DNA of 64,000 bases from Candidatus Eiseniibacteriota bacterium (lineage in GTDB: Bacteria; Eisenbacteria; RBG-16-71-46; CAIMUX01; WJJG01). The translations under genes were made by a program, and so were the position numbers. The notes below the pieces were generated by a model. That model worked only from the letters and a program-made list of their open reading frames with translations, searched no databases and was not told where the DNA came from. Of the stretch, positions 1 through 64,000 are shown piece after piece; position 1 is the first letter of the stretch; every line of letters starts with the position of its first letter. Location of the stretch: NCBI GenBank assembly GCA_023129715.1, contig JAGMBO010000029.1:31018-95017 (forward strand), written 5' to 3'.

Positions 1-98
1 GAACTGGACGCAGTGCTGCAAGAACGCCGCTGAATCGCTTCGCGCGACTCGGCACAGCCCGATGCGGCGAGCGGACCCTCACGTGGCTCCGGCACTCG

Positions 99-1136
99 TC
101 AGGTTCCCGCGGTTCCCAGCGAAGGCGCGCAACGGATCGGCACTGGTGAACCGGCGGAACCGCGACGCGAGAGCGGCCGGCAGAGAACCGCGTAGCGCCA
201 GGGGCTTCCGCGCCAGCCGTCGAATGGGTAGCAGGTCACAAGCGTCAATCCCCGGCGGGCCGGATCGATAATCGTCTCGTCGGTGTGATCAACGACTTCG
301 ATCGCCGAGACCTGGTAGCCCCGGGTCTCGCCGGCTGTCGTCACGTGGAGCAAGTCGCCGGTCTCGAGCGCTCGCAAGAACCGGAGCCACGTGTCCCGGT
401 GCCCGACTAGAACGCAATTGCCGGGAGCATTGGGCATCGCCGTGCCGTCGAGATGCCCGATGCCGAAGGCCATCGAAGTCCCCGATCCCCCGGTGACGAC
501 GTGACGGCGAACGCCCATCCGTGGGACTTCCAGACGCGCGATCGGGTGGAAATCGGCCCATGGCCAAGGCGGATGCGCCGCGCGGTCGTTCAGGTGGGCG
601 GCGAAGGCCCGGCCGATCAACTGACCGGCCAGAAACCCCTTGGCAGAGAGATAGAGCTGTTCGCCGAGCAGCAAGCCCCCGGCGCTCGAGAGCAACAAGG
701 CAAGCAGGAGTACGACTGTACGCCCGATGGCTCCACGTCTTCCCAGGAGACCCAACAGCCCGTGGCAGAAGTCAGACCCCGCGGATCGTCGATGCCCGGG
801 AGGTCGCGGAGATCGCTGAGATCGTGGAAACCGTGAAGGTCGTGAAGGTCGTGGAGGTCGTGGAGGTCGTGGAGGTCGTGGAGACCACCTGGAGCCGGCG
901 CGCGGCACCGCCGCCTCCGCCTGTGGATGCGACTGGCGGAGCGGAGGCCTGTTCGGCCGCGGCCGCAGATGCTCCCAGCCGGCAACGCCGTGCCAGGCCC
1001 GCCCCCCAGCCGGCGATTGCCACGCAGGCGACGCGGGCCGCGCTCGATCCGGAGACCTCGATGGCCACGCGCGCCCCGCCGGTCCGGAGGGCTCGGTCCA
1101 TCCTGGTGCTAGCCCGCGCATAACACCCTCCGCCAC
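99..1136 (-). CDS. Class GN-type sortase (transpeptidase)
   Basis: Sortase: a membrane-anchored cysteine transpeptidase that cuts a C-terminal LPxTG-like signal and moves the substrate. The catalytic triad is visible as His246 (LVGHRDT), Cys302 (TLVTCYPF) and Arg314 (WRYAV). One membrane segment lies at about residues 139-157. It overlaps the stop of the VIT/VWA gene upstream, the gene order known for the class GN sortase and its single dedicated target. The first ~125 residues are Pro/Arg-rich and built partly on a 9-bp DNA repeat. Sortases of this class are about 200 aa, so the true start may be a non-ATG codon near residue 128; no ATG is available there. The family call is secure; the start is not. 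Confidence 0.85.
   Translation of the reverse strand: MAEGVMRGLAPGWTEPSGPAGRAWPSRSPDRARPASPAWQSPAGGRAWHGVAGWEHLRPRPNRPPLRQSHPQAEAAVPRAGSRWSPRPPRPPRPPRPSRPSRFPRSQRSPRPPGHRRSAGSDFCHGLLGLLGRRGAIGRTVVLLLALLLSSAGGLLLGEQLYLSAKGFLAGQLIGRAFAAHLNDRAAHPPWPWADFHPIARLEVPRMGVRRHVVTGGSGTSMAFGIGHLDGTAMPNAPGNCVLVGHRDTWLRFLRALETGDLLHVTTAGETRGYQVSAIEVVDHTDETIIDPARRGLTLVTCYPFDGWRGSPWRYAVLCRPLSRRGSAGSPVPIRCAPSLGTAGT
833..886. repeat. 9-bp tandem repeat in sortase 5' region
   Basis: Six near-identical 9-bp units (gtgRaggtc). They lie in the Pro/Arg-rich N-terminal stretch of the sortase reading frame. All frames stay open across it, so it does not help to fix the start of the sortase. Confidence 0.9.
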
Positions 1137-3436
1137 ACCCAGAGGAGCAAGAGGCCCAAGGCCAGGGCGCAGAATCCGACGAGACGGTGCAGCGGCCCCA
1201 GCGTCCCGCCGCGCGGCAGTCCGAGAAGCTGTGAGCCGGACGGCAGGGTGTTCGGCATGCGCACCGTGCGGCAGGGGCCTTCGGCCGTGACGGCCTCTTC
1301 GACGGCGACAAGACTCGTATAGCGCGTGACCAAGTTGAAGGCGGTGCCGACTGTGACCACTTGCCGGCGCACGTCGGCAGGGTCGGCGCCCTCGTGCAGG
1401 CGGTCCATCAGCGCGGCGACCTTGGCCCGCGCCCAGCGCAGCGCAATCCCCGCCCCGGCGGGGGCCGCGCCTTCCACCGGAAGGGCAACGTCCCAGGAGC
1501 CACCCGGGATGTTCCCGCGCATGGTGACGACCGCGGGGCTCGTCTCGGGACGCAGGCGCAGAGAAACCAGCAGCGGTTCAGCGGCATGGAGATCGGGCAG
1601 TACCGCGGGATGGATATCGGCAACCGCCACACCATCCCAGGTCAACGTGAGATCGGAGGCTACGGGCCGATCGATCCGGAGAAAGAACTCATCAATGCGG
1701 TTCGACGCCTCGCCCAGGTCGGAGATGAAACCGCAGAGTCCGTGTCCATAGGCAGCCATCTTGCGCATCAGGTAGCGATTCGGCGCACGCCCGATGCCGA
1801 GCACGTGCAGGCGTACCGCTCCGAGGCCCGCGTGGAGTTCCTCGAGCACCGCGGCCTCGTTCCCGACGGCGCCGTCGGTGAGGAAGACAATGCGGCGCAG
1901 GCGATCCCGGCTACCGCGTCCCGGACCGGCCCTGGTCGGGATCTCACCGCTGCCCGCCGCGCTCATCGCCAACGCGCGCTGCAGTGCGGGCAGGATCATC
2001 GTCCCGCCGCCGGCCTCCCGTGCGGCTACCCAGCAGTCTGCCGCGGCGCGGATCTCGCGGTCGCCGGCGGACTGAAAGGTTCGCCGGAAGGCCGAGCTCA
2101 GGTTGTTGAACTCGAGGATGTTGAAGGCGTCGTCGGACCCGAGCCGTCGGAGCGCCGCCCGAAGTGCCTCTCGTGCCTGGGCGATCGAGGGGCCCGCCAT
2201 CGACCCGGAAACATCGATGACGAAGAGCGTCTCTGTCGGCAGCCCGCGTGGCCTGGGCCGTCCCCACGGATCCCGCTCCTCGAGCGCGGGGGGCACGAGC
2301 AGCAACAGGCCGTAGAGGTTCTCGTCGCCATCGCCCCCCTCCTCGAGAAGCAGCGCGACCTGCGGCTCATGGCCCGCCACCGGCTTCCATTGCAGCAGAA
2401 AGTCACGATCGGCGCGCAAGGCGCCATCAGCCGGAACGACGATCCAGCGGGGTCCCGCGTGGGAGATCGCCACGCGATGAGAGGGGCTTTCGAGCCGCTC
2501 GATCGCCACGCCGGGCTGCAGACGAACTTCCAAGGTCACCCGCATCCCGCGCGGATCATCGGTGTGCAGGAAGGGTGCCAGGATCCGATGCGCGTCCGGC
2601 ACTCCCACCGACCTAAGCTCGATCGAGACGGCTTGGGCCACGCCCCCCGCACCCGACTCGCCACGGTGTGGGTCTTGTGCCTCAGCCAACGGCACGAACC
2701 GTGGGGTGAAGGTGAGTGGGAAGGCGAGGTGAAAACGACCATCGTCGTAGGCAACCTCCTCGATGTACTCGAGATTGACCTCGATCGCCTCGCCCGGCGG
2801 AATGTTGGCCGCCGAGATGGTGAAGAGATTCGGGCGTTCCTGATCGAGCAACGCGGCCTTGCGTCCCGCTCGCTTAGCTCGGTCGTAGGTCTGGCGAGCC
2901 TCTTCGCGCTCCTGGATCTCCGCGACGATGCGCCGCCCGCCGATGCGCATCTCCATGCGGTGGACCGCCGCCCGTTCGGGGAGGGGAAAGACATAGACGA
3001 CCTCGATCGCCTCGGCATAGGGATTGTGAAAGTCCTGCCGCACACGGCCCCGCGCCATCAGCCCGGTGATCTCGATGCGCACGCCGGTCTCGCCCCGTGG
3101 CAGGGGGAGCAGCCCCTCCGGAGTGCGACGGAGCAGCTCTCCGGCCCCGATGTCCTCGAGGGCGACAACCCGCTCCGACGCTCCCGCCAGCTCGGGGTTG
3201 GCCTGCGAGTCCCGCGGGAGGAGCAGCAGGCCCGCCAGCAGAACGCCCAGCAAGCCGAGCCGCAGGCCGAGCCGCAGGCCGAACCCCGGGCCGAGCCCCA
3301 GGCCGAGCCCCAGGCCGAGCCCCAGGCCGAGCCCCAGGCCGAGCCCCAGGCCGAGCCCCAGGCCGAGCCCCAGGCCGAGCCCCAGGCCGAGCCCCAGGCC
3401 CCGCCACCCACCAGCGCTGATCTGCCGACCCACCAT
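1109..3436 (-). CDS. VIT/VWA-domain sortase target protein
   Basis: Envelope protein with an N-terminal vault inter-alpha-trypsin (VIT) domain (about residues 85-215) and a von Willebrand A domain with a MIDAS DVSGS motif starting at Asp408. The tail has LPSGS (731) and LPRGG (740), then a hydrophobic segment and Arg-Arg, the layout of a sortase sorting signal. It lies directly upstream of the sortase and matches the family known as marine proteobacterial sortase target protein. The start at 3436 is preferred over 3481 because AGGAGG sits about 8 nt upstream, giving 775 aa. The signal-peptide core is a pure Gly-Leu repeat made by a 12-bp DNA repeat. Which LP motif is cut is not certain. Confidence 0.88.
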   Translation of the reverse strand: MVGRQISAGGWRGLGLGLGLGLGLGLGLGLGLGLGLGLGLGLGLGLGLGPGFGLRLGLRLGLLGVLLAGLLLLPRDSQANPELAGASERVVALEDIGAGELLRRTPEGLLPLPRGETGVRIEITGLMARGRVRQDFHNPYAEAIEVVYVFPLPERAAVHRMEMRIGGRRIVAEIQEREEARQTYDRAKRAGRKAALLDQERPNLFTISAANIPPGEAIEVNLEYIEEVAYDDGRFHLAFPLTFTPRFVPLAEAQDPHRGESGAGGVAQAVSIELRSVGVPDAHRILAPFLHTDDPRGMRVTLEVRLQPGVAIERLESPSHRVAISHAGPRWIVVPADGALRADRDFLLQWKPVAGHEPQVALLLEEGGDGDENLYGLLLLVPPALEERDPWGRPRPRGLPTETLFVIDVSGSMAGPSIAQAREALRAALRRLGSDDAFNILEFNNLSSAFRRTFQSAGDREIRAAADCWVAAREAGGGTMILPALQRALAMSAAGSGEIPTRAGPGRGSRDRLRRIVFLTDGAVGNEAAVLEELHAGLGAVRLHVLGIGRAPNRYLMRKMAAYGHGLCGFISDLGEASNRIDEFFLRIDRPVASDLTLTWDGVAVADIHPAVLPDLHAAEPLLVSLRLRPETSPAVVTMRGNIPGGSWDVALPVEGAAPAGAGIALRWARAKVAALMDRLHEGADPADVRRQVVTVGTAFNLVTRYTSLVAVEEAVTAEGPCRTVRMPNTLPSGSQLLGLPRGGTLGPLHRLVGFCALALGLLLLWVWRRVLCAG
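3289..3396. repeat. 12-bp tandem repeat, nine perfect copies
   Basis: The unit ggccgagcccca occurs nine times without a change, flanked at 3255-3288 by degenerate copies. Read on the minus strand each unit encodes Gly-Leu-Gly-Leu and forms the hydrophobic core of the VIT/VWA signal peptide. Perfect copies suggest recent slippage, so copy number may vary between strains or be misassembled. Confidence 0.97.
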
Positions 3437-3821
3437 GGGACCCCCCTCCTGCCCCCTGTTGCGGCGGCCTCGCCGGGTCATCCGGCCAGCCGCGGCCGCC
3501 TGCGTCAGCCCGCGCCCTGTGGTCCCCGCCCGGGTGGGGCTCCCCCGGCGAGCTGGGAGGACGGCTCTTCATCCCCCCGGACGAGCAGGGGGCAAGGGCT
3601 GTACCAAAACAAACCGACGGAAATACAGCCGGTTACAGGACCCGTCGGGCTGGAGGTGAGAGGGACGTGTCGCCCCCACGGCACACTTCGTTGCATGAGG
3701 GCGACAGCGAGGCGGTGCAGCCAGGAAGGAAGCCCCGGGAAGCTTTCTGGACGGCCCCTCAGGGCGTCGCCGGCCGCCCGCTATTTCAGTGAAGACAACC
3801 CCTTGCGCGGGGATTCCCGCG

Positions 3822-3850
3822 TTGAAATCCGCGCAGCGAGCTAGTATAAT
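3822..3850 (+). promoter_or_regulatory. Sigma-70-type promoter
   Basis: TTGAAA, a 17-bp spacer, then TATAAT at 3845-3850. It points to the secreted Cys-rich gene starting at 3982 and leaves a leader of about 125 nt. This is the best consensus promoter seen in the left half of the window. Confidence 0.75.
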
Positions 3851-3856
3851 ACCCGC

Positions 3857-3981
3857 GCACCTTAGGGGAGGGAGGCAGCTCCTTCGGGGAGTCTAACTAG
3901 AGACTCCATGGAAGGCGCAAAACCCCTCGCGCATCCGAGTGTTAGCATTTCGGCACCTTGTTACCGCACAAGGAGGAGACA
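3857..3981 (+). promoter_or_regulatory. Structured 5' leader of unknown type
   Basis: The leader between the promoter and the ATG at 3982 holds a perfect 7-bp hairpin (3888-3894 with 3901-3907, loop aactag). It ends in the RBS aaggaggag at 3970-3978. I do not recognise a riboswitch class. The rest of the divergent gap 3437-3856 shows no gene. Confidence 0.35.
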
Positions 3982-5358
3982 ATGTCCGCATCCCGTGCTC
4001 CGTGGCGCCTCCTCACGGTCCCTGCGCTCCTGACCGCGGCGGTCCTCTGTGTGACCGCCGTTTCTGCAAGCGCGCAGACCGTTCTCTGGGAGGAAGACTT
4101 CTCGGACGTCAGTGACTGGACAACCTTTCAGGCCACAATCTCAACCGACGGCAACATCGGCACGATCGACATTCCCGCCGATCCCTGGTGGGGCAAGGCC
4201 GAGATGACCGATTGGGTCGATGCACCCTTCGGGTGTGCGCCCAACGCGGTTTGGCTGCATGTCGACTGCACGGCCATCACCGGCCGGGTTCAGGTCAACA
4301 TCATGGACGCGGGCTTCGCCGAGACCAATGTGCTGACCACGCAGGGTGCCGGCGTGTACGACATCGATCTCGATGCCGCGCTCGGCTGGACCGGCCGTCA
4401 GCCGTTCAAGGTCGTTGTCTGGGTCGACTGGGCAGCGCCCGCTTCGGCCAGTTTTGATGTGATGAGAATCACGACGACGGCCGATATGTGGGAAGAGGAG
4501 TTCGAGCCGATCCAGGCTGGCTGGCGCGATGAGACGACCCATCCCGGCTTCAACGCCTACATCACCGATGCCCCCGGGCCCTACGTGCTGATCGAGGAGG
4601 CCCCGGGAGTCGACTTCGGCAAGGTCCTCTCGCCGGTGTTGACAGTCGATGTCGATCAGGCGCCCACCCTGACGGTGGTCGTGATCGACGATGCGGACAA
4701 CTCGAACTTCCTGATCGGCATTCAGGAAGAAGAGGGCGCCTACGAGTTCCGCTGCCTCGGCCGCGGCTACGACGAGGATGTCTTCCAGTTCAACTACAAG
4801 GAAATGATGCAGTGGACCGGCGTGCACACCTTCTCGATCCAGATCGGCGTCGAGTCGGAGGATGTCGACGGCTGGGTGACGATCGACCGGATCACACTCG
4901 ATTGCTCCGATCCTCCGCAGATTCCCGAGCATGCCTGCTGCTTCGAACTCGACAATGAGTGCTTCATGATGACGCACTGGAACTGCCTCGGCGCAGGCGG
5001 CGTGCCCTATGACTGCCACACCTGCGAGTCGGCGGGCGGCTACTTCAACTGCCCCACCTGGCAGGTCTGCTGTGTCGGTGAGACGTGCTACATCACCACC
5101 GAGGATGGCTGCACCGGCATGAGCGGCGACTGGCATCCGGAGTGGGATTCGTGCGGTCCTCCGAACCCCTGCGTGCCGGTGGTGGAACGGGTCTGCTGTG
5201 TCGGTGAGGTGTGCCACATCACCACCGAGGATGGCTGCACCGGCATGAGCGGCGACTGGCATCCGGAGTGGGATTCGTGCGGTCCTCCGAACCCCTGCGT
5301 GCCGGTGGTGCCGGCCGACGATCCGAGCTGGGGTGCGATCAAGGCCCTCTATCGGTAG
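3982..5358 (+). CDS. Secreted Cys-rich repeat protein
   Basis: 458-aa exported protein of unknown role. The start is ATG 3982 behind aaggaggag. A signal peptide ends near ASAQT (about residue 32). The first ~300 residues look like two beta-sandwich, carbohydrate-binding-like modules. The C-terminal 140 residues are Cys-rich, with a 40-residue module (VCCVGE...PNPCVPVV) present twice nearly identically and a diverged copy before it. The protein ends in SWGAIKALYR. I recall similar short Trp-Gly...Tyr-Arg tails on secreted proteins of Eisenbacteria-like genomes and infer a sorting or anchoring tag. It has its own promoter and terminator, so it is monocistronic. Confidence 0.75.
   Translation: MSASRAPWRLLTVPALLTAAVLCVTAVSASAQTVLWEEDFSDVSDWTTFQATISTDGNIGTIDIPADPWWGKAEMTDWVDAPFGCAPNAVWLHVDCTAITGRVQVNIMDAGFAETNVLTTQGAGVYDIDLDAALGWTGRQPFKVVVWVDWAAPASASFDVMRITTTADMWEEEFEPIQAGWRDETTHPGFNAYITDAPGPYVLIEEAPGVDFGKVLSPVLTVDVDQAPTLTVVVIDDADNSNFLIGIQEEEGAYEFRCLGRGYDEDVFQFNYKEMMQWTGVHTFSIQIGVESEDVDGWVTIDRITLDCSDPPQIPEHACCFELDNECFMMTHWNCLGAGGVPYDCHTCESAGGYFNCPTWQVCCVGETCYITTEDGCTGMSGDWHPEWDSCGPPNPCVPVVERVCCVGEVCHITTEDGCTGMSGDWHPEWDSCGPPNPCVPVVPADDPSWGAIKALYR
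5065..5310 (+). repeat. 126-bp-period Cys-module duplication
   Basis: Two copies of a 120-bp segment (5065-5184 and 5191-5310) separated by two codons. Each encodes a 40-residue Cys module with six cysteines. The nucleotide match is nearly perfect, so the duplication is recent or kept alike by conversion. Confidence 0.92.
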
Positions 5359-5445
5359 GGCGAATTGGCTTTGCGCGGTAACTTGCTGCATAGATGAGAA
5401 ATATAGGCGTATGGCTAGACACCTAAGCAGCGCGTCATCGTCTTA

Positions 5446-5477
5446 CGAGGGAGCCTCTTAGGAGGCTCCCTCGTTTT
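5446..5477 (+). terminator. Strong rho-independent terminator
   Basis: A 12-bp perfect stem (5446-5457 with 5462-5473), loop ttag, then TTTT. It lies 88 bp after the Cys-rich gene and separates it from the next secreted protein gene. Confidence 0.92.
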
Positions 5478-5557
5478 CAATCGGGATCCACGGGGAAGTC
5501 GACGGCTGGAGCGGGAGGGCACTCACCCGCCAAGAACCAAGAGAGGGGAAGCTTGCT

Positions 5558-8194
5558 ATGGGGCGACACAAGCTTCTTACCATGCTCTCCGCAGGGCTGC
5601 TGCTCGTTCTGCTGGGAGCCGTGCCGGCCAGGGCCGAAATCGTCTTCGATGATGCCGGCGACCCGATGACTCTCGCCAATGACGGCGACTACGAGGTCGG
5701 GTTTTCCATGACCCACGGCGGCATCGTCTACATCCAAGACAAGACGACCGGCGGCACTCCCTGCATCGGCAATGCCCAGGACGACCTCTGGCGCATCCGC
5801 TTCGATGACGCGGGGCTGATCCGCAGTTCCTCCTTTGCTGCCAAGACCGCCGAGTCTGACTTCTCCTATTCCTGGGATGCGCAAGCAGAACTTCTCTCGC
5901 TGCGCTACGAGTTGCAGGATGGGGCTTCGCTCCTGGTGATGACGGTCGACTTCGCCGCCAATGACGCGGGCTACGTCGACATCACCGGAAACGTCGAGAA
6001 CAACTACGGCGACACGATCCTCGACGTGTACCTGCCCGGCATGCTCGCCTTCGACCCCTATGCGGTCGAGCAGTTCTACTACCCCTACTACGAGGGCGTC
6101 GCCTTCCAGCGTGATTTCTTCCTCGAATTGCGCAGTGTGCAGCAGACCTATCAGCATCTCTTCACCGATTTCGCCGCCCTAGAGTCGAGTGAGGGCAACT
6201 GGGCGATCTACGCGATTCCGGGCGCGGACTTCAGCCCGGCGAGCCTGGGGTTGCGCTACTCGAGCTGGGGGGAAGGCGTCGGCATTTACGAGCATATCTT
6301 CCGGACATCCATCGCCTCGGGCACGACCTGGACCTCAGCGCCGCTGCGCCTGCGCGTCGGCCTGCCGATCCTGGAGACCTTGGCCGCCTTCCGGATCGAT
6401 CGCGGCATCGACGAGATCGCAACCGTGATCGAGAAAACCGGCAAGGATTTCGAGAAGCTCTCCGAAGCACTGCTCGTCAAGATCGACTGTCAGCACGTCC
6501 ACGACTGGGGCTGGGCAGCCCCCGGCGAGACGTTCGCATGGGTCGACAGCGTGGCGGCTCTGCTTCCGCGGTCGAGCATGCTGCACCTGGTCTCCTTCTG
6601 GCCGGGAGGGTTCGACAACAACTATCCCGACTACATTCCGCCGAACGAGGGCTACGGCGACCTGCTCGACTTCCTGGGGATCTTCACCAACGCCCATTCC
6701 CGCGGCCAGGTCGTGATGCCGTACACCAATCCCACCTGGTGGGACGACGAGTCGCCCACGCTTGACTCGCTGGGCACCGATATCGCCGCCTGCGATCGTG
6801 ATGGCAGTCCGATCTATGAGTGCTATGGAGCCAATTGCGGCTATGTCATCTGTCCCGCTCACCGGGCAGTGATTGCCCGCCAGGCGGCCACCGTGGATGA
6901 ATTCACCAAGGCATTCGAAGCCGATATTCTCTTCGAGGATCAGGTTGCCGATCGGCCCTGGACCTATGACGCCAACCCGGCTGAAGCCTCGCAGACCGAT
7001 TACACCGATGCGTTGATCCGGAACGCGGCCACGAGCGCGCAGAGCATTCCCCTGGCTACCGAGGGCATGCTCGATGTCCTCCTGGCCATCGAACTCGGCT
7101 TCTACGACTCGGTCATGCTGGACAAGAAGGCGGGCTGGATCGAGTCCTGGGGCGAGGAGAACTGGGTCACCTTCCCGCTGACGATGCTCGTCGCGCACGA
7201 CAAGGTTATTTTCGGCCAGCACAACCTCGCCGTCGAGGTCATGACTCACAATAAGGAAATGCTGGCCTACAACCTGGCGTACGGCTTCGGTCTCAACTTC
7301 GACCTCACCGGTCAGAGTGGCATGCTCGAGAACAAGTGGCTGGCGATCGCCGAGGCCTTCCAGCGTGAGGCGGCGGCGCGCTGCTGCGGTAAGCGGATGA
7401 CCGACTTCGAGTTCCTCGATGCCAACCAGACGGTGACCCGCAGCGTCTTCGAGGACATCGAGGTCGTCGGCAACCACGGCACGGGAACCTATGACTGGGG
7501 CGATTACCAGATCGCCCCGCAGGGATGTTATGCCGCTGCCGACGACGGCTCCCTGATCGCCGGCGTGTTCACGCGCTTCAACGGCAACGATCTCGATGGT
7601 GAGCACTTCATCGTCCAGCACAAAGCCACCCCCTATCGGATCCTCGTCGAGCAGCCCTTCGGGGAAGAGGCCCTCCTGCGCGTCGACCGCCCGGGCGACT
7701 GGGACGACGATGCCCGCCTGCGTGTCGTCGCCGTGTGCGAGGGCATGCGCGTTGATGTAACCGCCGCCGCGACCACGGAGATCATGCCGAGCTATATCCA
7801 GTTCCTCTGGCAGGAGGAGGTCGCCAACCAATCGGTGCGCCTCTTCCGCTTGACGTACAAGCCGGCGGGAACCGGTGAGCCCCCGGCCGGCACTGAGGAT
7901 GAAAATGTGACCGGGATCGAGTTCGCGCTGCTTCCCAGCCAGCCGAACCCCTTCCATGGCCACACCTCGATCGTCTACGCGCTGCCACAGCGCGAGCACG
8001 TCTCGCTGCGCGTTCACGATCTCAATGGCCGCCTCGTGCGGACCCTGGTCGATAAACCTCAGGATCCGAAGCTGCACGTGGTCTCGTGGGATGGACGGAA
8101 TGATCGCGGGCGGGCTGTCGAATCGGGGATCTACATGATCCGTTATCAGGCGGGGGAAGCGGAGCTGACGCGGCGTTCGATCCTGCTACGCTGA
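5558..8194 (+). CDS. Secreted glycoside-hydrolase-like protein with FlgD-like C-terminus
   Basis: 878 aa, with a signal peptide ending at ARA (about residue 26) and an RBS gagagggg before the ATG. The N-terminal third is beta-rich; the middle (about 270-620) reads like a TIM barrel with many Trp/Asp/Glu motifs (e.g. SFWPGGFDNN, LFEDQ). This resembles DUF6259-type or endo-alpha-N-acetylgalactosaminidase-like enzymes, but I cannot name a substrate. The last ~90 residues form the FlgD-like Ig fold used as a C-terminal sorting domain (QPNPF, LNGRLVRTLV, SGIYMIRY, ending LLR), shared with the C25 peptidase and the selenoprotein of this window. It probably acts outside the cell or at its surface. 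Its 3' end overlaps the convergent HD gene by 9 bp. Confidence 0.65.
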   Translation: MGRHKLLTMLSAGLLLVLLGAVPARAEIVFDDAGDPMTLANDGDYEVGFSMTHGGIVYIQDKTTGGTPCIGNAQDDLWRIRFDDAGLIRSSSFAAKTAESDFSYSWDAQAELLSLRYELQDGASLLVMTVDFAANDAGYVDITGNVENNYGDTILDVYLPGMLAFDPYAVEQFYYPYYEGVAFQRDFFLELRSVQQTYQHLFTDFAALESSEGNWAIYAIPGADFSPASLGLRYSSWGEGVGIYEHIFRTSIASGTTWTSAPLRLRVGLPILETLAAFRIDRGIDEIATVIEKTGKDFEKLSEALLVKIDCQHVHDWGWAAPGETFAWVDSVAALLPRSSMLHLVSFWPGGFDNNYPDYIPPNEGYGDLLDFLGIFTNAHSRGQVVMPYTNPTWWDDESPTLDSLGTDIAACDRDGSPIYECYGANCGYVICPAHRAVIARQAATVDEFTKAFEADILFEDQVADRPWTYDANPAEASQTDYTDALIRNAATSAQSIPLATEGMLDVLLAIELGFYDSVMLDKKAGWIESWGEENWVTFPLTMLVAHDKVIFGQHNLAVEVMTHNKEMLAYNLAYGFGLNFDLTGQSGMLENKWLAIAEAFQREAAARCCGKRMTDFEFLDANQTVTRSVFEDIEVVGNHGTGTYDWGDYQIAPQGCYAAADDGSLIAGVFTRFNGNDLDGEHFIVQHKATPYRILVEQPFGEEALLRVDRPGDWDDDARLRVVAVCEGMRVDVTAAATTEIMPSYIQFLWQEEVANQSVRLFRLTYKPAGTGEPPAGTEDENVTGIEFALLPSQPNPFHGHTSIVYALPQREHVSLRVHDLNGRLVRTLVDKPQDPKLHVVSWDGRNDRGRAVESGIYMIRYQAGEAELTRRSILLR

Positions 8195-8761
8195 TTCGCC
8201 CGCCAGGCTGAGCTGATCGGCGATCGCCGTCATCGCGCCGACGACCGTCACGACGTGCTCATCGAAGTCGACAGCGAGCAACTCGGCCCCGCCGCGGATC
8301 TCATCGCGGTTGACCGCCCGGGCGAAACCTTTGTCCTTCATCTTCTTCTTGACCGACTTCGGCTTCACATCCGCCACGCACCGCCCCGGCCGCACCAGGG
8401 CGACGGCGGTGATGAACCCGGTCAATTCATCCACCGCGAAGAGGGCCTTCTCCATCGGGGACTCGGGGGTGACCCCGGTGTGGGCGGCGTGCGAGAGGAT
8501 CGCGCGGATCAGCTCCTCCGGGTAGTCCCGCTCCCGCAGGATCTCCGCGCCCTTCCGGGGATGCTCCGCGGCGGTCGGGTGGCGCTCGTAGTCGAAGTCG
8601 TGCAACAGCCCGACGACGCCCCATTGCTCCTCATCACCACCCAGCTTGCGGGCATAGGCGCGCATGGCCGCCTCGACCGCCAGGGCATGCCTGATCAAGC
8701 TCTCGCTCCGAGTGAACTCCGTCAGCAAGGACCAAGCTTCCTCGCGCGTGGGGTATTCCAT
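8186..8761 (-). CDS. HD-domain phosphohydrolase
   Basis: 191-aa cytosolic metal-dependent phosphohydrolase of the HDIG type. The His-Asp pair is in LLHDFDY, preceded by RHALAVE and followed by ILSHAAH and VDELTGF, the usual order H...HD...H...D. The start at 8761 is chosen because GGAGGAGAGC lies directly upstream; ATG 8773 would lack an RBS. The substrate is unknown; members act on nucleotides or other phosphoesters. Confidence 0.8.
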   Translation of the reverse strand: MEYPTREEAWSLLTEFTRSESLIRHALAVEAAMRAYARKLGGDEEQWGVVGLLHDFDYERHPTAAEHPRKGAEILRERDYPEELIRAILSHAAHTGVTPESPMEKALFAVDELTGFITAVALVRPGRCVADVKPKSVKKKMKDKGFARAVNRDEIRGGAELLAVDFDEHVVTVVGAMTAIADQLSLAGESA

Positions 8762-9190
8762 GCTCTCCTCCATCCTCGGGGCGCCCGGGCGGCACGATCC
8801 TCGGGTGTCCCCCCAGCCGGCCTTCCCGCCGCTCGCATGCTACGAGCACGGGGGCAGACCCGCAACCAACTCCAATGGCCAGCCGGCAGTGGACGGCGGG
8901 AGCCGGCAACCGACGGCACGCCGGCAGTGGACGGCGGGAGCTCGCGGCGATGATCTGCCTGCGTCCCATCGGAGAACCGCAACTCGGTGGCCACGCACTC
9001 GCAGTGTGTGTTCCCAGCTTTTGCTGGCCGCCGGCCGGGCCGCGGGAGTATGATGGGTCGCTCAGAGTCTTCCGGAGGCTCTGCGCCCCCGCCCGTCCAG
9101 GGTGGTGCGGCCGCGTAATCAGCTTTCCAATAAGAAGATACGTGGCCCCGGCGCGGCAAGTCCTCCGTCGCCACCGGAGGGAAAGCGCTG
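8762..9190. other. Non-coding gap upstream of thiC
   Basis: No gene seen. A 21-bp direct repeat beginning gccggcagtgg occurs at about 8882 and again about 38 bp later. I looked for a TPP riboswitch in front of thiC and found neither the CTGAGA nor the ACCTGATC core. Confidence 0.6.
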
Positions 9191-10513
9191 ATGACGCAGC
9201 TCGAAGCCGCTCGCGCGGGTACGATCACCCCAGCCATGCGCCGGGTCGCGGAGCGCGAACGACGCACGCCCGAGGAAATCCGCGATGCCGTGGCTACCGG
9301 CCGCGTGGTGATCCCCGCCAATCTCCATCACTTGCCCACCGACCTAGGGGGAGACGCTTCCGGGCGTCTCGACCCGATCGGCATCGGCCGGCTGCTGACG
9401 ACCAAGATCAACGCCAATCTCGGCACCTCGCCCGATCACTCCTGTAAGGAAGAAGAGCAGGTCAAGATGGATCTCGCCGTGCGCTACGGCGCCGATGCGG
9501 TGATGGATCTCTCGACCGGCGGCGATCTCGACGAAATCCGCACGCATCTGATCGCTCACGCCACGGTTCCCCTGGGCACGGTTCCGATCTACGAGATGAT
9601 CTGCGACCGGCGCATCGAGGATCTGACCTACGATGACATTCTCGCGGTCATCGAGAAGCAGGCCCGCCAGGGTGTTGATTTCTTCACCGTCCACGCCGGA
9701 ATCCTGCGCGAGCACTTGCCGCTGGCGGCGCGCCGCACGGCCGGGATCGTTTCGCGCGGCGGTAGCTTGCTCGCGGCCTGGATGGATCATCATGGCAAGC
9801 AGAACCCGATGTACGAACTCTTCGATGAGCTCTGCGACATCCTGCGCCTCCACGATGTCAGTTTCAGTCTCGGTGACGGACTGCGGCCAGGCTGTCTCGC
9901 CGATGCCAGCGATGAGGCGCAGTTCGCCGAGCTGCGCACGATCGGCGAGTTGGTCCAGCGGGCGCAGGCGAAGGGCTGTCAGGTGATCGTCGAGGGTCCC
10001 GGGCATGTGCCCTACGATCAGATCGAGCACAACATGCGCATGGAAGAGGAGATCTGCAACGGCGCGCCCTTCTACGTGCTCGGCCCGGTAGTCACCGACA
10101 TCGCTCCCGGGTACGATCACATCACCAGCGCGATCGGCGCCACCGCCGCCGCCTACCACGGCGCCTCGTTCCTCTGCTACGTGACCCCGGCCGAGCACCT
10201 CGCACTCCCGGGGCCCGACGATGTGCGCGAGGGAGTCGTTGCCCATCGCATCGCCGCGCACGCCGCGGATGTCGCCCGCGGTCTTCCCGGCGCTCGCGAT
10301 CCAGACGATGCGATCAGCCGGGCCCGCGTAGAATTCGATTGGGAGGCCCAGATGAACCTGGCCCTCGACGCCACCCGGGCACGCCAGATCCGCCAGCACG
10401 CCGGTCCGGAAGATGACTACTGCAGCATGTGCGGCCGGGAGTGGTGCGCGGTGCGCCGCTCGCGCGACGTGCTCCGCAAGCATGGCCAACCCCAGCCGGG
10501 CAAGGTTTCCTAG
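9191..10513 (+). CDS. thiC: Phosphomethylpyrimidine synthase ThiC
   Basis: Radical SAM enzyme that turns 5-aminoimidazole ribotide into HMP-phosphate for thiamine synthesis. It has 440 aa, the usual length of the bacterial short form. The C-terminal iron-sulfur motif CxxCxxxxC is at Cys411, Cys414 and Cys419 (CSMCGREWC). Family blocks INANLGTS, EGPGHVP, FYVLGPVVTDIAPGYDHI and the substrate-binding histidines are intact. The RBS is ggaggga just before the ATG. No other thi gene is adjacent and no TPP riboswitch is recognised, so thiamine control of this copy is not evident. Confidence 0.97.
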   Translation: MTQLEAARAGTITPAMRRVAERERRTPEEIRDAVATGRVVIPANLHHLPTDLGGDASGRLDPIGIGRLLTTKINANLGTSPDHSCKEEEQVKMDLAVRYGADAVMDLSTGGDLDEIRTHLIAHATVPLGTVPIYEMICDRRIEDLTYDDILAVIEKQARQGVDFFTVHAGILREHLPLAARRTAGIVSRGGSLLAAWMDHHGKQNPMYELFDELCDILRLHDVSFSLGDGLRPGCLADASDEAQFAELRTIGELVQRAQAKGCQVIVEGPGHVPYDQIEHNMRMEEEICNGAPFYVLGPVVTDIAPGYDHITSAIGATAAAYHGASFLCYVTPAEHLALPGPDDVREGVVAHRIAAHAADVARGLPGARDPDDAISRARVEFDWEAQMNLALDATRARQIRQHAGPEDDYCSMCGREWCAVRRSRDVLRKHGQPQPGKVS

Positions 10514-10636
10514 CATTCGGCCGGGGCGGCCGATCATGGTCCGTTCCCGGGCGACCGGCGCGAACCCGAGACCGGCACGAACCCGAGACCGGCGCCCCGA
10601 TCGAGACAGACCCAGTCGACCGATGAGGAGGAATCC

Positions 10637-13600
10637 ATGGCGACACGGACGCCGAGGAAGAAGGCCACTCGTCGAAGCATCGCCCGGAAGGCGAGCAGCG
10701 CCGGCCCGATGACGAAGCGCGCCCCCCGGGCGGCAGCCCGCCCCCACCCGCAGGCGCCGGCGCCGAGCGGTCCGCAGCCCGGCTACTATCGCTTCCCTGC
10801 GATCCATGGCGAGCGGATCGCTTTTTGCAGCGACGACGATCTCTGGGTTGTGGGGGTCGAGGGGGGCATCGCCCGCCGGCTGACGGTCAGCAAAGGCGCC
10901 GTCACTCGGCCGGTCTTCTCACCCGATGGAGAACAGATCGCCTTCGCCGCCACCGACGAGGGGGCCAGCGAGATCTACGTCATCGCCGCCGGTGGTGGTG
11001 AGACCCGCCGGCTGACCTTCCTGGGCGCGATGACCTTCCCGGTCGCCTGGTCCCGCGACGGGCGCGAGATCATCTTCGCCAGTGATGCCGGCCAGGCCTT
11101 CATCAACGATCATCATCTCTGCGCGATCCCGCCCACTGGTGGGCCGCATCGCCGCCTGCCGCTCGGGCCCGCCCGGGCGATCAGCTTCCAGCCCGACGGA
11201 CCCGGCGTGGCGATCGCCCGCAACGGCGGCGACCCGGCGCGCTGGAAGCGCTACCGGGGCGGCACGGTGGGCACGCTCTGGGTCGACCGCGCCGGGGATG
11301 GTGCGTTCACCCAGATCTTGAAGTCCATCGAGGGTAATCTGGCGAGTCCGATGTGGATCGGCGGGCGGATCTACTTCCTCTCCGACCACGAGGGCATCGC
11401 CAATCTCTACTCGGTGCGTCCCGACGGCCGCGGCGCCCGCCGGCGGCACACCCACCACGAGGAGTTCTACGCGCGCTTCCCCACCACCGACGGCCGCCGC
11501 ATCGTCTACCATGCCGGGGCCGACTTGCATCTGTATGATCTCGCCGCCGGTGAGAGCCGCCGGTTGCCGGTCGAAGTCCATTCCTCGCGCTCCCAGCGTC
11601 AGCGCAAGTTCATCGCTGGCGGAACGCTGGAGGACTACGATCCCCATCCCGACGGCCACTCGCTATTGCTGACCGTGCGCGGGCGTTCGCTGGCCATGGG
11701 TCTCTGGGAAGGTCCGGCGACCGAGTTCGGCACCCCCTGGCGCGGCCGCCACCGTCTGGCGCGCTGGCTCAACGATGGCAAGCGCTTCGTCGCGCTCACC
11801 GATGAGGAAGGCGAAGAACAGCTCGAGATCGTCACTCCGGGCGAGAAGAGCGCGCGGATCGACGTCGGCGCGGACATCGGTCGCGTGCTGATCATGGAAG
11901 TCGCCCCGCCGCCGCCCTCGCCGGAGGAACCCGCGGGCACCCGCAAGAAGAAGGGCAAGAAGGCCGCCAAGAAGACGCCGCGGCCCAAGCCCGCACCCGA
12001 TGTAATTGCGATCACCAATCACCGCCAGGAGCTCTTCGTCATCGATCTGACCGCCAAACGCACCCGGCGCATCGATCACAGCCCCTCTGACCGCATCGCG
12101 GGCATCAGTTGGTCGCCCGACGCACGCTGGTTGGCCTATGGCTTCAGTGTCGGGCGGCGCAACCGGGAGATCCGCATCGCCGATGCCCAGACGGGAACGT
12201 CGCGGGCGGTGACCTCGGGGGACTTCATCGACTTCGCCCCCTGTTTCGACCCGGAGGGCAAGTACCTCTACTTCCTCTCCCTGCGGACCTACGATCCCGT
12301 CTACGACCTGATCCAGTTCGGTCTCGGCTTCCCGCGGGGCGTGCGCCCCTACCTGGTCACGCTCACCGAGGATGAGACCTCTCCCTTCCTTCCCGCTCCC
12401 CGGCCGCTGGGGCCCGCGAAGCCCGGCAAGAGTCTGGGCAGCAATCCCTGGGAGGTGGCGGCCGAACCGGGCAAGGAGGGCGCCTCCGGAGGCGCTGCGG
12501 AGCAAGAGGAGCCCAAGGGCCCGCGGAAAGTTGCGATCGACTGGGAAGGCATCGAGCGACGGGTGCTCGCGATCCCCGTGCCCGAGGGGCGCTATCGCCG
12601 GGTCGCCGCAATTCCCGGCAAGATCTTCTTCCTCGCCGATCCGATCGCCGGCAGCCTGGGGCAGACCTGGGCGCTCGGAACGCCGGCGGCGAAGTCGAGC
12701 ATCGAGGTCTACGACCTGCGTGAGCTGAAGAGCGCGACCTTCGTCAGCGGGGTCACTGATTTCGTGATCTGTCGCGACCGCAAGACGCTCGTCTACCGCA
12801 CGGGGGCCCGGCTGCGCGCCCTGGCGGCGACCGGCGAGCCGGGCAAGGCACCGGCCGATGAGAACCCCGGCCGGGCCAGCGGATGGATCGATCTCGAGCG
12901 GGTGCGCTGCTCGGTCGACCCGACCACCGAATGGCGGCAAATGCTGGCCGAGACCTGGCGCTTGCAGCGCGATCAGTTCTGGGTCGCCGACATGTCGCGC
13001 GTCGATTGGCAGCGGGTCTATCAGCGCTACGCCCCGCTCGTCGAGCGCGTCTCGACACGGGGCGAGCTCTCGGATCTGATCTGGGAGATGCAGGGCGAGT
13101 TGGGCACCTCCCACGCCTACGAATTGGGCGGTGACTATCGCCACCCACCGAGCTATCCGGTCGGATTTCTGGGCGCCGACCTTGCCTGCGACCCGGAGAC
13201 GGAGGCCTGGACCGTTACCCGGATTCCGCAAGGCGACCCCTGGGATCCGAACCAGACCTCCCCGCTGGGAGTCCCTGGTCTGCGCATCCGCCCGGGCACA
13301 CGCATCCACGCGGTCAACGGGATCCCTGTCGGGCGCGATCGTTCCCCCCACGAGTGCCTCGTCCACCGCGCCGGCCAGGAAGTTTGGCTGACGATCTCCG
13401 ATCCGCAGCCGGCCGGCAAAGGAGGCCGCAAGAAAGGGACGGGCCGGAGGCGCGCGGCCGCGCGGCGCACGGTCACCACCAGGACGCTCGGCGCCGAGTA
13501 CGCGCTGCGCTACCGCGATTGGGTCGAGGGCAATCGGGCCTGGGTGCATGCACAGAGCGCGGGCCGCATCGGCTACGTCCACATTCCCAACATGGGCCCC

Positions 13601-14218
13601 CTCGGATACTCGGAGTTCCATCGCTATTTCCTAGCCGAACTCGACCGCGATGGACTGATCATCGATGTCCGCTACAACGGCGGGGGACACGTCTCCCAGC
13701 TACTGCTCGAGAAGCTGATGCGCAAGCGCGCCGGCTACGATGTGCCGCGCCACATGGCGCTCGAGCCCTATCCCTCCGAATCGCCGCGCGGGCCGATGGT
13801 CGCGTTGACCAACGAGCTCGCCGGGTCGGATGGCGACATCTTCAGCCACTGCTGGAAGATCTACGGGCTGGGGCCCTTGATCGGCAAGCGCACCTGGGGA
13901 GGCGTGATCGGCATCTGGCCGCGGCATGCGCTCGTCGACGACACGATCACGACCCAGCCGGAGTTCTCCTTCTGGTTCAAGGATGTCGGCTGGGCGGTGG
14001 AGAACTACGGCACCGACCCGGACATCGAGGTCGACATCCGGCCGCAGGACTATGCCGCCGGCGTCGATCCACCGCTCGCCCGCGGTCTCAAGGAGGTCCA
14101 ACGCCTCAGCCGGCGCTACCGCGAAGCGCTCCCCGACCTGCGGGACCGCCCCAGCCGGGCTCTGCCACGGCTGCCGGGCCGGCGTCCGGACGCTCGCGGG
14201 GATCGGACGCGACGCTAG
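10637..14218 (+). CDS. Tricorn-type S41 protease
   Basis: Large cytosolic serine protease that degrades peptides released by other proteases. TolB/WD40-like propeller blades fill about residues 50-750, followed by a PDZ segment and a C-terminal S41 catalytic core. Catalytic residues expected from Thermoplasma tricorn are in place: Ser825-His826 (GTSHAY), Ser1064-Asp1065 (LAGSDGD) and Glu1122 (ENYGTDPDIEV). The Ser-to-Glu spacing of 58 equals that of tricorn. There is no signal peptide; the N-terminus is basic. Two Lys/Arg-rich inserts (near residue 440 and inside the PDZ region near 935) are unusual. ATG follows gaggaggaatcc. 1193 aa. Confidence 0.92.
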   Translation: MATRTPRKKATRRSIARKASSAGPMTKRAPRAAARPHPQAPAPSGPQPGYYRFPAIHGERIAFCSDDDLWVVGVEGGIARRLTVSKGAVTRPVFSPDGEQIAFAATDEGASEIYVIAAGGGETRRLTFLGAMTFPVAWSRDGREIIFASDAGQAFINDHHLCAIPPTGGPHRRLPLGPARAISFQPDGPGVAIARNGGDPARWKRYRGGTVGTLWVDRAGDGAFTQILKSIEGNLASPMWIGGRIYFLSDHEGIANLYSVRPDGRGARRRHTHHEEFYARFPTTDGRRIVYHAGADLHLYDLAAGESRRLPVEVHSSRSQRQRKFIAGGTLEDYDPHPDGHSLLLTVRGRSLAMGLWEGPATEFGTPWRGRHRLARWLNDGKRFVALTDEEGEEQLEIVTPGEKSARIDVGADIGRVLIMEVAPPPPSPEEPAGTRKKKGKKAAKKTPRPKPAPDVIAITNHRQELFVIDLTAKRTRRIDHSPSDRIAGISWSPDARWLAYGFSVGRRNREIRIADAQTGTSRAVTSGDFIDFAPCFDPEGKYLYFLSLRTYDPVYDLIQFGLGFPRGVRPYLVTLTEDETSPFLPAPRPLGPAKPGKSLGSNPWEVAAEPGKEGASGGAAEQEEPKGPRKVAIDWEGIERRVLAIPVPEGRYRRVAAIPGKIFFLADPIAGSLGQTWALGTPAAKSSIEVYDLRELKSATFVSGVTDFVICRDRKTLVYRTGARLRALAATGEPGKAPADENPGRASGWIDLERVRCSVDPTTEWRQMLAETWRLQRDQFWVADMSRVDWQRVYQRYAPLVERVSTRGELSDLIWEMQGELGTSHAYELGGDYRHPPSYPVGFLGADLACDPETEAWTVTRIPQGDPWDPNQTSPLGVPGLRIRPGTRIHAVNGIPVGRDRSPHECLVHRAGQEVWLTISDPQPAGKGGRKKGTGRRRAAARRTVTTRTLGAEYALRYRDWVEGNRAWVHAQSAGRIGYVHIPNMGPLGYSEFHRYFLAELDRDGLIIDVRYNGGGHVSQLLLEKLMRKRAGYDVPRHMALEPYPSESPRGPMVALTNELAGSDGDIFSHCWKIYGLGPLIGKRTWGGVIGIWPRHALVDDTITTQPEFSFWFKDVGWAVENYGTDPDIEVDIRPQDYAAGVDPPLARGLKEVQRLSRRYREALPDLRDRPSRALPRLPGRRPDARGDRTRR

Positions 14219-14253
14219 CCGGACACTCGCGGCGGGGGCGGGGTGAAGCCGGC

Positions 14254-14349
14254 CGGTCGCCCGTGAGGGTGGAGAAGAAACGGACCGGGCGCCCGTGAGC
14301 CTGGGGAAGAAACGGACCGGGCGCCCGTGACGATGGAGAAAAAGCGGAC
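14254..14349. repeat. 32-bp tandem repeat, three copies
   Basis: Units at 14254-14285, 14286-14317 and 14318-14349, starting cggKcgcccgtga and ending aagaaacggac. They lie just after the Tricorn stop in non-coding DNA before the C25 gene. Confidence 0.9.
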
Positions 14350-14419
14350 CTGGCGCAACTAAGTGGCGGACCTACAGGGCTTTGGAGGCAGCACCGGCCT
14401 GCGCATCCAATCGCCTCTG

Positions 14420-14428
14420 TGCTATACT
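14420..14428 (+). promoter_or_regulatory. Possible extended -10 promoter of the C25 gene
   Basis: TGCTATACT fits an extended -10 element. No clear -35 is seen. A start near 14435 would give a leader of about 90 nt that includes the hairpin at 14484-14511. Confidence 0.35.
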
Positions 14429-14483
14429 GTTAGATATCACGTTCCCGTCGGAGGACAGGGAACCCAACGGAACCAGCAGCAGG

Positions 14484-14511
14484 AACACCCCGTAGCCACC
14501 GGCGGGGTGTT
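14484..14511 (+). promoter_or_regulatory. Hairpin just upstream of the C25 peptidase start
   Basis: Perfect 9-bp stem (aacaccccg at 14484-14492 with cggggtgtt at 14503-14511), 10-nt loop, ending 11 nt before the ATG at 14523. There is no U-run, so it is not a simple terminator; a role in translation or mRNA stability is possible. Confidence 0.5.
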
Positions 14512-14522
14512 TCGGGGGTATC

Positions 14523-17500
14523 ATGACATCCGGACTCATCGCCTTCCGGCAGGCTCGGCAGACCCGATCCCTCGGTATCGGTACTGCTGTTCTGTTCCTG
14601 CTCATGCTCTTTGCGCTCCCGGGCGCGGCCCTGACCCGCTTGCCCTTGACGGCCGACGCCGAGTCGAGCCGGCCCGAGTTGACCCTGCTCGAGGCAAGCG
14701 AGGAGGGCGCACGGATCCTCTTCGAGCTTCCCGCGCTGGAGATCGAAACCTACCAGCTCGCCGGCGAGACGTTCCATGCGGCGCTCTTCGCCGGGTGCGA
14801 GCTGGTCGGCGCCGCGGGGCAACCGGCGCTGCCGGCGATGACGCGCTTCGTCGCCCTCCCATCGCGGGCGGGGGCACAGCTTCGCGTGCTCTCCATGGAA
14901 GAAGAGATCCTCCCCGGCTTCCGGCTCCTCCCGATGCAGCCCGACGAGGGAACGACCTTCGCCCAGGATGCGGCTGCCTATCAGAAGGATGCCTTCCTCG
15001 GGGGCGAGCCGGTCGCCGTCGGCGCGCCCCTGCTGATGCGCGGCCTGCGGGTGGTTCCGGTGACCTTCCGGCCGGTGCAGTACAACCCTCACCGTGGCGA
15101 ACTCCGCGTACTCCGTCGCGTCGAGCTGGCAATCGATTTTGCCGGAGAAGACCTGCGCAATCTCAGCCGGCGCGCATCCCTTCCCGCCTCCGCCGGATTC
15201 GATCCGCTCCATTGCTCCTCGGTGATCAACTACGACGCCGTCCGCGCCACGCGGGAGACCCCCGCCGCCGATCATCTCGGCACGTGGCTGATCATCTCGC
15301 GAGACAACTCCACGGTGCTGAGCTATCTCGAACCGCTTGTCGCCTGGCGCCAGCGCATGGGATACAACGTCGTCCAAGTAACGACCAACCAAACCGGAAC
15401 ATCGCCATCTTCGATCAAGAACTACATTCAGAACGCCTACGACACTTGGGACGATCCACCCGCATACATCGTGATCGTCGGCGATGCCAGCGGCACCTTC
15501 CCGATCGACACCTTCGTCGAGGATAACTCGGGCTACGATGGCCGCGGCGACCACCCCTATGTACAACTTGATGGCGATGATGATCTACCCGACGCCTTCA
15601 TCGGACGGCTATCCGCCCGCTACACCACCGAGCTGCGCCTGATCACCCACAAGATCGTCTCCTATGAGACCGCGCCCTATATCGACGGGCCTGACTGGTT
15701 CTCGCGGGCCTGTCTCATCGGCGACATCCAATCGGTCTCGGGCATTACCTGCATGCACGTGCAGCAGTGGCTCAAGGAGCGCCTCGTCGATCTCGGCTAC
15801 ACGGCGATCGACACCATTTGGAACATCCCCTACGTGCTGCAGATCGAACACTCGGTAGACCGAGGGGTCTCCTACCTCGGCTACCGCGGCTACTACGGCA
15901 TGAGCGGGTGGGATATCGGCGACATCTCTGCCACGCGCAACGGCCGTGGCATGATGCCCTTCGCCGTCAACCTGACCTGTGATACGGGCACCTGGTACTC
16001 GGGCACGGCGCGCAGTGAAGCCTGGCTGCTCGCCGGCAGCTATCCCGACAGCCTGAGCGGCGGGATCGGCAGCATCGGCACGGCGACCCCCGGCACGGCG
16101 ACGCGCTATAACAACTGCTTCTATGGCGGCACGGCCTATGGGCTCTTCTGGGATGATCACTACCAGATCGGCGCCGCCCACGCGCGCGGCAAGGTCGAGA
16201 TGGTGCTCAACTATGGCACGACGCACCCGTTGACGACGAACACCTACTGCCATTGGAACACCTTGATCGGTGATCCGGCCACCGAGATCTGGACCGCCTG
16301 GCCCCGCACGCTGGTTGTCGATCACCCGCTCGTGCTGCCGACCGGCGCCAACCGGACGGCGGTGACCGTCGAGGACGACGCGGGCTTCCCGATCGCCGGG
16401 GCGTGGGTCCATCTCTTCCAGGAGGGCACGATCTCGACCGGCGCCGAGACCGACGCGCTCGGCGAAGTCGTCCTACCGGTACCTTCCGGCGCTGCGGGCA
16501 CGGTCGCGATCACCGTCACCGGGCACAATCTCTATCCCTATCAAGGCGACATTCAGATTCAGCAGCTGACGAGATTCGTGGGCATGTCGGCCTACACAAT
16601 CGACGATGGGGCGATTTACCCCGGAAACGGTAACGGCAGCGGGGCGCTGAATCCGGGCGAGCAGATCGGCATCGAAGTTGAGCTTCACAACACCGGGCTC
16701 GTCCCGGCCTACGATGTCTCGCTGACGATGACTTCGGACGACCCCTATGCCGGGATCATCTCCGCGGGCCCCGTCTCCTATGGGACGATCTACGCGGGCG
16801 CGACGGGGACGCCCTCATCGGGGGATCTGGTCTTGCGGATCCCCAAGTCGACGCCGGATGGCCATGAGCTCGTCTTCGATCTCGCCGTCTCGGATCAATC
16901 CGGCACCTGGCAGTCCCGCCTCGCGCTGACCGTCCTGGCGCCCAGCCTGATCTACGAAGACCATGTCTTGACCGGCTGCGACGAGGTTTTCGATCCGGGC
17001 GAGTCGGCCGAGTTGACCGTCTCGTTGCGCAACGTGGGTGCGATCACCGCCCCGGGACCGATTTCCGCCTACCTGAGCTCGGACAACTACTGGATCCAGG
17101 TCATCGATCCCGATGGCACCTATGACGACTCGATCGCCAAGAACGACGACGCGACGAATAGCTCCGACCCCTTCGAGATCGTCGCGCCCGCCGATGCGAT
17201 CCCCGGCCAGCTCATTCCGCTGCGCCTGGCGCTCACCTGCGCCGATGGCTCCCAGGACACCGCGCAGGTCTTCGTGACCCTCGGCACGAAGGCGACGAGT
17301 GACCCGACCGGACCTGACGCCTACGGCTATTTCGCCTATGATCACACCGATGTCGCCTACCCCGAGGCGCCGGTCTACGATTGGATCGACATCACCGGCA
17401 CGGGCAGCGAGGTTGGGCTGACCGACTATGGATACGACGACGACGATTCCAAGGTCGTCGACCTTCCCTTTGTCTTCACCTTCTACGGCGAGGATTTCGA

Positions 17501-18287
17501 TCGGGCCACGATCTGCTCGAACGGCTGGATGGCGATGGGATCGACTTACCTGATCAACTACCGCAACTGGTACATGCCGAGCGCCGGCGGGCCCGCCTAC
17601 ATGATCGCACCCTTCTGGGATAACCTCCACCAGCACAGCAACGGCAAGGTTTACCATTGGTTCGACCAGGCCAATCACCGCTACATCGTCTCCTGGGACA
17701 ACGTTTGGAACTATGAGTGCTATCAGGCGGTCGAGAGCTGTCAGGCAATCCTCTACGATCCGGACCACTATCCGACCTACACCGGCGATGGCGTGATCGT
17801 CTTCCAGTACAAGCACATCAACCAGGTCGACTTCCAGCAGATGTACTCGACCTCCGGCATCCAGAACGGCGATCACACCGTCGGACTGACCTACAGCTAC
17901 TCCAATCGGCGCCCTCCCGGTGCGGTTTTCTTCTATCACCCGCTGGCGATCAAGTTCACCACCGGTAGCCCGGGCGCCGCTGCGGCGCACTCCGCGGGCT
18001 CCGCGCAGCCTAGGGTCTTCCTGGCGCCGAGCCGGCCCAACCCCTGTTCACGCGCAACGACGATCCGCTTCGGGCTCGATCAGCCCGGACCGGTCGGCTT
18101 GCGGCTCTTCGATCCTGACGGCCGTCTGGTGCGGACGCTGATCCGGGGCGTCCTCCCGCCGGGCGACCATGAGATCGAGTGGCAGGGCCGCGATGAAGCG
18201 GGGCACCTACTGCCAAGCGGTGTCTACTTCTACCGCCTCGAGACCGACGATGGGCAGCTCTCGCGCCAGCTCCTGCTGATGCGTTAG
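14523..18287 (+). CDS. Secreted C25 (gingipain-like) peptidase with FlgD-like C-terminus
   Basis: 1254 aa. Signal peptide, then a propeptide-like region (to ~250), the C25 caspase-fold domain (about 255-600), Ig/CARDB-like repeats, and a C-terminal FlgD-like sorting domain (RPNPC, PDGRLVRTLI, SGVYFYR, ending LLLMR). The nucleophile Cys486 (NLTCDTGTW) is present. The Gly-His-Gly expected about 33 residues earlier reads Gly-Tyr454-Arg455-Gly, so the usual catalytic His is missing. It may be an inactive homologue or a subfamily with another base. In gingipains such proteins leave through the type IX system; no such machinery is in this window. Confidence 0.82.
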   Translation: MTSGLIAFRQARQTRSLGIGTAVLFLLMLFALPGAALTRLPLTADAESSRPELTLLEASEEGARILFELPALEIETYQLAGETFHAALFAGCELVGAAGQPALPAMTRFVALPSRAGAQLRVLSMEEEILPGFRLLPMQPDEGTTFAQDAAAYQKDAFLGGEPVAVGAPLLMRGLRVVPVTFRPVQYNPHRGELRVLRRVELAIDFAGEDLRNLSRRASLPASAGFDPLHCSSVINYDAVRATRETPAADHLGTWLIISRDNSTVLSYLEPLVAWRQRMGYNVVQVTTNQTGTSPSSIKNYIQNAYDTWDDPPAYIVIVGDASGTFPIDTFVEDNSGYDGRGDHPYVQLDGDDDLPDAFIGRLSARYTTELRLITHKIVSYETAPYIDGPDWFSRACLIGDIQSVSGITCMHVQQWLKERLVDLGYTAIDTIWNIPYVLQIEHSVDRGVSYLGYRGYYGMSGWDIGDISATRNGRGMMPFAVNLTCDTGTWYSGTARSEAWLLAGSYPDSLSGGIGSIGTATPGTATRYNNCFYGGTAYGLFWDDHYQIGAAHARGKVEMVLNYGTTHPLTTNTYCHWNTLIGDPATEIWTAWPRTLVVDHPLVLPTGANRTAVTVEDDAGFPIAGAWVHLFQEGTISTGAETDALGEVVLPVPSGAAGTVAITVTGHNLYPYQGDIQIQQLTRFVGMSAYTIDDGAIYPGNGNGSGALNPGEQIGIEVELHNTGLVPAYDVSLTMTSDDPYAGIISAGPVSYGTIYAGATGTPSSGDLVLRIPKSTPDGHELVFDLAVSDQSGTWQSRLALTVLAPSLIYEDHVLTGCDEVFDPGESAELTVSLRNVGAITAPGPISAYLSSDNYWIQVIDPDGTYDDSIAKNDDATNSSDPFEIVAPADAIPGQLIPLRLALTCADGSQDTAQVFVTLGTKATSDPTGPDAYGYFAYDHTDVAYPEAPVYDWIDITGTGSEVGLTDYGYDDDDSKVVDLPFVFTFYGEDFDRATICSNGWMAMGSTYLINYRNWYMPSAGGPAYMIAPFWDNLHQHSNGKVYHWFDQANHRYIVSWDNVWNYECYQAVESCQAILYDPDHYPTYTGDGVIVFQYKHINQVDFQQMYSTSGIQNGDHTVGLTYSYSNRRPPGAVFFYHPLAIKFTTGSPGAAAAHSAGSAQPRVFLAPSRPNPCSRATTIRFGLDQPGPVGLRLFDPDGRLVRTLIRGVLPPGDHEIEWQGRDEAGHLLPSGVYFYRLETDDGQLSRQLLLMR

Positions 18288-18500
18288 GCTTCGGGCGGAA
18301 CTCTCCCACGGCCTCTGGGTTCGACGGGAGACATCGAGTCGCGTACGCGGTACTCTGGAGTCGTGATTGACGAGCAGGGACCGCGCGGGAAATGAAAAGC
18401 CGGACGACGGCGAACGAAGAGGATGCGGTACGTAGGGAGATCCGGCCGGGGGTTCGGTCGCCGAGCATCGACTCCAGCGACCGGGCCAGGAGAGCAGGGG

Positions 18501-19697
18501 ATGAAGTTCGCATCGGCAGCAATCCGACAACTCGACACCGCCCGGGCAGCGCAGGAGCTGATCGGCGAACTCGAGCGCCAGCTGGGTGGCGGGGACCGTC
18601 CGCCCGATCTCGTGCTCTTCTTCGCCACGCCGCCCCATGCGCAGTCGGCCGGTGTCACGGTGGCCAGTTTCCAGGAAGCCTGGCCCGATGCCGCATTGCT
18701 CGGCACGACGGCGGCTCGGATCCTCCATCCGACCTCCTCGCGGGTCAACCGGCCGACGCTGGCGGCGCTGGCGGCCTGGTTGCCGGATGTCGCCGTCGTC
18801 CCCTTCCGCATGCGTCTCGATGATTTCGAGCGCCCCCCGATCTGCATCGAGAAGTGGCAAGGCCTGCTGGAAGCGACTTCCGATCCAGGTCTGGTGATCG
18901 TGATCGCCGATCCCTTCACGACCCCGACGGCCGAGATTCTCGAGAGCCTCGAGATGGTCGCGCCGGGGATTCCCGCGGTCGGGGCGCTGGCCAGCGGCGC
19001 CAAGCGGCCGGGCGGCCATGTGCTAGCGCTCAACGACACGCTGCATCGCTCGGGCTTGATCGGCGTCTCGCTGGCCGGCAACCTGCGCGCCGACGTGCTC
19101 GTCTCCCAAGGTTACAGGCCGGTCGGGCGCTTCTTCCAGGTGACCCGCGCGGAGGGCAATGTCGTCCTCGAACTGAGCGGCGTGCCCGCGCTCGAGGCGC
19201 TCGAGCAGATGGTCTCGGGTCTCGACCGTGATGAGCAGGTCTTGCTGCGCCGGGGCCTGATGCTCGGCGAGGCGGTCAGCGAGCCGGAAGAGGAACTGGG
19301 CCGCGGCGACTTCCTCATTCGGCCGGTGGTGGGACTGGACCACGAGGAGGGGGCGATCTCGGTGGCCGGCTTGGTCGACGAAGGGTGCCGGATCCGTTTC
19401 CAGGTCTGGGACAACACGCTGGTCGACGATCTCCAGCTCCTGCTCCTCCCGCAGATGGCCGATTCACAGGCCGCGGGCGGTCTGCTCTTCGGCAGCTGGC
19501 CGGGGCGCAAGCCTGCGCCGGGACTGCGCTTCTCGGTTGGCGAGATCCAGAGCACTCTCGGCTATCCTCTTCCCTTGGCGGGCTTCAGAGGATCGGGCGA
19601 GATCGGCCCCCTGCACGGCGCCAATCACCTGCACACCCACACCGCCACCCTGGCACTGATCCGCCCCGCACTGCCTTCCCATGCGGTGGTGAATTAG
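18501..19697 (+). CDS. FIST-domain protein (FIST_N/FIST_C)
   Basis: 398-aa soluble protein with tandem FIST_N (about 1-215) and FIST_C (about 220-370) domains. FIST proteins are predicted small-ligand, probably amino-acid, sensors of signal transduction. Typical blocks are LLGTTAARIL and FLIRPVVGLD...AISVAG. Late family signatures GLLFGSW, FSVGEIQ and a His-rich HGANHLHTHTATLALI end are present. Start ATG 18501 is preceded by ccaggagagcagggg. There is no fused kinase, cyclase or chemotaxis domain and no partner next door, so the output is unknown. Confidence 0.85.
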   Translation: MKFASAAIRQLDTARAAQELIGELERQLGGGDRPPDLVLFFATPPHAQSAGVTVASFQEAWPDAALLGTTAARILHPTSSRVNRPTLAALAAWLPDVAVVPFRMRLDDFERPPICIEKWQGLLEATSDPGLVIVIADPFTTPTAEILESLEMVAPGIPAVGALASGAKRPGGHVLALNDTLHRSGLIGVSLAGNLRADVLVSQGYRPVGRFFQVTRAEGNVVLELSGVPALEALEQMVSGLDRDEQVLLRRGLMLGEAVSEPEEELGRGDFLIRPVVGLDHEEGAISVAGLVDEGCRIRFQVWDNTLVDDLQLLLLPQMADSQAAGGLLFGSWPGRKPAPGLRFSVGEIQSTLGYPLPLAGFRGSGEIGPLHGANHLHTHTATLALIRPALPSHAVVN

Positions 19698-19709
19698 TCT
19701 CCACTCTTC

Positions 19710-21158
19710 TCAGCCGTCGATGACCGCCGGCGGCGGCCCGGTGGTCCCCGCCGTCACGCCCACACCCATCTCCTCCTCGGCGGGCAGCTCGCCCTCCGGC
19801 TCGATCATCTTGCGCTTCCATGTCCCGGCCGCGAACCAGATCCCCGCCGCCACGGCGATCAGGGTATTCGAGAGGAACATCGCCCACCAGATCCCCAGCG
19901 GTCCCATGGCGAGCGCGATCCCCAACAGGTAGGCGGCCGGAATCCGGATCAGCCAGAGACGGCTCAGATTGAGCACCATCACCGGCACCGTGTGGCCCGC
20001 CCCCTGGAAAGCCCCCATCAGCACCATGATAAAGCCGAAGGCAAAAACCGAGTAGGCGGTCACCTGGAAGAGATCCCGGCCGTATTGAACCACCGCGGGG
20101 TCGCTGATGAAGATGCGCGAGATCGGCGCGCCGAAGAAGAACATCAGGGTCGTCAACGGCAGGAGGACCGCTCCGACGATCAACGCGCTGATGCGCACGG
20201 CCCGGTCGGCCCGTTCGGGCTGGTTGGCGCCGAGATTCTGCCCGACCGCCGTTGCGCTGGCCTGGGAGAGGCCGAAGGCAGGGATCATCACCAGGTGGAT
20301 GATGCGATGGCCGATGCCGAAGGCCGCGGTGACCTCCGACCCGAAGGTGTTGACGAGCCCGATCAGCAAGGTGAAGCCGAGTGCGGTGCCGGTCTGGCCG
20401 AGGGACATGGGCACACCGATCCGCAGGATGCGCGCCGCCATCTTCGCATCCCAGCGCAGATCCGAGAGGTGCAGCTTGAAGCCGAGCTCGCCCCGGAAGA
20501 GGCGGTGCAGTCCGAGGATCCCTGCCAGGCCCCGGGCGACAAAGGTCGCCAACGCGGCCCCGACGACCCCCATCGCCGGGAAGGGCCCCCAGCCGAAAAT
20601 GAGCACTGGATCGAGGGCGGCGTTGAGCAGCATCGTCACCATGTTGATGCGTAAGGGACCCTTGGTATCCCCCATGCCGGTCGAGATGCCCTGGTAGACG
20701 AAGAAGATGAACATGAACGGCAGGCCGATCACGATCCAGCGCATGTAGGCGAGTGTTTGCTCGAAGGCATCCGGCGGGGTCTGCAGCGCCAGCAGCAGCG
20801 GCCGCGCAAAAGCCAGCAGCAGGACGGCGAGAATGATGCCGGCGGCGAGGAGCAGGATCAAGGTCTGGCCCCCCGCCCGTCCCATGGCCCGGAACCGTCC
20901 CGCGCCCCGGTATTGCGAGACCAGGGTCGTCCCCCCACTCCCCAACCCCATCGCCAGGGAAAGGGCCAGGAAGAAGACATTCATCGTCACGGTGGGCGCA
21001 ACGAGGGCGGTCTTGCCGAGCTTCCCCAGCCAGAAGGCATCGGCCAGGTTGTAGAGGGTCATCAACAGGAAGGAGAGCATCACCGGCCAGGCAACGGCAA
21101 AGAGCCCCCTGGTGAGGGGCCCTTTGGTCATGTCCCAGCCCTTCTGCGGTGCACTCAT
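19710..21158 (-). CDS. MATE family multidrug/cation antiporter
   Basis: 482-aa inner-membrane exporter with twelve predicted helices in two homologous halves (first half from VAWPVMLSFLLMTLYNLAD, second from GVPMSLGQTGTALGF). The NorM/DinF-like motifs GLGSGGTTLVSQYRGA and FGIGHRI are present. MATE proteins expel drugs or metabolites using Na+ or H+. The start at 21158 is chosen by homology of the N-terminus; an upstream in-frame stretch crosses a minisatellite and is probably not translated. It is convergent with the FIST gene, 12 bp apart, with no clear terminator. Confidence 0.92.
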   Translation of the reverse strand: MSAPQKGWDMTKGPLTRGLFAVAWPVMLSFLLMTLYNLADAFWLGKLGKTALVAPTVTMNVFFLALSLAMGLGSGGTTLVSQYRGAGRFRAMGRAGGQTLILLLAAGIILAVLLLAFARPLLLALQTPPDAFEQTLAYMRWIVIGLPFMFIFFVYQGISTGMGDTKGPLRINMVTMLLNAALDPVLIFGWGPFPAMGVVGAALATFVARGLAGILGLHRLFRGELGFKLHLSDLRWDAKMAARILRIGVPMSLGQTGTALGFTLLIGLVNTFGSEVTAAFGIGHRIIHLVMIPAFGLSQASATAVGQNLGANQPERADRAVRISALIVGAVLLPLTTLMFFFGAPISRIFISDPAVVQYGRDLFQVTAYSVFAFGFIMVLMGAFQGAGHTVPVMVLNLSRLWLIRIPAAYLLGIALAMGPLGIWWAMFLSNTLIAVAAGIWFAAGTWKRKMIEPEGELPAEEEMGVGVTAGTTGPPPAVIDG

Positions 21159-21210
21159 CGCCGTCCCCGGTTCGAAGCGAAGAGCAGCAAGTCTAACACA
21201 GCCGATCCAG

Positions 21211-21302
21211 CCCACCAAACCGCCGAGGTGCACACCCACCAAGCCATCGAGGCGCGCCCACCACGCTACCGAGGTGCGCGCCCACTAAGCCACCGAGGTG
21301 TG
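21211..21302. repeat. ~23-bp minisatellite in MATE leader
   Basis: Four diverged 22-24-bp units (cccaccaagccaccgaggtgcg type) fill the 5' side of the MATE gene, which diverges from sppA. They could affect the transcript leader of the exporter. Confidence 0.85.
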
Positions 21303-21546
21303 CCCACGGAACCACCCGCGGGACTCGGCGGGTGCCGCCCCCCCCTGCGGCGCAACCCGCCCCGGCGCCCCATCGTATGGATCCGTATGGCACGCCTGAG
21401 GAGAGAGGTGGCATTGCATCGCGCCTCTTCCTATGATGCTCCTGTTGCCAGCCGACGCCCCCTTGACGCTGGCAGGCCCGGGTGCCGCCGAAGGAGTGCC
21501 GGGCGGCCCTGGTGTGGCAAGCAGCGGCAAGCAACGGAGGTAGGGA

Positions 21547-23289
21547 ATGAAGTCCTTCTTGAAGATGTTCGTCGCGGTCCTGCTCGTGCAAATCCTGCTG
21601 ATCGCGCTCGTCGTGGGCATCATTGCCGGCAAGATCAAGGACGATGTCGAGGTGCCGCGGGGCGCCGCGCTCGTACAGGTCTTGGATGGCAACATTCCGG
21701 AGGCGCCTGCCGGCGGCGGTCTGCCGATTCCCGGATCCCGGTGCGGCACCAGCCACACGGCGATCCTCGAGAACCTGGAGAAGGCCCGCCACGACGAGCG
21801 GATCAAGGCGGTTGTGCTCAATATCGGCTTTCCCAGCATTGGCTGGGCCAAGCGTAACGAGCTGCGCGAGCGGATCACGCAGCTCCGCGACGCCGGCAAG
21901 CCGGTCTGGGCCTTCACCGAGTACCTCTCCGGCTCCGCTCTTTACCTCGGCAGCGCCTGCGACAGTCTCTTTCTCCTGCCGAGCGGCTACGTCTCTCTGC
22001 ACGGCATGGCCGCCGGCCGGCCGTTTGCTAAGCAGCTGCTCGATGAGATCGGCGTCGAAGAGAACCTCCATCGCATCGAGCACTACAAGGCCGCGGCCGA
22101 GATGATCCAACGCGAATCGATGAGCCCGACCGCCAAGGCCAATATCGAGTGGGTCCTCGATGCCATCTACCCGGAATTCGTCAGCACGATCGAGCGTGAG
22201 CGCGGGATCGATTCCGGGACGCTGGAATCAGCAGTCTTCAGCGAGGGCACGCTCGTCCCGCAGGAGGCCCTCGAGTTGGGCCTGGTCGACCGGCTGCTCT
22301 ATTGGGATGAGGTGCAGGAACGGCTGCTCGACGTTCCCGGAATCGAGCGCGACGAGGACGTCGAAGAAGAGGCCTGGGGCCCGCAGCCTCGAACGATTTC
22401 CGGTAGCGACTACGCCGAAGTCACGCGCAAGGATGCCGGGATCAAGTCGAAGCATACGATCGCCGTTGTTCACGCCACCGGGATGATCGCCGGTGAGGAG
22501 AGCGGATATAGCTTCCCCTTCGGCGCCACGATGGGCTCGGGAACGATGACGGAGGCTTTCCGCCAGGCAGCCGAAAACGAGGATGTCGCTGGGATCATCT
22601 ATCGGATCGACAGCGGGGGCGGCGAGAGCAGCACGTCATGGAAGATCCAACGCGCCGCGCTGCGTGCCGCCGAGGCGAAGCCGATGGTCGTCTCGATGGT
22701 CGACGTGGCTGGGTCGGGAGGCTACTTGATCTGCTACCCGCTCAAACCGATGATCGCCAATCCCTTGAGTATCGTCGGTTCGATCGGCTCGATCTCGGGC
22801 AAGTTCAACATCCACGGTCTCTACGACAAGCTCGGCATCACCTGGGACTTCGTCACGCGCGGACCGAATGCCCTCATCGAGTCCGACTACTTCGACTACA
22901 CACCTGAGCAATGGGAGTCGTTCAAGGAACGGCACTGGCGCGATTACTACTACTGGGTCGACGACATCGCCCGCTTCCGCAACATGACTTCGGCGGAGGT
23001 CGACAGCGTCGGGCGCGGCCGCGTGTTTACCGGCGAGCAGGCTCTCGAGCGCGGCCTGATCGATGAGGTCGGCGGATTCGATCTCGCCCTGCGTCTGGTC
23101 AAGGAGAAGGCCGGCATTCCCGCCGACGAGGAGGTCGAGTTCATCCACTATCCCCAGGAGAAGGGTTTCCTGGAGAAGCTGATGAGCGGGAACTTCGGGG
23201 CCGCGGTCCAGATGGTCATCGACGACATTCTGCGCCCGTGGCGGCGTCCCCATCAGACCTGGGCGGTGGACTGGAATCGATATCACTAA
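21547..23289 (+). CDS. sppA: Signal peptide peptidase SppA, 67K type
   Basis: 580-aa membrane serine protease that cleaves leftover signal peptides. One N-terminal membrane helix (about 5-30) is followed by two tandem SppA domains, the long two-domain form of E. coli SppA. The Ser-Lys dyad is split as in E. coli: Lys181 (EHYKAAAEM) in the first half and Ser390 (VAGSGGYL) in the second. RBS ggaggtaggga precedes the ATG. The gene stands alone between the divergent MATE gene and a convergent radical SAM gene. Confidence 0.95.
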   Translation: MKSFLKMFVAVLLVQILLIALVVGIIAGKIKDDVEVPRGAALVQVLDGNIPEAPAGGGLPIPGSRCGTSHTAILENLEKARHDERIKAVVLNIGFPSIGWAKRNELRERITQLRDAGKPVWAFTEYLSGSALYLGSACDSLFLLPSGYVSLHGMAAGRPFAKQLLDEIGVEENLHRIEHYKAAAEMIQRESMSPTAKANIEWVLDAIYPEFVSTIERERGIDSGTLESAVFSEGTLVPQEALELGLVDRLLYWDEVQERLLDVPGIERDEDVEEEAWGPQPRTISGSDYAEVTRKDAGIKSKHTIAVVHATGMIAGEESGYSFPFGATMGSGTMTEAFRQAAENEDVAGIIYRIDSGGGESSTSWKIQRAALRAAEAKPMVVSMVDVAGSGGYLICYPLKPMIANPLSIVGSIGSISGKFNIHGLYDKLGITWDFVTRGPNALIESDYFDYTPEQWESFKERHWRDYYYWVDDIARFRNMTSAEVDSVGRGRVFTGEQALERGLIDEVGGFDLALRLVKEKAGIPADEEVEFIHYPQEKGFLEKLMSGNFGAAVQMVIDDILRPWRRPHQTWAVDWNRYH

Positions 23290-23350
23290 CCCCAACCGGA
23301 ATCGATCAGCGAATCTTCAGGTCGCCGGGGCCAGGCAATGGCGCCGGCGA

Positions 23351-24370
23351 TCACGCGAATACACCGGCGATCTTCGCGCCGCACTGCGTACAACGCCCCG
23401 CCTGCAGCGCGAGCGTCTCGGCCGCGTGCCAGCCGCGGGTGATCAGCTTCTGCGCGCACTCGGGGCAGTAGGTGTGGAGGCCGTCAGCTCCGGCCACGTT
23501 GCCCACATAGACATAGCGCAGGCCCTTGGCCCGGGCGAGATCGCGGGCGCGGGCCAGCGTCTCCGGCGGCGTCGGCGGCCGGTCGCGCAGCTTGAAATCG
23601 GGATGGAAGGCGGTGAAGTGGACCGGGACCTCGGTGCCGAGGTGGGCGGTGATCCAGTCGCATTCGGCCGCGAGCATCTCATCGTCGTCGTTGAGTCCCG
23701 GAATGAGGAGCGTGGTCACCTCGAGCCAGATCTCCGTCTCCCGCCGGATCCAGACGAGCGTATCCAGCACCGGTTGTAGGCTCCCGCCCGTCAGGTCGCG
23801 GTAGAAGTCCTCGCTGAAACCCTTCAGATCGATATTGGCCGCATCGAGCTCCGCGAAGACCTCCCGGCGCGCCTGCGGAGTGATGTAGCCGTTGCTCACC
23901 GCCACGTTGCGCAGGCCGGCGCTGCGGGCCGCCCGGGCGGTGTCGATCAAGTACTCACTGAAAACCGTCGGTTCGTTGTACGTGTAGGCGATCGAGGGAA
24001 CCGCCTCTTGCTTGGCCAGGGCGACGATCTCCTCGGGCGTGCTGTGCCGCGCACGCATCTCGACCGCCTCGGGATGACTGTGGGGCCAGTTCTGGCAGAA
24101 GCGGCATCTAAGCGTGCAGCCGAGGGTGCCGAAGCTCAGCACGCGGGTGCCGGGCAGGAAATGGAAGAGGGGTTTCTTCTCGATCGGGTCGACGGCGAAG
24201 CCGGTCGGCTGCCCATAGCTCAGTGAATGCAGCTGCCCGCCGCTGTTGCGGCGCACACAGCAGGAGCCCGCCTGCCCTTCGCCGATCAGGCAAGCCCGGG
24301 GACAGAGCTCGCATCGCAGGCGCTCCCCCTCGGCATGCCACCAGCGGGCGACCACCGGATCCGGGCTCAT
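23351..24370 (-). CDS. amrS: AmmeMemoRadiSam system radical SAM enzyme
   Basis: 339-aa radical SAM enzyme related to pyruvate formate-lyase activators. The cluster motif CxxxCxxC is Cys85, Cys89, Cys92 (GCTLRCRFC). An extra N-terminal Cys set (20, 23, 27, 37, 38) and a C-terminal zinc-ribbon-like CPEC/CTQC pair are typical of AmmeMemoRadiSam members, which normally occur with Memo and AMMECR1 proteins. Those partners are not in this window. RBS aggaggacgaagag precedes ATG. Its substrate is not established from the sequence. Confidence 0.88.
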   Translation of the reverse strand: MSPDPVVARWWHAEGERLRCELCPRACLIGEGQAGSCCVRRNSGGQLHSLSYGQPTGFAVDPIEKKPLFHFLPGTRVLSFGTLGCTLRCRFCQNWPHSHPEAVEMRARHSTPEEIVALAKQEAVPSIAYTYNEPTVFSEYLIDTARAARSAGLRNVAVSNGYITPQARREVFAELDAANIDLKGFSEDFYRDLTGGSLQPVLDTLVWIRRETEIWLEVTTLLIPGLNDDDEMLAAECDWITAHLGTEVPVHFTAFHPDFKLRDRPPTPPETLARARDLARAKGLRYVYVGNVAGADGLHTYCPECAQKLITRGWHAAETLALQAGRCTQCGAKIAGVFA

Positions 24371-24434
24371 CTCTTCGTCCTCCTATGATTGGGGCGCGCT
24401 TGATTCGGGCAGGCTGCCGATTAGGCTTTTCTCC

Positions 24435-24764
24435 TTATGGGGCGAACATCTCCCCCAGAACGGAAAGCACAGAAGTCTCCGTCTTCTTGCTGATGCGACC
24501 GAGCTTTCGGACAAGCCTTGCCTTGTCGACCGTTCGAATCTGCTCCAGGACAACCTGGCCCTGCCTCCCCTGGAAGCGGCAGGGGGCTCGACTTGGATAC
24601 GGACGACCCTTGGTCGTCATGGGAACCACCACAACCGTCCGGATGTGGTGGTTCATCTCGTCGGGAGATATGACCAAGCAGGGCCGAGTCTTCTTGATCG
24701 CACTGCCAAGCGCGGGGTCGAGGGAGACGAGGTGGACCTCGAAACGATTGACTACCACTCCCAT
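24435..24764 (-). CDS. mazF: MazF/PemK-type endoribonuclease toxin
   Basis: 109-aa toxin of a type II toxin-antitoxin pair; MazF proteins cut mRNA at short sequence motifs. The fold signature is clear: N-terminal beta strand with KKTRPCLVISPDE, VVVVPMTTK, then VVLEQIRTVDKARL and the closing helix. Arg and Ser/Thr residues of the catalytic pocket (TRPCLV, PMTT) are kept. It overlaps the antitoxin gene by 13 bp and is co-transcribed with it. It opens the AT-richer accessory island. Confidence 0.92.
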   Translation of the reverse strand: MGVVVNRFEVHLVSLDPALGSAIKKTRPCLVISPDEMNHHIRTVVVVPMTTKGRPYPSRAPCRFQGRQGQVVLEQIRTVDKARLVRKLGRISKKTETSVLSVLGEMFAP

Positions 24765-25006
24765 TCCTCCTGATCCCAGGACGTCGGAGCAGGTTCATGA
24801 TCATCGACCCAGCGATCGTCCCCAGCCTTGGCCATCTCCTTGAACGCCTCCGCCCAGCCCTCACGCGGCTGAGAGGCAGGTCCAATCACCAATCGATTGT
24901 CTTCGACGCTGATCTCAACCTCGTCTCCCAAACCGGTTTGTTCGATCAGGGGCTTGGGAATTCGGATTCCCCGGGAATTGCCGATGCGAACGATGCGGGA
25001 TCTCAT
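24752..25006 (-). CDS. mazE: MazE/AbrB-type antitoxin
   Basis: 84-aa antitoxin. Residues 1-45 form a SpoVT/AbrB DNA-binding domain (IVRIGNSRGIRIPKPL, VEISVEDNRLVIGP). The acidic, Trp-rich tail (DDHEPAPTSWDQEEWEW) is the part expected to block MazF. RBS caggaggtgg precedes the ATG. The near-perfect palindrome immediately upstream is the likely autoregulatory operator. Confidence 0.93.
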   Translation of the reverse strand: MRSRIVRIGNSRGIRIPKPLIEQTGLGDEVEISVEDNRLVIGPASQPREGWAEAFKEMAKAGDDRWVDDHEPAPTSWDQEEWEW

Positions 25007-25021
25007 GTCTGGCCACCTCCT

Positions 25022-25048
25022 GGCAGTGATTACATTGTAGTCACTGCC
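25022..25048 (-). promoter_or_regulatory. mazEF operator palindrome and promoter
   Basis: A 27-bp palindrome in which 12 of 13 base pairs match (ggcagtga...tcactgcc with central taca/tgta). On the minus strand it contains TACAAT as a -10, with TTGACG upstream at a longer than usual spacing of about 20 bp. It lies 16 bp before mazE, the expected place for MazE or MazEF binding. Confidence 0.75.
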
Positions 25049-25103
25049 GAGCCCCCCCCGTCAAGGCAGGATTCCGAGCTTGGGTGGCGGTCTCTCTAGA
25101 AGC

Positions 25104-25592
25104 CTAACAAGCATCATCGGCGGGCGAGAGCGCGCCCGCTGCAGGCGCTTGTTCGGAGTCTTCCTTCTTCAGTCTTTCGTTCAGTTCCCAAAGAGCATTC
25201 CGATTGCTGTCCCACTTGAGCAATCTGAAGGCCTGTTCATAAGGAACCCACCGTACTTCCGTGTGCTCGTCCGACAGGGCGATGACGGAATCAGTAACAT
25301 GGATTGCGAAGCAATACTCCGGAATCACATACAATTCCTGATCCCACGAGGCCGCAGCGGCAAAGCCCTCCTTCGGAACTGTGGCCATGGAGTCCAGCAG
25401 AATTGGTTCTCCGGTGATTCCGATTTCCTCCCGAGTTTCGCGCTTGGCTGCTTGGACCGGAGATTCCTCATCCTCTCCACCGCCAGCTACGAATTGCCAG
25501 TATCTGGCATCAGCTCGCTTGAGCAGCGCGAATTCGGGTCCTGCCGCCCTACGACGGAATGGGATGACCAGAATCTGGAATGGTGCTCTCAT
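25104..25592 (-). CDS. Nudix hydrolase (NudB/MutT-like)
   Basis: 162-aa pyrophosphohydrolase. The Nudix box GX5EX7REUXEEXGU is complete (from GGGEDEE to RETREEIGI). The layout (PFQILVIPFRR at the start, FALLKRADARYWQFVAGG before the box) resembles dihydroneopterin triphosphate/dATP pyrophosphatases; substrate not provable. ATG 25592 is preferred over GTG 25613. It follows the XRE cassette on the same strand and may belong to its transcript. Confidence 0.88.
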   Translation of the reverse strand: MRAPFQILVIPFRRRAAGPEFALLKRADARYWQFVAGGGEDEESPVQAAKRETREEIGITGEPILLDSMATVPKEGFAAAASWDQELYVIPEYCFAIHVTDSVIALSDEHTEVRWVPYEQAFRLLKWDSNRNALWELNERLKKEDSEQAPAAGALSPADDAC

Positions 25593-25699
25593 TTCCTCTT
25601 GCTCCGAACGCACGGCTCAGCGGTGAGCGAAGCGAATCCGCTGCAGCCGATGGTTATGCCGGCTGTTCTGGCCGTCGTCATCCGCCACCATCTGTGGGT

Positions 25700-26113
25700 T
25701 CAAATGTCATGGATTCCAAGCCGCTCAGCCAGTTCGGCATTCGCGGCCACCCACCGGCGAACCCAGCGCTTCAGGCCGAGGAATTCAACGAAGGCCTTCA
25801 GGTAGTCCGGCTTGAGTTCGCGCATTGAGGGTTTCTCAATGGCCTTGATTCGATACTGGGGCACACGCAGCTGCGCGGCAACGTCCTTTATGGACAAGGC
25901 TCGTTTCTCACGAGCCTCTTTGCACTTGGCTGAAAGCGCCATCATTCTGATGCTGGTCTCGGGGTCATGGCCGCTCGAATCGATGCCCGGGAATGACTGG
26001 GCGAGAAAGCCGCGCAGCTGCTTGGCCAAGGTGCGCACTTGCGAATCCGTTAGAATGGTTGTTTCCGTGACAGCCCTTTTCACTCGCGTCTCCTTGATGG
26101 CTGCAGGCCTCAA
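25700..26113 (-). CDS. XRE-family helix-turn-helix protein
   Basis: 137 aa. The Cro/C1-type HTH lies at about residues 62-115 (CKEAREKRALSIKDVAAQLRVPQ, in two parts around SIKDVAAQL). The start is TTG 26113, whose TTGA overlaps the stop of the preceding small gene; the alternative start is ATG near 25945, which would leave only the HTH part. The tail WVAANAELAERLG is typical of small regulators in this cassette type. It probably regulates its own operon. Confidence 0.72.
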   Translation of the reverse strand: MRPAAIKETRVKRAVTETTILTDSQVRTLAKQLRGFLAQSFPGIDSSGHDPETSIRMMALSAKCKEAREKRALSIKDVAAQLRVPQYRIKAIEKPSMRELKPDYLKAFVEFLGLKRWVRRWVAANAELAERLGIHDI

Positions 26114-26424
26114 TCTGACGGTGTGTTCTTGGCTCTCTTCCTTTCCGTCTTCCTTTGCGCCTGGCTGCCGGCCAATTCCTCGATGGAAACGGTGTTTTCT
26201 GGAGCCTCTCTCGCGAAGCGGTCACGGTACAGAGTCTGGATAAACTCTGGCAACGGCCTTTTCCAGGGTTCTTGATCGTGATTGGCGATGCTACCGAGTC
26301 TCTTGGGGTTCAGACCAAGTTCTCGTGCCATTTGGACATGAACATGCGAAAGGCGATACCGCTTCCGCGCCTCGATTCATAGGCCCAGCTTGCCGGAAAT
26401 GCGTTTCGGTTTGCATCGTGTCAT
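26110..26424 (-). pseudogene. Small conserved protein, N-terminus broken by UGA
   Basis: From ATG 26424 the frame reads MTRCKPKRISGKLGL, then TGA (26377-26379), then IEARKRYRLSHVHVQ and MARELGLNPKRLGSIANHD, ending at 26110. I recall intact relatives with ARKRYRLSHAQVQMARELGMNPKK and NHxQEPWK, so the UGA interrupts the family domain. CGA-to-TGA mutation is the simplest reading (homologues seem to have Arg there). The 73-codon part from ATG 26331 could still be made. Function unknown; it is regularly seen beside HTH genes. Confidence 0.6.
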
Positions 26425-26486
26425 GAGATGCCTTTCTCAGCCGGTATAGCGTACGCCTCAGCAAGCACGTTGCAGGCGATGGTCAT
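26421..26486 (-). CDS. 21-codon ORF linking two cassette genes
   Basis: MTIACNVLAEAYAIPAEKG and two more residues. It overlaps both neighbours by ATGA, so ribosomes leaving the gene at 26483 could restart here and again at 26424. It may be a coupling ORF or a remnant of a longer N-terminus; no function can be given. Confidence 0.3.
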   Translation of the reverse strand: MTIACNVLAEAYAIPAEKGIS

Positions 26487-26794
26487 GATTCTCTCTGATT
26501 CCATTTTGTGGCTTGCCAGTTGCGAATGATCCCGTTGTGTCCGCAGATGGGACAATGCCAGATGATTTCATCGGCTTCTGATTCTAGACGAGATAGAATT
26601 GATCCGGTGCATTCCTCTCATCGGCATCGCAGACCAATTTCGTCAAAGTCTGAGGATCCCGTCTTGGTGGTGGCATCGATTATGAGGACCAAGAAAGACG
26701 CAAGGCTGGCGGCAGGTTGCGGCAAATCGGCGGGCATCTCACCCGCCTCGTCAAGAAAGTGAGTGATGTCCGTTATGTACGTTCCTGTTCTCAT
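26483..26794 (-). pseudogene. Conserved zinc-ribbon-like protein interrupted by UGA
   Basis: From ATG 26794 (RBS aaggaagg) the frame reads MRTGTYITDITHFLDEAGE and on to GLRCR, then TGA at 26618-26620, then in the same frame EECTGSILSRLESEADEII and WHCPICGHNGIIRNWQ to the stop. Both halves together form one recognisable family with paired cysteines (RC...C, CPIC). The stop follows CGA and probably arose from another CGA. No SECIS-like hairpin follows it. 103 sense codons; function unknown. Confidence 0.65.
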
Positions 26795-27086
26795 CCATTC
26801 CTTCCTTAAGTCATAACGTAGAGGATCGTATCTGGATTGCTCACGCCTGGGCATCATGGTTTGGGCTGGCGGCTGGACGTGAGCAGTCCAGATATGATCA
26901 GTTGAACTGAGCCGATTCGCATCCCCTATGGGGATTCTTTCCGATGTTGGGGGCCTTGGGCAAGCGAAGTCTGAGGTGAAGTGCCGCTGGAGGGCGGGAA
27001 GGGCCCGAGAGGGAGCGTGGTTGCCTTGCCTTGGCATGGATCGATTGCCAGCGGACGGGATGGCTGCGGAGTTCGGGGCGGGGCTG
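26795..27086. other. Gap between broken cassette and IS91-like element
   Basis: No convincing gene or promoter. It probably contains one end of the IS91-like element, whose exact border I cannot place. Confidence 0.4.
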
Positions 27087-27164
27087 GGATGTCGTCATCC
27101 CCGTGGATCCTGCTGGGATCGCCCGGTTCGGGGGCTGTGGTTCCGGTCGCGGTGTCGGATTCGA

Positions 27165-28369
27165 TCATGAGGTGTCGTTCTCCTCTGGGAGGGGGATGCC
27201 GGCGCCAAGACGGTAGGGATCTGGTGCGAACCTCTCGACGACGACCATGCGCCCCTCCCGACAGGCCGGACATCGCAGGCTGTGGTTCTCGGCCGCAACC
27301 GCACCGTTGTCTGCGCCGCGTTCGCCGTCGGCGGAGTCTTGTCTCTGCACGGATCCCTTGGCCAAGAGAAGGCGACATCGTGGCAGCTTCTGGCGGCGGA
27401 CACGATTGGCCAGCCAGCCATAGTGGCGGATATGCACGAACCTGCTGGGCATCAGGTGCATGAGGAATCGGCGCAGGAACGCCGGGCCTCAAGGGTCATG
27501 GTCTTCTGGCGACCGCGATCGGCGTAGTCCTTCCAGCGGAAGCTCACCCGCCCGTCCTGAAGGGCGAGGAGCCGTGCGTTGGAGATGGCCACCCGATGCG
27601 TATAGCGGGCCAGATACTTCAGGACCTGCCGAGGACCTCCGAAGGGTGGCTTGGCATAGACCACCCACTCCTTCTGTGCCAGTTGGTGCAGCAACCGCTG
27701 CCAGGCGATCGGATCGGCGAGCCTGGGCTCGCGGCGGAGCGAGTGATTCTGGGCGGCCTGTCGCAAGTATGCGAGCATCTTTCCGCGAACCAGACGACTG
27801 AGGACCTTCACGGGTAGGAAGAAGCCGGGCCGACAGGGGATCCACTGCGTCCCGTCGGCCGAGAGTCCCCCACCAGGTACCACGCAATGGATGTGGGGGT
27901 GGTGATCGAGCCTCTGTCCCCAGGTGTGCAGGACCGCCAGGAACCCGATCTGCGCCCCGAGATGTTTCGGATCCCTGGCCACCTGGAGCAGTGTTCTTGA
28001 GACCGCCCGGAAGAACAGACCATAGACCACGCGCCGATTGTGGCGCGCCAGGGAGCTGAACTCATGGGGCAGGGTGAAGATGACATGGAAGTAGCCCACC
28101 TCGAGCAGATCGGCAGCACGCGCCGCGAGCCAGCTACGTCGGGCCATGGCCTGACACTTCGGGCAATGTCGGTTGCGGCAGGAGTTGTAGGCGATCTGCT
28201 CGTGAGCACAGCGATCACAGACGCGCTTGTGACCACCCAGAGCCGCGGTGCGACAGCAAGCCAGATCACGGAGCACGCGGCGTTCTTCTCCCGAGAGTCG
28301 ATCGAGAGTACGACCGCCGTCGGCGTAGTCTCGAATGACATCAGCGACCTCGGGCCGCTGCGGACTCAC
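27165..28369 (-). pseudogene. IS91-family transposase, frameshifted
   Basis: HUH/Y2 rolling-circle transposase. N-terminal zinc-binding block CDRC...CRNRHCPKC (51-72), HUH motif His159-Ile-His161 (HHPHIHCVV) and the two catalytic tyrosines Tyr252 and Tyr256 (KYLARYTHR) are intact. After TMTLEA at about 27487 the frame is lost and stops at 27452. The missing C-terminus continues in another frame (FLRRFLMHLMPSRFVHIRHYG, then a CPAC zinc pair) down to 27165. A single-base indel explains it. GTG start overlaps the integrase stop (GTGA), so the two were co-translated. Confidence 0.88.
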
Positions 28370-29229
28370 GAGGTAGGAGAGTCAGCGCAGGCCTGTCGCA
28401 GCAAATCGGTGGCTTTCCCTGATCTGCCGCGCGGAGGACCGGTGGCCACGTGCAAGTAAATCGATGTCGTGTTCAAACTGCCATGACCCAAGATGTGTTG
28501 GATGGTGCGCAGGTCGGTGCCGGCCTCCAGAAGGTGGGTCGCATAGCAGTGGCGCATGGTATGTGTGGTTACTGGCTTCCTCAGAGTCGCCCGTTTTCGA
28601 GCCGCGCTGCAAGCCTTCTGGATCGCCGACGCGCCGATCGGTTTGTGAGCGAAGAGCCCGGGGAAAAGCCATGGCCTGGGTTGGCGAACTCGCCAATAGG
28701 TGCGCAGGATCTCCAACAGTGTAGGCGAAAGGGGGACGTAGCGATCCTTGCGCCCCTTGCCCTGGCGAATGCGCAGCACCTCACGCTGGGAGTCGATGTC
28801 GGTGATCTGTAGGGCCACGGCTTCGGAGATACGTAAACCGGCAGCGTACATGGTCATCATGACCGTACGATGTTTGTGATTGCCGATGGCACGAAAGAAG
28901 CGACCCAACTCCTGGAGGCTGAGCACGACGGGGAGCTTCTTCTCTCGCTTGGCAAAGGGAATGTGCGCAATCATCTCCTCGCGTTGCAGCGTGATGTGAT
29001 AGAGGAAGCGCAGGGCGCAGACGGCCTGGTTGAACACCGGCCAGGAAGCCTTCTTGCGCTCGACCAGAAAGACCTGATAGTCGCGGACGTGTTTGGCTCC
29101 CAGAAGATCCGGGGAGGTGCCGAAGTACTTGGCGAAGCGGGCGACGGCAGTAATGTAGATCTTGATGGTGCGCGGAGAGTAGTTGCGAACAAGAAGGTCA
29201 TGACGCATCCTCTGTCGTAACGAGGTCAT
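28366..29229 (-). CDS. Tyrosine recombinase of IS91-like element
   Basis: 287-aa phage-integrase-type site-specific recombinase. N-terminal SAM-like core-binding domain (RNYSPRTIKIYITAVARFA) and catalytic domain with Arg133 (GLRISEA), Lys158 (GKGRKDRYVPL), His223-x-x-Arg226 (HTMRH), His249 (LGHGS) and the nucleophile Tyr258 (TSIYLHV). All catalytic residues are present. Its pairing with an IS91-type transposase suggests it resolves or inserts the same element. Confidence 0.95.
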   Translation of the reverse strand: MTSLRQRMRHDLLVRNYSPRTIKIYITAVARFAKYFGTSPDLLGAKHVRDYQVFLVERKKASWPVFNQAVCALRFLYHITLQREEMIAHIPFAKREKKLPVVLSLQELGRFFRAIGNHKHRTVMMTMYAAGLRISEAVALQITDIDSQREVLRIRQGKGRKDRYVPLSPTLLEILRTYWRVRQPRPWLFPGLFAHKPIGASAIQKACSAARKRATLRKPVTTHTMRHCYATHLLEAGTDLRTIQHILGHGSLNTTSIYLHVATGPPRGRSGKATDLLRQACADSPTS

Positions 29230-29291
29230 GGTTCGACTCCTTTCGTGAGGTTGGGAATGATGGTTTGTGCAAGATCAGTCTAATCCCACCT

Positions 29292-29314
29292 CACGGGGGG
29301 GTCGTCCCCCCGTG
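29292..29314. other. Hairpin at element end
   Basis: 9-bp perfect stem (cacgggggg with ccccccgtg, loop gtcgt) 62 bp outside the recombinase start. Candidate terminal palindrome of the IS91-like element. Confidence 0.45.
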
Positions 29315-29609
29315 ATCCTCGAATCCTCATCCTTGGTTGATCCCGAAATGAATGGCTAGAGAAATGGCAGGCGCTCTAATTGACTACCGCGAAGCGGTTT
29401 AGTTCAACTATTGAGTAACCAACTATCCACATTCCCCCAGGCTCGCGGGCCAAGCTCTGCGCTGTTCGATCGCATTGCTGCAACACAGTGAATGAATTCC
29501 TGGTGGCACGTGACCTGCTAGAGGTTACTGAGGATGAGGCGCCAAGGCAAGGCATGGCAGGGACGGGACGAGTTCCCCATGTGCCGGATATCCCGGGTAA
29601 TACCTTGCT

Positions 29610-29978
29610 ATGCGAACGTTCCGATATCTGCCCCAAAGGCGGAAGGCGCGGGTATCCGCCTGCGAGGAGCATCCGCAATCGGTCGTCAATACTCGGATTC
29701 GGCACGATACGTTGCGGGTCTTTCTCAGGAACTTGGAAGAGGGCCAGACAGCAGCCTGGCAGATCCGCCAGGCTGCCGATGCGGTGAACCTCTACTGCGG
29801 CCAGTACCGACCGCCGGCGAAAGCGCCGGACCCAACAGAGCCGTCCGGCACGGCCGCCCCTGATGACGCCGGGGCGGTCTTGTTGCCGATGGAGGATCTG
29901 CTGCGGCTGCGACACTACTCGCCGCGCACGCAGCGCAGCTACGGGGAATGGACGAGGCGCTATTTCCGGTACCTGTGA
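29610..29978 (+). pseudogene. Tyrosine recombinase (integron-integrase-like) N-terminal remnant
   Basis: The stretch VFLRNLEEGQTAAWQIRQAA and LLRLRHYSPRTQRSYGEWTRR matches the N-terminal SAM-like part of IntI-type integrases (usual form ...WQxxQAxxAL... and ...LRxRHYSxRTEQAYxxWxRRF). The frame stops at 29978 and no catalytic domain follows. It is a remnant of a second recombinase, unrelated to the intact one next door. Confidence 0.6.
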
Positions 29979-29985
29979 CCATGGA

Positions 29986-30075
29986 GCAGCTCAGGCCGTC
30001 CGCGGCGTGCGCGCTGAACAACCAGTCTTGGGCCTGGCCGGGCGAGAGCCTTTGGTGGCAGTCGGTGCACTCATC
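29986..30075 (-). pseudogene. Multihaem cytochrome c fragment
   Basis: About 30 codons read GDECTDCHQRLSPGQAQDWL then FSAHAADGLSC. This is the haem-site spacing of multihaem cytochromes of the hydroxylamine-oxidoreductase-like group (CxxCH...P...W..S.HA..GvxCxxCH). The frame loses homology right after the Cys at 29986, where the integrase remnant ends on the other strand. I read it as a scrap left by recombination; chance is possible but unlikely given the pattern. Confidence 0.4.
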
Positions 30076-30139
30076 GCCGGGCGCGGCATCCCCATGATCT
30101 GGGTGATCCGGGCATGGGCCCCCGGGGGCGCTCTCCGAA

Positions 30140-30703
30140 TCAGGGCATCCGCGGCAGGTCGCGCCACCAACAGGTCGATTCGGCCGCTTCCAGCGCGGCG
30201 AAGAGCTTCCGGCCCACCTCGGTCTGGAGGGCCTCCCGGGCACTGGTGAGCCACTCCTCGCAGGCAGCGCACCCGGCCGCCAGGTACTCCCGCGCCTGGA
30301 AAGCGCACTCGAGACGATCGGCGTCGCGGGCGAGCTGTGCCTCACGCGTCTCCCCCGCCTGGAATTCCAGATGCAGGGCGGTCAGCTCCTCGCCCTCCGG
30401 CAAGCTGCCGGCCTGATCGCGGAATGCGCGCGTCTCAGCCGTCCCATAGTCGAGATAAGCTTGGCCCAGCTTGTGGAGATCGTTGATCCGGGCCTCGTGT
30501 AGATCGTTCATCAGACACATCAGGGTCACCCGGGAAACGTCGACCCGCCCATCGCGCCGGGCGAGCAGGTAACCGATCCAGGCGCAGCGGAAGCTGTGCT
30601 CGGCCACCGATTCCGGCTGACGGATGCCCGCCATCCACCAGCCGGAGCGGGCAACCTGCTTGAGATGGCCGACCTCGAAGAGAAAGCGGACGAGATCCTG
30701 CAT
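30140..30703 (-). CDS. HD-family hydrolase (YfbR/HDDC2-like), His of HD replaced
   Basis: 187 aa, homologous to 5'-deoxynucleotidase-like HD proteins: LKQVARSGWWMAGI, SVAEHSFRCAWIGYLLA, and DLHEARINDLHKLGQAYLDYG. In relatives the metal-binding pair is His-Asp in front of LHEAR; here it is Asn-Asp (LMNDLHEAR). The first His (EHSFR) and the later Asp (ARDADRLE) remain. Metal binding may be altered. ATG 30703 is preceded by gggggacggtt. Confidence 0.8.
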   Translation of the reverse strand: MQDLVRFLFEVGHLKQVARSGWWMAGIRQPESVAEHSFRCAWIGYLLARRDGRVDVSRVTLMCLMNDLHEARINDLHKLGQAYLDYGTAETRAFRDQAGSLPEGEELTALHLEFQAGETREAQLARDADRLECAFQAREYLAAGCAACEEWLTSAREALQTEVGRKLFAALEAAESTCWWRDLPRMP

Positions 30704-30801
30704 AACCGTCCCCCGGCTTGAGATCCTCCGGCAATCGTTCGATCTATTGAGCAGGCGGCATCGGAACCCCCAGCGCTCTACGAGATGGAGGATGCGCCGG
30801 A

Positions 30802-31491
30802 ATGACCCGCTCTGCAAGGACCGGCGCACGCGCCAGGCGTGCGGGATCGTGCCGCAAAGGGTATCAGACCCGCGACATTGCCACGCCTTGGCCGGCGACC
30901 CTGCGGCGGGCAGCGGCGCTCGTGGCGCTGACGGCGCTGACCGCGCTGGCAACTCTGGGCCTCTTCTCGGGCTGCAGTCGCCAACCGGAGGTCGAGGGGT
31001 ACAGCAAGACCCCGATGGCGCGCCAGACGGTCGCGCTCTTCCTCAAGCACCTGCAGGCGGGCGACTGCGCCTCGGCGGCGCGCTACTATGCCGGTCCCCT
31101 CGACCCCCTACTGACCGCCTTCCCCGACGTGCCCGACGACGACGTCCCGGCCTTGCTCGAGCGGTTCATGAGCAAGACGGGCGGGTTCTGCCGGGAGTAC
31201 CGGATCGTGGCGGCGAGCATGCGCACCCCGATCTGCTATCCCGTTGAGGTCGAGTTCTGCACCGGCGAAGGCGAGCCCCCCATCGAATGTGAGTTCCTGG
31301 TCTACTTCGACGGCCGCATCTATCAGCTTCTCGGCCTGCCGCCCACGATCGAGGAACTGGACACGGGCGACGATCCGGGCGGGGGAATGCTCGGCTGCGC
31401 AATCCACGCTCACGCAGCCAACCGGGAAGAAATGCGAGTCGACAGTCGGGTCTCCGGACGTCCGACCGTCCGGACTAGAGCTTCTCCTTGA
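30802..31491 (+). CDS. Predicted lipoprotein, unknown function
   Basis: 229 aa. A basic N-terminus of about 35 residues precedes a hydrophobic stretch that ends in a lipobox LFSGC (Cys about residue 58), so it is likely lipid-anchored. The mature part is small, acidic, with four or five further cysteines (GDCASAARYY, GGFCREYR, ICYPVEVEFC, IECEFLVY) and looks like an NTF2/DUF4878-type fold, which is a guess. The long pre-signal leader suggests that translation may start later at a non-ATG codon. Its end overlaps sdhB by 17 bp in convergent orientation. Confidence 0.6.
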   Translation: MTRSARTGARARRAGSCRKGYQTRDIATPWPATLRRAAALVALTALTALATLGLFSGCSRQPEVEGYSKTPMARQTVALFLKHLQAGDCASAARYYAGPLDPLLTAFPDVPDDDVPALLERFMSKTGGFCREYRIVAASMRTPICYPVEVEFCTGEGEPPIECEFLVYFDGRIYQLLGLPPTIEELDTGDDPGGGMLGCAIHAHAANREEMRVDSRVSGRPTVRTRASP

Positions 31492-32182
31492 CCAATCTCT
31501 TGCGCAGCTTGACGATCGCGTCGGTCGGATTCAAGGACTTGGGACAAGCCTCGACGCAGTTGAATATCGTGTGACAGCGCCAGACACCGATCTTGCTGTC
31601 CAGGATTCCCACCCGCTCGTCGAGTCCCTCGTCGCGGGTATCGCCGACGTAGCGGAAAGCCTTGAGCAGGGCGGCCGGCCCCAGAAAGCTGTCATTGTCC
31701 CAGAATGCGGGACAGGCCGATGTACAAGCGCCACAGAGAATGCACTCCCACATGCCGTCGATGACGCGGCGATCTTCGGGCGATTGCAGGCGCTCCTTGT
31801 CGGTCGGAGGAGAGGTGTGATTGATCAGCCAGGGCTTGACCAAACGCAGTTTCTCGAAGAACTCCTCCTGCTCGACCATCAGGTCCCGCAGGACGGGGAA
31901 TTGCTTGAGCGGCTCGATCGTGATCACACCCTTCAGACTGGCCACCAGCTTCTCGCAGGCAAGTTCGTTCTTGCCGTTGATCATCACCGCGCAGGAGCCA
32001 CAGATACCATGCCGGCAAGAGCGCCGGAAGGCGAGCGTGCCGTCGTGGTGCCACTTGATCGCGTTGAGCGCATCGAGGACCGTCCAAGTCTGGTCGACCT
32101 CGATGGTGAACGTGTCGTAGTGAGGCTCCTTGGCTTCCTCGGGATTGAATCGGTAGATCCGAAACGTCCGCTCCATCGCCAT
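31475..32182 (-). CDS. sdhB: Succinate dehydrogenase/fumarate reductase iron-sulfur subunit
   Basis: 235 aa, electron-transfer subunit of complex II. The 2Fe-2S ligands are Cys56, 61, 64 and 76 (SCRHGICGSC...LAC); the 4Fe-4S and 3Fe-4S sites use Cys147/150/153/157 and Cys203/209/213. It ends the sdhCDAB operon, 9 bp after sdhA. Standard length; nothing missing. Confidence 0.97.
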   Translation of the reverse strand: MAMERTFRIYRFNPEEAKEPHYDTFTIEVDQTWTVLDALNAIKWHHDGTLAFRRSCRHGICGSCAVMINGKNELACEKLVASLKGVITIEPLKQFPVLRDLMVEQEEFFEKLRLVKPWLINHTSPPTDKERLQSPEDRRVIDGMWECILCGACTSACPAFWDNDSFLGPAALLKAFRYVGDTRDEGLDERVGILDSKIGVWRCHTIFNCVEACPKSLNPTDAIVKLRKRLVKEKL

Positions 32183-32191
32183 CTCCCTCGT

Positions 32192-33940
32192 CTAGTATTT
32201 CCGCTCCTCGGGCTGGAAGCGTGTAATCACGACCGGCTTGTAGTCGAGGCGGATCTGGTCCCCCTCGAGCCAGGACATCGTGTGCTTGTGCCACTCCTTG
32301 TCGTTGCGCCCCGGGTGATCCGTGCGCCAGTGGGCCCCTCGGCACTCGGTGCGCTGCAACGCGCAGTGAGCGATGACATAGGCGTAGTCGAGCATGTTGC
32401 CCAACTCGATCGCCTCGGTCAGCTCGCTGTTCGCGTAGGTTCCGCCATCCTCGATGGTCACGTTGCGGTACTGCTGGCGCAGCTCCTGGCAGATCTGCAC
32501 CTGGCGCGCCAGGCCCTCGGCGCTGCGGAAGACCCCGGCGTTCTCCCCCATCGACAGCTGTAACCGCTCGCGCAGCTCGACCGGACGAACTCCGTTCGAA
32601 CCGGCCGTCGAGAGCAGATGCTCGACTTGCTCGCGGGCAGCGTCGGCGGCATCCCCGGGCAGATCCTCGTGCCCCGCATGCGCCCGCACGTAGTCGAGCA
32701 TCTTGATTCCGCCGCGGCGGCCGAAAACGGCGCACTCGAGCGTCGAGTTGGTGCCTAAGCGGTTGGCCCCATGAACCGACACACACGCGCACTCACCCGA
32801 GGCATAGAGCCCCGGAACGGCATCCTTGCCTGCGTCCCGCAAGACCTGCGTGTCGAGGTTCGTCGGCATTCCACCCATCGAGTAGTGCGCGGTCGGCTGG
32901 ATCGGAATCGGGTCGGTGATCATGTCGCGATTCATGAACTTCAGCGCCAGCTCGCGCACCTGCGGGAGCCGGGTCATGATCTTCTCGCGCCCGAGATGAC
33001 GCAGATCGATGTGGAGATAGTCCTGGCCGCCGATGCCGCGGCCATCGTTGATCTCGGTCTGCGCGGCGCGGGAGACGACATCCCGTGGCGCCAGCTCCAT
33101 CTTGGCTTTGGCGTAAGTCTCCATGAAGCGTTCGCCCTTGTCGTTGAGCAGGTAGCCGCCCTCGCCGCGGGCCGCCTCGGAGACCAGGATGCCGTGCTTC
33201 CAGAGCCCGGTCGGGTGAAACTGCACGAACTCCATATCCTCGAGCGGTAGCTGTTGGTGCATGATCAGCCCGAGGCCGTCCCCGGTGTTGGCCATCGCGG
33301 TCGAGGTGATCTTCCAGCAACGTGCATGCCCCCCGGTCGCCAGATGCACCGCCTTGGCGTGGAAGACGTGCAGGCCGCCGCGCTGCATGTCCCAGGCGAC
33401 GATGCCGCGACAGACGCCATCTTCCATGATCAGGGAGAGCCCAAAGAACTCGTTGTAGAAGCGCACCTGGTGTTTGAGACACTGCTCGTAGAGGCAGTGG
33501 AGCTGCGCATGGCCGGTGCGGTCGGCGGCGAAACAAGAGCGACTCATCGGCGACTTGCCGAAGTTCCCGAAGTGGCCGCCGAAGGGGCGCTGGGCGATCT
33601 TGCCATCCTCGGTGCGGTCGAACGGCACGCCGAGGTGTTCCATCTCGTACATCGCCGGCACCGCGTCGCGCACGAGCAGCTCCTGGGCGTCCTGATCACC
33701 GAGGAAATCGCTGCCCCGCACCGTGTCATAGAGATGCCACTCCCAGTGGTCTTCCATCACGTTGCCCAGCGAGGCCGCGCACCCGCCCTGGGCCGCGCCT
33801 GAGTGCGAGCGGGTGGGGTAGACCTTGCTGATCACCGCCGTGTCGACCTCGGCGCTCGTCTTCAGCGCGGCATAGAGACCGGCGATGCCGGCGCCGACAA
33901 CCACGACATCGTGCTTGTGATAGGTCACGTCGAGTTTCAT
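32192..33940 (-). CDS. sdhA: Succinate dehydrogenase/fumarate reductase flavoprotein subunit
   Basis: 582 aa catalytic subunit that oxidises succinate to fumarate. FAD-binding [10 protein letters not shown] at the N-terminus, covalent-FAD histidine His46 ([10 protein letters not shown]), and active-site blocks HYSMGGM and [10 protein letters not shown] are present. ATG 33940 is preferred over 33967 because gaggaag stands just upstream. Third gene of the sdh operon. Confidence 0.97.
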
Positions 33941-34009
33941 GAGTTGCTTCCTCGGGTCTGCATCCACGAATCCACCGTCTTCAGGGGGCGGGCATGCCCG
34001 GTGGCGGGT

Positions 34010-34399
34010 CTAGGGCCCCGGGCGGCCGGCCGCCCCGGCCAATTCGGGGGCCTGGATCGACAGGACCGTGACCACCCCGAAGGCGAGCAAGGTCAATCCC
34101 GCCAGGCAGGCGAGGCTGAAGAGCAACAGCCGCCATCCGGAGTGGTGGACATAGTCCTGGAAAATCGCATAGAGGCCGTTGAGACCGTGATAGAGCGCGA
34201 GGGTGAGGAAGACGATCTCGAGCACCTTCCAATAGGGATTGCTCATCAGCCGGGTGACGCTCTCCCAAGCAAGCCCATGCTCGTGGTAGCGGTGCATCGT
34301 CAGCAGGTGGATGAGCAGGATCGGCACGAGCACGATCCCGGTCAGTCGCTGGAAAAACCAGCCCAGCACGCCTCCCGACCCAATTCCACGATCCGACAT
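34010..34399 (-). CDS. sdhD: Succinate dehydrogenase membrane anchor subunit
   Basis: 129 aa with three membrane helices (LTGIVLVPILLIHLL, VLEIVFLTLALYHGLNG, LLLFSLACLAGLTLLAF). His in LYHGLNGLYAIFQD is the likely haem b ligand. It lies between sdhC and sdhA. Small anchor subunits vary a lot, so the name rests on position plus these features. Confidence 0.85.
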   Translation of the reverse strand: MSDRGIGSGGVLGWFFQRLTGIVLVPILLIHLLTMHRYHEHGLAWESVTRLMSNPYWKVLEIVFLTLALYHGLNGLYAIFQDYVHHSGWRLLLFSLACLAGLTLLAFGVVTVLSIQAPELAGAAGRPGP

Positions 34400-34570
34400 T
34401 GCGATTCCCCCTCAACGACCTTGCACGTGGCGGCGATGCCGCGGGCACGTGCCTCTCTCGCGGCGGATCTCCTGTTTCGCGGTAGCCCCCGTCTCGCGGT
34501 AGCCCCCGTCTTGCAGCGGCTACCCTACCCCGCGGCCGCGCGCCCGCGCCTCGGCCGCTCACCGGCGCCC

Positions 34571-34951
34571 CTAGTGTCCTCCCGCCCCAGCGGCGGAGTC
34601 CAATCCCAGGAAGAGGACCGCTAGATCCCAGGCACAGAAAACGTAGAGCACGACGCCGATCGCCATCAGCACCCAGAAGATCGTCTTGTGGTTGGTGACC
34701 GAGTTGCCGAAGTCAACCAAGACGATACGAATGCCGTTCATCATGTGATAGAGGACCACACCGATTATCCCCAGCTCGAAGAAGACGAAGAGCTTGCTGC
34801 TCAGAAAGTCCATCACCTGCTTGTACTGCTCGGGCCCATGGGCCAGATGGTGTATGACCCAGATGTGCATCACGAGGTAGAAGGTGATCAGGATCCCGGT
34901 GATTCGATTGAGCAGCCAGGCGACATAGCCTGCGTGCCATCGGTAGCGCAT
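34571..34951 (-). CDS. sdhC: Succinate dehydrogenase cytochrome b subunit
   Basis: 126 aa, three helices; blocks RITGILITFYLVMHIWV and VVLYHMMNGIRIVLVDFG are typical of SdhC, with the His of LYHMMNG as probable haem ligand. ATG 34951 follows gatgaggagactgcc. It heads the operon sdhC-sdhD-sdhA-sdhB. The 171-bp gap to sdhD holds a duplicated cgcggtagcccccgtct but no gene. Confidence 0.9.
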   Translation of the reverse strand: MRYRWHAGYVAWLLNRITGILITFYLVMHIWVIHHLAHGPEQYKQVMDFLSSKLFVFFELGIIGVVLYHMMNGIRIVLVDFGNSVTNHKTIFWVLMAIGVVLYVFCAWDLAVLFLGLDSAAGAGGH

Positions 34952-35306
34952 GGTGGCAGTCTCCTCATCGCAAAACCGGCCGACGCTCAGACCGCGAGGC
35001 CGGCACAGCCATCCGGCGACCGTCCGGAGTGCCCACCCCGTGTGCGGGGGTAATCGCAAGCGATTCGGGCAGCATGGATTCGAGATTCAGATGGGGCCCA
35101 GACTACCACGAGCACAGGGGATCGCGCCACGGACGCAATTCTAATGCTATGAACCATCTTTCCTGTCCGGGGGGTGACCCACCACGTTCGCCGGCCTCCG
35201 GGCACCCCGCCACCCACCGCTCGCCACACACACACAGGTGGGGCCGGTCCCATCAGGCCAGGCCGCGTGCGCCCGAGCCACACCGGAGACTCATCCCGCA
35301 AGGCTC
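34952..35306. other. Gap upstream of sdhC
   Basis: 355 bp without a recognisable gene. It must hold the sdh operon promoter on the minus strand, but I see no convincing -35/-10 pair and no terminator for the gene ending at 35307. Confidence 0.4.
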
Positions 35307-36533
35307 CTAGAGCTCGGAGACCCCTGCCCCGTAGACGATCAGCGCCCCGCGCTCGATCAGCGCCCAGCCGCCGTTCTTCCAGTCGAACTCCTCATAGCCG
35401 GCCGGCAGTGGATTGACCCGCACAGCTACCAGCCCCCGCGTGCAGGCACCGGCATTGTGATCCTTGGCATCGTCGTAATCGCACCCGTCTTCGTAATCCG
35501 AGGGGGAGACGCTAGATCCGCGATCGGGCCGCCCAGGGCAACTCTGAGGCACCACCGCCCGGAAGGGGCCCTCGCCTTCGAACGACCCTGTCTGCGCGTC
35601 CAGGCACCCGATGGTCAGCGACTCGCCATTGCGGGCATAGGCCACCATGGCCCAGGGCTCGCCCGGGATCTCGCCTCCTTCCACGGACGTCGCCGGACGG
35701 AGATCTTCGGGGGGATAGCCGACGAAGCCCTGCTCGGGGTCCGCGAACCCATCGGGACCGAGATTCCCGTGGTAGCGTCCCGGCGGAAAGCCGTGGCGGA
35801 CCTGCTCGACCGGCAGATCCCAGGCGAACCCATCGGGAGCAATCAGGGTGACACTCGCCGCCCGCTCGAGATCGGCCCCGGCGGCGGTCAGCAGATCGAT
35901 CAGCCGGACGCCGCGATAGAGGACATACTCGTCCATCGCCTGGGTGTGGGAGTTCATCAGCACGACCTGCTCGTGCACCGGAAGCCCTTCGAGCTCGGCA
36001 CGGGTGTAGGTTCGAATAGGCGTCCGGGACTGCCCCGGGCGGCTGCCCGGATCTCCCGGATAGCACCGCGCCTCGAGCTCCTGGGCATTGGAGGCACCAT
36101 CGCCATCGGAATCCCGCCCCGCGATCGCCGCCAGCGCCTCTCCATCGCGTCCCGCTTCCAGGTAATCCAGCCCAAAGGGGTTGAGCGTGCCGGCGAAATC
36201 GGCCGGCGCCCCCTCGATGACCTTCTCGTCGGGAAAAGGAATCAAGTGGCAGTAGATGCAAGGGTTCAAGGTCATGCGCTTGCCACCCTGCCGGACGACA
36301 TCGCCCCCGCGGTGACAGGTCTGGCAGTCATCGATGCGGGTCCCGACCAAGCCGGGGTAGGTCGCCGCCAGGACCGGGGTATCCTGTTCCCCCGCGTGCC
36401 CCTTATACGCCATCGAGGTCGTCGACTGGGTTCGTGTCTCGGTGTTGCAGGCGCCCGGCAGCAAGACCGCAAGCAGCCCGGCCACGATGATCAGGACGGA
36501 TTGCCCTGAGATGAGATTGGCTCGCTTGTGCAT
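35307..36533 (-). CDS. Dihaem cytochrome c / molybdopterin-domain-like lipoprotein
   Basis: 408 aa. An N-terminal signal with LLPGAC suggests lipidation. Two c-type haem sites follow (CQTCH, CIYCH). Then comes a thrombospondin-like calcium loop DSDGDGASNAQEL, and a C-terminal part resembling the fold of sulfite-oxidase-type molybdopterin-binding domains (YRGVRLIDLLTAAGAD, VTLIAPDGFAWDLPV, EGEGPFRAVVPQ). It lacks an obvious cofactor cysteine, so the last domain may only share the fold. It probably works in periplasmic electron transfer; the partner is unknown. ATG 36533 has AGAGGAACG upstream. Confidence 0.65.
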   Translation of the reverse strand: MHKRANLISGQSVLIIVAGLLAVLLPGACNTETRTQSTTSMAYKGHAGEQDTPVLAATYPGLVGTRIDDCQTCHRGGDVVRQGGKRMTLNPCIYCHLIPFPDEKVIEGAPADFAGTLNPFGLDYLEAGRDGEALAAIAGRDSDGDGASNAQELEARCYPGDPGSRPGQSRTPIRTYTRAELEGLPVHEQVVLMNSHTQAMDEYVLYRGVRLIDLLTAAGADLERAASVTLIAPDGFAWDLPVEQVRHGFPPGRYHGNLGPDGFADPEQGFVGYPPEDLRPATSVEGGEIPGEPWAMVAYARNGESLTIGCLDAQTGSFEGEGPFRAVVPQSCPGRPDRGSSVSPSDYEDGCDYDDAKDHNAGACTRGLVAVRVNPLPAGYEEFDWKNGGWALIERGALIVYGAGVSEL

Positions 36534-36622
36534 TCGTTCCTCTGTGACCTCCGCCGTTTCGCCTTCGACCCAGCCTGGCACATCATCCGGGTGGTGTCGG
36601 GGCAGCTTGGGCAGTTCCGGCA

Positions 36623-37522
36623 CTATCCCTTCTCCACCTCTCCAACCATCCTCCCGCACCATAGGACACGCTCGAGTATGCGTTCCAGATCGAATCCCGA
36701 ATAGTCCCTCTCTCGGAGAACCGATTTCAGGCGGGTGACCAATTGCCCGCGCAGGGCGTTCAGTCGTTCCGGCCCGACATTGACAGGCTCATTCCCGGGA
36801 ACCGCGAGCTTCAGGCGCACAAGCTCAATGAACTCATCGTCATCGAATCGCAGCAACCCGTGTCCCAGAGCATGATCTAGGTCGAAGAAATCCCTGACAG
36901 CAGGTTCTCGCCGGGTCAGGGCGGCTCGAGTCTTCTCCGCGAGAGCCTCGCGGAGGTCAATGGACAGGATGTGCAGATCCGGGACCATGGCATCACCTGT
37001 GACTGGATCCCGGAGAGCTGTTCTGGCGGCCTGCCTACACGGAGGTATCAGCAAGGGCTCTCGAAGTCCGACCTCGATCTTGATCCGCTCGCCCAGTCCG
37101 GTCAGCAGAGATGGATAACCGATACTCCCAAAGTACTGTCTGGATTCATTGCTTCCTGCGAGAGGCTGCCGCCACGTGAGGCCGGGCGGGCGCTTCGATA
37201 GTGCTTCCGCGGCTTGCTTGACCTCGACAATCCGCTCCCGGCGATCGCGGCGCTTGGCTTCCAATGGCATCGGGATGACGAAATCCAGATCCTCGCTCAG
37301 GCGATAGAAATCCGCGTGGACTTTGGCCAGGCAGGTACCGCCCTTGAATACGAGTGGCGATTCCGGCTGAGCGGCGAGATACTGAAGCACTACACTACAG
37401 AAGTAGTCCTTCTCAATCAGACCGGGTGTGAATCCGGTCTGGGCCGCCGTGAAGCTCACCGCCTCCAAGAACAGGTCCGCGTCTTCATGGACACGGAGGG
37501 GCGTCCAATCAGCCGCGCTCAT
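36623..37522 (-). CDS. abiEii: AbiEii/AbiGii-type nucleotidyltransferase toxin
   Basis: 299-aa toxin of a type IV toxin-antitoxin and abortive-infection system. The nucleotidyltransferase core is complete: IEKDYF (37-41), FKGGTCLAK with Gly61-Gly62-Thr63, and SEDLDF (76-81) supplying the metal-binding Asp pair; later DLREALAEKTRAALTRREPAVRDFFDL. These toxins transfer nucleotides onto RNA targets such as tRNA. It overlaps the antitoxin gene by 14 bp. Confidence 0.93.
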   Translation of the reverse strand: MSAADWTPLRVHEDADLFLEAVSFTAAQTGFTPGLIEKDYFCSVVLQYLAAQPESPLVFKGGTCLAKVHADFYRLSEDLDFVIPMPLEAKRRDRRERIVEVKQAAEALSKRPPGLTWRQPLAGSNESRQYFGSIGYPSLLTGLGERIKIEVGLREPLLIPPCRQAARTALRDPVTGDAMVPDLHILSIDLREALAEKTRAALTRREPAVRDFFDLDHALGHGLLRFDDDEFIELVRLKLAVPGNEPVNVGPERLNALRGQLVTRLKSVLRERDYSGFDLERILERVLWCGRMVGEVEKG

Positions 37523-38309
37523 TCAGCACGACCCCCCACCGCCGACTCGTCCTTCCACGTTTGGCATACGCGGGGATCCAGGGAATCAGGCTCGTTGATT
37601 GAGCGAGTTTGTTCTCCATCCGTGCCAGAAGAACCTCGGCGACCCCTTCCAGCTCCAGAAGCGCACCGATGCGGCGAGTCGTTCCCTTGTTGCCGTAGCG
37701 CAGCGTCATGTCGACCAGTTCGGGAGCCGCCACCAGCCCCGCCGCCAGATCGCCGCGGATCCAATCGAAGGCCCGCGGGAGGCTGTCGAATCGCGACCAG
37801 TCGTGAACGGAATCGACAAGGGTCCGCGCACGGGATGAATACACGGCCTGGTTCCCGGCCGGAGAGACGAAGGTCTCGGTGCCCCCTAGCCGCGCGTCGG
37901 CAACCCTGATCAGAGTCAAGGCAACCGAACCGATCTGTCGCTCTTCGGACACCCGGTTGTTGTAAGCGTAGACGCGCGCCAGCACTTGATCATCGAATCC
38001 GTAGCGGTGGAAGGCATTCGGCCCGCAGATCTGGTAGCGCCCCGCTCGGTCCTCCATCCAGGTGTTGAGCGCGAGGATCTCGTCAGGGCTCCAGATCCCC
38101 CCCAGCGGCAGTCGCGGCGGGACCAGGTAGAGGCCGCGCCGGACCTTGGCAATCATCTCCGCTCGGGCCAGTCTGCTCAGCAGCTCCCGCTCCTGCTTGG
38201 CGGAGATACGCAACGGCCCGACCAGGTCGCCGGTTCGAAGGGTGGCCAGGCCCCGCAGATGCGCGTAGGCGAAGAGTTGGCGCTCAAGCTTCCCAAGCCT
38301 CTGCTTCAT
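37509..38309 (-). CDS. abiEi: AbiEi-type antitoxin and transcriptional repressor
   Basis: 266 aa. The N-terminal winged helix (LATLRTGDLVGPLRISAKQ, ELLSRLARAEMIAKVRRGLY) and following AbiEi domain (IWSPDEILALNTWM, FHRYGFDDQ, ARTLVDSVHDW) fit AbiEi. Such antitoxins bind inverted repeats in front of their own gene, and such repeats are present here. Translation appears to start at the first nucleotide of the transcript. Confidence 0.92.
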   Translation of the reverse strand: MKQRLGKLERQLFAYAHLRGLATLRTGDLVGPLRISAKQERELLSRLARAEMIAKVRRGLYLVPPRLPLGGIWSPDEILALNTWMEDRAGRYQICGPNAFHRYGFDDQVLARVYAYNNRVSEERQIGSVALTLIRVADARLGGTETFVSPAGNQAVYSSRARTLVDSVHDWSRFDSLPRAFDWIRGDLAAGLVAAPELVDMTLRYGNKGTTRRIGALLELEGVAEVLLARMENKLAQSTSLIPWIPAYAKRGRTSRRWGVVLNERG

Positions 38310-38370
38310 GGTGGCATTGTATTTTGAGTAAATTGCCTGTCAAGCAATTAAGGTGAACAGGAATACAATG
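38310..38370 (-). promoter_or_regulatory. abiE promoter within nested palindromes
   Basis: On the minus strand TTGACA, 16 bp, TACAAT, then only 6 nt to the ATG, so the mRNA should be leaderless. The promoter is framed by an outer inverted repeat (cattgtatt 38315-38323 with aatacaatg 38362-38370) and an inner one (aattgc 38331-38336 with gcaatt 38344-38349). The outer repeat covers the -10, fitting repression by AbiEi. Confidence 0.8.
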
Positions 38371-38789
38371 CGGTCAGCGTTCCCCTCGCCTTCCTGAGCC
38401 GTCGGTCACTAGCCCGATGCGAGCCAACAGACTGGATGATCATGCCCGCGGCACGCGCCCCCGTCTGACAACGACTTACGTTTCAAGTAGTTACATCCCA
38501 CCAGCTGCCCGCCGCCGCCAACATCTCCCAAGTGCAGAGACCCTGATGCCGGCAGGATCTCCAACGATCCTCGAACTCCACGGGGCGGCCAACCACAGGG
38601 TGCGAGACCTGGGAGCGCTGCTGCCCGGAGCGCGGAGTGGCGCGATGGATGGCGCAGCGTCCGCCAGCACCGCGAGCTGGAACAGCCGGCGGAATGCGCA
38701 CCGCAGATGAAACCCCGGCGGGGCGGATCTCGTCTCTTTGTATGTCGAGATGATTTGGAAACCATGGTGCTCATCCGGGGAGGTTCGAC
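38371..38789. other. Gap between abiE and exported paralogues
   Basis: No gene recognised. The RBS ggggaggttcgac for the next gene ends it. Confidence 0.4.
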
Positions 38790-39338
38790 ATGCTGCGCAG
38801 CCTGATAATCGGTGGCCTCTTGGTGGCGCTCAGTGCCGGCGCCGCCCTGGGGGGATCGCCCCAGCGCTGGCTCCACATCCGCGTCGAGGGGGACGATGAA
38901 ACCGTCCGCGTCAATCTGCCCTTCCAGCTCATCGAGGCGGTCCTGCCCTTGATCGATGTTGACGACTTCGAGCGCGGGCGCGTGCGGATCGACATCGACG
39001 AGTTCGATGTCGACGATATCGACTTCCCGGCCCTGATCGATGCCCTTCGCGAATCGGAGGAAGGCGAGTACGTCACCGTCGAAAGCCACGACGAGAACGT
39101 GCGGGTGACCAAGCAGGGAGAGCACCTGCTGATCAACATCGAGGATGGCCGTGAGCGGGTCGAAGTTCGCGTCCGTCTGGCCGTCGTCGATGCCCTCTTC
39201 TCGGGAGAGCCCGATGAACTCGATATCCTCGCCGCGGTCCAGGCGCTGGGCGACGAGGAGGAATGCGATCTGGTAACCGTCCACGGGGATGACGAGACGG
39301 TGCGGATCTGGGTCGACCGCAGCAACACGGGTGACTAG
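38790..39338 (+). CDS. Exported acidic protein, paralogue A
   Basis: 182 aa, signal peptide about 1-21 (LIIGGLLVALSAGAALGG). The mature part is strongly acidic and consists of a repeated unit of the form VxVExxDExVRVxxxxxxLxxxIExGxExVxVRVxLxxVxAL. The first and last copies contain GDDETVRV and GDDETVRI, showing internal duplication. It pairs with the next gene, which carries the same unit. No known family is recognised; likely a periplasmic or envelope protein. Confidence 0.65.
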   Translation: MLRSLIIGGLLVALSAGAALGGSPQRWLHIRVEGDDETVRVNLPFQLIEAVLPLIDVDDFERGRVRIDIDEFDVDDIDFPALIDALRESEEGEYVTVESHDENVRVTKQGEHLLINIEDGRERVEVRVRLAVVDALFSGEPDELDILAAVQALGDEEECDLVTVHGDDETVRIWVDRSNTGD

Positions 39339-39350
39339 CGGGAGGTTGTC

Positions 39351-39794
39351 ATGTCCTCACGACCGTTCTTACTGACCTTCGGCCTCCTCGTCCTGCTGCT
39401 CCTCTGCGTGGGAGGAGCCCTGGCCGTCTCGGTGCACAAGGCTGGGATCATCGAGGTCGACATCCATGCCACCGGCCCCGGGGGCTGTGACCTGCGAGGG
39501 CTGAAGGTGCCCGGCGCGCTGGCGCCAATCCTAATCGATCTCGTGCCCAACGATGAGTTCGACGAAGCCCGCGAAGAAATCGACGAATGGTGCCCGCTGG
39601 CCCGGGAAATCTGCCGGGCGATCGGGCGCTGCCCCGATTTCGTGCTCGCAGAGGTCGAAAGCGACGGGGAGTTCGTCAAGGTCTCGATGGAGGGACGCCG
39701 CCTGGTGGTGATCATCGAGAGCGACGACGAGAAGATCCGCATCGTTGTGCCGATCGGGACCGTCGAGGCGGTACTCAAGAAGCTGGATTCCTAG
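39351..39794 (+). CDS. Exported acidic protein, paralogue B
   Basis: 147 aa, N-terminal membrane/signal segment (LLTFGLLVLLLLCVGGALAV), then five cysteines in GGCDLRG, DEWCPLAREICRAIGRC. The C-terminal half AEVESDGEFVKVSMEGRRL and VVIIESDDEKIRIVVPIGTV aligns by eye with the repeated unit of paralogue A. It starts 12 bp after A behind the same type of RBS (gcgggaggttgtc), so the two form an operon. Function unknown. Confidence 0.65.
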   Translation: MSSRPFLLTFGLLVLLLLCVGGALAVSVHKAGIIEVDIHATGPGGCDLRGLKVPGALAPILIDLVPNDEFDEAREEIDEWCPLAREICRAIGRCPDFVLAEVESDGEFVKVSMEGRRLVVIIESDDEKIRIVVPIGTVEAVLKKLDS

Positions 39795-39962
39795 ACTCAT
39801 AGAACATGCCACCTGACCTGCGGCAAGCTGCCCTGCAATGAGGGGTCGGCAGGGCCCCCCTTCGCCGTCACAGTCCCCGAAGACTCTGTCTGGTGGCATC
39901 TTGATTCGATTCCGAACTGCCAGGGCCGATGTCCTCTCACGGAGACGTGGATGGGTCTCCCC

Positions 39963-39997
39963 ATCCGCTATCCACTATCCGCCATCCACTATCCGCA
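39963..39997. repeat. 7-bp tandem repeat, five copies
   Basis: Heptamers of the form atccRcY between the exported pair and the TetR gene. The rest of the gap 39795-40249 has no gene; an 8-bp repeat pair (tgccacc/ggtggca at about 39809 and 39890) is the only other structure. Confidence 0.85.
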
Positions 39998-40249
39998 TCC
40001 CCGACCCACAATCCGTCCTATCAGAAGACCTTATTCGTCACGTGAAGAAGAATTCATATGGTGAACGGGAACTCGTGAGTGCAAACCCGCGTATCTGCGT
40101 GTAATGATCCCGGGGTTGAATGGAAATTCGTCTCCCGAATGTCAATTCTGCCACGGCGTCTGCGAGCAGGCCCTCTCGGGGGGACGGGAGCATCGGGGCT
40201 CGGGCCGGAGGGGAGGGAGGGGCCGTATGAGAGCCAAGGAGCGAATCCG

Positions 40250-40954
40250 ATGAGGTCTGACAGATCCGAAGCTGGCGCCGCGGAGAATCCGCGGCCGGCG
40301 CCGCTCGCCGCGAAGGGCGAACGCGAGCCGGGACGGCTGAGCAGGAAACAGCGCGATTTCAGGCGCCATCAGCGCGACACGCTCCAGGCTGCCGAGCGGC
40401 TGCTCTTCGAGCACAGCTATCAGGACATCACCGTCCAGCAGATCGCCCAGGAGGCCGAGTTCAGCATCGGCTATATCTACAAGCTCTTTCCCAACAAGGA
40501 GGAGATCTTCGCCTCGGTCATCCGGGAACGGCACCGCGAGATGTTCGAGCTGATCGAACAGGGCTTGAAGATGCCGACGCCGGTGCCGGAGCGGTTCCAT
40601 TCCCTACTCGTGCGGCTCTTCGAATGGATCGATGAGCATATGGCCTACACGGCGAGTTCCTGGCGCGACTTGTCCTACCTGTTCAAGCAGAATGCCGAGC
40701 TGCACGAGGAAGTCAACCGGCGCGACCGCGAGATCCGCGACCGCTTCACCGAGCTCTTCGCCGAGGGGATCCGCATCGGCTATCTCGCCGCTGAGGATCC
40801 GCAGACGATCGCGCTGGTGTTCCGGGCGGTTCTGTGGGGTCTCGTCCGCACGAGACTGACCGAGGGAACGCAGGAGCAGGACACCACCAGGCTCGCCGCG
40901 CTGACGATGCGGGTGATCACGCGCACCTTCGCCCCCGACGGCTTGGAGAACTAG
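40250..40954 (+). CDS. TetR-family repressor of the efflux operon
   Basis: 234 aa. TetR HTH at about residues 38-85 (RDTLQAAERLLFEHSYQDI, VQQIAQEAEFSIGYIYKLFPNKEEI), followed by an all-helical ligand domain. ATG 40250 stands behind aaggagcgaatccg; about 35 basic residues precede the HTH. The TolC gene starts 2 bp after its stop, so it is the first gene of the RND operon and most likely its ligand-responsive repressor. Its operator should lie in 40000-40250; I could not single one out. Confidence 0.9.
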   Translation: MRSDRSEAGAAENPRPAPLAAKGEREPGRLSRKQRDFRRHQRDTLQAAERLLFEHSYQDITVQQIAQEAEFSIGYIYKLFPNKEEIFASVIRERHREMFELIEQGLKMPTPVPERFHSLLVRLFEWIDEHMAYTASSWRDLSYLFKQNAELHEEVNRRDREIRDRFTELFAEGIRIGYLAAEDPQTIALVFRAVLWGLVRTRLTEGTQEQDTTRLAALTMRVITRTFAPDGLEN

Positions 40955-40955
40955 G

Positions 40956-42503
40956 ATGCGTTACGCAAAGCTTATCGTACACGGGAAGCTACTCGGCCGG
41001 TGGGTGGGGCTTCTCTCCACCTTGGCACCGAGTGCCGCGCTCGCGGTCGCGGCGCTCGCACTCATGCCCGGGCTTGCCGCCGGACAGCCTCCATCACCCG
41101 CCCCGGCCCTCTCCGGCGAGACGATCATTGCCATCCCGGGCGCCACCGAGAGCCTCGCGCTGGCGAGCTGCATCCAGGCCGCGCTCGAATCCAACGCCGA
41201 GCTCCAGGCGGTCCGCGAGGGTCGCGGAGAGCTTGCCGGCCAGATGGTCCAGGCGCGCGCGATCGGCTTGCCGACGCTCGATCTTTCCGGAACCTGGACG
41301 CGCGGTCGCGACCCGAGCTTCGCCTTCGACCAAACATTTGGTGGAGGCTCCGAGGGTTTCGGAGATAGCGCGTTGGATAGCCTTCTCGGCGGAATCAGCT
41401 TCATTCCCAGCCCGGAGGATATCCCCGCGCAGACCTTCTGGCGCACCAGTCTCAATGCGCACTGGGAACTTCAGCCTACGTTGATCTACAACGCGATCTC
41501 GGCCGCCGGGCTGGGCATCCGCCGGCAGGAAATCCTCATCGCCGACGCCGAGCAGAAGACGACCGAGGCGGTGATGAACGCCTATCACGCCGCCGTTCTG
41601 GCGGGTGAGTCCGTCGCCGCCCTCGACGCCGATCTGGCCGCGAAGGCGGAATTCCTCGAGACGACCCGGCACCGGCTGCGCCTGGGACTCTCGACCCCTC
41701 TGGACACGCTGCGGGCGGCAGTCGGCTACGCGAATCTGCTGCCCCAGCGGCGCTCGGCCGAGCAGCGCCTCCGCGACGCCGGAGCGAACCTGAACGTGCT
41801 CATCGGGCGTCCCGCCTACACACCGATCGCGGTGGAAACCGATGCTCCGCTCGAATTGGAGGTGATCGATCCCGACCTAGCCGTGACCGCCGTCACCCGC
41901 CGGCCGGACATCAGCGAGCTCGATGTCTATCAGCGCATCCTCCATCGCAGCCGGGGGGCGATCAAGTCCGAGCATCACCCCTCCCTGGCCGCCGACGCGT
42001 CCTACGGCTATGTCACCGGCGAACTGCCCGAGTTGACCGACGAGGGACACGATTTTTGGAGTGCCAGTGTCACTCTCAAAGTGCCGCTCTTCGACGGCCT
42101 GCGCACCAAGGGGCGGATCCAGGAGGCCGAAGCGCAGATCCGCCGGGCCCGCCTACAATGTGAAGAAGCGCTGCGCCGAGCCCGGCTGGAGATCCTCTCG
42201 ATCCTCGGCGACCTCGAGGCGGCCCGCCGGAATCACGCCGCGGCGAAACTGAATCGCATCGCCGCCGATGATGCGCTCACCCAGGTCTCCCTGCGCTACG
42301 AGCTCGGCAAGGCGGACTACATCTCGGTGCTCGATGTGCAGGCCGACCGTCTATTGGCCCAGAGCAATCGGATTCAGGCGCGCAATGAAGTGCTCACCTT
42401 GACCGCTTCATTGAAGCGCGCCATGGGATTCGCGCCAACCGTCCCCCTGAGAGGGATTCTCGACGCCTTGAGACGGGAGCGGGCGGAGGAGTCACCGGAC
42501 TAG
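40956..42503 (+). CDS. TolC-family outer-membrane efflux protein
   Basis: 515 aa with a signal peptide ending near GLAAGQ (about 43). Two outer-membrane efflux repeats with long amphipathic helices (ALASCIQAALESNAELQAV; RRPDISELDVYQRILHRSR; ARLEILSILGDLEAARRN; LGKADYISVLDVQADRLLAQ) match the family. It forms the exit duct for the RND pump encoded two genes on. Confidence 0.92.
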   Translation: MRYAKLIVHGKLLGRWVGLLSTLAPSAALAVAALALMPGLAAGQPPSPAPALSGETIIAIPGATESLALASCIQAALESNAELQAVREGRGELAGQMVQARAIGLPTLDLSGTWTRGRDPSFAFDQTFGGGSEGFGDSALDSLLGGISFIPSPEDIPAQTFWRTSLNAHWELQPTLIYNAISAAGLGIRRQEILIADAEQKTTEAVMNAYHAAVLAGESVAALDADLAAKAEFLETTRHRLRLGLSTPLDTLRAAVGYANLLPQRRSAEQRLRDAGANLNVLIGRPAYTPIAVETDAPLELEVIDPDLAVTAVTRRPDISELDVYQRILHRSRGAIKSEHHPSLAADASYGYVTGELPELTDEGHDFWSASVTLKVPLFDGLRTKGRIQEAEAQIRRARLQCEEALRRARLEILSILGDLEAARRNHAAAKLNRIAADDALTQVSLRYELGKADYISVLDVQADRLLAQSNRIQARNEVLTLTASLKRAMGFAPTVPLRGILDALRRERAEESPD

Positions 42504-42577
42504 ATTTCGAAGTCGCGAGTCATGGAGAAGCTGCGAGTCACAGAGAAGTCGCGAGTCACATGAAGAGGAGAATGGAG

Positions 42578-43750
42578 ATGACGATCCGAACGCCGCTGGC
42601 CTGGCCCATCGCCGGGATGGCCGCCTGCGCACTGATCGTGCTCGGTCTGCTCTCCGGCTGCTCACCGAGCGATGATAACAGCGAGGCCGGTGAAGGGCCC
42701 GCCGAGATTCCCCGCAACGTCCGGGTGCTGACGATCAGGTCGTCGGAACTCGAGCAATACCTGACGATCTCAGGTCCGACGCGCACGCTGCGCGGCACCG
42801 ATCTGAGCGCTGAAGAAGGTGGCCGGGTGATCGGGATCCCCCATGACAAGAGCGCCCTGGTGCGCGAGGGGGATGACCTGATCGTTCTCGATCGCCGGCT
42901 GCTCGCCGCCGAGCTGGCCTCCGCGCAGGCGAACCATGAGCTGCAGACCTTCAATGCCGAGCGCATGCAGGAACTCCGTGACGCCAACTCGGTCAGCGAG
43001 ATCGAGCTCCGCCAGGCCGAGACGACTCAACGCAGTGCCGCCGCCCAGGCCGAGATCGCCGCGATCCGCCACGAGCGCGCCGCGATCCCCGCCCCCTACG
43101 ACGGACTGGTAACCGACCGCTATGTCGAGCTGGGCCAGATCGTGACACCCGGCATGGCGGTTGCGCGGATCGTCGATCCAAGCGTGCTCGTCTTGGACGG
43201 GGCGGTGACCGAGCGCGAGGTGTACTTGATCACCGAGGGAATGCCGGCAGCGATTGCCTTCGACGGCGTCGAAGGTTTGGCCAAGGGCTACGTCCACTGG
43301 GTCGGATTCGAGGCCGATCCCCTGGCCGGCAAGTTCAAGGTCGAGATCCATCTCGACAACCGTGGACGGACCTTGCGTCCCGGCGTGATCGCACGAGCCC
43401 GGATCCTGACCAACACCCTACAGAATGTGATCACGATCCCCCGTGATGCCGTCGTCCAACGAGCGACTGGTCCCGTGGCCTACGTCGTCGATGAAGGCGT
43501 CGCCCAGAAACGCGACCTCCGGCTCGGCCCCGACCAGGGGCTGATGGTGGTCGTCGAGGAGGGCCTCCGCGTCGGCGATCGCCTCGTTGTGCGTGGCCAG
43601 CGCGAGATCCACGACGGATCCTCGGTCGCCGTACGCGAGGAGGCAACCGCGGCGGACGGAACCACGCCCAACGACCCGCGCGTCGTCTCGCAGTCGAATA
43701 CCGTCGCTGAACGCTGGCATGGCAACTCGGGCAACGAAGGGGCCGACTGA
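42578..43750 (+). CDS. RND periplasmic adaptor (membrane fusion protein)
   Basis: 390-aa lipoprotein adaptor. Lipobox LLSGC after a short signal. Order: barrel-sandwich, helical hairpin (ELASAQANHELQTFNAERM ... AQAEIAAIRHERA), then the second half of the lipoyl (IPAPYDGLVTDRYVELGQIV), beta-barrel, membrane-proximal domain. ATG 42578 is chosen over 42560 and 42572 by distance to gaggag. Three diverged copies of gcgagtcac.gagaag fill the short gap before it. Its stop overlaps the RND start (TGATG). Confidence 0.92.
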   Translation: MTIRTPLAWPIAGMAACALIVLGLLSGCSPSDDNSEAGEGPAEIPRNVRVLTIRSSELEQYLTISGPTRTLRGTDLSAEEGGRVIGIPHDKSALVREGDDLIVLDRRLLAAELASAQANHELQTFNAERMQELRDANSVSEIELRQAETTQRSAAAQAEIAAIRHERAAIPAPYDGLVTDRYVELGQIVTPGMAVARIVDPSVLVLDGAVTEREVYLITEGMPAAIAFDGVEGLAKGYVHWVGFEADPLAGKFKVEIHLDNRGRTLRPGVIARARILTNTLQNVITIPRDAVVQRATGPVAYVVDEGVAQKRDLRLGPDQGLMVVVEEGLRVGDRLVVRGQREIHDGSSVAVREEATAADGTTPNDPRVVSQSNTVAERWHGNSGNEGAD

Positions 43751-46700
43751 TGAAGCTCACCAATGTCGCCATCAACCGGGCGATGACCGTCTTCGCCCTG
43801 ATGATCATGGTGGTCATCATGGGTTACACCTACTACAGGGGTCTTCCCCGCGAGGCCTCGCCCGACATCAAGATCCCGTTCGTGTTGGTGATGGCCCCCT
43901 ACTTCGGAACCAGCCCGGAGGACATCGAGAACCTCGTCACCCGCAAGCTCGAGCAGCAACTGAAGGGCGTGGCCGATCTCAAGGAAATGTCGAGCGTCTC
44001 GGCCGAGGGCTATGCGCAGATCTTGCTGGAGTTCACATCGCGTGTCGAGATGAGCGACGCTTTGCAGAAGGTCCGCGACGCGGTCGAGGCCGCCAAGCCC
44101 GATCTTCCCCAGGATGTCCGCGACGATCTGGCGATCGTCGAGATCAGCTCCGACGACTGGCCGATCATGAGTATTGTCCTCTCGGGCGACTATGACCTCG
44201 TTGCGCTAAAACAGGTGGGCGAGGACATTCAGGAAGAGCTCGAGCGCATCGACGGCGTTCTCGAAATCACGCTCACCGGAGGCGTTGAGCGCGAGGTGCG
44301 TGTCGATGTCGATCCGCAGCGCCTGCGCTTCTACAATCTCGGCCTGATCGATGTGATGGATGCGATCCGCCTCGAGAACATCACCATTCCCGGCGGCGAT
44401 CTCGCCCTGGGAACCTACGACTACCAGGTGCGTGTGCCGGGAGAGTTCGAGTCGGTCGACGAGATTCCCGGGATCCTGATCAATCCCGGCGCGCCAACGC
44501 CGGTCTATGTCCGCGACGTTGCCGAGGTCTCGCTGGGCATCAAGGACCGCGAGACGATCTCCCGCCTCAATGGCACCGAGGCGGTCACCCTCTCGATCAA
44601 GAAGCGCAGCGGCGAGAATGCCATTCGGATTGCCGAGGAAGTCCACGCGGCCATCGAGCGCCTGAAGCCTACGATCCCCGAGGGGATCCAGGTGACCGTG
44701 ACCAACGATGTGTCGGTCTTCATCCAGGACATGGTCAATGAGCTCGAGAACAACATCCTGAGCGGACTGCTCCTGGTGATCATCGTGCTCTTCCTCTTCT
44801 TCGGGCTGCGCAATGCCCTCTTCGTCGGCGCAGCGATTCCCTTCTCGATGTTGATCTCGTTCATCATCCTGGCGGCAATGGGCATCACGCTGAACATCGT
44901 GGTGCTCTTCTCACTGATTCTCTCGCTCGGCATGCTCGTCGACAATGCGATCGTCATCGTCGAGAACATCTTCCGCTATCGGGTACGCGGCGAGGGAGCC
45001 GACGAGGCTGCGCGCAACGCGACGCACCAGGTTTCGGCAGCAGTGATCGCCTCGACCTTGACGACGGTGTGCGCTTTTGCGCCAATGATTGCCTGGCCTG
45101 GGATCATGGGCGAGTTCATGAAGTACTTGCCGATCACCGTGATCGTCACCCTAGTCTCATCCCTGCTGGTGGCAATCGTCTTCAATCCGGTCCTCTGTGC
45201 GCGCTTCATGCACGTGCCCAAGGGGGCCGGCACGACCAAGCGCCTCGGAGACCGGCTGATCGCCATTGGCCTTCGAACCTATACGCCAACGATTCGCTGG
45301 ACGCTGTGCCACCGCGCGTTGACCCTGGGCGGCATGTTCCTCCTGCTGGTCATCATCCTCGTCGCCTTTGCCCGGTTCAATGCCGGCGTCGAGCTCTTCC
45401 CCGACTCCGAGCCGACCTTCGCCTATGTCAATCTCGAGGCCCCCTCGGGAACTCGCGTGGAGGTTACCGACGTCTTCGCCAAGCAAGTTGAGGAAGAGAT
45501 CGCCAAGCTTCCCGATCTGAAAGCCTATGTGAGCGACGTCGGCACCGGGGGAGGCAATGTCTTCACCGCTGGCGGCGCGGCCGGGCACCTGGCAACCGTC
45601 AGTATGGAGTTCTTCAAGAAAGAGGAACGCACGACCAATACGCAAGAATCCCTCAAGAAATTGAGAGCGGAACTGAGCGACTTCACCGGCGGGCGCTTGA
45701 CGATCGACAAGGAGGAGGAAGGCCCTCCCACCGGCGCGCCGGTGACGATCGAGATCTCGGGAGATGACTTCGCGCTGCTCGGTGACGTGGCCGATGAGGT
45801 TCAGGATCGCATCCGTGACATCCCCGGGCTGGTCGACCTGCAGGACGACTACGACCGCGGACGGCCGGAGATCCAGATTCGCCCATCACTAGAGAAAGCC
45901 GGCCGCCTGGGATTGCGGACCATGGACTTGGCCAGCATGATCCGCACCGCGATCCATGGCGACGATGTCTCCGAATATCGATCCGGCGAGGACGAGTACG
46001 ACATCGTCGTGCGCTTGGCCGAGCCGGCTCGGCGCAGCATCGAGGACATCGAAGATCTGACGGTCTTCCACGAAGGCCAGCACATTCCGATCACTGCATT
46101 CGCCGAAGTGAGTTATGACGCCGGCTTGGCGTCAATCAACCGCATCGATTCCAGGCGTGTCGTCACCGTCACCGCCGAAGCTGCCGAAGGCTACAACAGC
46201 GCCGCGTTGCTCGGACAGGTCCAGGAGCGGCTGGCGGACATCTCCCTGCCGGCGGGCTACCGGGTGGACTACACCGGCGAGAACGAGGATATGGAGGAGG
46301 CGATCGAGTTCCTGAGCGATGCCTTCGCCATCGCCGTCATGGCGATGTTCCTGGTGCTGATCACTCAGTTCACCTCGCTGACGATCCCCTTCGTGATCAT
46401 CTCGAGCGTCATCCTCTCGCTGATCGGCGTGCTGACAGGCCTGATGGTCACCCGCACCCCCTTCGGGGTCATCATGACCGGGGTCGGGGTGATCTCCCTG
46501 GCCGGCATCGTGGTCAACAACGCCATCGTCCTGCTCGATTACGTGATCAAGCTGCGCGCCCGGGGCATGGAGAAGATGGAGGCGATTATCGAGGCGGGCC
46601 GCACACGTTTCCGTCCCGTGATCTTGACGGCAATCACCACGATTCTCGGACTGATTCCTCTGACGACCGGATTCTCGATCAACTTCGGCAGCCTTTTCTC

Positions 46701-46941
46701 AGGGAACTTCTCGCGGGCGTTCACGATCGGGGGAGACTCCAGCGCCTGGTGGGGTCCGATGGGTACTGCCGTGATCTGGGGACTTTCAGTGGCGACCTTC
46801 TTGACGTTGGTCGTGGTCCCGGTGATGTACTCGTCGCTCGATCCGATCAAGCGTTGGGGCCATTACCTGCTGCTCGAGCTTCCGCTGAGGCCCTTCCGGC
46901 GGCTCCGCCCGGAGCATGCCTCCCGTTCTGAGGGGACGTAG
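43750..46941 (+). CDS. RND (HAE-1/AcrB-like) efflux pump
   Basis: 1063-aa inner-membrane proton-driven exporter with twelve helices and two large periplasmic loops. TM4 carries GMLVDNAIVIVENIFRY and TM10 region GIVVNNAIVLLDYVIKL. Start MKLTNVAINRAMTVFALM is typical. In AcrB the TM4 motif is Asp-Asp; here it is Asp-Asn, common in many HAE-1 members. With TetR, TolC and MFP it forms a complete tripartite system, so the exporter should be functional; substrate unknown. The 283-bp gap after it shows nothing. Confidence 0.95.
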   Translation: MKLTNVAINRAMTVFALMIMVVIMGYTYYRGLPREASPDIKIPFVLVMAPYFGTSPEDIENLVTRKLEQQLKGVADLKEMSSVSAEGYAQILLEFTSRVEMSDALQKVRDAVEAAKPDLPQDVRDDLAIVEISSDDWPIMSIVLSGDYDLVALKQVGEDIQEELERIDGVLEITLTGGVEREVRVDVDPQRLRFYNLGLIDVMDAIRLENITIPGGDLALGTYDYQVRVPGEFESVDEIPGILINPGAPTPVYVRDVAEVSLGIKDRETISRLNGTEAVTLSIKKRSGENAIRIAEEVHAAIERLKPTIPEGIQVTVTNDVSVFIQDMVNELENNILSGLLLVIIVLFLFFGLRNALFVGAAIPFSMLISFIILAAMGITLNIVVLFSLILSLGMLVDNAIVIVENIFRYRVRGEGADEAARNATHQVSAAVIASTLTTVCAFAPMIAWPGIMGEFMKYLPITVIVTLVSSLLVAIVFNPVLCARFMHVPKGAGTTKRLGDRLIAIGLRTYTPTIRWTLCHRALTLGGMFLLLVIILVAFARFNAGVELFPDSEPTFAYVNLEAPSGTRVEVTDVFAKQVEEEIAKLPDLKAYVSDVGTGGGNVFTAGGAAGHLATVSMEFFKKEERTTNTQESLKKLRAELSDFTGGRLTIDKEEEGPPTGAPVTIEISGDDFALLGDVADEVQDRIRDIPGLVDLQDDYDRGRPEIQIRPSLEKAGRLGLRTMDLASMIRTAIHGDDVSEYRSGEDEYDIVVRLAEPARRSIEDIEDLTVFHEGQHIPITAFAEVSYDAGLASINRIDSRRVVTVTAEAAEGYNSAALLGQVQERLADISLPAGYRVDYTGENEDMEEAIEFLSDAFAIAVMAMFLVLITQFTSLTIPFVIISSVILSLIGVLTGLMVTRTPFGVIMTGVGVISLAGIVVNNAIVLLDYVIKLRARGMEKMEAIIEAGRTRFRPVILTAITTILGLIPLTTGFSINFGSLFSGNFSRAFTIGGDSSAWWGPMGTAVIWGLSVATFLTLVVVPVMYSSLDPIKRWGHYLLLELPLRPFRRLRPEHASRSEGT

Positions 46942-47224
46942 CGGGGCGCCGTCCCGCTGATCTCCCTGCCTGAACTCGGCGGCAGGGCAGCGCCCAGCGG
47001 CAGCGCGGCACCCGGCGGGTCTTCCCGCCCGGAGCCGGCAGTCGTGCGGGGCTCAGCCAGTCTCCCTTCGGGGAGCGGACACCGCCGCGCGGCGGGCAGC
47101 GGCGGCACCGCAGCTGCTTTCCGCCTGGACCGGATGGCCCGGCACCTCATAAGATCGCCGGAGTTCAAGCGCAAGACGGCGACCGATCGTTCGCGCAGCG
47201 GTAGGCACGGCAGCGGGGCATGGC

Positions 47225-48982
47225 GTGGCAGAGCGGCGGCGGGATCAGCGTTCTCTCCGGCGGCAGGCACCCTCCACCCGGCAGGGGCCCTCCCCGGGCG
47301 CGTCCCCGGGGAGGGCTGCGACCTTCCCGGCGCGCTTCTGGCTCGTCTCGCTGGCGCTCTTCGCCCTCGCCCTGGCGTTCCGCTTGATCGTCCAACACCA
47401 GATCTCCACCTGGCCCCTCTTTGATCAGGTCGAGTTCATCGCCGACTCGCGCTACTACGACCTGATGGCCCGGCGGGTCGCCGGCGGCAATCTGGTACTC
47501 AATCACGCCTACTTCCTGAGTCCGCTCTACATTTACCTGCTCGCGGCCGCCTATGCCCTCTTCGGCACCGGTCCGGCGACGGCCTTCACCCTGCAGGCAG
47601 TCTTGAGCGCCGCCTCCTGTGTACTGGCCTATTGGATTGGGCGGCGCCTGTTCGGGGAGATCGCGGGACTGATCGCCGGCCTCCTGTTGGCGCTCTATGG
47701 CTTCGTGATCTATCAGAGCATGATGCTGCTTCCCGGAACCCTGGTGCTGTTTCTCAACCTGCTCGCACTCTGGATTATCGTCGGGCTGGGAGAGCGTCTC
47801 AGCCCCGGGCGCCTCTTGGCCGGCGGACTCGTGATCGGGCTGGCGGCCGCGGCGAAGGCGAACGCCCTCCTTCTGGTGCCGGCCGCCGGACTGGTCATCC
47901 TCCTCCGCCGCGAGCATACCCCGCTGCGCCGCTGGCAAGGCGTACTCCTACTCGCCACCGGCAGCCTGCTCGCCGTAGCACCGTTCACGCTGCACAACTA
48001 CGCTGCCAGCGACCGTTTCGTCCTGCTCTCGACGACCGGCGGGCGCAATCTCTGGAAGGGGAATGGGCCCGGAGCGACCGGCACGCATGCGTTCATGGAG
48101 AAGGCTCTCACCGGCATGGGGCTGCAGCCCCACATGGCCGATGAGGTCGATGCCCAAGCCGCCGTGGCCGATTCACGACGTCTGACCGAGGAGGCGCTGC
48201 AGTACATGGCCACCCACCCGGGTCGGACCGCGCAGCTCTGGCTCGAGAAGCTCGGGCTCTTCTTCCATGCCCGGGAGTTGGGGATTCGCGACCAGTATTA
48301 CTTCATTCGCCAATACGTGCCGCTGCTCCGTCTGCCCCTGCCCGCCTTCGCCTGGGTCGTCCCGCTCGGCTTGGTCGGCCTGGTAACCGCACTGCGCGCC
48401 GGGCGCGGAAGTCTCATCGCCGCGTTCCTCGCCGCGCAGGTTCTCTCCTTCGTTCTGATCTTCGTCTTGGGTCGTTACCGCCTGGTCGCGGTTGCCTGTC
48501 TGGCGATCTTGGCGGGCCATCAGTTCGTCTGGTGGTGGCAGGCGCTGCGGACCCGGCTGTGGCGTCCCCTGGCGGTGACCGGGGTCTTGCTGCTGATCGC
48601 CCTGCTGCTCGTCAATCGCCCCCTGCCCGCCTTCCCCACCGATCGCGGCTTCGGGGACCAGTATCTCGCTCTCGGGCGCTACTACATGTCCCAGCGGGAC
48701 TTTCCCACGGCAATCGAGACCTTCTCGCAGGCGCTCGAGGCACGCTGGGTCGAGCAACCCTATCTGGCATCGTCCCAGGCCGATGCCCGTTTTCGCATCG
48801 GACTCTGCCAGTTCTTCCTGGGGCGCAAGGTGGAGGCCCGAGACACCTTGGCGCAGTTGCTCGACGATCTGCGCCGCGATCCGGATGGGGTCGAAGCAGC
48901 GCAGATCGAGGAGATCCGGCGAGCCCTACAGCAAGTTGAGCAGTCCCTGGCCGCACCTGACTCGTCGCGCACGTCGGAATAG
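47225..48982 (+). CDS. GT-C glycosyltransferase-like membrane protein with TPR tail (copy 1)
   Basis: 585 aa, start GTG. About ten membrane helices with the GT39/ArnT-like layout (Asp in ADSRYYDLMA of the first periplasmic loop as candidate catalytic or metal residue; LSPLYIYLLAAAYALFG). The C-terminal ~110 residues form two or three TPR-like helical pairs. Members move sugars from polyprenyl-phosphate to proteins or lipids on the outer face of the membrane. A second protein of the same architecture is at 60286. The acceptor is unknown. Confidence 0.8.
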   Translation: MAERRRDQRSLRRQAPSTRQGPSPGASPGRAATFPARFWLVSLALFALALAFRLIVQHQISTWPLFDQVEFIADSRYYDLMARRVAGGNLVLNHAYFLSPLYIYLLAAAYALFGTGPATAFTLQAVLSAASCVLAYWIGRRLFGEIAGLIAGLLLALYGFVIYQSMMLLPGTLVLFLNLLALWIIVGLGERLSPGRLLAGGLVIGLAAAAKANALLLVPAAGLVILLRREHTPLRRWQGVLLLATGSLLAVAPFTLHNYAASDRFVLLSTTGGRNLWKGNGPGATGTHAFMEKALTGMGLQPHMADEVDAQAAVADSRRLTEEALQYMATHPGRTAQLWLEKLGLFFHARELGIRDQYYFIRQYVPLLRLPLPAFAWVVPLGLVGLVTALRAGRGSLIAAFLAAQVLSFVLIFVLGRYRLVAVACLAILAGHQFVWWWQALRTRLWRPLAVTGVLLLIALLLVNRPLPAFPTDRGFGDQYLALGRYYMSQRDFPTAIETFSQALEARWVEQPYLASSQADARFRIGLCQFFLGRKVEARDTLAQLLDDLRRDPDGVEAAQIEEIRRALQQVEQSLAAPDSSRTSE

Positions 48983-49190
48983 CTTGTACGCCACGCTTGG
49001 CGTACTGCCGCCACGCGCCACGTTTCCCCATGTCGGGACATTGCGATCGGGTCTCGCTCCATCAGACGAAGAGACGGCCGGTCATGGGTCTCATGGCCGG
49101 CCGCCCGATGATCTCACTTCTATACACCACGCCGCACCGCAGGCGCAGTGCAAGAGCGTGCAACACCTGCGCTGTTCGCGCCCTCAGCCC

Positions 49191-51257
49191 CTACCGCAAA
49201 ACCACGATTGGCGCCCGGTCGTCCCCGGCAGCCGTCTGGAAGCGGATGTAGTAGACGCCCGCACCGACGGCGGCACCGCTCGTCGCACGGCCATCCCACT
49301 GCGTCACCGTCGTTCCCTGGCTCAGAGGGCCGTCGAGCAAGTTACGTACCAGACGCCCGTTCAGGTCAAAGACATCGAGACGCCCCGCCCGGCCGCCGGC
49401 TTCGTCCGAGATGCGCAGACGAACCGTGCTCATCCCGGCTCCGGCACCAATGCGGAAGGGATTCGGCGAGATCGCCCGGATCGCGGAAAGAGGCACCAGG
49501 CGAATGTCCTCGGTGACATCGGCGCTACCGCGCTCGATCACCCACTGCAGCGCGCTGGCGAGAAGTGAATTCAGATTGTCCGGATTGGGATCGGTCTCCT
49601 TGATCGCGTTCAGATAGCAGGCAAAGTAGACGACCCGCGCATCCCCATGATCCGCGCGGATAACGATGCCCTCGTCCTCCGGCGAAGTGAAGCAGATCGT
49701 CCCGGTGGCGTTCGGGATCATCTCATCCGGCTTGTCGTGAACCTCGGAGTTGTACTCGAAGTTGATCGCCATCCCGTCGCTGACCGGATCGCCCGGAACG
49801 CCGAGCAGGCTGTCGGCGCCGACATCGAGGAGATAGCTGTCGATCCCGAGATAGTCGGCAACGAAGATCGAGTCCACCGGACTAGACGAGGTATCGGCCG
49901 TATAGAGGTACTGCTGATAGGAGAGCACCAAGCCGCCGCCGGCATCGAGATAGTCGCTCATCAACTGAACCTCATCGACCAGCAGCATGCCGTTCTGGCG
50001 TCCGGGGTGCCAGATGACGGCGTCGTATTCGATCATCTCCTCCACGGTCGGCGCGCGGCCGCCGTAGCCCTTGCGCAGGTCCCAGTGCTCGTAGAGGTAA
50101 TTCTTCAGATCGAGAGCACTGAGCAACGGATCCTCTTCCTGGTGGGGATAGGTCCCGTCGTCGTCGACGAAGAGAATCGCCCAACTACCATTGAAGACGC
50201 ACCCCTTCTTCAGGGCCACTCGTCCGGACACCGCTGATTCGATATAGACGCCGCCCTCGCCGATCCGCACATCGCTGTCGGTCGTCACGCGCAGGTAAAC
50301 CGTCTCCGTCCCACCCGGATCCAGCTCCACCTCGATCGCGTCGGTGCCGTAGGCACCCCCTTCGAGCTTGAAGTCGGTCGGCCAGCCGAATGTATCGCTA
50401 AGCGTGAGGGTCAATGTGTCGGTCACGTCACTCGTGTTCTCCACCGTGGCCTCGAAGATCGCCTCGTCATTGCCGTCGAGCAGTCTGACCATCTTGTCGT
50501 CGTAGCTGAACGCGAAATCGATCACCAGGGGCAGGCGGGCCGCCTGGTACATGAGCAGATTGCCGCCCCCCTTTTGAACCCAGGCGACGCAGTGGATCTT
50601 CTCGGGGTCCCACTCCGGCTTGACATTGAAGTCGAGGGTGACCGTCGCCTCGTCGCCGATGTTGATCAGCTCGACGTACTGGCCCCCGCCCGTACGGACG
50701 ACGTTGTCGTAGTGTCGGCCGCCATACTGGAAACCGTCCTCGAGCACCGCCACGACGAGCATCGGGGTGTTCAGCGACACTGCCTCCTCGAGCTTCACCG
50801 TGGCCGAGAGCGAGATGGTCGTCAGGCTCATGGTATAGACACCGGTGACCGAAACGTCGGCCTGCCCCCCAGTCTCCGCGATGCGATTGTTGATCGTGGA
50901 GCGGTAGACGTTCGCGTTGGCCACGCAGCTCCCGTAGCTCCCGCCGATGTCGTCTCTGCCGTCGATGACCACCGTGGGATAGCCACCGGCGCCGTAGAAA
51001 CTCATGCGCTGGTTGCTCCACGGCAGGTAGTAGGGATCAGAAGCGCTGCCATGATACTCGACCACGATCAGGTCGTCGCCGAATTCGTCAATCATCATTT
51101 CGAGCCCGCACCGGGCATCGGGGCAGTAGCTTCACCACGTGGCGGTAAAGTCTTCGGCGAGGATGACCCGGTCCACCGATGCGGTGGCCGGGACGAGGCC
51201 CAGTAAGCCGAGGAACATGAGAGTGGCAAGAATGGGTAGGCCAAGCCTGACGCGCAT
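49191..51257 (-). CDS. Exported thioredoxin-like selenoprotein with FlgD-like C-terminus
   Basis: Reads from ATG 51257 (RBS aaggaggacggg) through an in-frame TGA at 51132-51134 to the stop at 49191: 688 residues if UGA is selenocysteine. Signal peptide 1-27 (LATLMFLGLLGLVPATAS), then EDFTATW-Sec42-SYC45: UGA replaces the first Cys of a thioredoxin WCxxC motif. The cis-proline loop GGYPTVVIDG (Pro94) completes the fold. Ig-like domains and a flavodoxin-like stretch follow, ending in a FlgD-like sorting domain (SPNPF, LNGRLVRNLL, GAGVYYIRF). Without recoding the signal peptide and redox site would be lost. It resembles Omp28/thioredoxin-like secreted proteins; a thiol-selenol oxidoreductase role is inferred. 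No sel genes are in the window. Confidence 0.85.
51101..51134 (-). promoter_or_regulatory. UGA codon plus bacterial SECIS-like hairpin
   Basis: Counting U of UGA as 1, the RNA pairs C15-G34, G16-C33, A17-U32, leaves U18 bulged, pairs G19-C31, C20-G30, C21-G29, C22-G28 (and G23-C27), with apical G23 G24 U25. E. coli fdhF SECIS has bulged U17 and loop G23 U24 on the same layout, so this one is shifted by a single nucleotide. SelB reads exactly these bases. Confidence 0.8.
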
Positions 51258-51528
51258 CCCGTCCTCCTTCAAGTTGAAGTACCAAGCGCCACCCTGCGAG
51301 ATGGCGCTCTGCTGCATGGACCCAGGAATTCGGCCGGGCCCCGGTCGAAACCACAAACACGATAATTATAGACGATCTTGCACGCGGGAGGAAAGAGGTT
51401 TAGCGCGTAGCTAGCACAACTGCAATAGATTGGCGGATCGGAGGCCGTGCACACAACACTTTGTTGCGGCTTGGGCACCGGGGGGGGGAGGGGGGCGTAG
51501 AAGCCGGCAAGACGCTCGCCTGCCCGGA

Positions 51529-51966
51529 TCAATCAGTGGGAGAACGCGGGGCCTTCTTCTTGCGGAACTCGGAGAACTCCTCTTCGAGGCTCGCGACCTT
51601 CTCCTTACGCTGGCGGGCCCCCTCGCCCGCCTGGAACATCTTGTCGAGTTCCTCCTTGCGGGAACGGCTGCGACGCTGGAATTCCTCGACCTCGTTCTGC
51701 AGTTCCCTTTCGTTCTCTTGAGCGGGCAGCTCTTCGAGCCGCAGATGGTCGGCGCGTTCGAAGCGAACCTCGAAGGGGGTCTCGTTCATGCGCAAGACGC
51801 CCGTATCGACGAGCCCGCGCAGGACGACGAGGGTCTCCTCGTGCCCCCACTCGAGCAGCGCAGAGATCTCATCGGAGCGGGGCCCCCGGCCCTCGCGATG
51901 CTCGAGGATCCGCATGGCCGCAACCACGAGATGCCCCTTGGCACGTGAGGGTAATACCTTGGTCAC
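51529..51966 (-). CDS. Small winged-helix/coiled-coil protein, unknown
   Basis: 145 aa, GTG start behind gggaggtgg. Residues 1-70 look like a winged helix (LVVAAMRILEHREGRGP, DEISALLEWGHEETLVVLRGL); residues 75-140 are a charged coiled coil. Possibly a DNA-binding or scaffolding protein. It is divergent from the S4 gene. The gap 51258-51528 upstream of the selenoprotein contains no other gene. Confidence 0.6.
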   Translation of the reverse strand: MTKVLPSRAKGHLVVAAMRILEHREGRGPRSDEISALLEWGHEETLVVLRGLVDTGVLRMNETPFEVRFERADHLRLEELPAQENERELQNEVEEFQRRSRSRKEELDKMFQAGEGARQRKEKVASLEEEFSEFRKKKAPRSPTD

Positions 51967-52106
51967 CTGTCCACCTCCCTAGAGAGAACGCTACCACCAC
52001 GGACGCCCCTGGTAAAGGCGCCCGCGCGACGATATCCCCGCAGCCTCACACGGAATGGGCGGAAGACCGCTGGGCAGGCGTGATCCGCCACGCTAGACTG
52101 GTCGGC

Positions 52107-52379
52107 ATGGAAGCCGAGCCGATCGAAATCCACTCGCCGCAGATTCGCCTCGACGCCCTGCTGAAATTCGCCGGCGTGGTCGGAACCGGCGGAGAGGCAA
52201 AGGCCTGGATTCAAGCGGGCCAGGTCCGCGTCAATGAGACCCCCGAGACCCGCCGGGGGCGCAAACTCGGCCCCGGAGATGTGGTAGAATTGCTCTCATC
52301 GGACGGGGAAGTCGAAGCCAAACTCGAGATCCGCGGAGCCGTCGGGCCCGAGGCCACGCCGTCCGACCCGGCGCCTTGA
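52107..52379 (+). CDS. S4-domain RNA-binding protein (YbcJ/RlbA-like)
   Basis: 90 aa made almost only of an S4 domain: IRLDALLKFAGVVGTGGEAK, WIQAGQVRVNETPETRRG, RKLGPGDVVEL. YbcJ-like proteins bind structured RNA. ATG 52107 is set by the start of homology; the upstream in-frame part overlaps the divergent gene and is not needed. Confidence 0.82.
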   Translation: MEAEPIEIHSPQIRLDALLKFAGVVGTGGEAKAWIQAGQVRVNETPETRRGRKLGPGDVVELLSSDGEVEAKLEIRGAVGPEATPSDPAP

Positions 52380-52412
52380 CGCTCTCCGGAGCGCAACCTA
52401 TCGTACCAAATC

Positions 52413-53342
52413 GTGATTCTTTCCAAGGTACATCCCGGGCGCACCCCCCCGCGCAGCCAACCGCCGAGAGGAGGACATTCCACGACCCTCGATCTGATCG
52501 AGGGCCTCTACCGGCGCGCCCCCCACGCCACGCTCTACACCCCGCTGTGCAAGATCCGGGACGTGCTCCGCGGTTGCCACTACCTGGTCTCGACCGACGG
52601 TGAGCGTCTCAGTGCGGTGGTCGCCTACACCGATGACGCGATCGAGGCCACCTGGGCATTGCCTGGACGGGCCGAGATCCTGCGCAACCTCATCGCCCAG
52701 GTCCAGCGCCGCCTGGGAGCGCTCAGTTTCCTGCCGGTCATGGAGACCGGCCGCCGGAGCTGGAGCCAGATGCTCGGGCTCCAGGTGCTCGGCCGTTACT
52801 TCCGCGCCCGCCACGTGGCCCCCCTGCCGGGTCCGCCGACCATTCCCGCCGGATTCCGCCTGGTGACCGTCGATGTGGCCAGGGATCTGCCCGCGGTCGT
52901 CCGCCTGATGAACATGGCCTACCCAAGCCTTCCCGATTTCGTCGACACGCGAGATGTCGAGGAAATGACCAGTGCCCCCTACCACTTCCCCGACGGCTGG
53001 TTCTTCCTCCGGGAGGAAACCCACCGGCACCCGGTCGGTATGGCGGTCAACGGTTACTGCCCCGATTCCGACGAGGGCTTCATCGACTGGATCCAGGTGC
53101 TCCCCCGCTATCGCCGCCACGGTCTCGGCAGCCTGCTGGTCACCGAGTCGATCCGGCGCCTGGCGGCGGCGAGCTTCATCACGGTCTCCGGATCCTTGGA
53201 TGCACCCTTCGCGGTCGGGGATCTCTATCGCAAGTGCGGCTTCGGCCAGACGCGCCAGTGGACGATTTTGGGCAAGCAGGCGTCTTCCCGTCGGGCGCCC
53301 GCCACGCCGCGCGGTGGCGTCAGGCCACCCAAGGCTTCGTGA
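52413..53342 (+). CDS. GNAT-family N-acetyltransferase
   Basis: 309 aa, GTG start. The C-terminal half is a GNAT fold: IDWIQVLPRYRRHGLGSLLV holds the acetyl-CoA pyrophosphate loop (R-x-x-G-x-G/S), then SIRRLAAASFITV and the final YRKCGFGQTRQW. The N-terminal half may be a degenerate second GNAT. It begins a plus-strand run with two unknown genes 24 bp downstream. Acceptor not known. Confidence 0.85.
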   Translation: MILSKVHPGRTPPRSQPPRGGHSTTLDLIEGLYRRAPHATLYTPLCKIRDVLRGCHYLVSTDGERLSAVVAYTDDAIEATWALPGRAEILRNLIAQVQRRLGALSFLPVMETGRRSWSQMLGLQVLGRYFRARHVAPLPGPPTIPAGFRLVTVDVARDLPAVVRLMNMAYPSLPDFVDTRDVEEMTSAPYHFPDGWFFLREETHRHPVGMAVNGYCPDSDEGFIDWIQVLPRYRRHGLGSLLVTESIRRLAAASFITVSGSLDAPFAVGDLYRKCGFGQTRQWTILGKQASSRRAPATPRGGVRPPKAS

Positions 53343-53366
53343 CGGCCGCTCGATGAGGGGCGAGCC

Positions 53367-54374
53367 ATGAAACTGGCAACCAGCTACTTCGGCAACCGCA
53401 TTCCCCGCCACGTCGCGCGGGACATGGCCGCGCTGCGCGGGCAAGGGTTCGCCCGAGTTATTCACACCTTCTCGGAGAACGATCACGCCTTCTACGCGGA
53501 GACGATCGGCGAGCTGGTCAAGATCTCTCACGAGGAAGGTCTCGAGGTCTTGCTCGACCCCTGGGGCGTCGGGCGCATCTTTGGCGGAGAGGCCTTTTCG
53601 AACTGGATCACCGAGGATCCCGACCTCTGCCAGCGGACGCGCTCGGGACGCCCGCTGGCGGGCGCGTGCCTCAATCACCCGGGATTGCGGGAACGCCTCG
53701 AACAATGGACCCTCGCGGCGGCGGCCACCGGTGCCGACGGCGTCTTCTGGGACGAGCCCCACTGGGTGCCGCGCGGGCCGCGCAATCCGCAGGGAGAGCC
53801 GTGCATCTGCCCCCATTGCCGGCAGCACGCCGAGAAGCTCTTCGGGCGCCCGATCGACTTGACCGCTGTCGGCGCCGAGGAGATCGAACACCTGCAGGCC
53901 GAGTCGGTCCTCGCGTTGCTGCAGCACCTCTCCGATCACGCTGCCGCATTGGACCTGCCCTCCTCGGTCTGTCTGCTCCCCCGTGGCGTCCTGGGCCAAC
54001 CGCCACTCTCGTGGGAACGGGTTGCCGGAATGGGGCACATCGACGAGTTCGGCACCGACCCCTACTGGCAGGCCTTCGGCATCGAAGATCCGGTGGAACG
54101 GGACCGCTTCATCGATGAACAGGCAGGCTCGGCCTGCGCCGCTGCGCGGGCGGCCCGGATCCCGGTCATGCTCTGGATCCAGGCCTTTCGGATCCCTGCC
54201 GATCGCGAGGGCGATCTCCTCGCCGGTGCGCGCCGTTTGCTGCGCCACGCGCCCGATACCGTGGCCTTGTGGGGCTTCGAGGCCTGCGCGCATATGAGCG
54301 CACTCCGCTGCGAGCGACCGGCGCAACTCTGGACTGCGCTGCTCGAGCTCCTGCACTCCGGAGCAAGCCGATGA
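53367..54374 (+). CDS. Conserved TIM-barrel-like protein, unknown
   Basis: 335 aa, no signal peptide. MKLATSYFGNRIPRHVARD, HTFSENDHAFYAETI, DPWGVGRIFGGEAFSNWI, GADGVFWDEPHW, IDEFGTDPYW and PVMLWIQAFRIP alternate strand and helix like a glycosidase-type TIM barrel, with acidic residues at strand ends (DEPHW, GTDPYW) that could be catalytic. CICPHC adds a Cys pair. I recall similar unnamed proteins in other bacteria. ATGA overlap with the next gene shows coupling. Function not assigned. Confidence 0.65.
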   Translation: MKLATSYFGNRIPRHVARDMAALRGQGFARVIHTFSENDHAFYAETIGELVKISHEEGLEVLLDPWGVGRIFGGEAFSNWITEDPDLCQRTRSGRPLAGACLNHPGLRERLEQWTLAAAATGADGVFWDEPHWVPRGPRNPQGEPCICPHCRQHAEKLFGRPIDLTAVGAEEIEHLQAESVLALLQHLSDHAAALDLPSSVCLLPRGVLGQPPLSWERVAGMGHIDEFGTDPYWQAFGIEDPVERDRFIDEQAGSACAAARAARIPVMLWIQAFRIPADREGDLLAGARRLLRHAPDTVALWGFEACAHMSALRCERPAQLWTALLELLHSGASR

Positions 54375-55627
54375 GCCCGCCGGTCGACCCCAATGATCGC
54401 GCCACACCGGCGGCGCAGGAACGGACGGGAGACCTGCGTCTCGGCGGATGGCGACTCCGTCCGACGGCGATCCTCACCCGGCAGCGGCAGCGGATCGCCC
54501 AGCAGTGTCTGCTGATGCCCCCGGCCGGCTTCACCGGGCGCGCCCGCATGGCGGTCATCGGGGAAGGCCGGCGGGAAGAGTTCTCTCATCTCTGGGAGCA
54601 CGGCGACGAGGGCTCCCTGTCGCTGGGGGTGGCGATCGATCCAGAGGGGCGGGGGCAAACGCGGGCCGATCTGCTCCTGGAGACCGATGGAGTGTCTCCA
54701 GCCGCCGGGGGCGCCGCCAAGTTCAGTGGCACGCTGACCCTGCCGCGCCCCCCGCTCGGGGTCCAGATCTACTTGGCGCCCCTGCTGGCGCCCCCGCCCG
54801 CCCTTGGCCCGTCCCCCCCGAATCCTCGGTCGCGCGAAGCGGGGGAAGGGCTGCGCTTGCTCAAGAGCGCTCGCCGGGCGCTCGAGCGCGACCGCGACCT
54901 GCGCGCCGCCTGGCCCGAATCCTGGTCCGCCAGAATCGCCTCGTTGGGATGGCAACAGGAGATCCGCGCCTGGTGCGGGGAAGGACGCCTCGAGTTGCTC
55001 AGCGGAGGTATCTGCGAGCCGCCGACTCGCGCCGCACTCGCACTCCCGAACCTGCCGCAGACCTACCTGCTCGCGAATGGTACTCGGCCCTGGCCGGCAG
55101 AAGATCTCGCTCCCGGCACACGGCAGATCTTGATCCCCGAGGATACGGTGTCCTCGCTCCCGGCCGACGACCCATCCGCGGAGGGGGCCGGCCGGCGCCC
55201 CGGCCTTCCATTCCGCCTCTCGCTCGCGGGACGCTGGTTCCTGGCGCACGGCTACTCGCCGACCGCGGACTTCACCATGGTTGCCGACGCCGACCACCCC
55301 AGGGCGATGCTCTGGTTCGATCGTCTCATTCACCATGCTCTACACTGGCGATCACGGTCACCGAGCACCCAACACGGGAGCGCCTCCGGGCACCGAAGGG
55401 AAGACCCGGGGGGCGCGCGCGACGCGCTCCAAACGAACACGTTAGGGTTCTCGCCGTTGACGGTGGCCACCGTGGAACAGTGGAAGGCGATCCACAAGTA
55501 CACGAACCGCTGGAACAAGGGGCATCTTTCGCCCCGGCTGATTGCCGCCACACCCGCCGACTACTTCGCCGCCGTGGAGGCCCTTGAGGAACAAGGCGCC
55601 CTGCGCCTACGAGAGGCCCATGGCTAG
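54371..55627 (+). CDS. Unknown protein coupled to TIM-barrel-like gene
   Basis: 418 aa, start ATG overlapping the previous stop (ATGA). Regions LRLGGWRLRPTAILTRQR and EEFSHLWEHGDEGSLSLGVAI look like a beta-sandwich start; the centre is Pro-rich (residues 137-155), followed by a helical part with WQQEIRAWCGEGRLELLSGG and a segment SPTADFTMVADADHPRAMLW. I do not recognise the family. Together with its partner it may form a carbohydrate-active pair, which is only a guess. It is convergent with the next gene, 14 bp apart. Confidence 0.5.
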   Translation: MSPPVDPNDRATPAAQERTGDLRLGGWRLRPTAILTRQRQRIAQQCLLMPPAGFTGRARMAVIGEGRREEFSHLWEHGDEGSLSLGVAIDPEGRGQTRADLLLETDGVSPAAGGAAKFSGTLTLPRPPLGVQIYLAPLLAPPPALGPSPPNPRSREAGEGLRLLKSARRALERDRDLRAAWPESWSARIASLGWQQEIRAWCGEGRLELLSGGICEPPTRAALALPNLPQTYLLANGTRPWPAEDLAPGTRQILIPEDTVSSLPADDPSAEGAGRRPGLPFRLSLAGRWFLAHGYSPTADFTMVADADHPRAMLWFDRLIHHALHWRSRSPSTQHGSASGHRREDPGGARDALQTNTLGFSPLTVATVEQWKAIHKYTNRWNKGHLSPRLIAATPADYFAAVEALEEQGALRLREAHG

Positions 55628-55641
55628 GAGACGGGCACGCG

Positions 55642-56445
55642 TCACGCGCCCGGCGGCCCTTTCCAACCGAGCAGGGCCAGCAACTCCGCGGTGATCATCG
55701 CGGAGGCGCCCCACAGCCGCGCTCCGTCGAGATCGAAGTAGGGCACGTGCACCCAGCGTCCTCCCATCATCGACTCCGCGTGGCGAAGTGAGGCGGGGTC
55801 GAGCAGGAATGAGACGGGCGTCTCCAGGATGCGCTTCACCTCCGAGGTGTTGTGCCGCAGATGGGGACGCTCCCGAGCGAGAGCCACGACCGGGTGGATC
55901 GTAAAACCGGTCGCCGGAACGTGGAGCGGGGAGAGGCGGCCGAGGAGTGTGACACGCTCCGGGGCAAGACCGATCTCTTCCAGAGCCTCGCGTAGGGCAG
56001 CCTCTTCGATCGTCTCTCCCGCCTCGATGAGCCCCCCGGGGTAGGCGACCTGATGCTTGTGCCACTCGACGAAGGCGGTGCGTTCGGTCAGAACCAGCGC
56101 TGGGTCAGCCCCCGCCCGGGGAGCTTCGGCGATATCGGCGCGCTCGCCGCAGCCCCCCACCCCGGGGGGTTCAGCGATATCGTCGCGGGCTCCATGGCCC
56201 CCTGCCCCGGGGGGTTCGGCAATATCGCCGGGCGCGCTCTTCGGCGGAGTCTGACGCCACGGCATCGGCAGCGCACATCCGTCACCCGGATAGATCAGCA
56301 GCAGCACCGCGGCGGGGCGTCCCGCGCGCCCCTCGCGCCGGGGATCCCACCCGGGGCGCGGTTGGGGCGCCAACCAGCGCTGCGCTCGCTCTCCGGGGAG
56401 CGGGCGTTGTAGTGCTGTCTCTAGCCGTGCTTCGAGCTGCTCCAT
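55642..56445 (-). CDS. CoA-pyrophosphatase-like Nudix hydrolase with repeat insert
   Basis: 267 aa. Nudix box from GGLIEAGE to REALEEIGL is complete. N-terminal LPGERAQRWLAPQPRP and C-terminal VPYFDLDGARLWGASAMIT, LLALLGW match NudL-type enzymes acting on CoA. Between RPAAVLLLIYP and LTERTAFVEWHKHQVAYPGG about 60 residues are inserted, mostly three 15-residue repeats (DIAEPPGAGGHGARD type). The insert should bulge from a loop and may not disturb catalysis. Confidence 0.85.
   Translation of the reverse strand: MEQLEARLETALQRPLPGERAQRWLAPQPRPGWDPRREGRAGRPAAVLLLIYPGDGCALPMPWRQTPPKSAPGDIAEPPGAGGHGARDDIAEPPGVGGCGERADIAEAPRAGADPALVLTERTAFVEWHKHQVAYPGGLIEAGETIEEAALREALEEIGLAPERVTLLGRLSPLHVPATGFTIHPVVALARERPHLRHNTSEVKRILETPVSFLLDPASLRHAESMMGGRWVHVPYFDLDGARLWGASAMITAELLALLGWKGPPGA
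56092..56226. repeat. 45-bp tandem repeat inside Nudix gene
   Basis: Three in-frame units of 45 bp marked by gatatcg/aatatcg at 56131, 56176 and 56221. Each encodes 15 residues starting DIAE. Confidence 0.85.
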
Positions 56446-56501
56446 CGTCTCTCGTCGTCAAACACACCGGGGCGTCCAGAAGGTTTCGCGCCCCAGTGCA
56501 C

Positions 56502-57800
56502 CTACCCCTCCTCCAGTTCGACAAGCTTCTCGCGCCCGCCGCGGTTGAGCGGATTGAGCTCGAGCGACTTGCGATAGTGGACGATCGCCTGCTCCTTGTC
56601 GCCATGGAGCAGGTAGACCTCACCAAGACTGTCCCAGGTATTGTACGAATCGGGAAAGGCTTCGACCAGCAGACGGAAGATCTCGATCGCCGCGGCGACG
56701 TCTTCCTTGTTGATCAGGTGATAGCCGAGACTGTTGAGTTCCGCCTCGTCGAAGTAGTAGGTGCCCGGTGCCGCGGCGCGCATCTCCTGGTACTCGTCCA
56801 AGGCACGCTCGATGCCCGCCGCCTCGACCGTCGCCTTGATTACCTTGGCCGCCGATTCCCCGGCGTATTTGGCGCAGCGGAATCCGACATTGAAGTCGAG
56901 CCAGTTGCTCTGCAGACCCGTGCGGATGTAGAGCCGGGCGCAGTATGGTCCCGTGTGCCAACCTCCGCCGCGGATGACCTTGAACTTGCCCTGCCCCGGA
57001 CCGGGCGGGTCCTGCGCGGGAGCCCGCGGGTAGTAGCCGGCGTCATACCAGTCCCGCACCCACTCGCAGACATTCCGGGTCATGTCGTGCAGGCCGAAGC
57101 CATTGGGTGGATAACTGCCGACCAGCGACGGGGCCGCGCTGCCGGTGAAGCCACTCGGGGCATAGAGCGTCGGATCGAGCTCATCACCATGAGAGAAGTT
57201 CTTGCCCTCGAGCCCTCCCCGAGCCGCGTACTCCCACTCCGCCTCGGTCGGCAGCCGCACACCTCGCCAGCGAGCGTAGGCCCGCGCGTCGAGCCAACTC
57301 ACGCCGACGACCGGGTAGTTGGGCCACTCGGTGCCTGAGCAGTACTCTTGCATGCCCCAGAACTCAGGCGCGCGGTGCCCGGTCGAGTCGCAGAACTCCT
57401 TGTACTGGGCGTTGGTGACTTCGTTCTTGTCGATGTAGAAGGGCGGGAGGGTCACGGTGCGGGGCGGACTGAAATCGGCATACCCCTCATGTCCCATGAC
57501 GAACTCCCCTCCGGAGAGCAAGATCATCTCCGCCTCGATCGGCACGAGGGAGTCGGGAGGCGTAGCCATCCCCTCCGCTGGAGGGCTTCCGCCCTCCGCC
57601 GCATCCTGCTCGTCGCCCTGCGCCGCATCCTGCTCGTCGCCCTCCGCCGCATCTTGCTCGTCGCCCTGCGCCCAGGCGGCAGACGGCAGGATGCCGATGG
57701 CGATCGCGACCAGGAACCCCAAGAGGATCGTCGGCAGCACAGTGCCCCGCCGGAGGCAGAAGGGCCGAAAGCTCCGGAAACGATCTGCATCTCTTCGCAT
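56502..57800 (-). CDS. Exported FGE/sulfatase-modifying-factor-like protein with TPRs
   Basis: 432 aa. Signal peptide (cleavage after AWA, about 44), a DEQDAA repeat linker, an FGE-sulfatase domain (about 90-312: MILLSGGEFVMG, NEVTNAQYKEFC, PVVGVSWLDARAYARWRG, RLPTEAEWEYAARGG, VCEWVRDWY, IRGGGWHTGPYC, FRC) and TPR helices to the end. True formylglycine-generating enzymes use two cysteines in RGGSYxC....C; here only the second, Cys287, is present (RGGGWHTGPYC). It is therefore probably a structural or differently active member. ATG 57800 follows agaggagtgacg. Confidence 0.8.
   Translation of the reverse strand: MRRDADRFRSFRPFCLRRGTVLPTILLGFLVAIAIGILPSAAWAQGDEQDAAEGDEQDAAQGDEQDAAEGGSPPAEGMATPPDSLVPIEAEMILLSGGEFVMGHEGYADFSPPRTVTLPPFYIDKNEVTNAQYKEFCDSTGHRAPEFWGMQEYCSGTEWPNYPVVGVSWLDARAYARWRGVRLPTEAEWEYAARGGLEGKNFSHGDELDPTLYAPSGFTGSAAPSLVGSYPPNGFGLHDMTRNVCEWVRDWYDAGYYPRAPAQDPPGPGQGKFKVIRGGGWHTGPYCARLYIRTGLQSNWLDFNVGFRCAKYAGESAAKVIKATVEAAGIERALDEYQEMRAAAPGTYYFDEAELNSLGYHLINKEDVAAAIEIFRLLVEAFPDSYNTWDSLGEVYLLHGDKEQAIVHYRKSLELNPLNRGGREKLVELEEG
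57601..57672. repeat. 24-bp tandem repeat, three copies
   Basis: Three units with two internal substitutions encode GDEQDAA(E/Q) just behind the signal peptide of the FGE-like protein. Confidence 0.93.
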
Positions 57801-58206
57801 CGTCACTCCTCTCTGGGGGGGACCAGCTCTCCGGGGCCCGTCCGGGCGTTGTCGGCGGGCCGTCAACGTCCTCGACGGTCTTGGCGCGGCGCTCGCGAGC
57901 GTCACGGGGGGAGTATGGGGGGTAGCGTGGGGGTAGTATAGAGAACGCTTCCGCCCTGCGCGAGTTCCCGGAGGCCGCCCGACTGGGGCGTATCTCGCGC
58001 AGTGCCCAGGGTCACTCCGCCCGCCGCGCGGCCCCGCGCGAGGAGGCAGTAGACTTGGGGGGCGTCGTCGGGCTAGTCTGATTTCCTGATCGTCAGCATC
58101 GCAACGCAATTCCGCCCAATGAGTTCCCTGGTGAGGACAGCGGCGGAGAGGCTGCGCTCGGCCCCGCGGCGGGGGCCGAGCCATTCAAGGCAAGGAGTCC
58201 AGCGCC
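57801..58206. other. Divergent promoter region
   Basis: 406 bp between the FGE-like gene and the asparaginase-like gene. No gene seen. RBS aaggag lies at about 58190 for the plus-strand gene; promoters for both directions must be here but none is clear. Confidence 0.4.
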
Positions 58207-58701
58207 ATGCGGATCCGGCTCTATGTCACCGGCGGGACGTTTGACAAGGAATACGACGAGATCAACGGCCACCTCTTCTTCAAGGACACCCATGTCCGCG
58301 AGATGCTCAAGCTCGGCCGTTGCAGCCTCGAACTCGAGATCCGCACCCTCATGATGATCGACAGCGAGGAAATGACGCCCGCTGACCGGGAGATGATCCG
58401 CAAGCATTGCAGCGAGAGCGACACCGACCGGATCGTGATCACCCACGGGACCGACACGATGTCGGAAACCGCAAGCTATCTCGGCAAGCAGCTCAAGGAC
58501 AGGACCGTTGTGCTCGTCGGCGCGCTGGTCCCCTACACCTTCGGCAGCTCGGATGGGCTCTTCAATCTGGGCAGCGCCATGGCCTTCGCGCAAACCCTGC
58601 CCCCCGGCGTCTATGTCGCCATGAATGGACGCTGCTTCCCTTGGGACAATGTGCGCAAGAATCGCTCGACCGGTTTCTTCGAAGCCCCCCGCTCGTCATG
58701 A
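58207..58701 (+). CDS. Short asparaginase-like protein
   Basis: 164 aa, corresponding to the N-terminal catalytic domain of type I/II asparaginases only. Both active-site threonine blocks exist: YVTGGTFDK (Thr near residue 11) and VITHGTDTMSETA. The C-terminal domain that completes the active site in the usual ~330-aa enzyme is absent, but stand-alone forms of this size occur widely, so it is probably not truncated. Its neighbours GlnA-like and AsnA also handle amide nitrogen. Confidence 0.8.
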   Translation: MRIRLYVTGGTFDKEYDEINGHLFFKDTHVREMLKLGRCSLELEIRTLMMIDSEEMTPADREMIRKHCSESDTDRIVITHGTDTMSETASYLGKQLKDRTVVLVGALVPYTFGSSDGLFNLGSAMAFAQTLPPGVYVAMNGRCFPWDNVRKNRSTGFFEAPRSS

Positions 58702-58776
58702 TTGCCTCGCCCGGGGGGACGTGGTATCGATGGCGTCGTTCCGCCGTCCTGCAACCCGTGATCCCGTGGAGGCCCC

Positions 58777-60285
58777 ATGTCGAGAAGCTCCGAGTTCCGT
58801 TCTTCCCCGGCATCCCGCGGCAGTAGCAGGTCGAAGACTGCCGGAGTCGCGGCGGAGCCGCATCGCGCCGCCGCATCGAAGACGCGGGGCGGCCGGCCCG
58901 CGCCCAAGACCGGGAATCCTTCTTCCGGCGCGCCGCAGATCGATCCGCGCGAGCTGCTCGACCGGGTGAAGCGGGATGCGGTGCACTTCATCAATCTGCA
59001 ATTCACCGATGTCCTCGGAACTCTGAAAGGGGTCACGATCACCGCGGCAGGACTGCCGGAAGCCCTCGAACGGGGCGCCTGGTTCGATGGCTCATCCATC
59101 GAGGGTTTCGCCCGGATCCACGAGTCGGACATGGTCCTGCGCCCCGATCCCGACACCTATCGGCTGCTGCCCTGGGGGCCCGCGGAGCGCCGGCAGGCGC
59201 GGCTGATCTGTGACGTGCACACGCCCGCGGGGGATCCTTTTCCCGGCGATCCCCGTCACGTGCTCAAGCGTGGGATCGCCGAGGCCGCCTCGCTGGGCTA
59301 CACGTACAATACCGGACCGGAACTCGAGTTCTTCCTCTTCAAGAAGGGCAACGCCCAGAGCGACGGCCTGCCGCTGCGGCCGGTGCCCCACGACGTGGGC
59401 GGCTATTTCGACTTCTCGCCCCAGGATCTCGCCTCGATCGTCCGGGCCGACATCCTGCGAATCATCCAGAAGCTCGGCATGGAGGGAGAGACGGCGCATC
59501 ATGAGGTAGCCATCGGGCAGCACGAGATCGACATCCGCTACGCCGATGCCCTTACCGCGGCCGATAACGTGATGACGTTGCGCCAGGCGATCAAGGCGGT
59601 CGCCGCCGAGCACGACCTCTACGCAACCTTCATGCCCAAGCCGCTCTTCGGCATCAACGGATCGGGTATGCATGTCCATCAGAGCTTCTTCGACCGCAAG
59701 AGCCGCAACGCCTTCTACGCGGCCGAAGGAGTCTACAACCTCTCACCGATCGCCCTGCACTTCATCGCCGGACAACTCGCGCACGCCTGCGCGTTAACCG
59801 CGGTGGTGGCACCGACGGTCAACTCCTACAAGCGCCTGACCCCCGGGTACGAGGCACCGGTCTACGTCTGCTGGGCGCACGTCAATCGCTCGTCGTTGAT
59901 CCGCGTGCCGCGCTGCTCTCCCGGCCGCGAACAGGCGGCCCGGGTGGAGTTGCGCTGTCCCGATCCGAGCGCCAACCCCTACCTCGCCTTCGCCGCGATG
60001 CTCGCCGCGGGCCTCGACGGCGTGAGGCGCGAGCTCGCGGCGCCCGAGCCGGTCGAGGAAGACGTCTATCACTTCGATCCGCCGCAGCTCGAGGAGCACG
60101 GAATCACCTCGTTGCCCGGAACGCTGGAGGAAGCCCTCACCGCCCTCGCCCGAGACGCGGTCGTGCGCGGCGCCCTTGGAGAACATGTCTACGAGACCTT
60201 TGCGCGGGCGAAGCAAGCCGAATGGGATGAGTACCGCATCCAGGTAACCGACTGGGAGCTGCAGCGCTACCTCGAGACGCTCTAG
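58777..60285 (+). CDS. glnA: Glutamine synthetase, type I
   Basis: 502 aa; makes glutamine from glutamate, ammonia and ATP. Key blocks: FDGSSIEGFARIHESDM, GPELEFFLF, HHEVAIGQHEIDIRYADAL, NGSGMHVHQSFF, and PTVNSYKRLTPGYEAP. The adenylylation site NLYxLPxE of GSI-beta enzymes is not seen, so regulation by adenylyl transfer is unlikely. The first ~53 residues are Ser/Arg-rich and unlike other GS; translation may begin later, but no good internal ATG exists. The next gene starts directly after its stop. Confidence 0.93.
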   Translation: MSRSSEFRSSPASRGSSRSKTAGVAAEPHRAAASKTRGGRPAPKTGNPSSGAPQIDPRELLDRVKRDAVHFINLQFTDVLGTLKGVTITAAGLPEALERGAWFDGSSIEGFARIHESDMVLRPDPDTYRLLPWGPAERRQARLICDVHTPAGDPFPGDPRHVLKRGIAEAASLGYTYNTGPELEFFLFKKGNAQSDGLPLRPVPHDVGGYFDFSPQDLASIVRADILRIIQKLGMEGETAHHEVAIGQHEIDIRYADALTAADNVMTLRQAIKAVAAEHDLYATFMPKPLFGINGSGMHVHQSFFDRKSRNAFYAAEGVYNLSPIALHFIAGQLAHACALTAVVAPTVNSYKRLTPGYEAPVYVCWAHVNRSSLIRVPRCSPGREQAARVELRCPDPSANPYLAFAAMLAAGLDGVRRELAAPEPVEEDVYHFDPPQLEEHGITSLPGTLEEALTALARDAVVRGALGEHVYETFARAKQAEWDEYRIQVTDWELQRYLETL

Positions 60286-62409
60286 ATGACGAAGCGCAGG
60301 ATATCCCCCTGGCTGATTCTGGGCGCGATCCTGCTCTTCGGTCTCTGCATGCGCGTGGCCTACCTGGCCGAACTCCTCGATGCCCCCGACTTCCGCGTCC
60401 CGCTGCGCGACGCAGCCTTCCACGACTACTGGGCGCGCGGGATCGCCTTTGGCGAATGGAGCCCTCCGGCGGATGATCCCGATCCCCGGATTCGAGAGGT
60501 GCCCTTCCTACGCCCTCCCGGCTACTCCTACTTCCTGGCCGGCGTCTATGCCGTCAGCGGTGGCGACTACCTGGCGGCGCGCATCGCCCAGATGCTCCTC
60601 GGGCTGCTCAATGCCGTGTTGGCCTACCTGTTGGGGCGCGCGGTCTTCAATCGCGCCGTCGGCTTCATCTTGGCGACCTTCTGTGCCGGCTACTGGACCT
60701 TGATCTACTTCGAGGGGGAGCTGCAGGCCCCGGTTCTCACCGTGACTCTGGGACTCACGCTCCTCCTGTCGTTATCACACTGGCGGTGTAAACCGACAGG
60801 GTGGCGCGCACTGATCGCCGGTCTCGCCCTCGGAGCGCTGGCGTTGACCCGCGCCAATGTGCTCGCTTTCATCCCGGTGGCCATGCTCTGGATCGTGTGG
60901 CTCGCTCGCGGCCCCGGCCTGCGCCGGCACGCCTTGGCGCACGCCGGCCTGCTCATGCTGGGCACCCTGCTCGCCGTCGCACCGGTCACGATCCGCAATG
61001 CGGTCGTGTCCGGAGACTTCGTGCCGATCTCGGTCAACGGGGAGATCAATCTGTTGATCGGCAACAACGCGCAGAGTACCGCAACGAGCGTCACGATTCC
61101 CGACTTGGAGGCATGGACCGGAACGAACCGTTGGGGTTTCTTTCTCTACGATGAGATCGTCCGGGGTCTCTCGCGCCAGGAGGGACGGCAGCTCAGCTAC
61201 GCCGAGGCGGGCGACTACTTCTCGCGCCAGGCGCTCGATTATATTCGTACTCACCCGGGGCGCACCGCCCGGCGTTGGCTCGAGCGCGCGGTACTCTTCT
61301 GGGGTCCGGCGGAGGTCTCGAGCAACAAGACAATCGCGCTGGAGAAAAGCAACAGCCCCCTGCTACGCGTGCAGCCGGGCTTCCCGGTCGTGCTCACCAC
61401 GGCACTGTTCGGACTCAGCTTCCTGCTCCTCGGAGATCGCTGGTTGCCGCGCCGGTTCCCGGCTCGCAACCGTGCCGCCGCGCCGGCGGCCGACCGCCCC
61501 ATGCTGCTTCTCATCGGCCTCTTCATCCTGACCTACTTCGTCTCCTTCCTGCCCTTCATCGCCGCCGCTCGATTCCGCGCCCCCCTACTGCCGTTGGTCT
61601 CGCTGTTCGGCGCGTACGGGCTCTATCGCGCGATCCAGATCGCGCGGGCGCGTATGTGGGGCCCGCTGGCGATTGCCGGCCTCCTCGCCGCGGCGCTCTT
61701 CGCTCTCTCCAGCCGGCCGCTGGTCGCCCATGAATCCGATCCCGCCTGGTGGCACACGGAGCGGGCAACCGCGCTGTCACGGGGGGGAGATCCGGCCGCC
61801 GCGGAGCGCGAACTGCTCCGCGCCCTGGAGGCCAACCCGGGTTTCGTCGATGCGCGCGCCAAGCTGGCCGGCGTCCTGACCCAGCTCGGCCGCCACGAGG
61901 AGGCGCTCGGTCACTACGACGAGCTGCTCCGGCACCGGCCCGACCGCGCCGACCTGCGGGAGCAGCGAGCCGCCACATTGGTCACCATGGGCGCCGGCCG
62001 TCGCGCCCTGGGCGAGCTACGGGCGTTGACCCGCGAGCACCCGAACCTCTTCGGCCCCCACTACCACTTGGGCCGGGCCCTCCTGCAGCTCGGCGATTAT
62101 CGTGGAGCGAAGCAGGCGCTGCGTCGCGCGGTCGCCATCGACCCCGGCCAATCCCATGCTCATGTCTATCTGGGCATTGCCCTCGCGAGCCAGGGCGACC
62201 TGCAGGGCGCGCTGCCCCACTACCGCCGGGCGACGGAACTCGATCCTGACTCGCCCGAGAGCCTGTTCAACTTGGGCGTGGCCCTCCAAGAGCTCGGGCA
62301 ACGCGCCGAGGCCGCGGCCACCTTCCGCCGAACGTTGGAGATCGACCCCGGCTTCGAGCGCGCCCGCCGGCAGCTCGAGGCATTGGAGGCCGAGCGCTCG
62401 CCGCGGTAG
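60286..62409 (+). CDS. GT-C glycosyltransferase-like membrane protein with TPR tail (copy 2)
   Basis: 707 aa. N-terminal ten or so membrane helices with GT39-like features (RDAAFHDYWARGIAFGEW with candidate catalytic Asp; FLRPPGYSYFLAGVYAVSG). The C-terminal 230 residues form about six TPR units (e.g. RALEANPGFVDARAKLAGVL, RAVAIDPGQSHAHVYLGIAL). It starts with no gap after glnA, so it may be co-transcribed with it. Same architecture as the protein at 47225. Sugar and acceptor unknown. Confidence 0.85.
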   Translation: MTKRRISPWLILGAILLFGLCMRVAYLAELLDAPDFRVPLRDAAFHDYWARGIAFGEWSPPADDPDPRIREVPFLRPPGYSYFLAGVYAVSGGDYLAARIAQMLLGLLNAVLAYLLGRAVFNRAVGFILATFCAGYWTLIYFEGELQAPVLTVTLGLTLLLSLSHWRCKPTGWRALIAGLALGALALTRANVLAFIPVAMLWIVWLARGPGLRRHALAHAGLLMLGTLLAVAPVTIRNAVVSGDFVPISVNGEINLLIGNNAQSTATSVTIPDLEAWTGTNRWGFFLYDEIVRGLSRQEGRQLSYAEAGDYFSRQALDYIRTHPGRTARRWLERAVLFWGPAEVSSNKTIALEKSNSPLLRVQPGFPVVLTTALFGLSFLLLGDRWLPRRFPARNRAAAPAADRPMLLLIGLFILTYFVSFLPFIAAARFRAPLLPLVSLFGAYGLYRAIQIARARMWGPLAIAGLLAAALFALSSRPLVAHESDPAWWHTERATALSRGGDPAAAERELLRALEANPGFVDARAKLAGVLTQLGRHEEALGHYDELLRHRPDRADLREQRAATLVTMGAGRRALGELRALTREHPNLFGPHYHLGRALLQLGDYRGAKQALRRAVAIDPGQSHAHVYLGIALASQGDLQGALPHYRRATELDPDSPESLFNLGVALQELGQRAEAAATFRRTLEIDPGFERARRQLEALEAERSPR

Positions 62410-62464
62410 GTCCTGCTTCTCGATTGCACACCCCGGTAGGCTCTGCTTCTCCGCCCACTAACGA

Positions 62465-62497
62465 ACAGCCGCCGGAAACCTCGTTCCCGGCGGCTGT
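62465..62497. terminator. Hairpin terminator between convergent genes
   Basis: 11-bp perfect stem (acagccgccgg with ccggcggctgt), 11-nt loop. It lies between the ends of the GT-C gene and asnA; T-rich only weakly on the plus side, so it may serve both directions imperfectly. Confidence 0.7.
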
Positions 62498-62558
62498 GTT
62501 CATGAGCTCGGCTTCCGCGTGCACGGCCCTTCGAGAGAGCCGGTGCGGCGCAGACCGT

Positions 62559-63689
62559 CTACTGGAGCACGTGAATGTTCTTCTTCTTGCAGATGTCTCT
62601 CAGCTCCCGCGGCCAGATGGTCACGCTCACCTCGCCGATGTGGGCCTTCTTGAGCAAATACATGTAGGTGCGCGACTGACCGATCCCGCCCCCGATGCTC
62701 AGCGGAACCTCATCGTTCATGATCATCCGGTGGTAGGGCAGCGTGAGAGAATCGAGCTGGCCGGAGAGCTCGAGCTGCTGCTTCAAGGTCTCCTTGGTCA
62801 CCCGGATGCCCATCGAGGTCAGCTCGTGACGGCGCTTGGTGACATGGTTCCAGACGAGGATGTCACCATTGAGGCCATGCATCGTCTGTCCGTTCTTGGT
62901 GATCGTCTCGGTTACCCAGTCGTCGTAGTCGGCAGCGCGCATCTCGTGCGGATAGCCATCCTTCAGCACCCAGCCAATGCCAATGATGAAGACTGCCGGG
63001 TACTTCTTGATCACCTGCGTCTCACGTTGCTTGCGGGGCAGGTCGGGGTACATGTCGAGGATCTCCTCGGCATGCAGGAAGACCAGCTCTTCGGGCAGGC
63101 CCGGGTACTCGTCCGACTTCAGCTGCGGATACATGTCCAGCGCGAGCGCCTCGGCGCCGCGGAGGACCTTCCAGATCTTGCGAACCGTGTCCTTGAGGTA
63201 GTCGAGCGTACGATCCTTCTCGGTGATCACCTTCTCCCAGTCCCACTGGTCGACATAGGAGCTGTGATCATGGTCGAGGAAGTAGTCCTTGCGCACGGCG
63301 AGCATGTCGGTGTTGATGCCCTCGCCGACCTGGCAGCCGAACTGCTTCAGGGCCCACCGCTTCCACTTCGTCGCCGCCTGGACGACCTGTGCCCGGATCG
63401 GCTGATCCAACCCGAGCCCCGCGGGGAATTCCACCGGCGTGCGTGACCCGTCGCGGTCGAGCATGTCGTTCATGCCGCTCTCGCGATCGACGATCAAGGG
63501 AACCTGAACCATTTGCAGGTTCAGCTCCTTGGCGAGGTTCTCCTCGATGTAGCCCTTGACCGCGTGAAGCGCCCGCATCGTCTCCATGGGGGTGAGAATC
63601 GAGCTGTAATCGGCGGGAAGGATCTTGTCCACCTCTTCGTACGTGCTGATTCCCGGCCCGGCGAGATCTGCCTGCTTGTCCATCGTCAT
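62559..63689 (-). CDS. asnA: Aspartate-ammonia ligase AsnA
   Basis: 376 aa; makes asparagine from aspartate and ammonia with ATP, a class II tRNA-synthetase fold. Blocks VQVPLIVDRESGMND, RTPVEFPAGLG, QPIRAQVVQAATKWKRWAL, VDQWDWEKVI and the final SIGGGIGQSRTYMYLL are typical. Start ATG 63689 follows gaggaag; longer than E. coli AsnA (330 aa) by an insert around residues 190-220. Next to a glutamine synthetase and an asparaginase-like gene. Confidence 0.93.
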   Translation of the reverse strand: MTMDKQADLAGPGISTYEEVDKILPADYSSILTPMETMRALHAVKGYIEENLAKELNLQMVQVPLIVDRESGMNDMLDRDGSRTPVEFPAGLGLDQPIRAQVVQAATKWKRWALKQFGCQVGEGINTDMLAVRKDYFLDHDHSSYVDQWDWEKVITEKDRTLDYLKDTVRKIWKVLRGAEALALDMYPQLKSDEYPGLPEELVFLHAEEILDMYPDLPRKQRETQVIKKYPAVFIIGIGWVLKDGYPHEMRAADYDDWVTETITKNGQTMHGLNGDILVWNHVTKRRHELTSMGIRVTKETLKQQLELSGQLDSLTLPYHRMIMNDEVPLSIGGGIGQSRTYMYLLKKAHIGEVSVTIWPRELRDICKKKNIHVLQ

Positions 63690-64000
63690 CTCCAACTTCC
63701 TCTCCTCTAAGGGCCTATGGTTTGAACTGAAGCCAAGCAGTCTAGCATCCTACGAGCCCGCGCGCAATAGCGGACCGGGCCGGCCGGAAGCTGTCTCTGG
63801 CCGATGCGCACCGGCTGGCTGGCAGCGCTACTTACGCTTCTGCAGACAGTTGATCCTAATCCGTCGGAACTTCTGTGAGGCAGTGAGGAGTTCAGAATGG
63901 GCTCCTCATCTGCCTTTTCGGTTGTGTCACCACAACTCAAAGCGAGAAAGGAGAGCCCGCTTTCAATGAGACTAACCCTAATGGGTCAATAGTCTACGCT
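63690..64000. other. Upstream region of asnA, window edge
   Basis: No gene supported. A very short ORF with a good RBS (aaggagag, ATG 63966, 8 codons) is noted but not called. Confidence 0.4.

Follow-up and report, generated by a model that had tools for sequence, protein, structure and literature searches.

The window, the whole 64-kb stretch of DNA that was analyzed, contains a minus-strand gene (49191..51257) made up of a single frame, in which the sole stop before the final TAG (49193-49191) is a TGA at 51134-51132. This TGA is codon 42 of 689, and reading through it would give a product of 688 residues. Downstream lies an ORF of 635 residues (51098-49191, minus strand) and upstream a short ORF in the same frame. 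The minus-strand sequence thus confirmed what the preliminary description had proposed, namely two same-frame ORFs parted by one TGA. All features of the gene given below are on the minus strand.

A Shine-Dalgarno-like AAGGAGG (51263..51269) was seen by eye five bases before the ATG at 51257. Residues 1-27 (51177..51257), with MRVR, a hydrophobic core and ATAS, also judged by eye, likely form a signal peptide, in support of the earlier claim. A similar hydrophobic N-terminus was seen by eye in 36 of the 38 homologous loci listed below, the exceptions being L081 and L113 with the starts chosen for them.

Residues 37-45 of the read-through product are FTATW-U-SYC, in which the UGA (51132..51134; predicted selenocysteine, Sec, from the sequence and the comparison of homologues) takes the place of the redox Cys. 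Cys45 (51123..51125) is the second residue of the UxxC pair. The downstream GGYPT contains Pro94 (50976..50978), which occupies the cis-proline position of the thioredoxin fold in the predicted structure. Cys45 and Pro94 are both invariant in a 16-row alignment of homologues (A2). The motif and the loop are as first described.

The neighbors encode RND transporter, glycosyltransferase-like, S4, GNAT, NUDIX and FGE-sulfatase-like proteins, and no functional partner was recognized among the nine neighboring ORFs examined. No tRNA was found in the window.

Codon 42 in the homologues

Forty-seven genomes of the phylum were searched in six frames and by family, and loci with a match covering residue 42 were kept. 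These 38 loci are all of the listed matches that cover this residue, with matches starting further down left out. The equivalent codon was TGA in 25 and TGC in 13 of the 38, and nothing else was found; Cys or UGA was thus present at every listed locus, as the preliminary description had expected of homologues. The 25 UGA loci span all 11 examined genomes of the order. Among the matches listed, so that the counts are minima, there were at least seven in G006, at least four in G002, at least three in G008, at least two each in G003, G007 and G010, and at least one each in G000 (the genome of the window), G001, G004, G005 and G009.

None of the 25 UGA loci had a second in-frame TGA between the chosen start and the end, the starts having always been picked downstream of any earlier in-frame TGA. 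The residues before the UGA are conserved as protein, with the consensus VPxVVxxExFGATW, and the frame is kept on both sides. The short upstream ORF is therefore part of the gene. In A2 the in-frame UGA aligns with Cys of the homologues and both flanks are conserved, as is looked for in a bacterial selenoprotein.

A search of named contigs with the single protein as query found no relative. With an alignment of near relatives as query, 30 loci were found in named contigs, the relatives being Candidatus Eisenbacteria. Seventeen of the 30 were read; in the other 13 the reported query residues start beyond 42. Four of the 17 repeated phylum loci and one (L123) was without the position, which left 12 further loci, 2 with UGA and 10 with Cys.

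A chance mutation at exactly this codon had been called improbable at the outset, and the counts agree. A nonsense mutation or a sequencing or assembly error, making this a pseudogene or a misread Cys gene, would fit a lone TGA in an otherwise intact frame and one base apart from TGC, but this reading is refuted, and its probability practically negligible, because 25 of the 38 listed loci, from 11 genomes, have TGA at this very codon and keep the frame before and after it, and two named contigs have it besides.

A tree was built from 43 N-terminal domains after the alignment column of the Sec/Cys position had been masked. Of the 38 phylum loci it included 37, the sequence of G003_C1022 being of insufficient length, and it also took in 6 of the 12 loci added from the named contigs. 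Seven Sec/Cys state changes were required, of which five were forced by well-supported branches, against 13.6 with shuffled labels. The state is therefore clustered on the tree, yet it has switched repeatedly. A broader protein search, run with A2, brought in for the most part proteins having the C-terminal domains in common.

At L057 (G010:C172:6012-10204) the gene is present in tandem, one copy having UGA and the other Cys, with about 200 bases between them. Three UGA paralogues, two of them adjacent, lie on one 39-kb contig (L066 and L111; G008:C143:7369-9272 and 25975-26715). L110 and L111 represent a divergent UGA subfamily with FTSTTUGGCA instead of FGATWUxYCP.

The SECIS-like hairpin and the decoding genes

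A SECIS-like hairpin was found at 51101..51120, with the apical loop GGUGC (51112-51108) 19-20 nt past the UGA. According to the accessible part of PMC13188914, the bacterial SECIS model has a loop of 3-9 nt with a G among the first two positions, a stem of 4-16 bp, a distance of 16-37 nt past the UGA and a minimum free energy of at most -7.5. In our own implementation of this model, the gene conformed with the loop GUG, a spacing of 20 and -11.6 kcal/mol. The stem GCCC/GGGC bears the loop GGUGC, and a bulged U and a lower stem lie beneath it; the relatives do not conserve the bulged base.

Nearly all UGA loci (25 of 27) conformed to the model, compared with 4 of the 13 Cys loci and 424 of 1500 in-frame stretches sampled from UGA genes. 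Fisher tests, which ignore relatedness, gave 6e-12 and 1e-4 for the excess at UGA loci. The two UGA loci that failed were G003_C347 and G008_C143b. At a stricter limit of -10 kcal/mol, 15 of the 27 UGA loci passed versus 202 of the 1500 sampled stretches. No Rfam match was found in the window, which says little because bacterial SECIS elements vary between genes.

When 18 of the 27 loops were aligned in one register, 90.3% of the cells paired, versus 79.4% after shuffling and at most 62.5% after sliding. Position 21-29 was C-G in 11, G-C in 6 and U-G in 1 of these loops, the C-to-G side of the swap being silent at the third position of a codon (GCC to GCG, Ala). Counts of pairs changed on both sides and of further pair types were not above those of shuffles (480 and 332 of 500 shuffles were as high). 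The covariation rests on the single base pair 21-29.

Where the loop is coded by Arg-Cys, the Arg codon was CGG or AGG in 16 of 16 UGA members and CGC in the two Cys members, a comparison that ignores relatedness; over the UGA genes as a whole, CGG and AGG account for 41% of the Arg codons. Two UGA loci of another subfamily (G006_C417 and G010_C183) have the hairpins CACCUC/GAGGUG and CGCUUC/GAAGCG around CGGGAUY. L067 and L075 are UGA members in an otherwise Cys clade (six of eight rows are Cys), and their CGGGAUY hairpin lies in another register, 23 nt from the UGA. They possibly represent an independent Cys-to-Sec switch.

The preliminary description had proposed a search for selA, selB, selC and selD, and all were found in the genome of the window (4.83 Mb, 186 contigs, 96% complete). 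SelA scored 537.9 bits, SelB 317.9 bits (cut-off 242) and tRNA-Sec, with the anticodon TCA, 68.8 bits, and two SelD genes were over the cut-off. In the phylum, SelA was over the cut-off in 40 and SelB in 37 of 47 genomes. Presence of SelA and SelB does not separate UGA from Cys genomes because most of the phylum has them. G003 (68% complete), which carries UGA copies, had neither over the cut-off, and G006 (75% complete), which has the most listed UGA copies, had SelB and only a fragment of SelA.

One SelD gene (G000:C138:42670-43593; L088:1671-2594) has an in-frame TGA in the stretch GAGUASK, which we take to be the known Sec position of SelD. This SelD is itself likely a selenoprotein. About 3.8 kb before the start of the window, an ORF of 867 residues (G000:C109:24650-27253; L089:4651-7254) joins a cysteine desulfurase-like part (PF00266), a low-complexity linker rich in Ala, Gly and Asp, and a full SelD (PF00586, PF02769). 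From its domains, this protein is predicted to combine selenium delivery and selenophosphate synthesis. According to the accessible part of PMC5029168, genes resembling cysteine desulfurases occur close to orphan selD genes.

These findings bear on how the UGA is read. A changed code or a suppressor tRNA might have it read as Cys or Trp, with no selenium involved; reading of UGA as Cys occurs in other organisms, and Cys is the alternating residue here. On the other hand, TGA terminates 9 of the 27 long ORFs of the window, the UGA genes have just this one in-frame TGA, the genome carries tRNA-Sec (TCA) and the full Sec machinery, and UGA loci show the hairpin far more often than Cys loci do. 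We found this reading hardly credible.

The UGA might also be a real stop, with the downstream ORF made from an internal start as a cytoplasmic protein. The protein collection does present the product in this way: entry P0002 starts beyond the UGA position, at ATG 51098. Seven of seven near relatives (P0003-P0009) likewise start only past this position, the TGA having been confirmed in the DNA for P0002 and P0009 (L117) among the eight. Against this reading, the upstream codons are conserved as protein and in frame, the Shine-Dalgarno-like sequence precedes the ATG at 51257, and the shortened product would have neither signal peptide nor active site and yet keep domains of the export type. A real stop appeared very improbable. 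The entry of a more distant Cys relative (P0010) includes the N-terminus, with the motif TATWCPYCP. The case points to an annotation fault in P0002-P0009, whose entries are without signal peptide and active site.

We interpreted UGA42 as a Sec codon, and hold this with strong confidence. The earlier placement of Sec at residue 42 of a thioredoxin-like fold was supported by the homologue codons, the SECIS test and the predicted structure.

Domain structure and export

For the structure prediction, 18 sequences were used and Cys was placed at residue 42; the model had a mean pLDDT of 81 and a pTM of 0.56, and the relative placement of its domains is uncertain. Residues 25-246 (50520..51185) were predicted to form a thioredoxin-like domain plus a beta sandwich, with the HBP35 fold, and the UxxC lies within the thioredoxin-like fold by sequence and predicted structure. 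Residues 248-355 (50193..50516) form an all-beta, probably Ig-like domain, judging from predicted strands. They are followed by a GATase1/ThuA-like alpha-beta domain (residues 356-576, 49530..50192). The rows of the VIA-align fold comparison covered mostly residues 332-576, and the Ig-like and C-terminal domains hardly at all. The C-terminal domain (residues 592-688, 49194..49484) is of the FlgD-type Ig kind (PF13860, 32.5 bits with a cut-off of 27), as had been suggested.

The genome contains both the translocon and the sortase looked for with type IX cargo: SprA (492.5 bits, with its neighbors) and PorU (484.3 bits) were over their cut-offs. TIGR04183, the model of the type-A sorting domain, gave this protein 19.7 bits, below the cut-off of 23, and matched 12 of the 16 A2 members at E 0.001 or better. 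The PorU model had 52 matches in this genome. Forty of them are confined to the C-terminal part of the model (position 957 onward), a pattern to be expected were a tail of this kind common to many proteins. One such match lies in the window itself, at 18030-18248 (G000:C109:49047-49265), at the end of a plus-strand frame of 1263 codons (14496-18284). A second protein of the window may therefore carry the same kind of tail.

From these matches, the C-terminal FlgD-type Ig domain is likely a type IX secretion sorting domain. We infer that the protein is exported by the type IX system; the chances of its surface display by this route seem about balanced.

The product may instead be a selenoprotein that works as a periplasmic or outer-membrane thiol-disulfide enzyme or peroxidase, with no part for type IX secretion. 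This would accord with the TIGR04183 score below cut-off and with the occurrence of FlgD-type Ig domains outside type IX cargo, as in FlgD itself. Among the matches listed, moreover, a tail match to the short UGA paralogues (270-370 residues) was noticed only beside G008_C143b. SprA and PorU in the genome, and TIGR04183 in most A2 members, argue the other way, and we considered this alternative unlikely.

Our preferred reading, which appears very likely to us, is that UGA42 is decoded as Sec through the SECIS-like hairpin, yielding a 688-residue, likely exported protein that is probably a cell-surface selenol/thiol oxidoreductase. As for the function itself, an exported thiol/selenol oxidoreductase is likely. 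When the ribosome meets UGA42, the hairpin would recruit SelB with Sec-tRNA(Sec) and translation would go on; without this recruitment only a short signal-peptide fragment would be made. The signal peptide would take the protein across the inner membrane, where it would then fold. The type IX system would recognize the C-terminal Ig domain and carry the protein over the outer membrane. At the surface, the Sec42-Cys45 pair might exchange with disulfides, or reduce oxidized thiols or peroxides, and the middle domains would probably bind a partner or substrate.

More widely, the order may possess a multi-paralogue family of Sec thioredoxins, one genome alone carrying seven or more UGA genes, displayed on the surface by type IX secretion and engaged in extracellular selenium redox chemistry. 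We advance this tentatively, as somewhat short of an even chance. Such a family would have been hidden so far by protein entries that begin only beyond the UGA of the active site. Sec needs dedicated and costly machinery, and the presence of at least seven UGA copies of this one likely exported redox family in the incomplete G006 suggests that selenium chemistry beyond the cytoplasm is relied on heavily. Should the type IX route hold, these would be the first selenoproteins to use it; we know of no earlier selenoprotein secreted in this way, and no paper linking type IX secretion to selenoproteins was found.

Comparison with known systems

The protein had been put forward as undescribed, and this held in part. 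Its kind is already known, both as a UxxC thioredoxin-like selenoprotein (GOS_C/NF045500) and, in Cys form, as an architecture (HBP35). What is new is the divergent multi-domain branch with its domain set, its order-wide spread and its several paralogues per genome, along with its likely type IX route. No paper on this branch was found in a literature of which the subscription part was mostly beyond reach, including two papers by Haft on new selenoprotein families, which could describe it. "Omp28" and "Eisenbacteria" are absent from the main text, the accessible part, of the deep-Sep paper (PMC12013277).

The "hypothetical protein GOS_C" of Zhang and Gladyshev (2008) comprised 74 Sec and 312 Cys sequences, with UxxC, a thioredoxin-like fold and SECIS-like elements, according to the accessible part of PMC2398784. 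A 2026 review, in its Table 1 (PMC13188914, seen in part), equates it with NCBIfam NF045500, Omp28-related selenoprotein. On these partial descriptions, our protein resembles this family in the UxxC, the fold, the alternation of Sec and Cys and the SECIS-like element, and the NF045500 model matched 16 of 16 A2 members (16 of the 38 loci). In contrast, this protein scored 57.1 bits against a cut-off of 200, and at this cut-off the model catches none of the branch, with no match over it in any of the 47 phylum genomes. The present branch has GATase1-like and FlgD-type C-terminal domains, GOS_C being compared by its description in the accessible text.

Similarity to the Omp28 family (PF11551, NF033782, PDB 2r2c) was weak, over residues 87-243 and 25-175, with E 0.13 for 2r2c, and the models stayed under their curated cut-offs (23.5 of 34.9 bits and 36.2 of 150).

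The closest architecture is that of Porphyromonas gingivalis HBP35 (PDB 5y1a), which the predicted structure resembles in the N-terminal thioredoxin domain plus beta sandwich with the redox pair, at 19% identity in the structural alignment. According to the accessible part of PMC2907840, HBP35 is exported and combines a thioredoxin domain with a sorting domain at the C-terminus; it reduces insulin through C48 and C51 and needs its last five residues for outer-membrane delivery. HBP35 differs in having Cys rather than the predicted Sec, a length of 344 residues and hemin binding, and in having none of the middle domains of the present protein.
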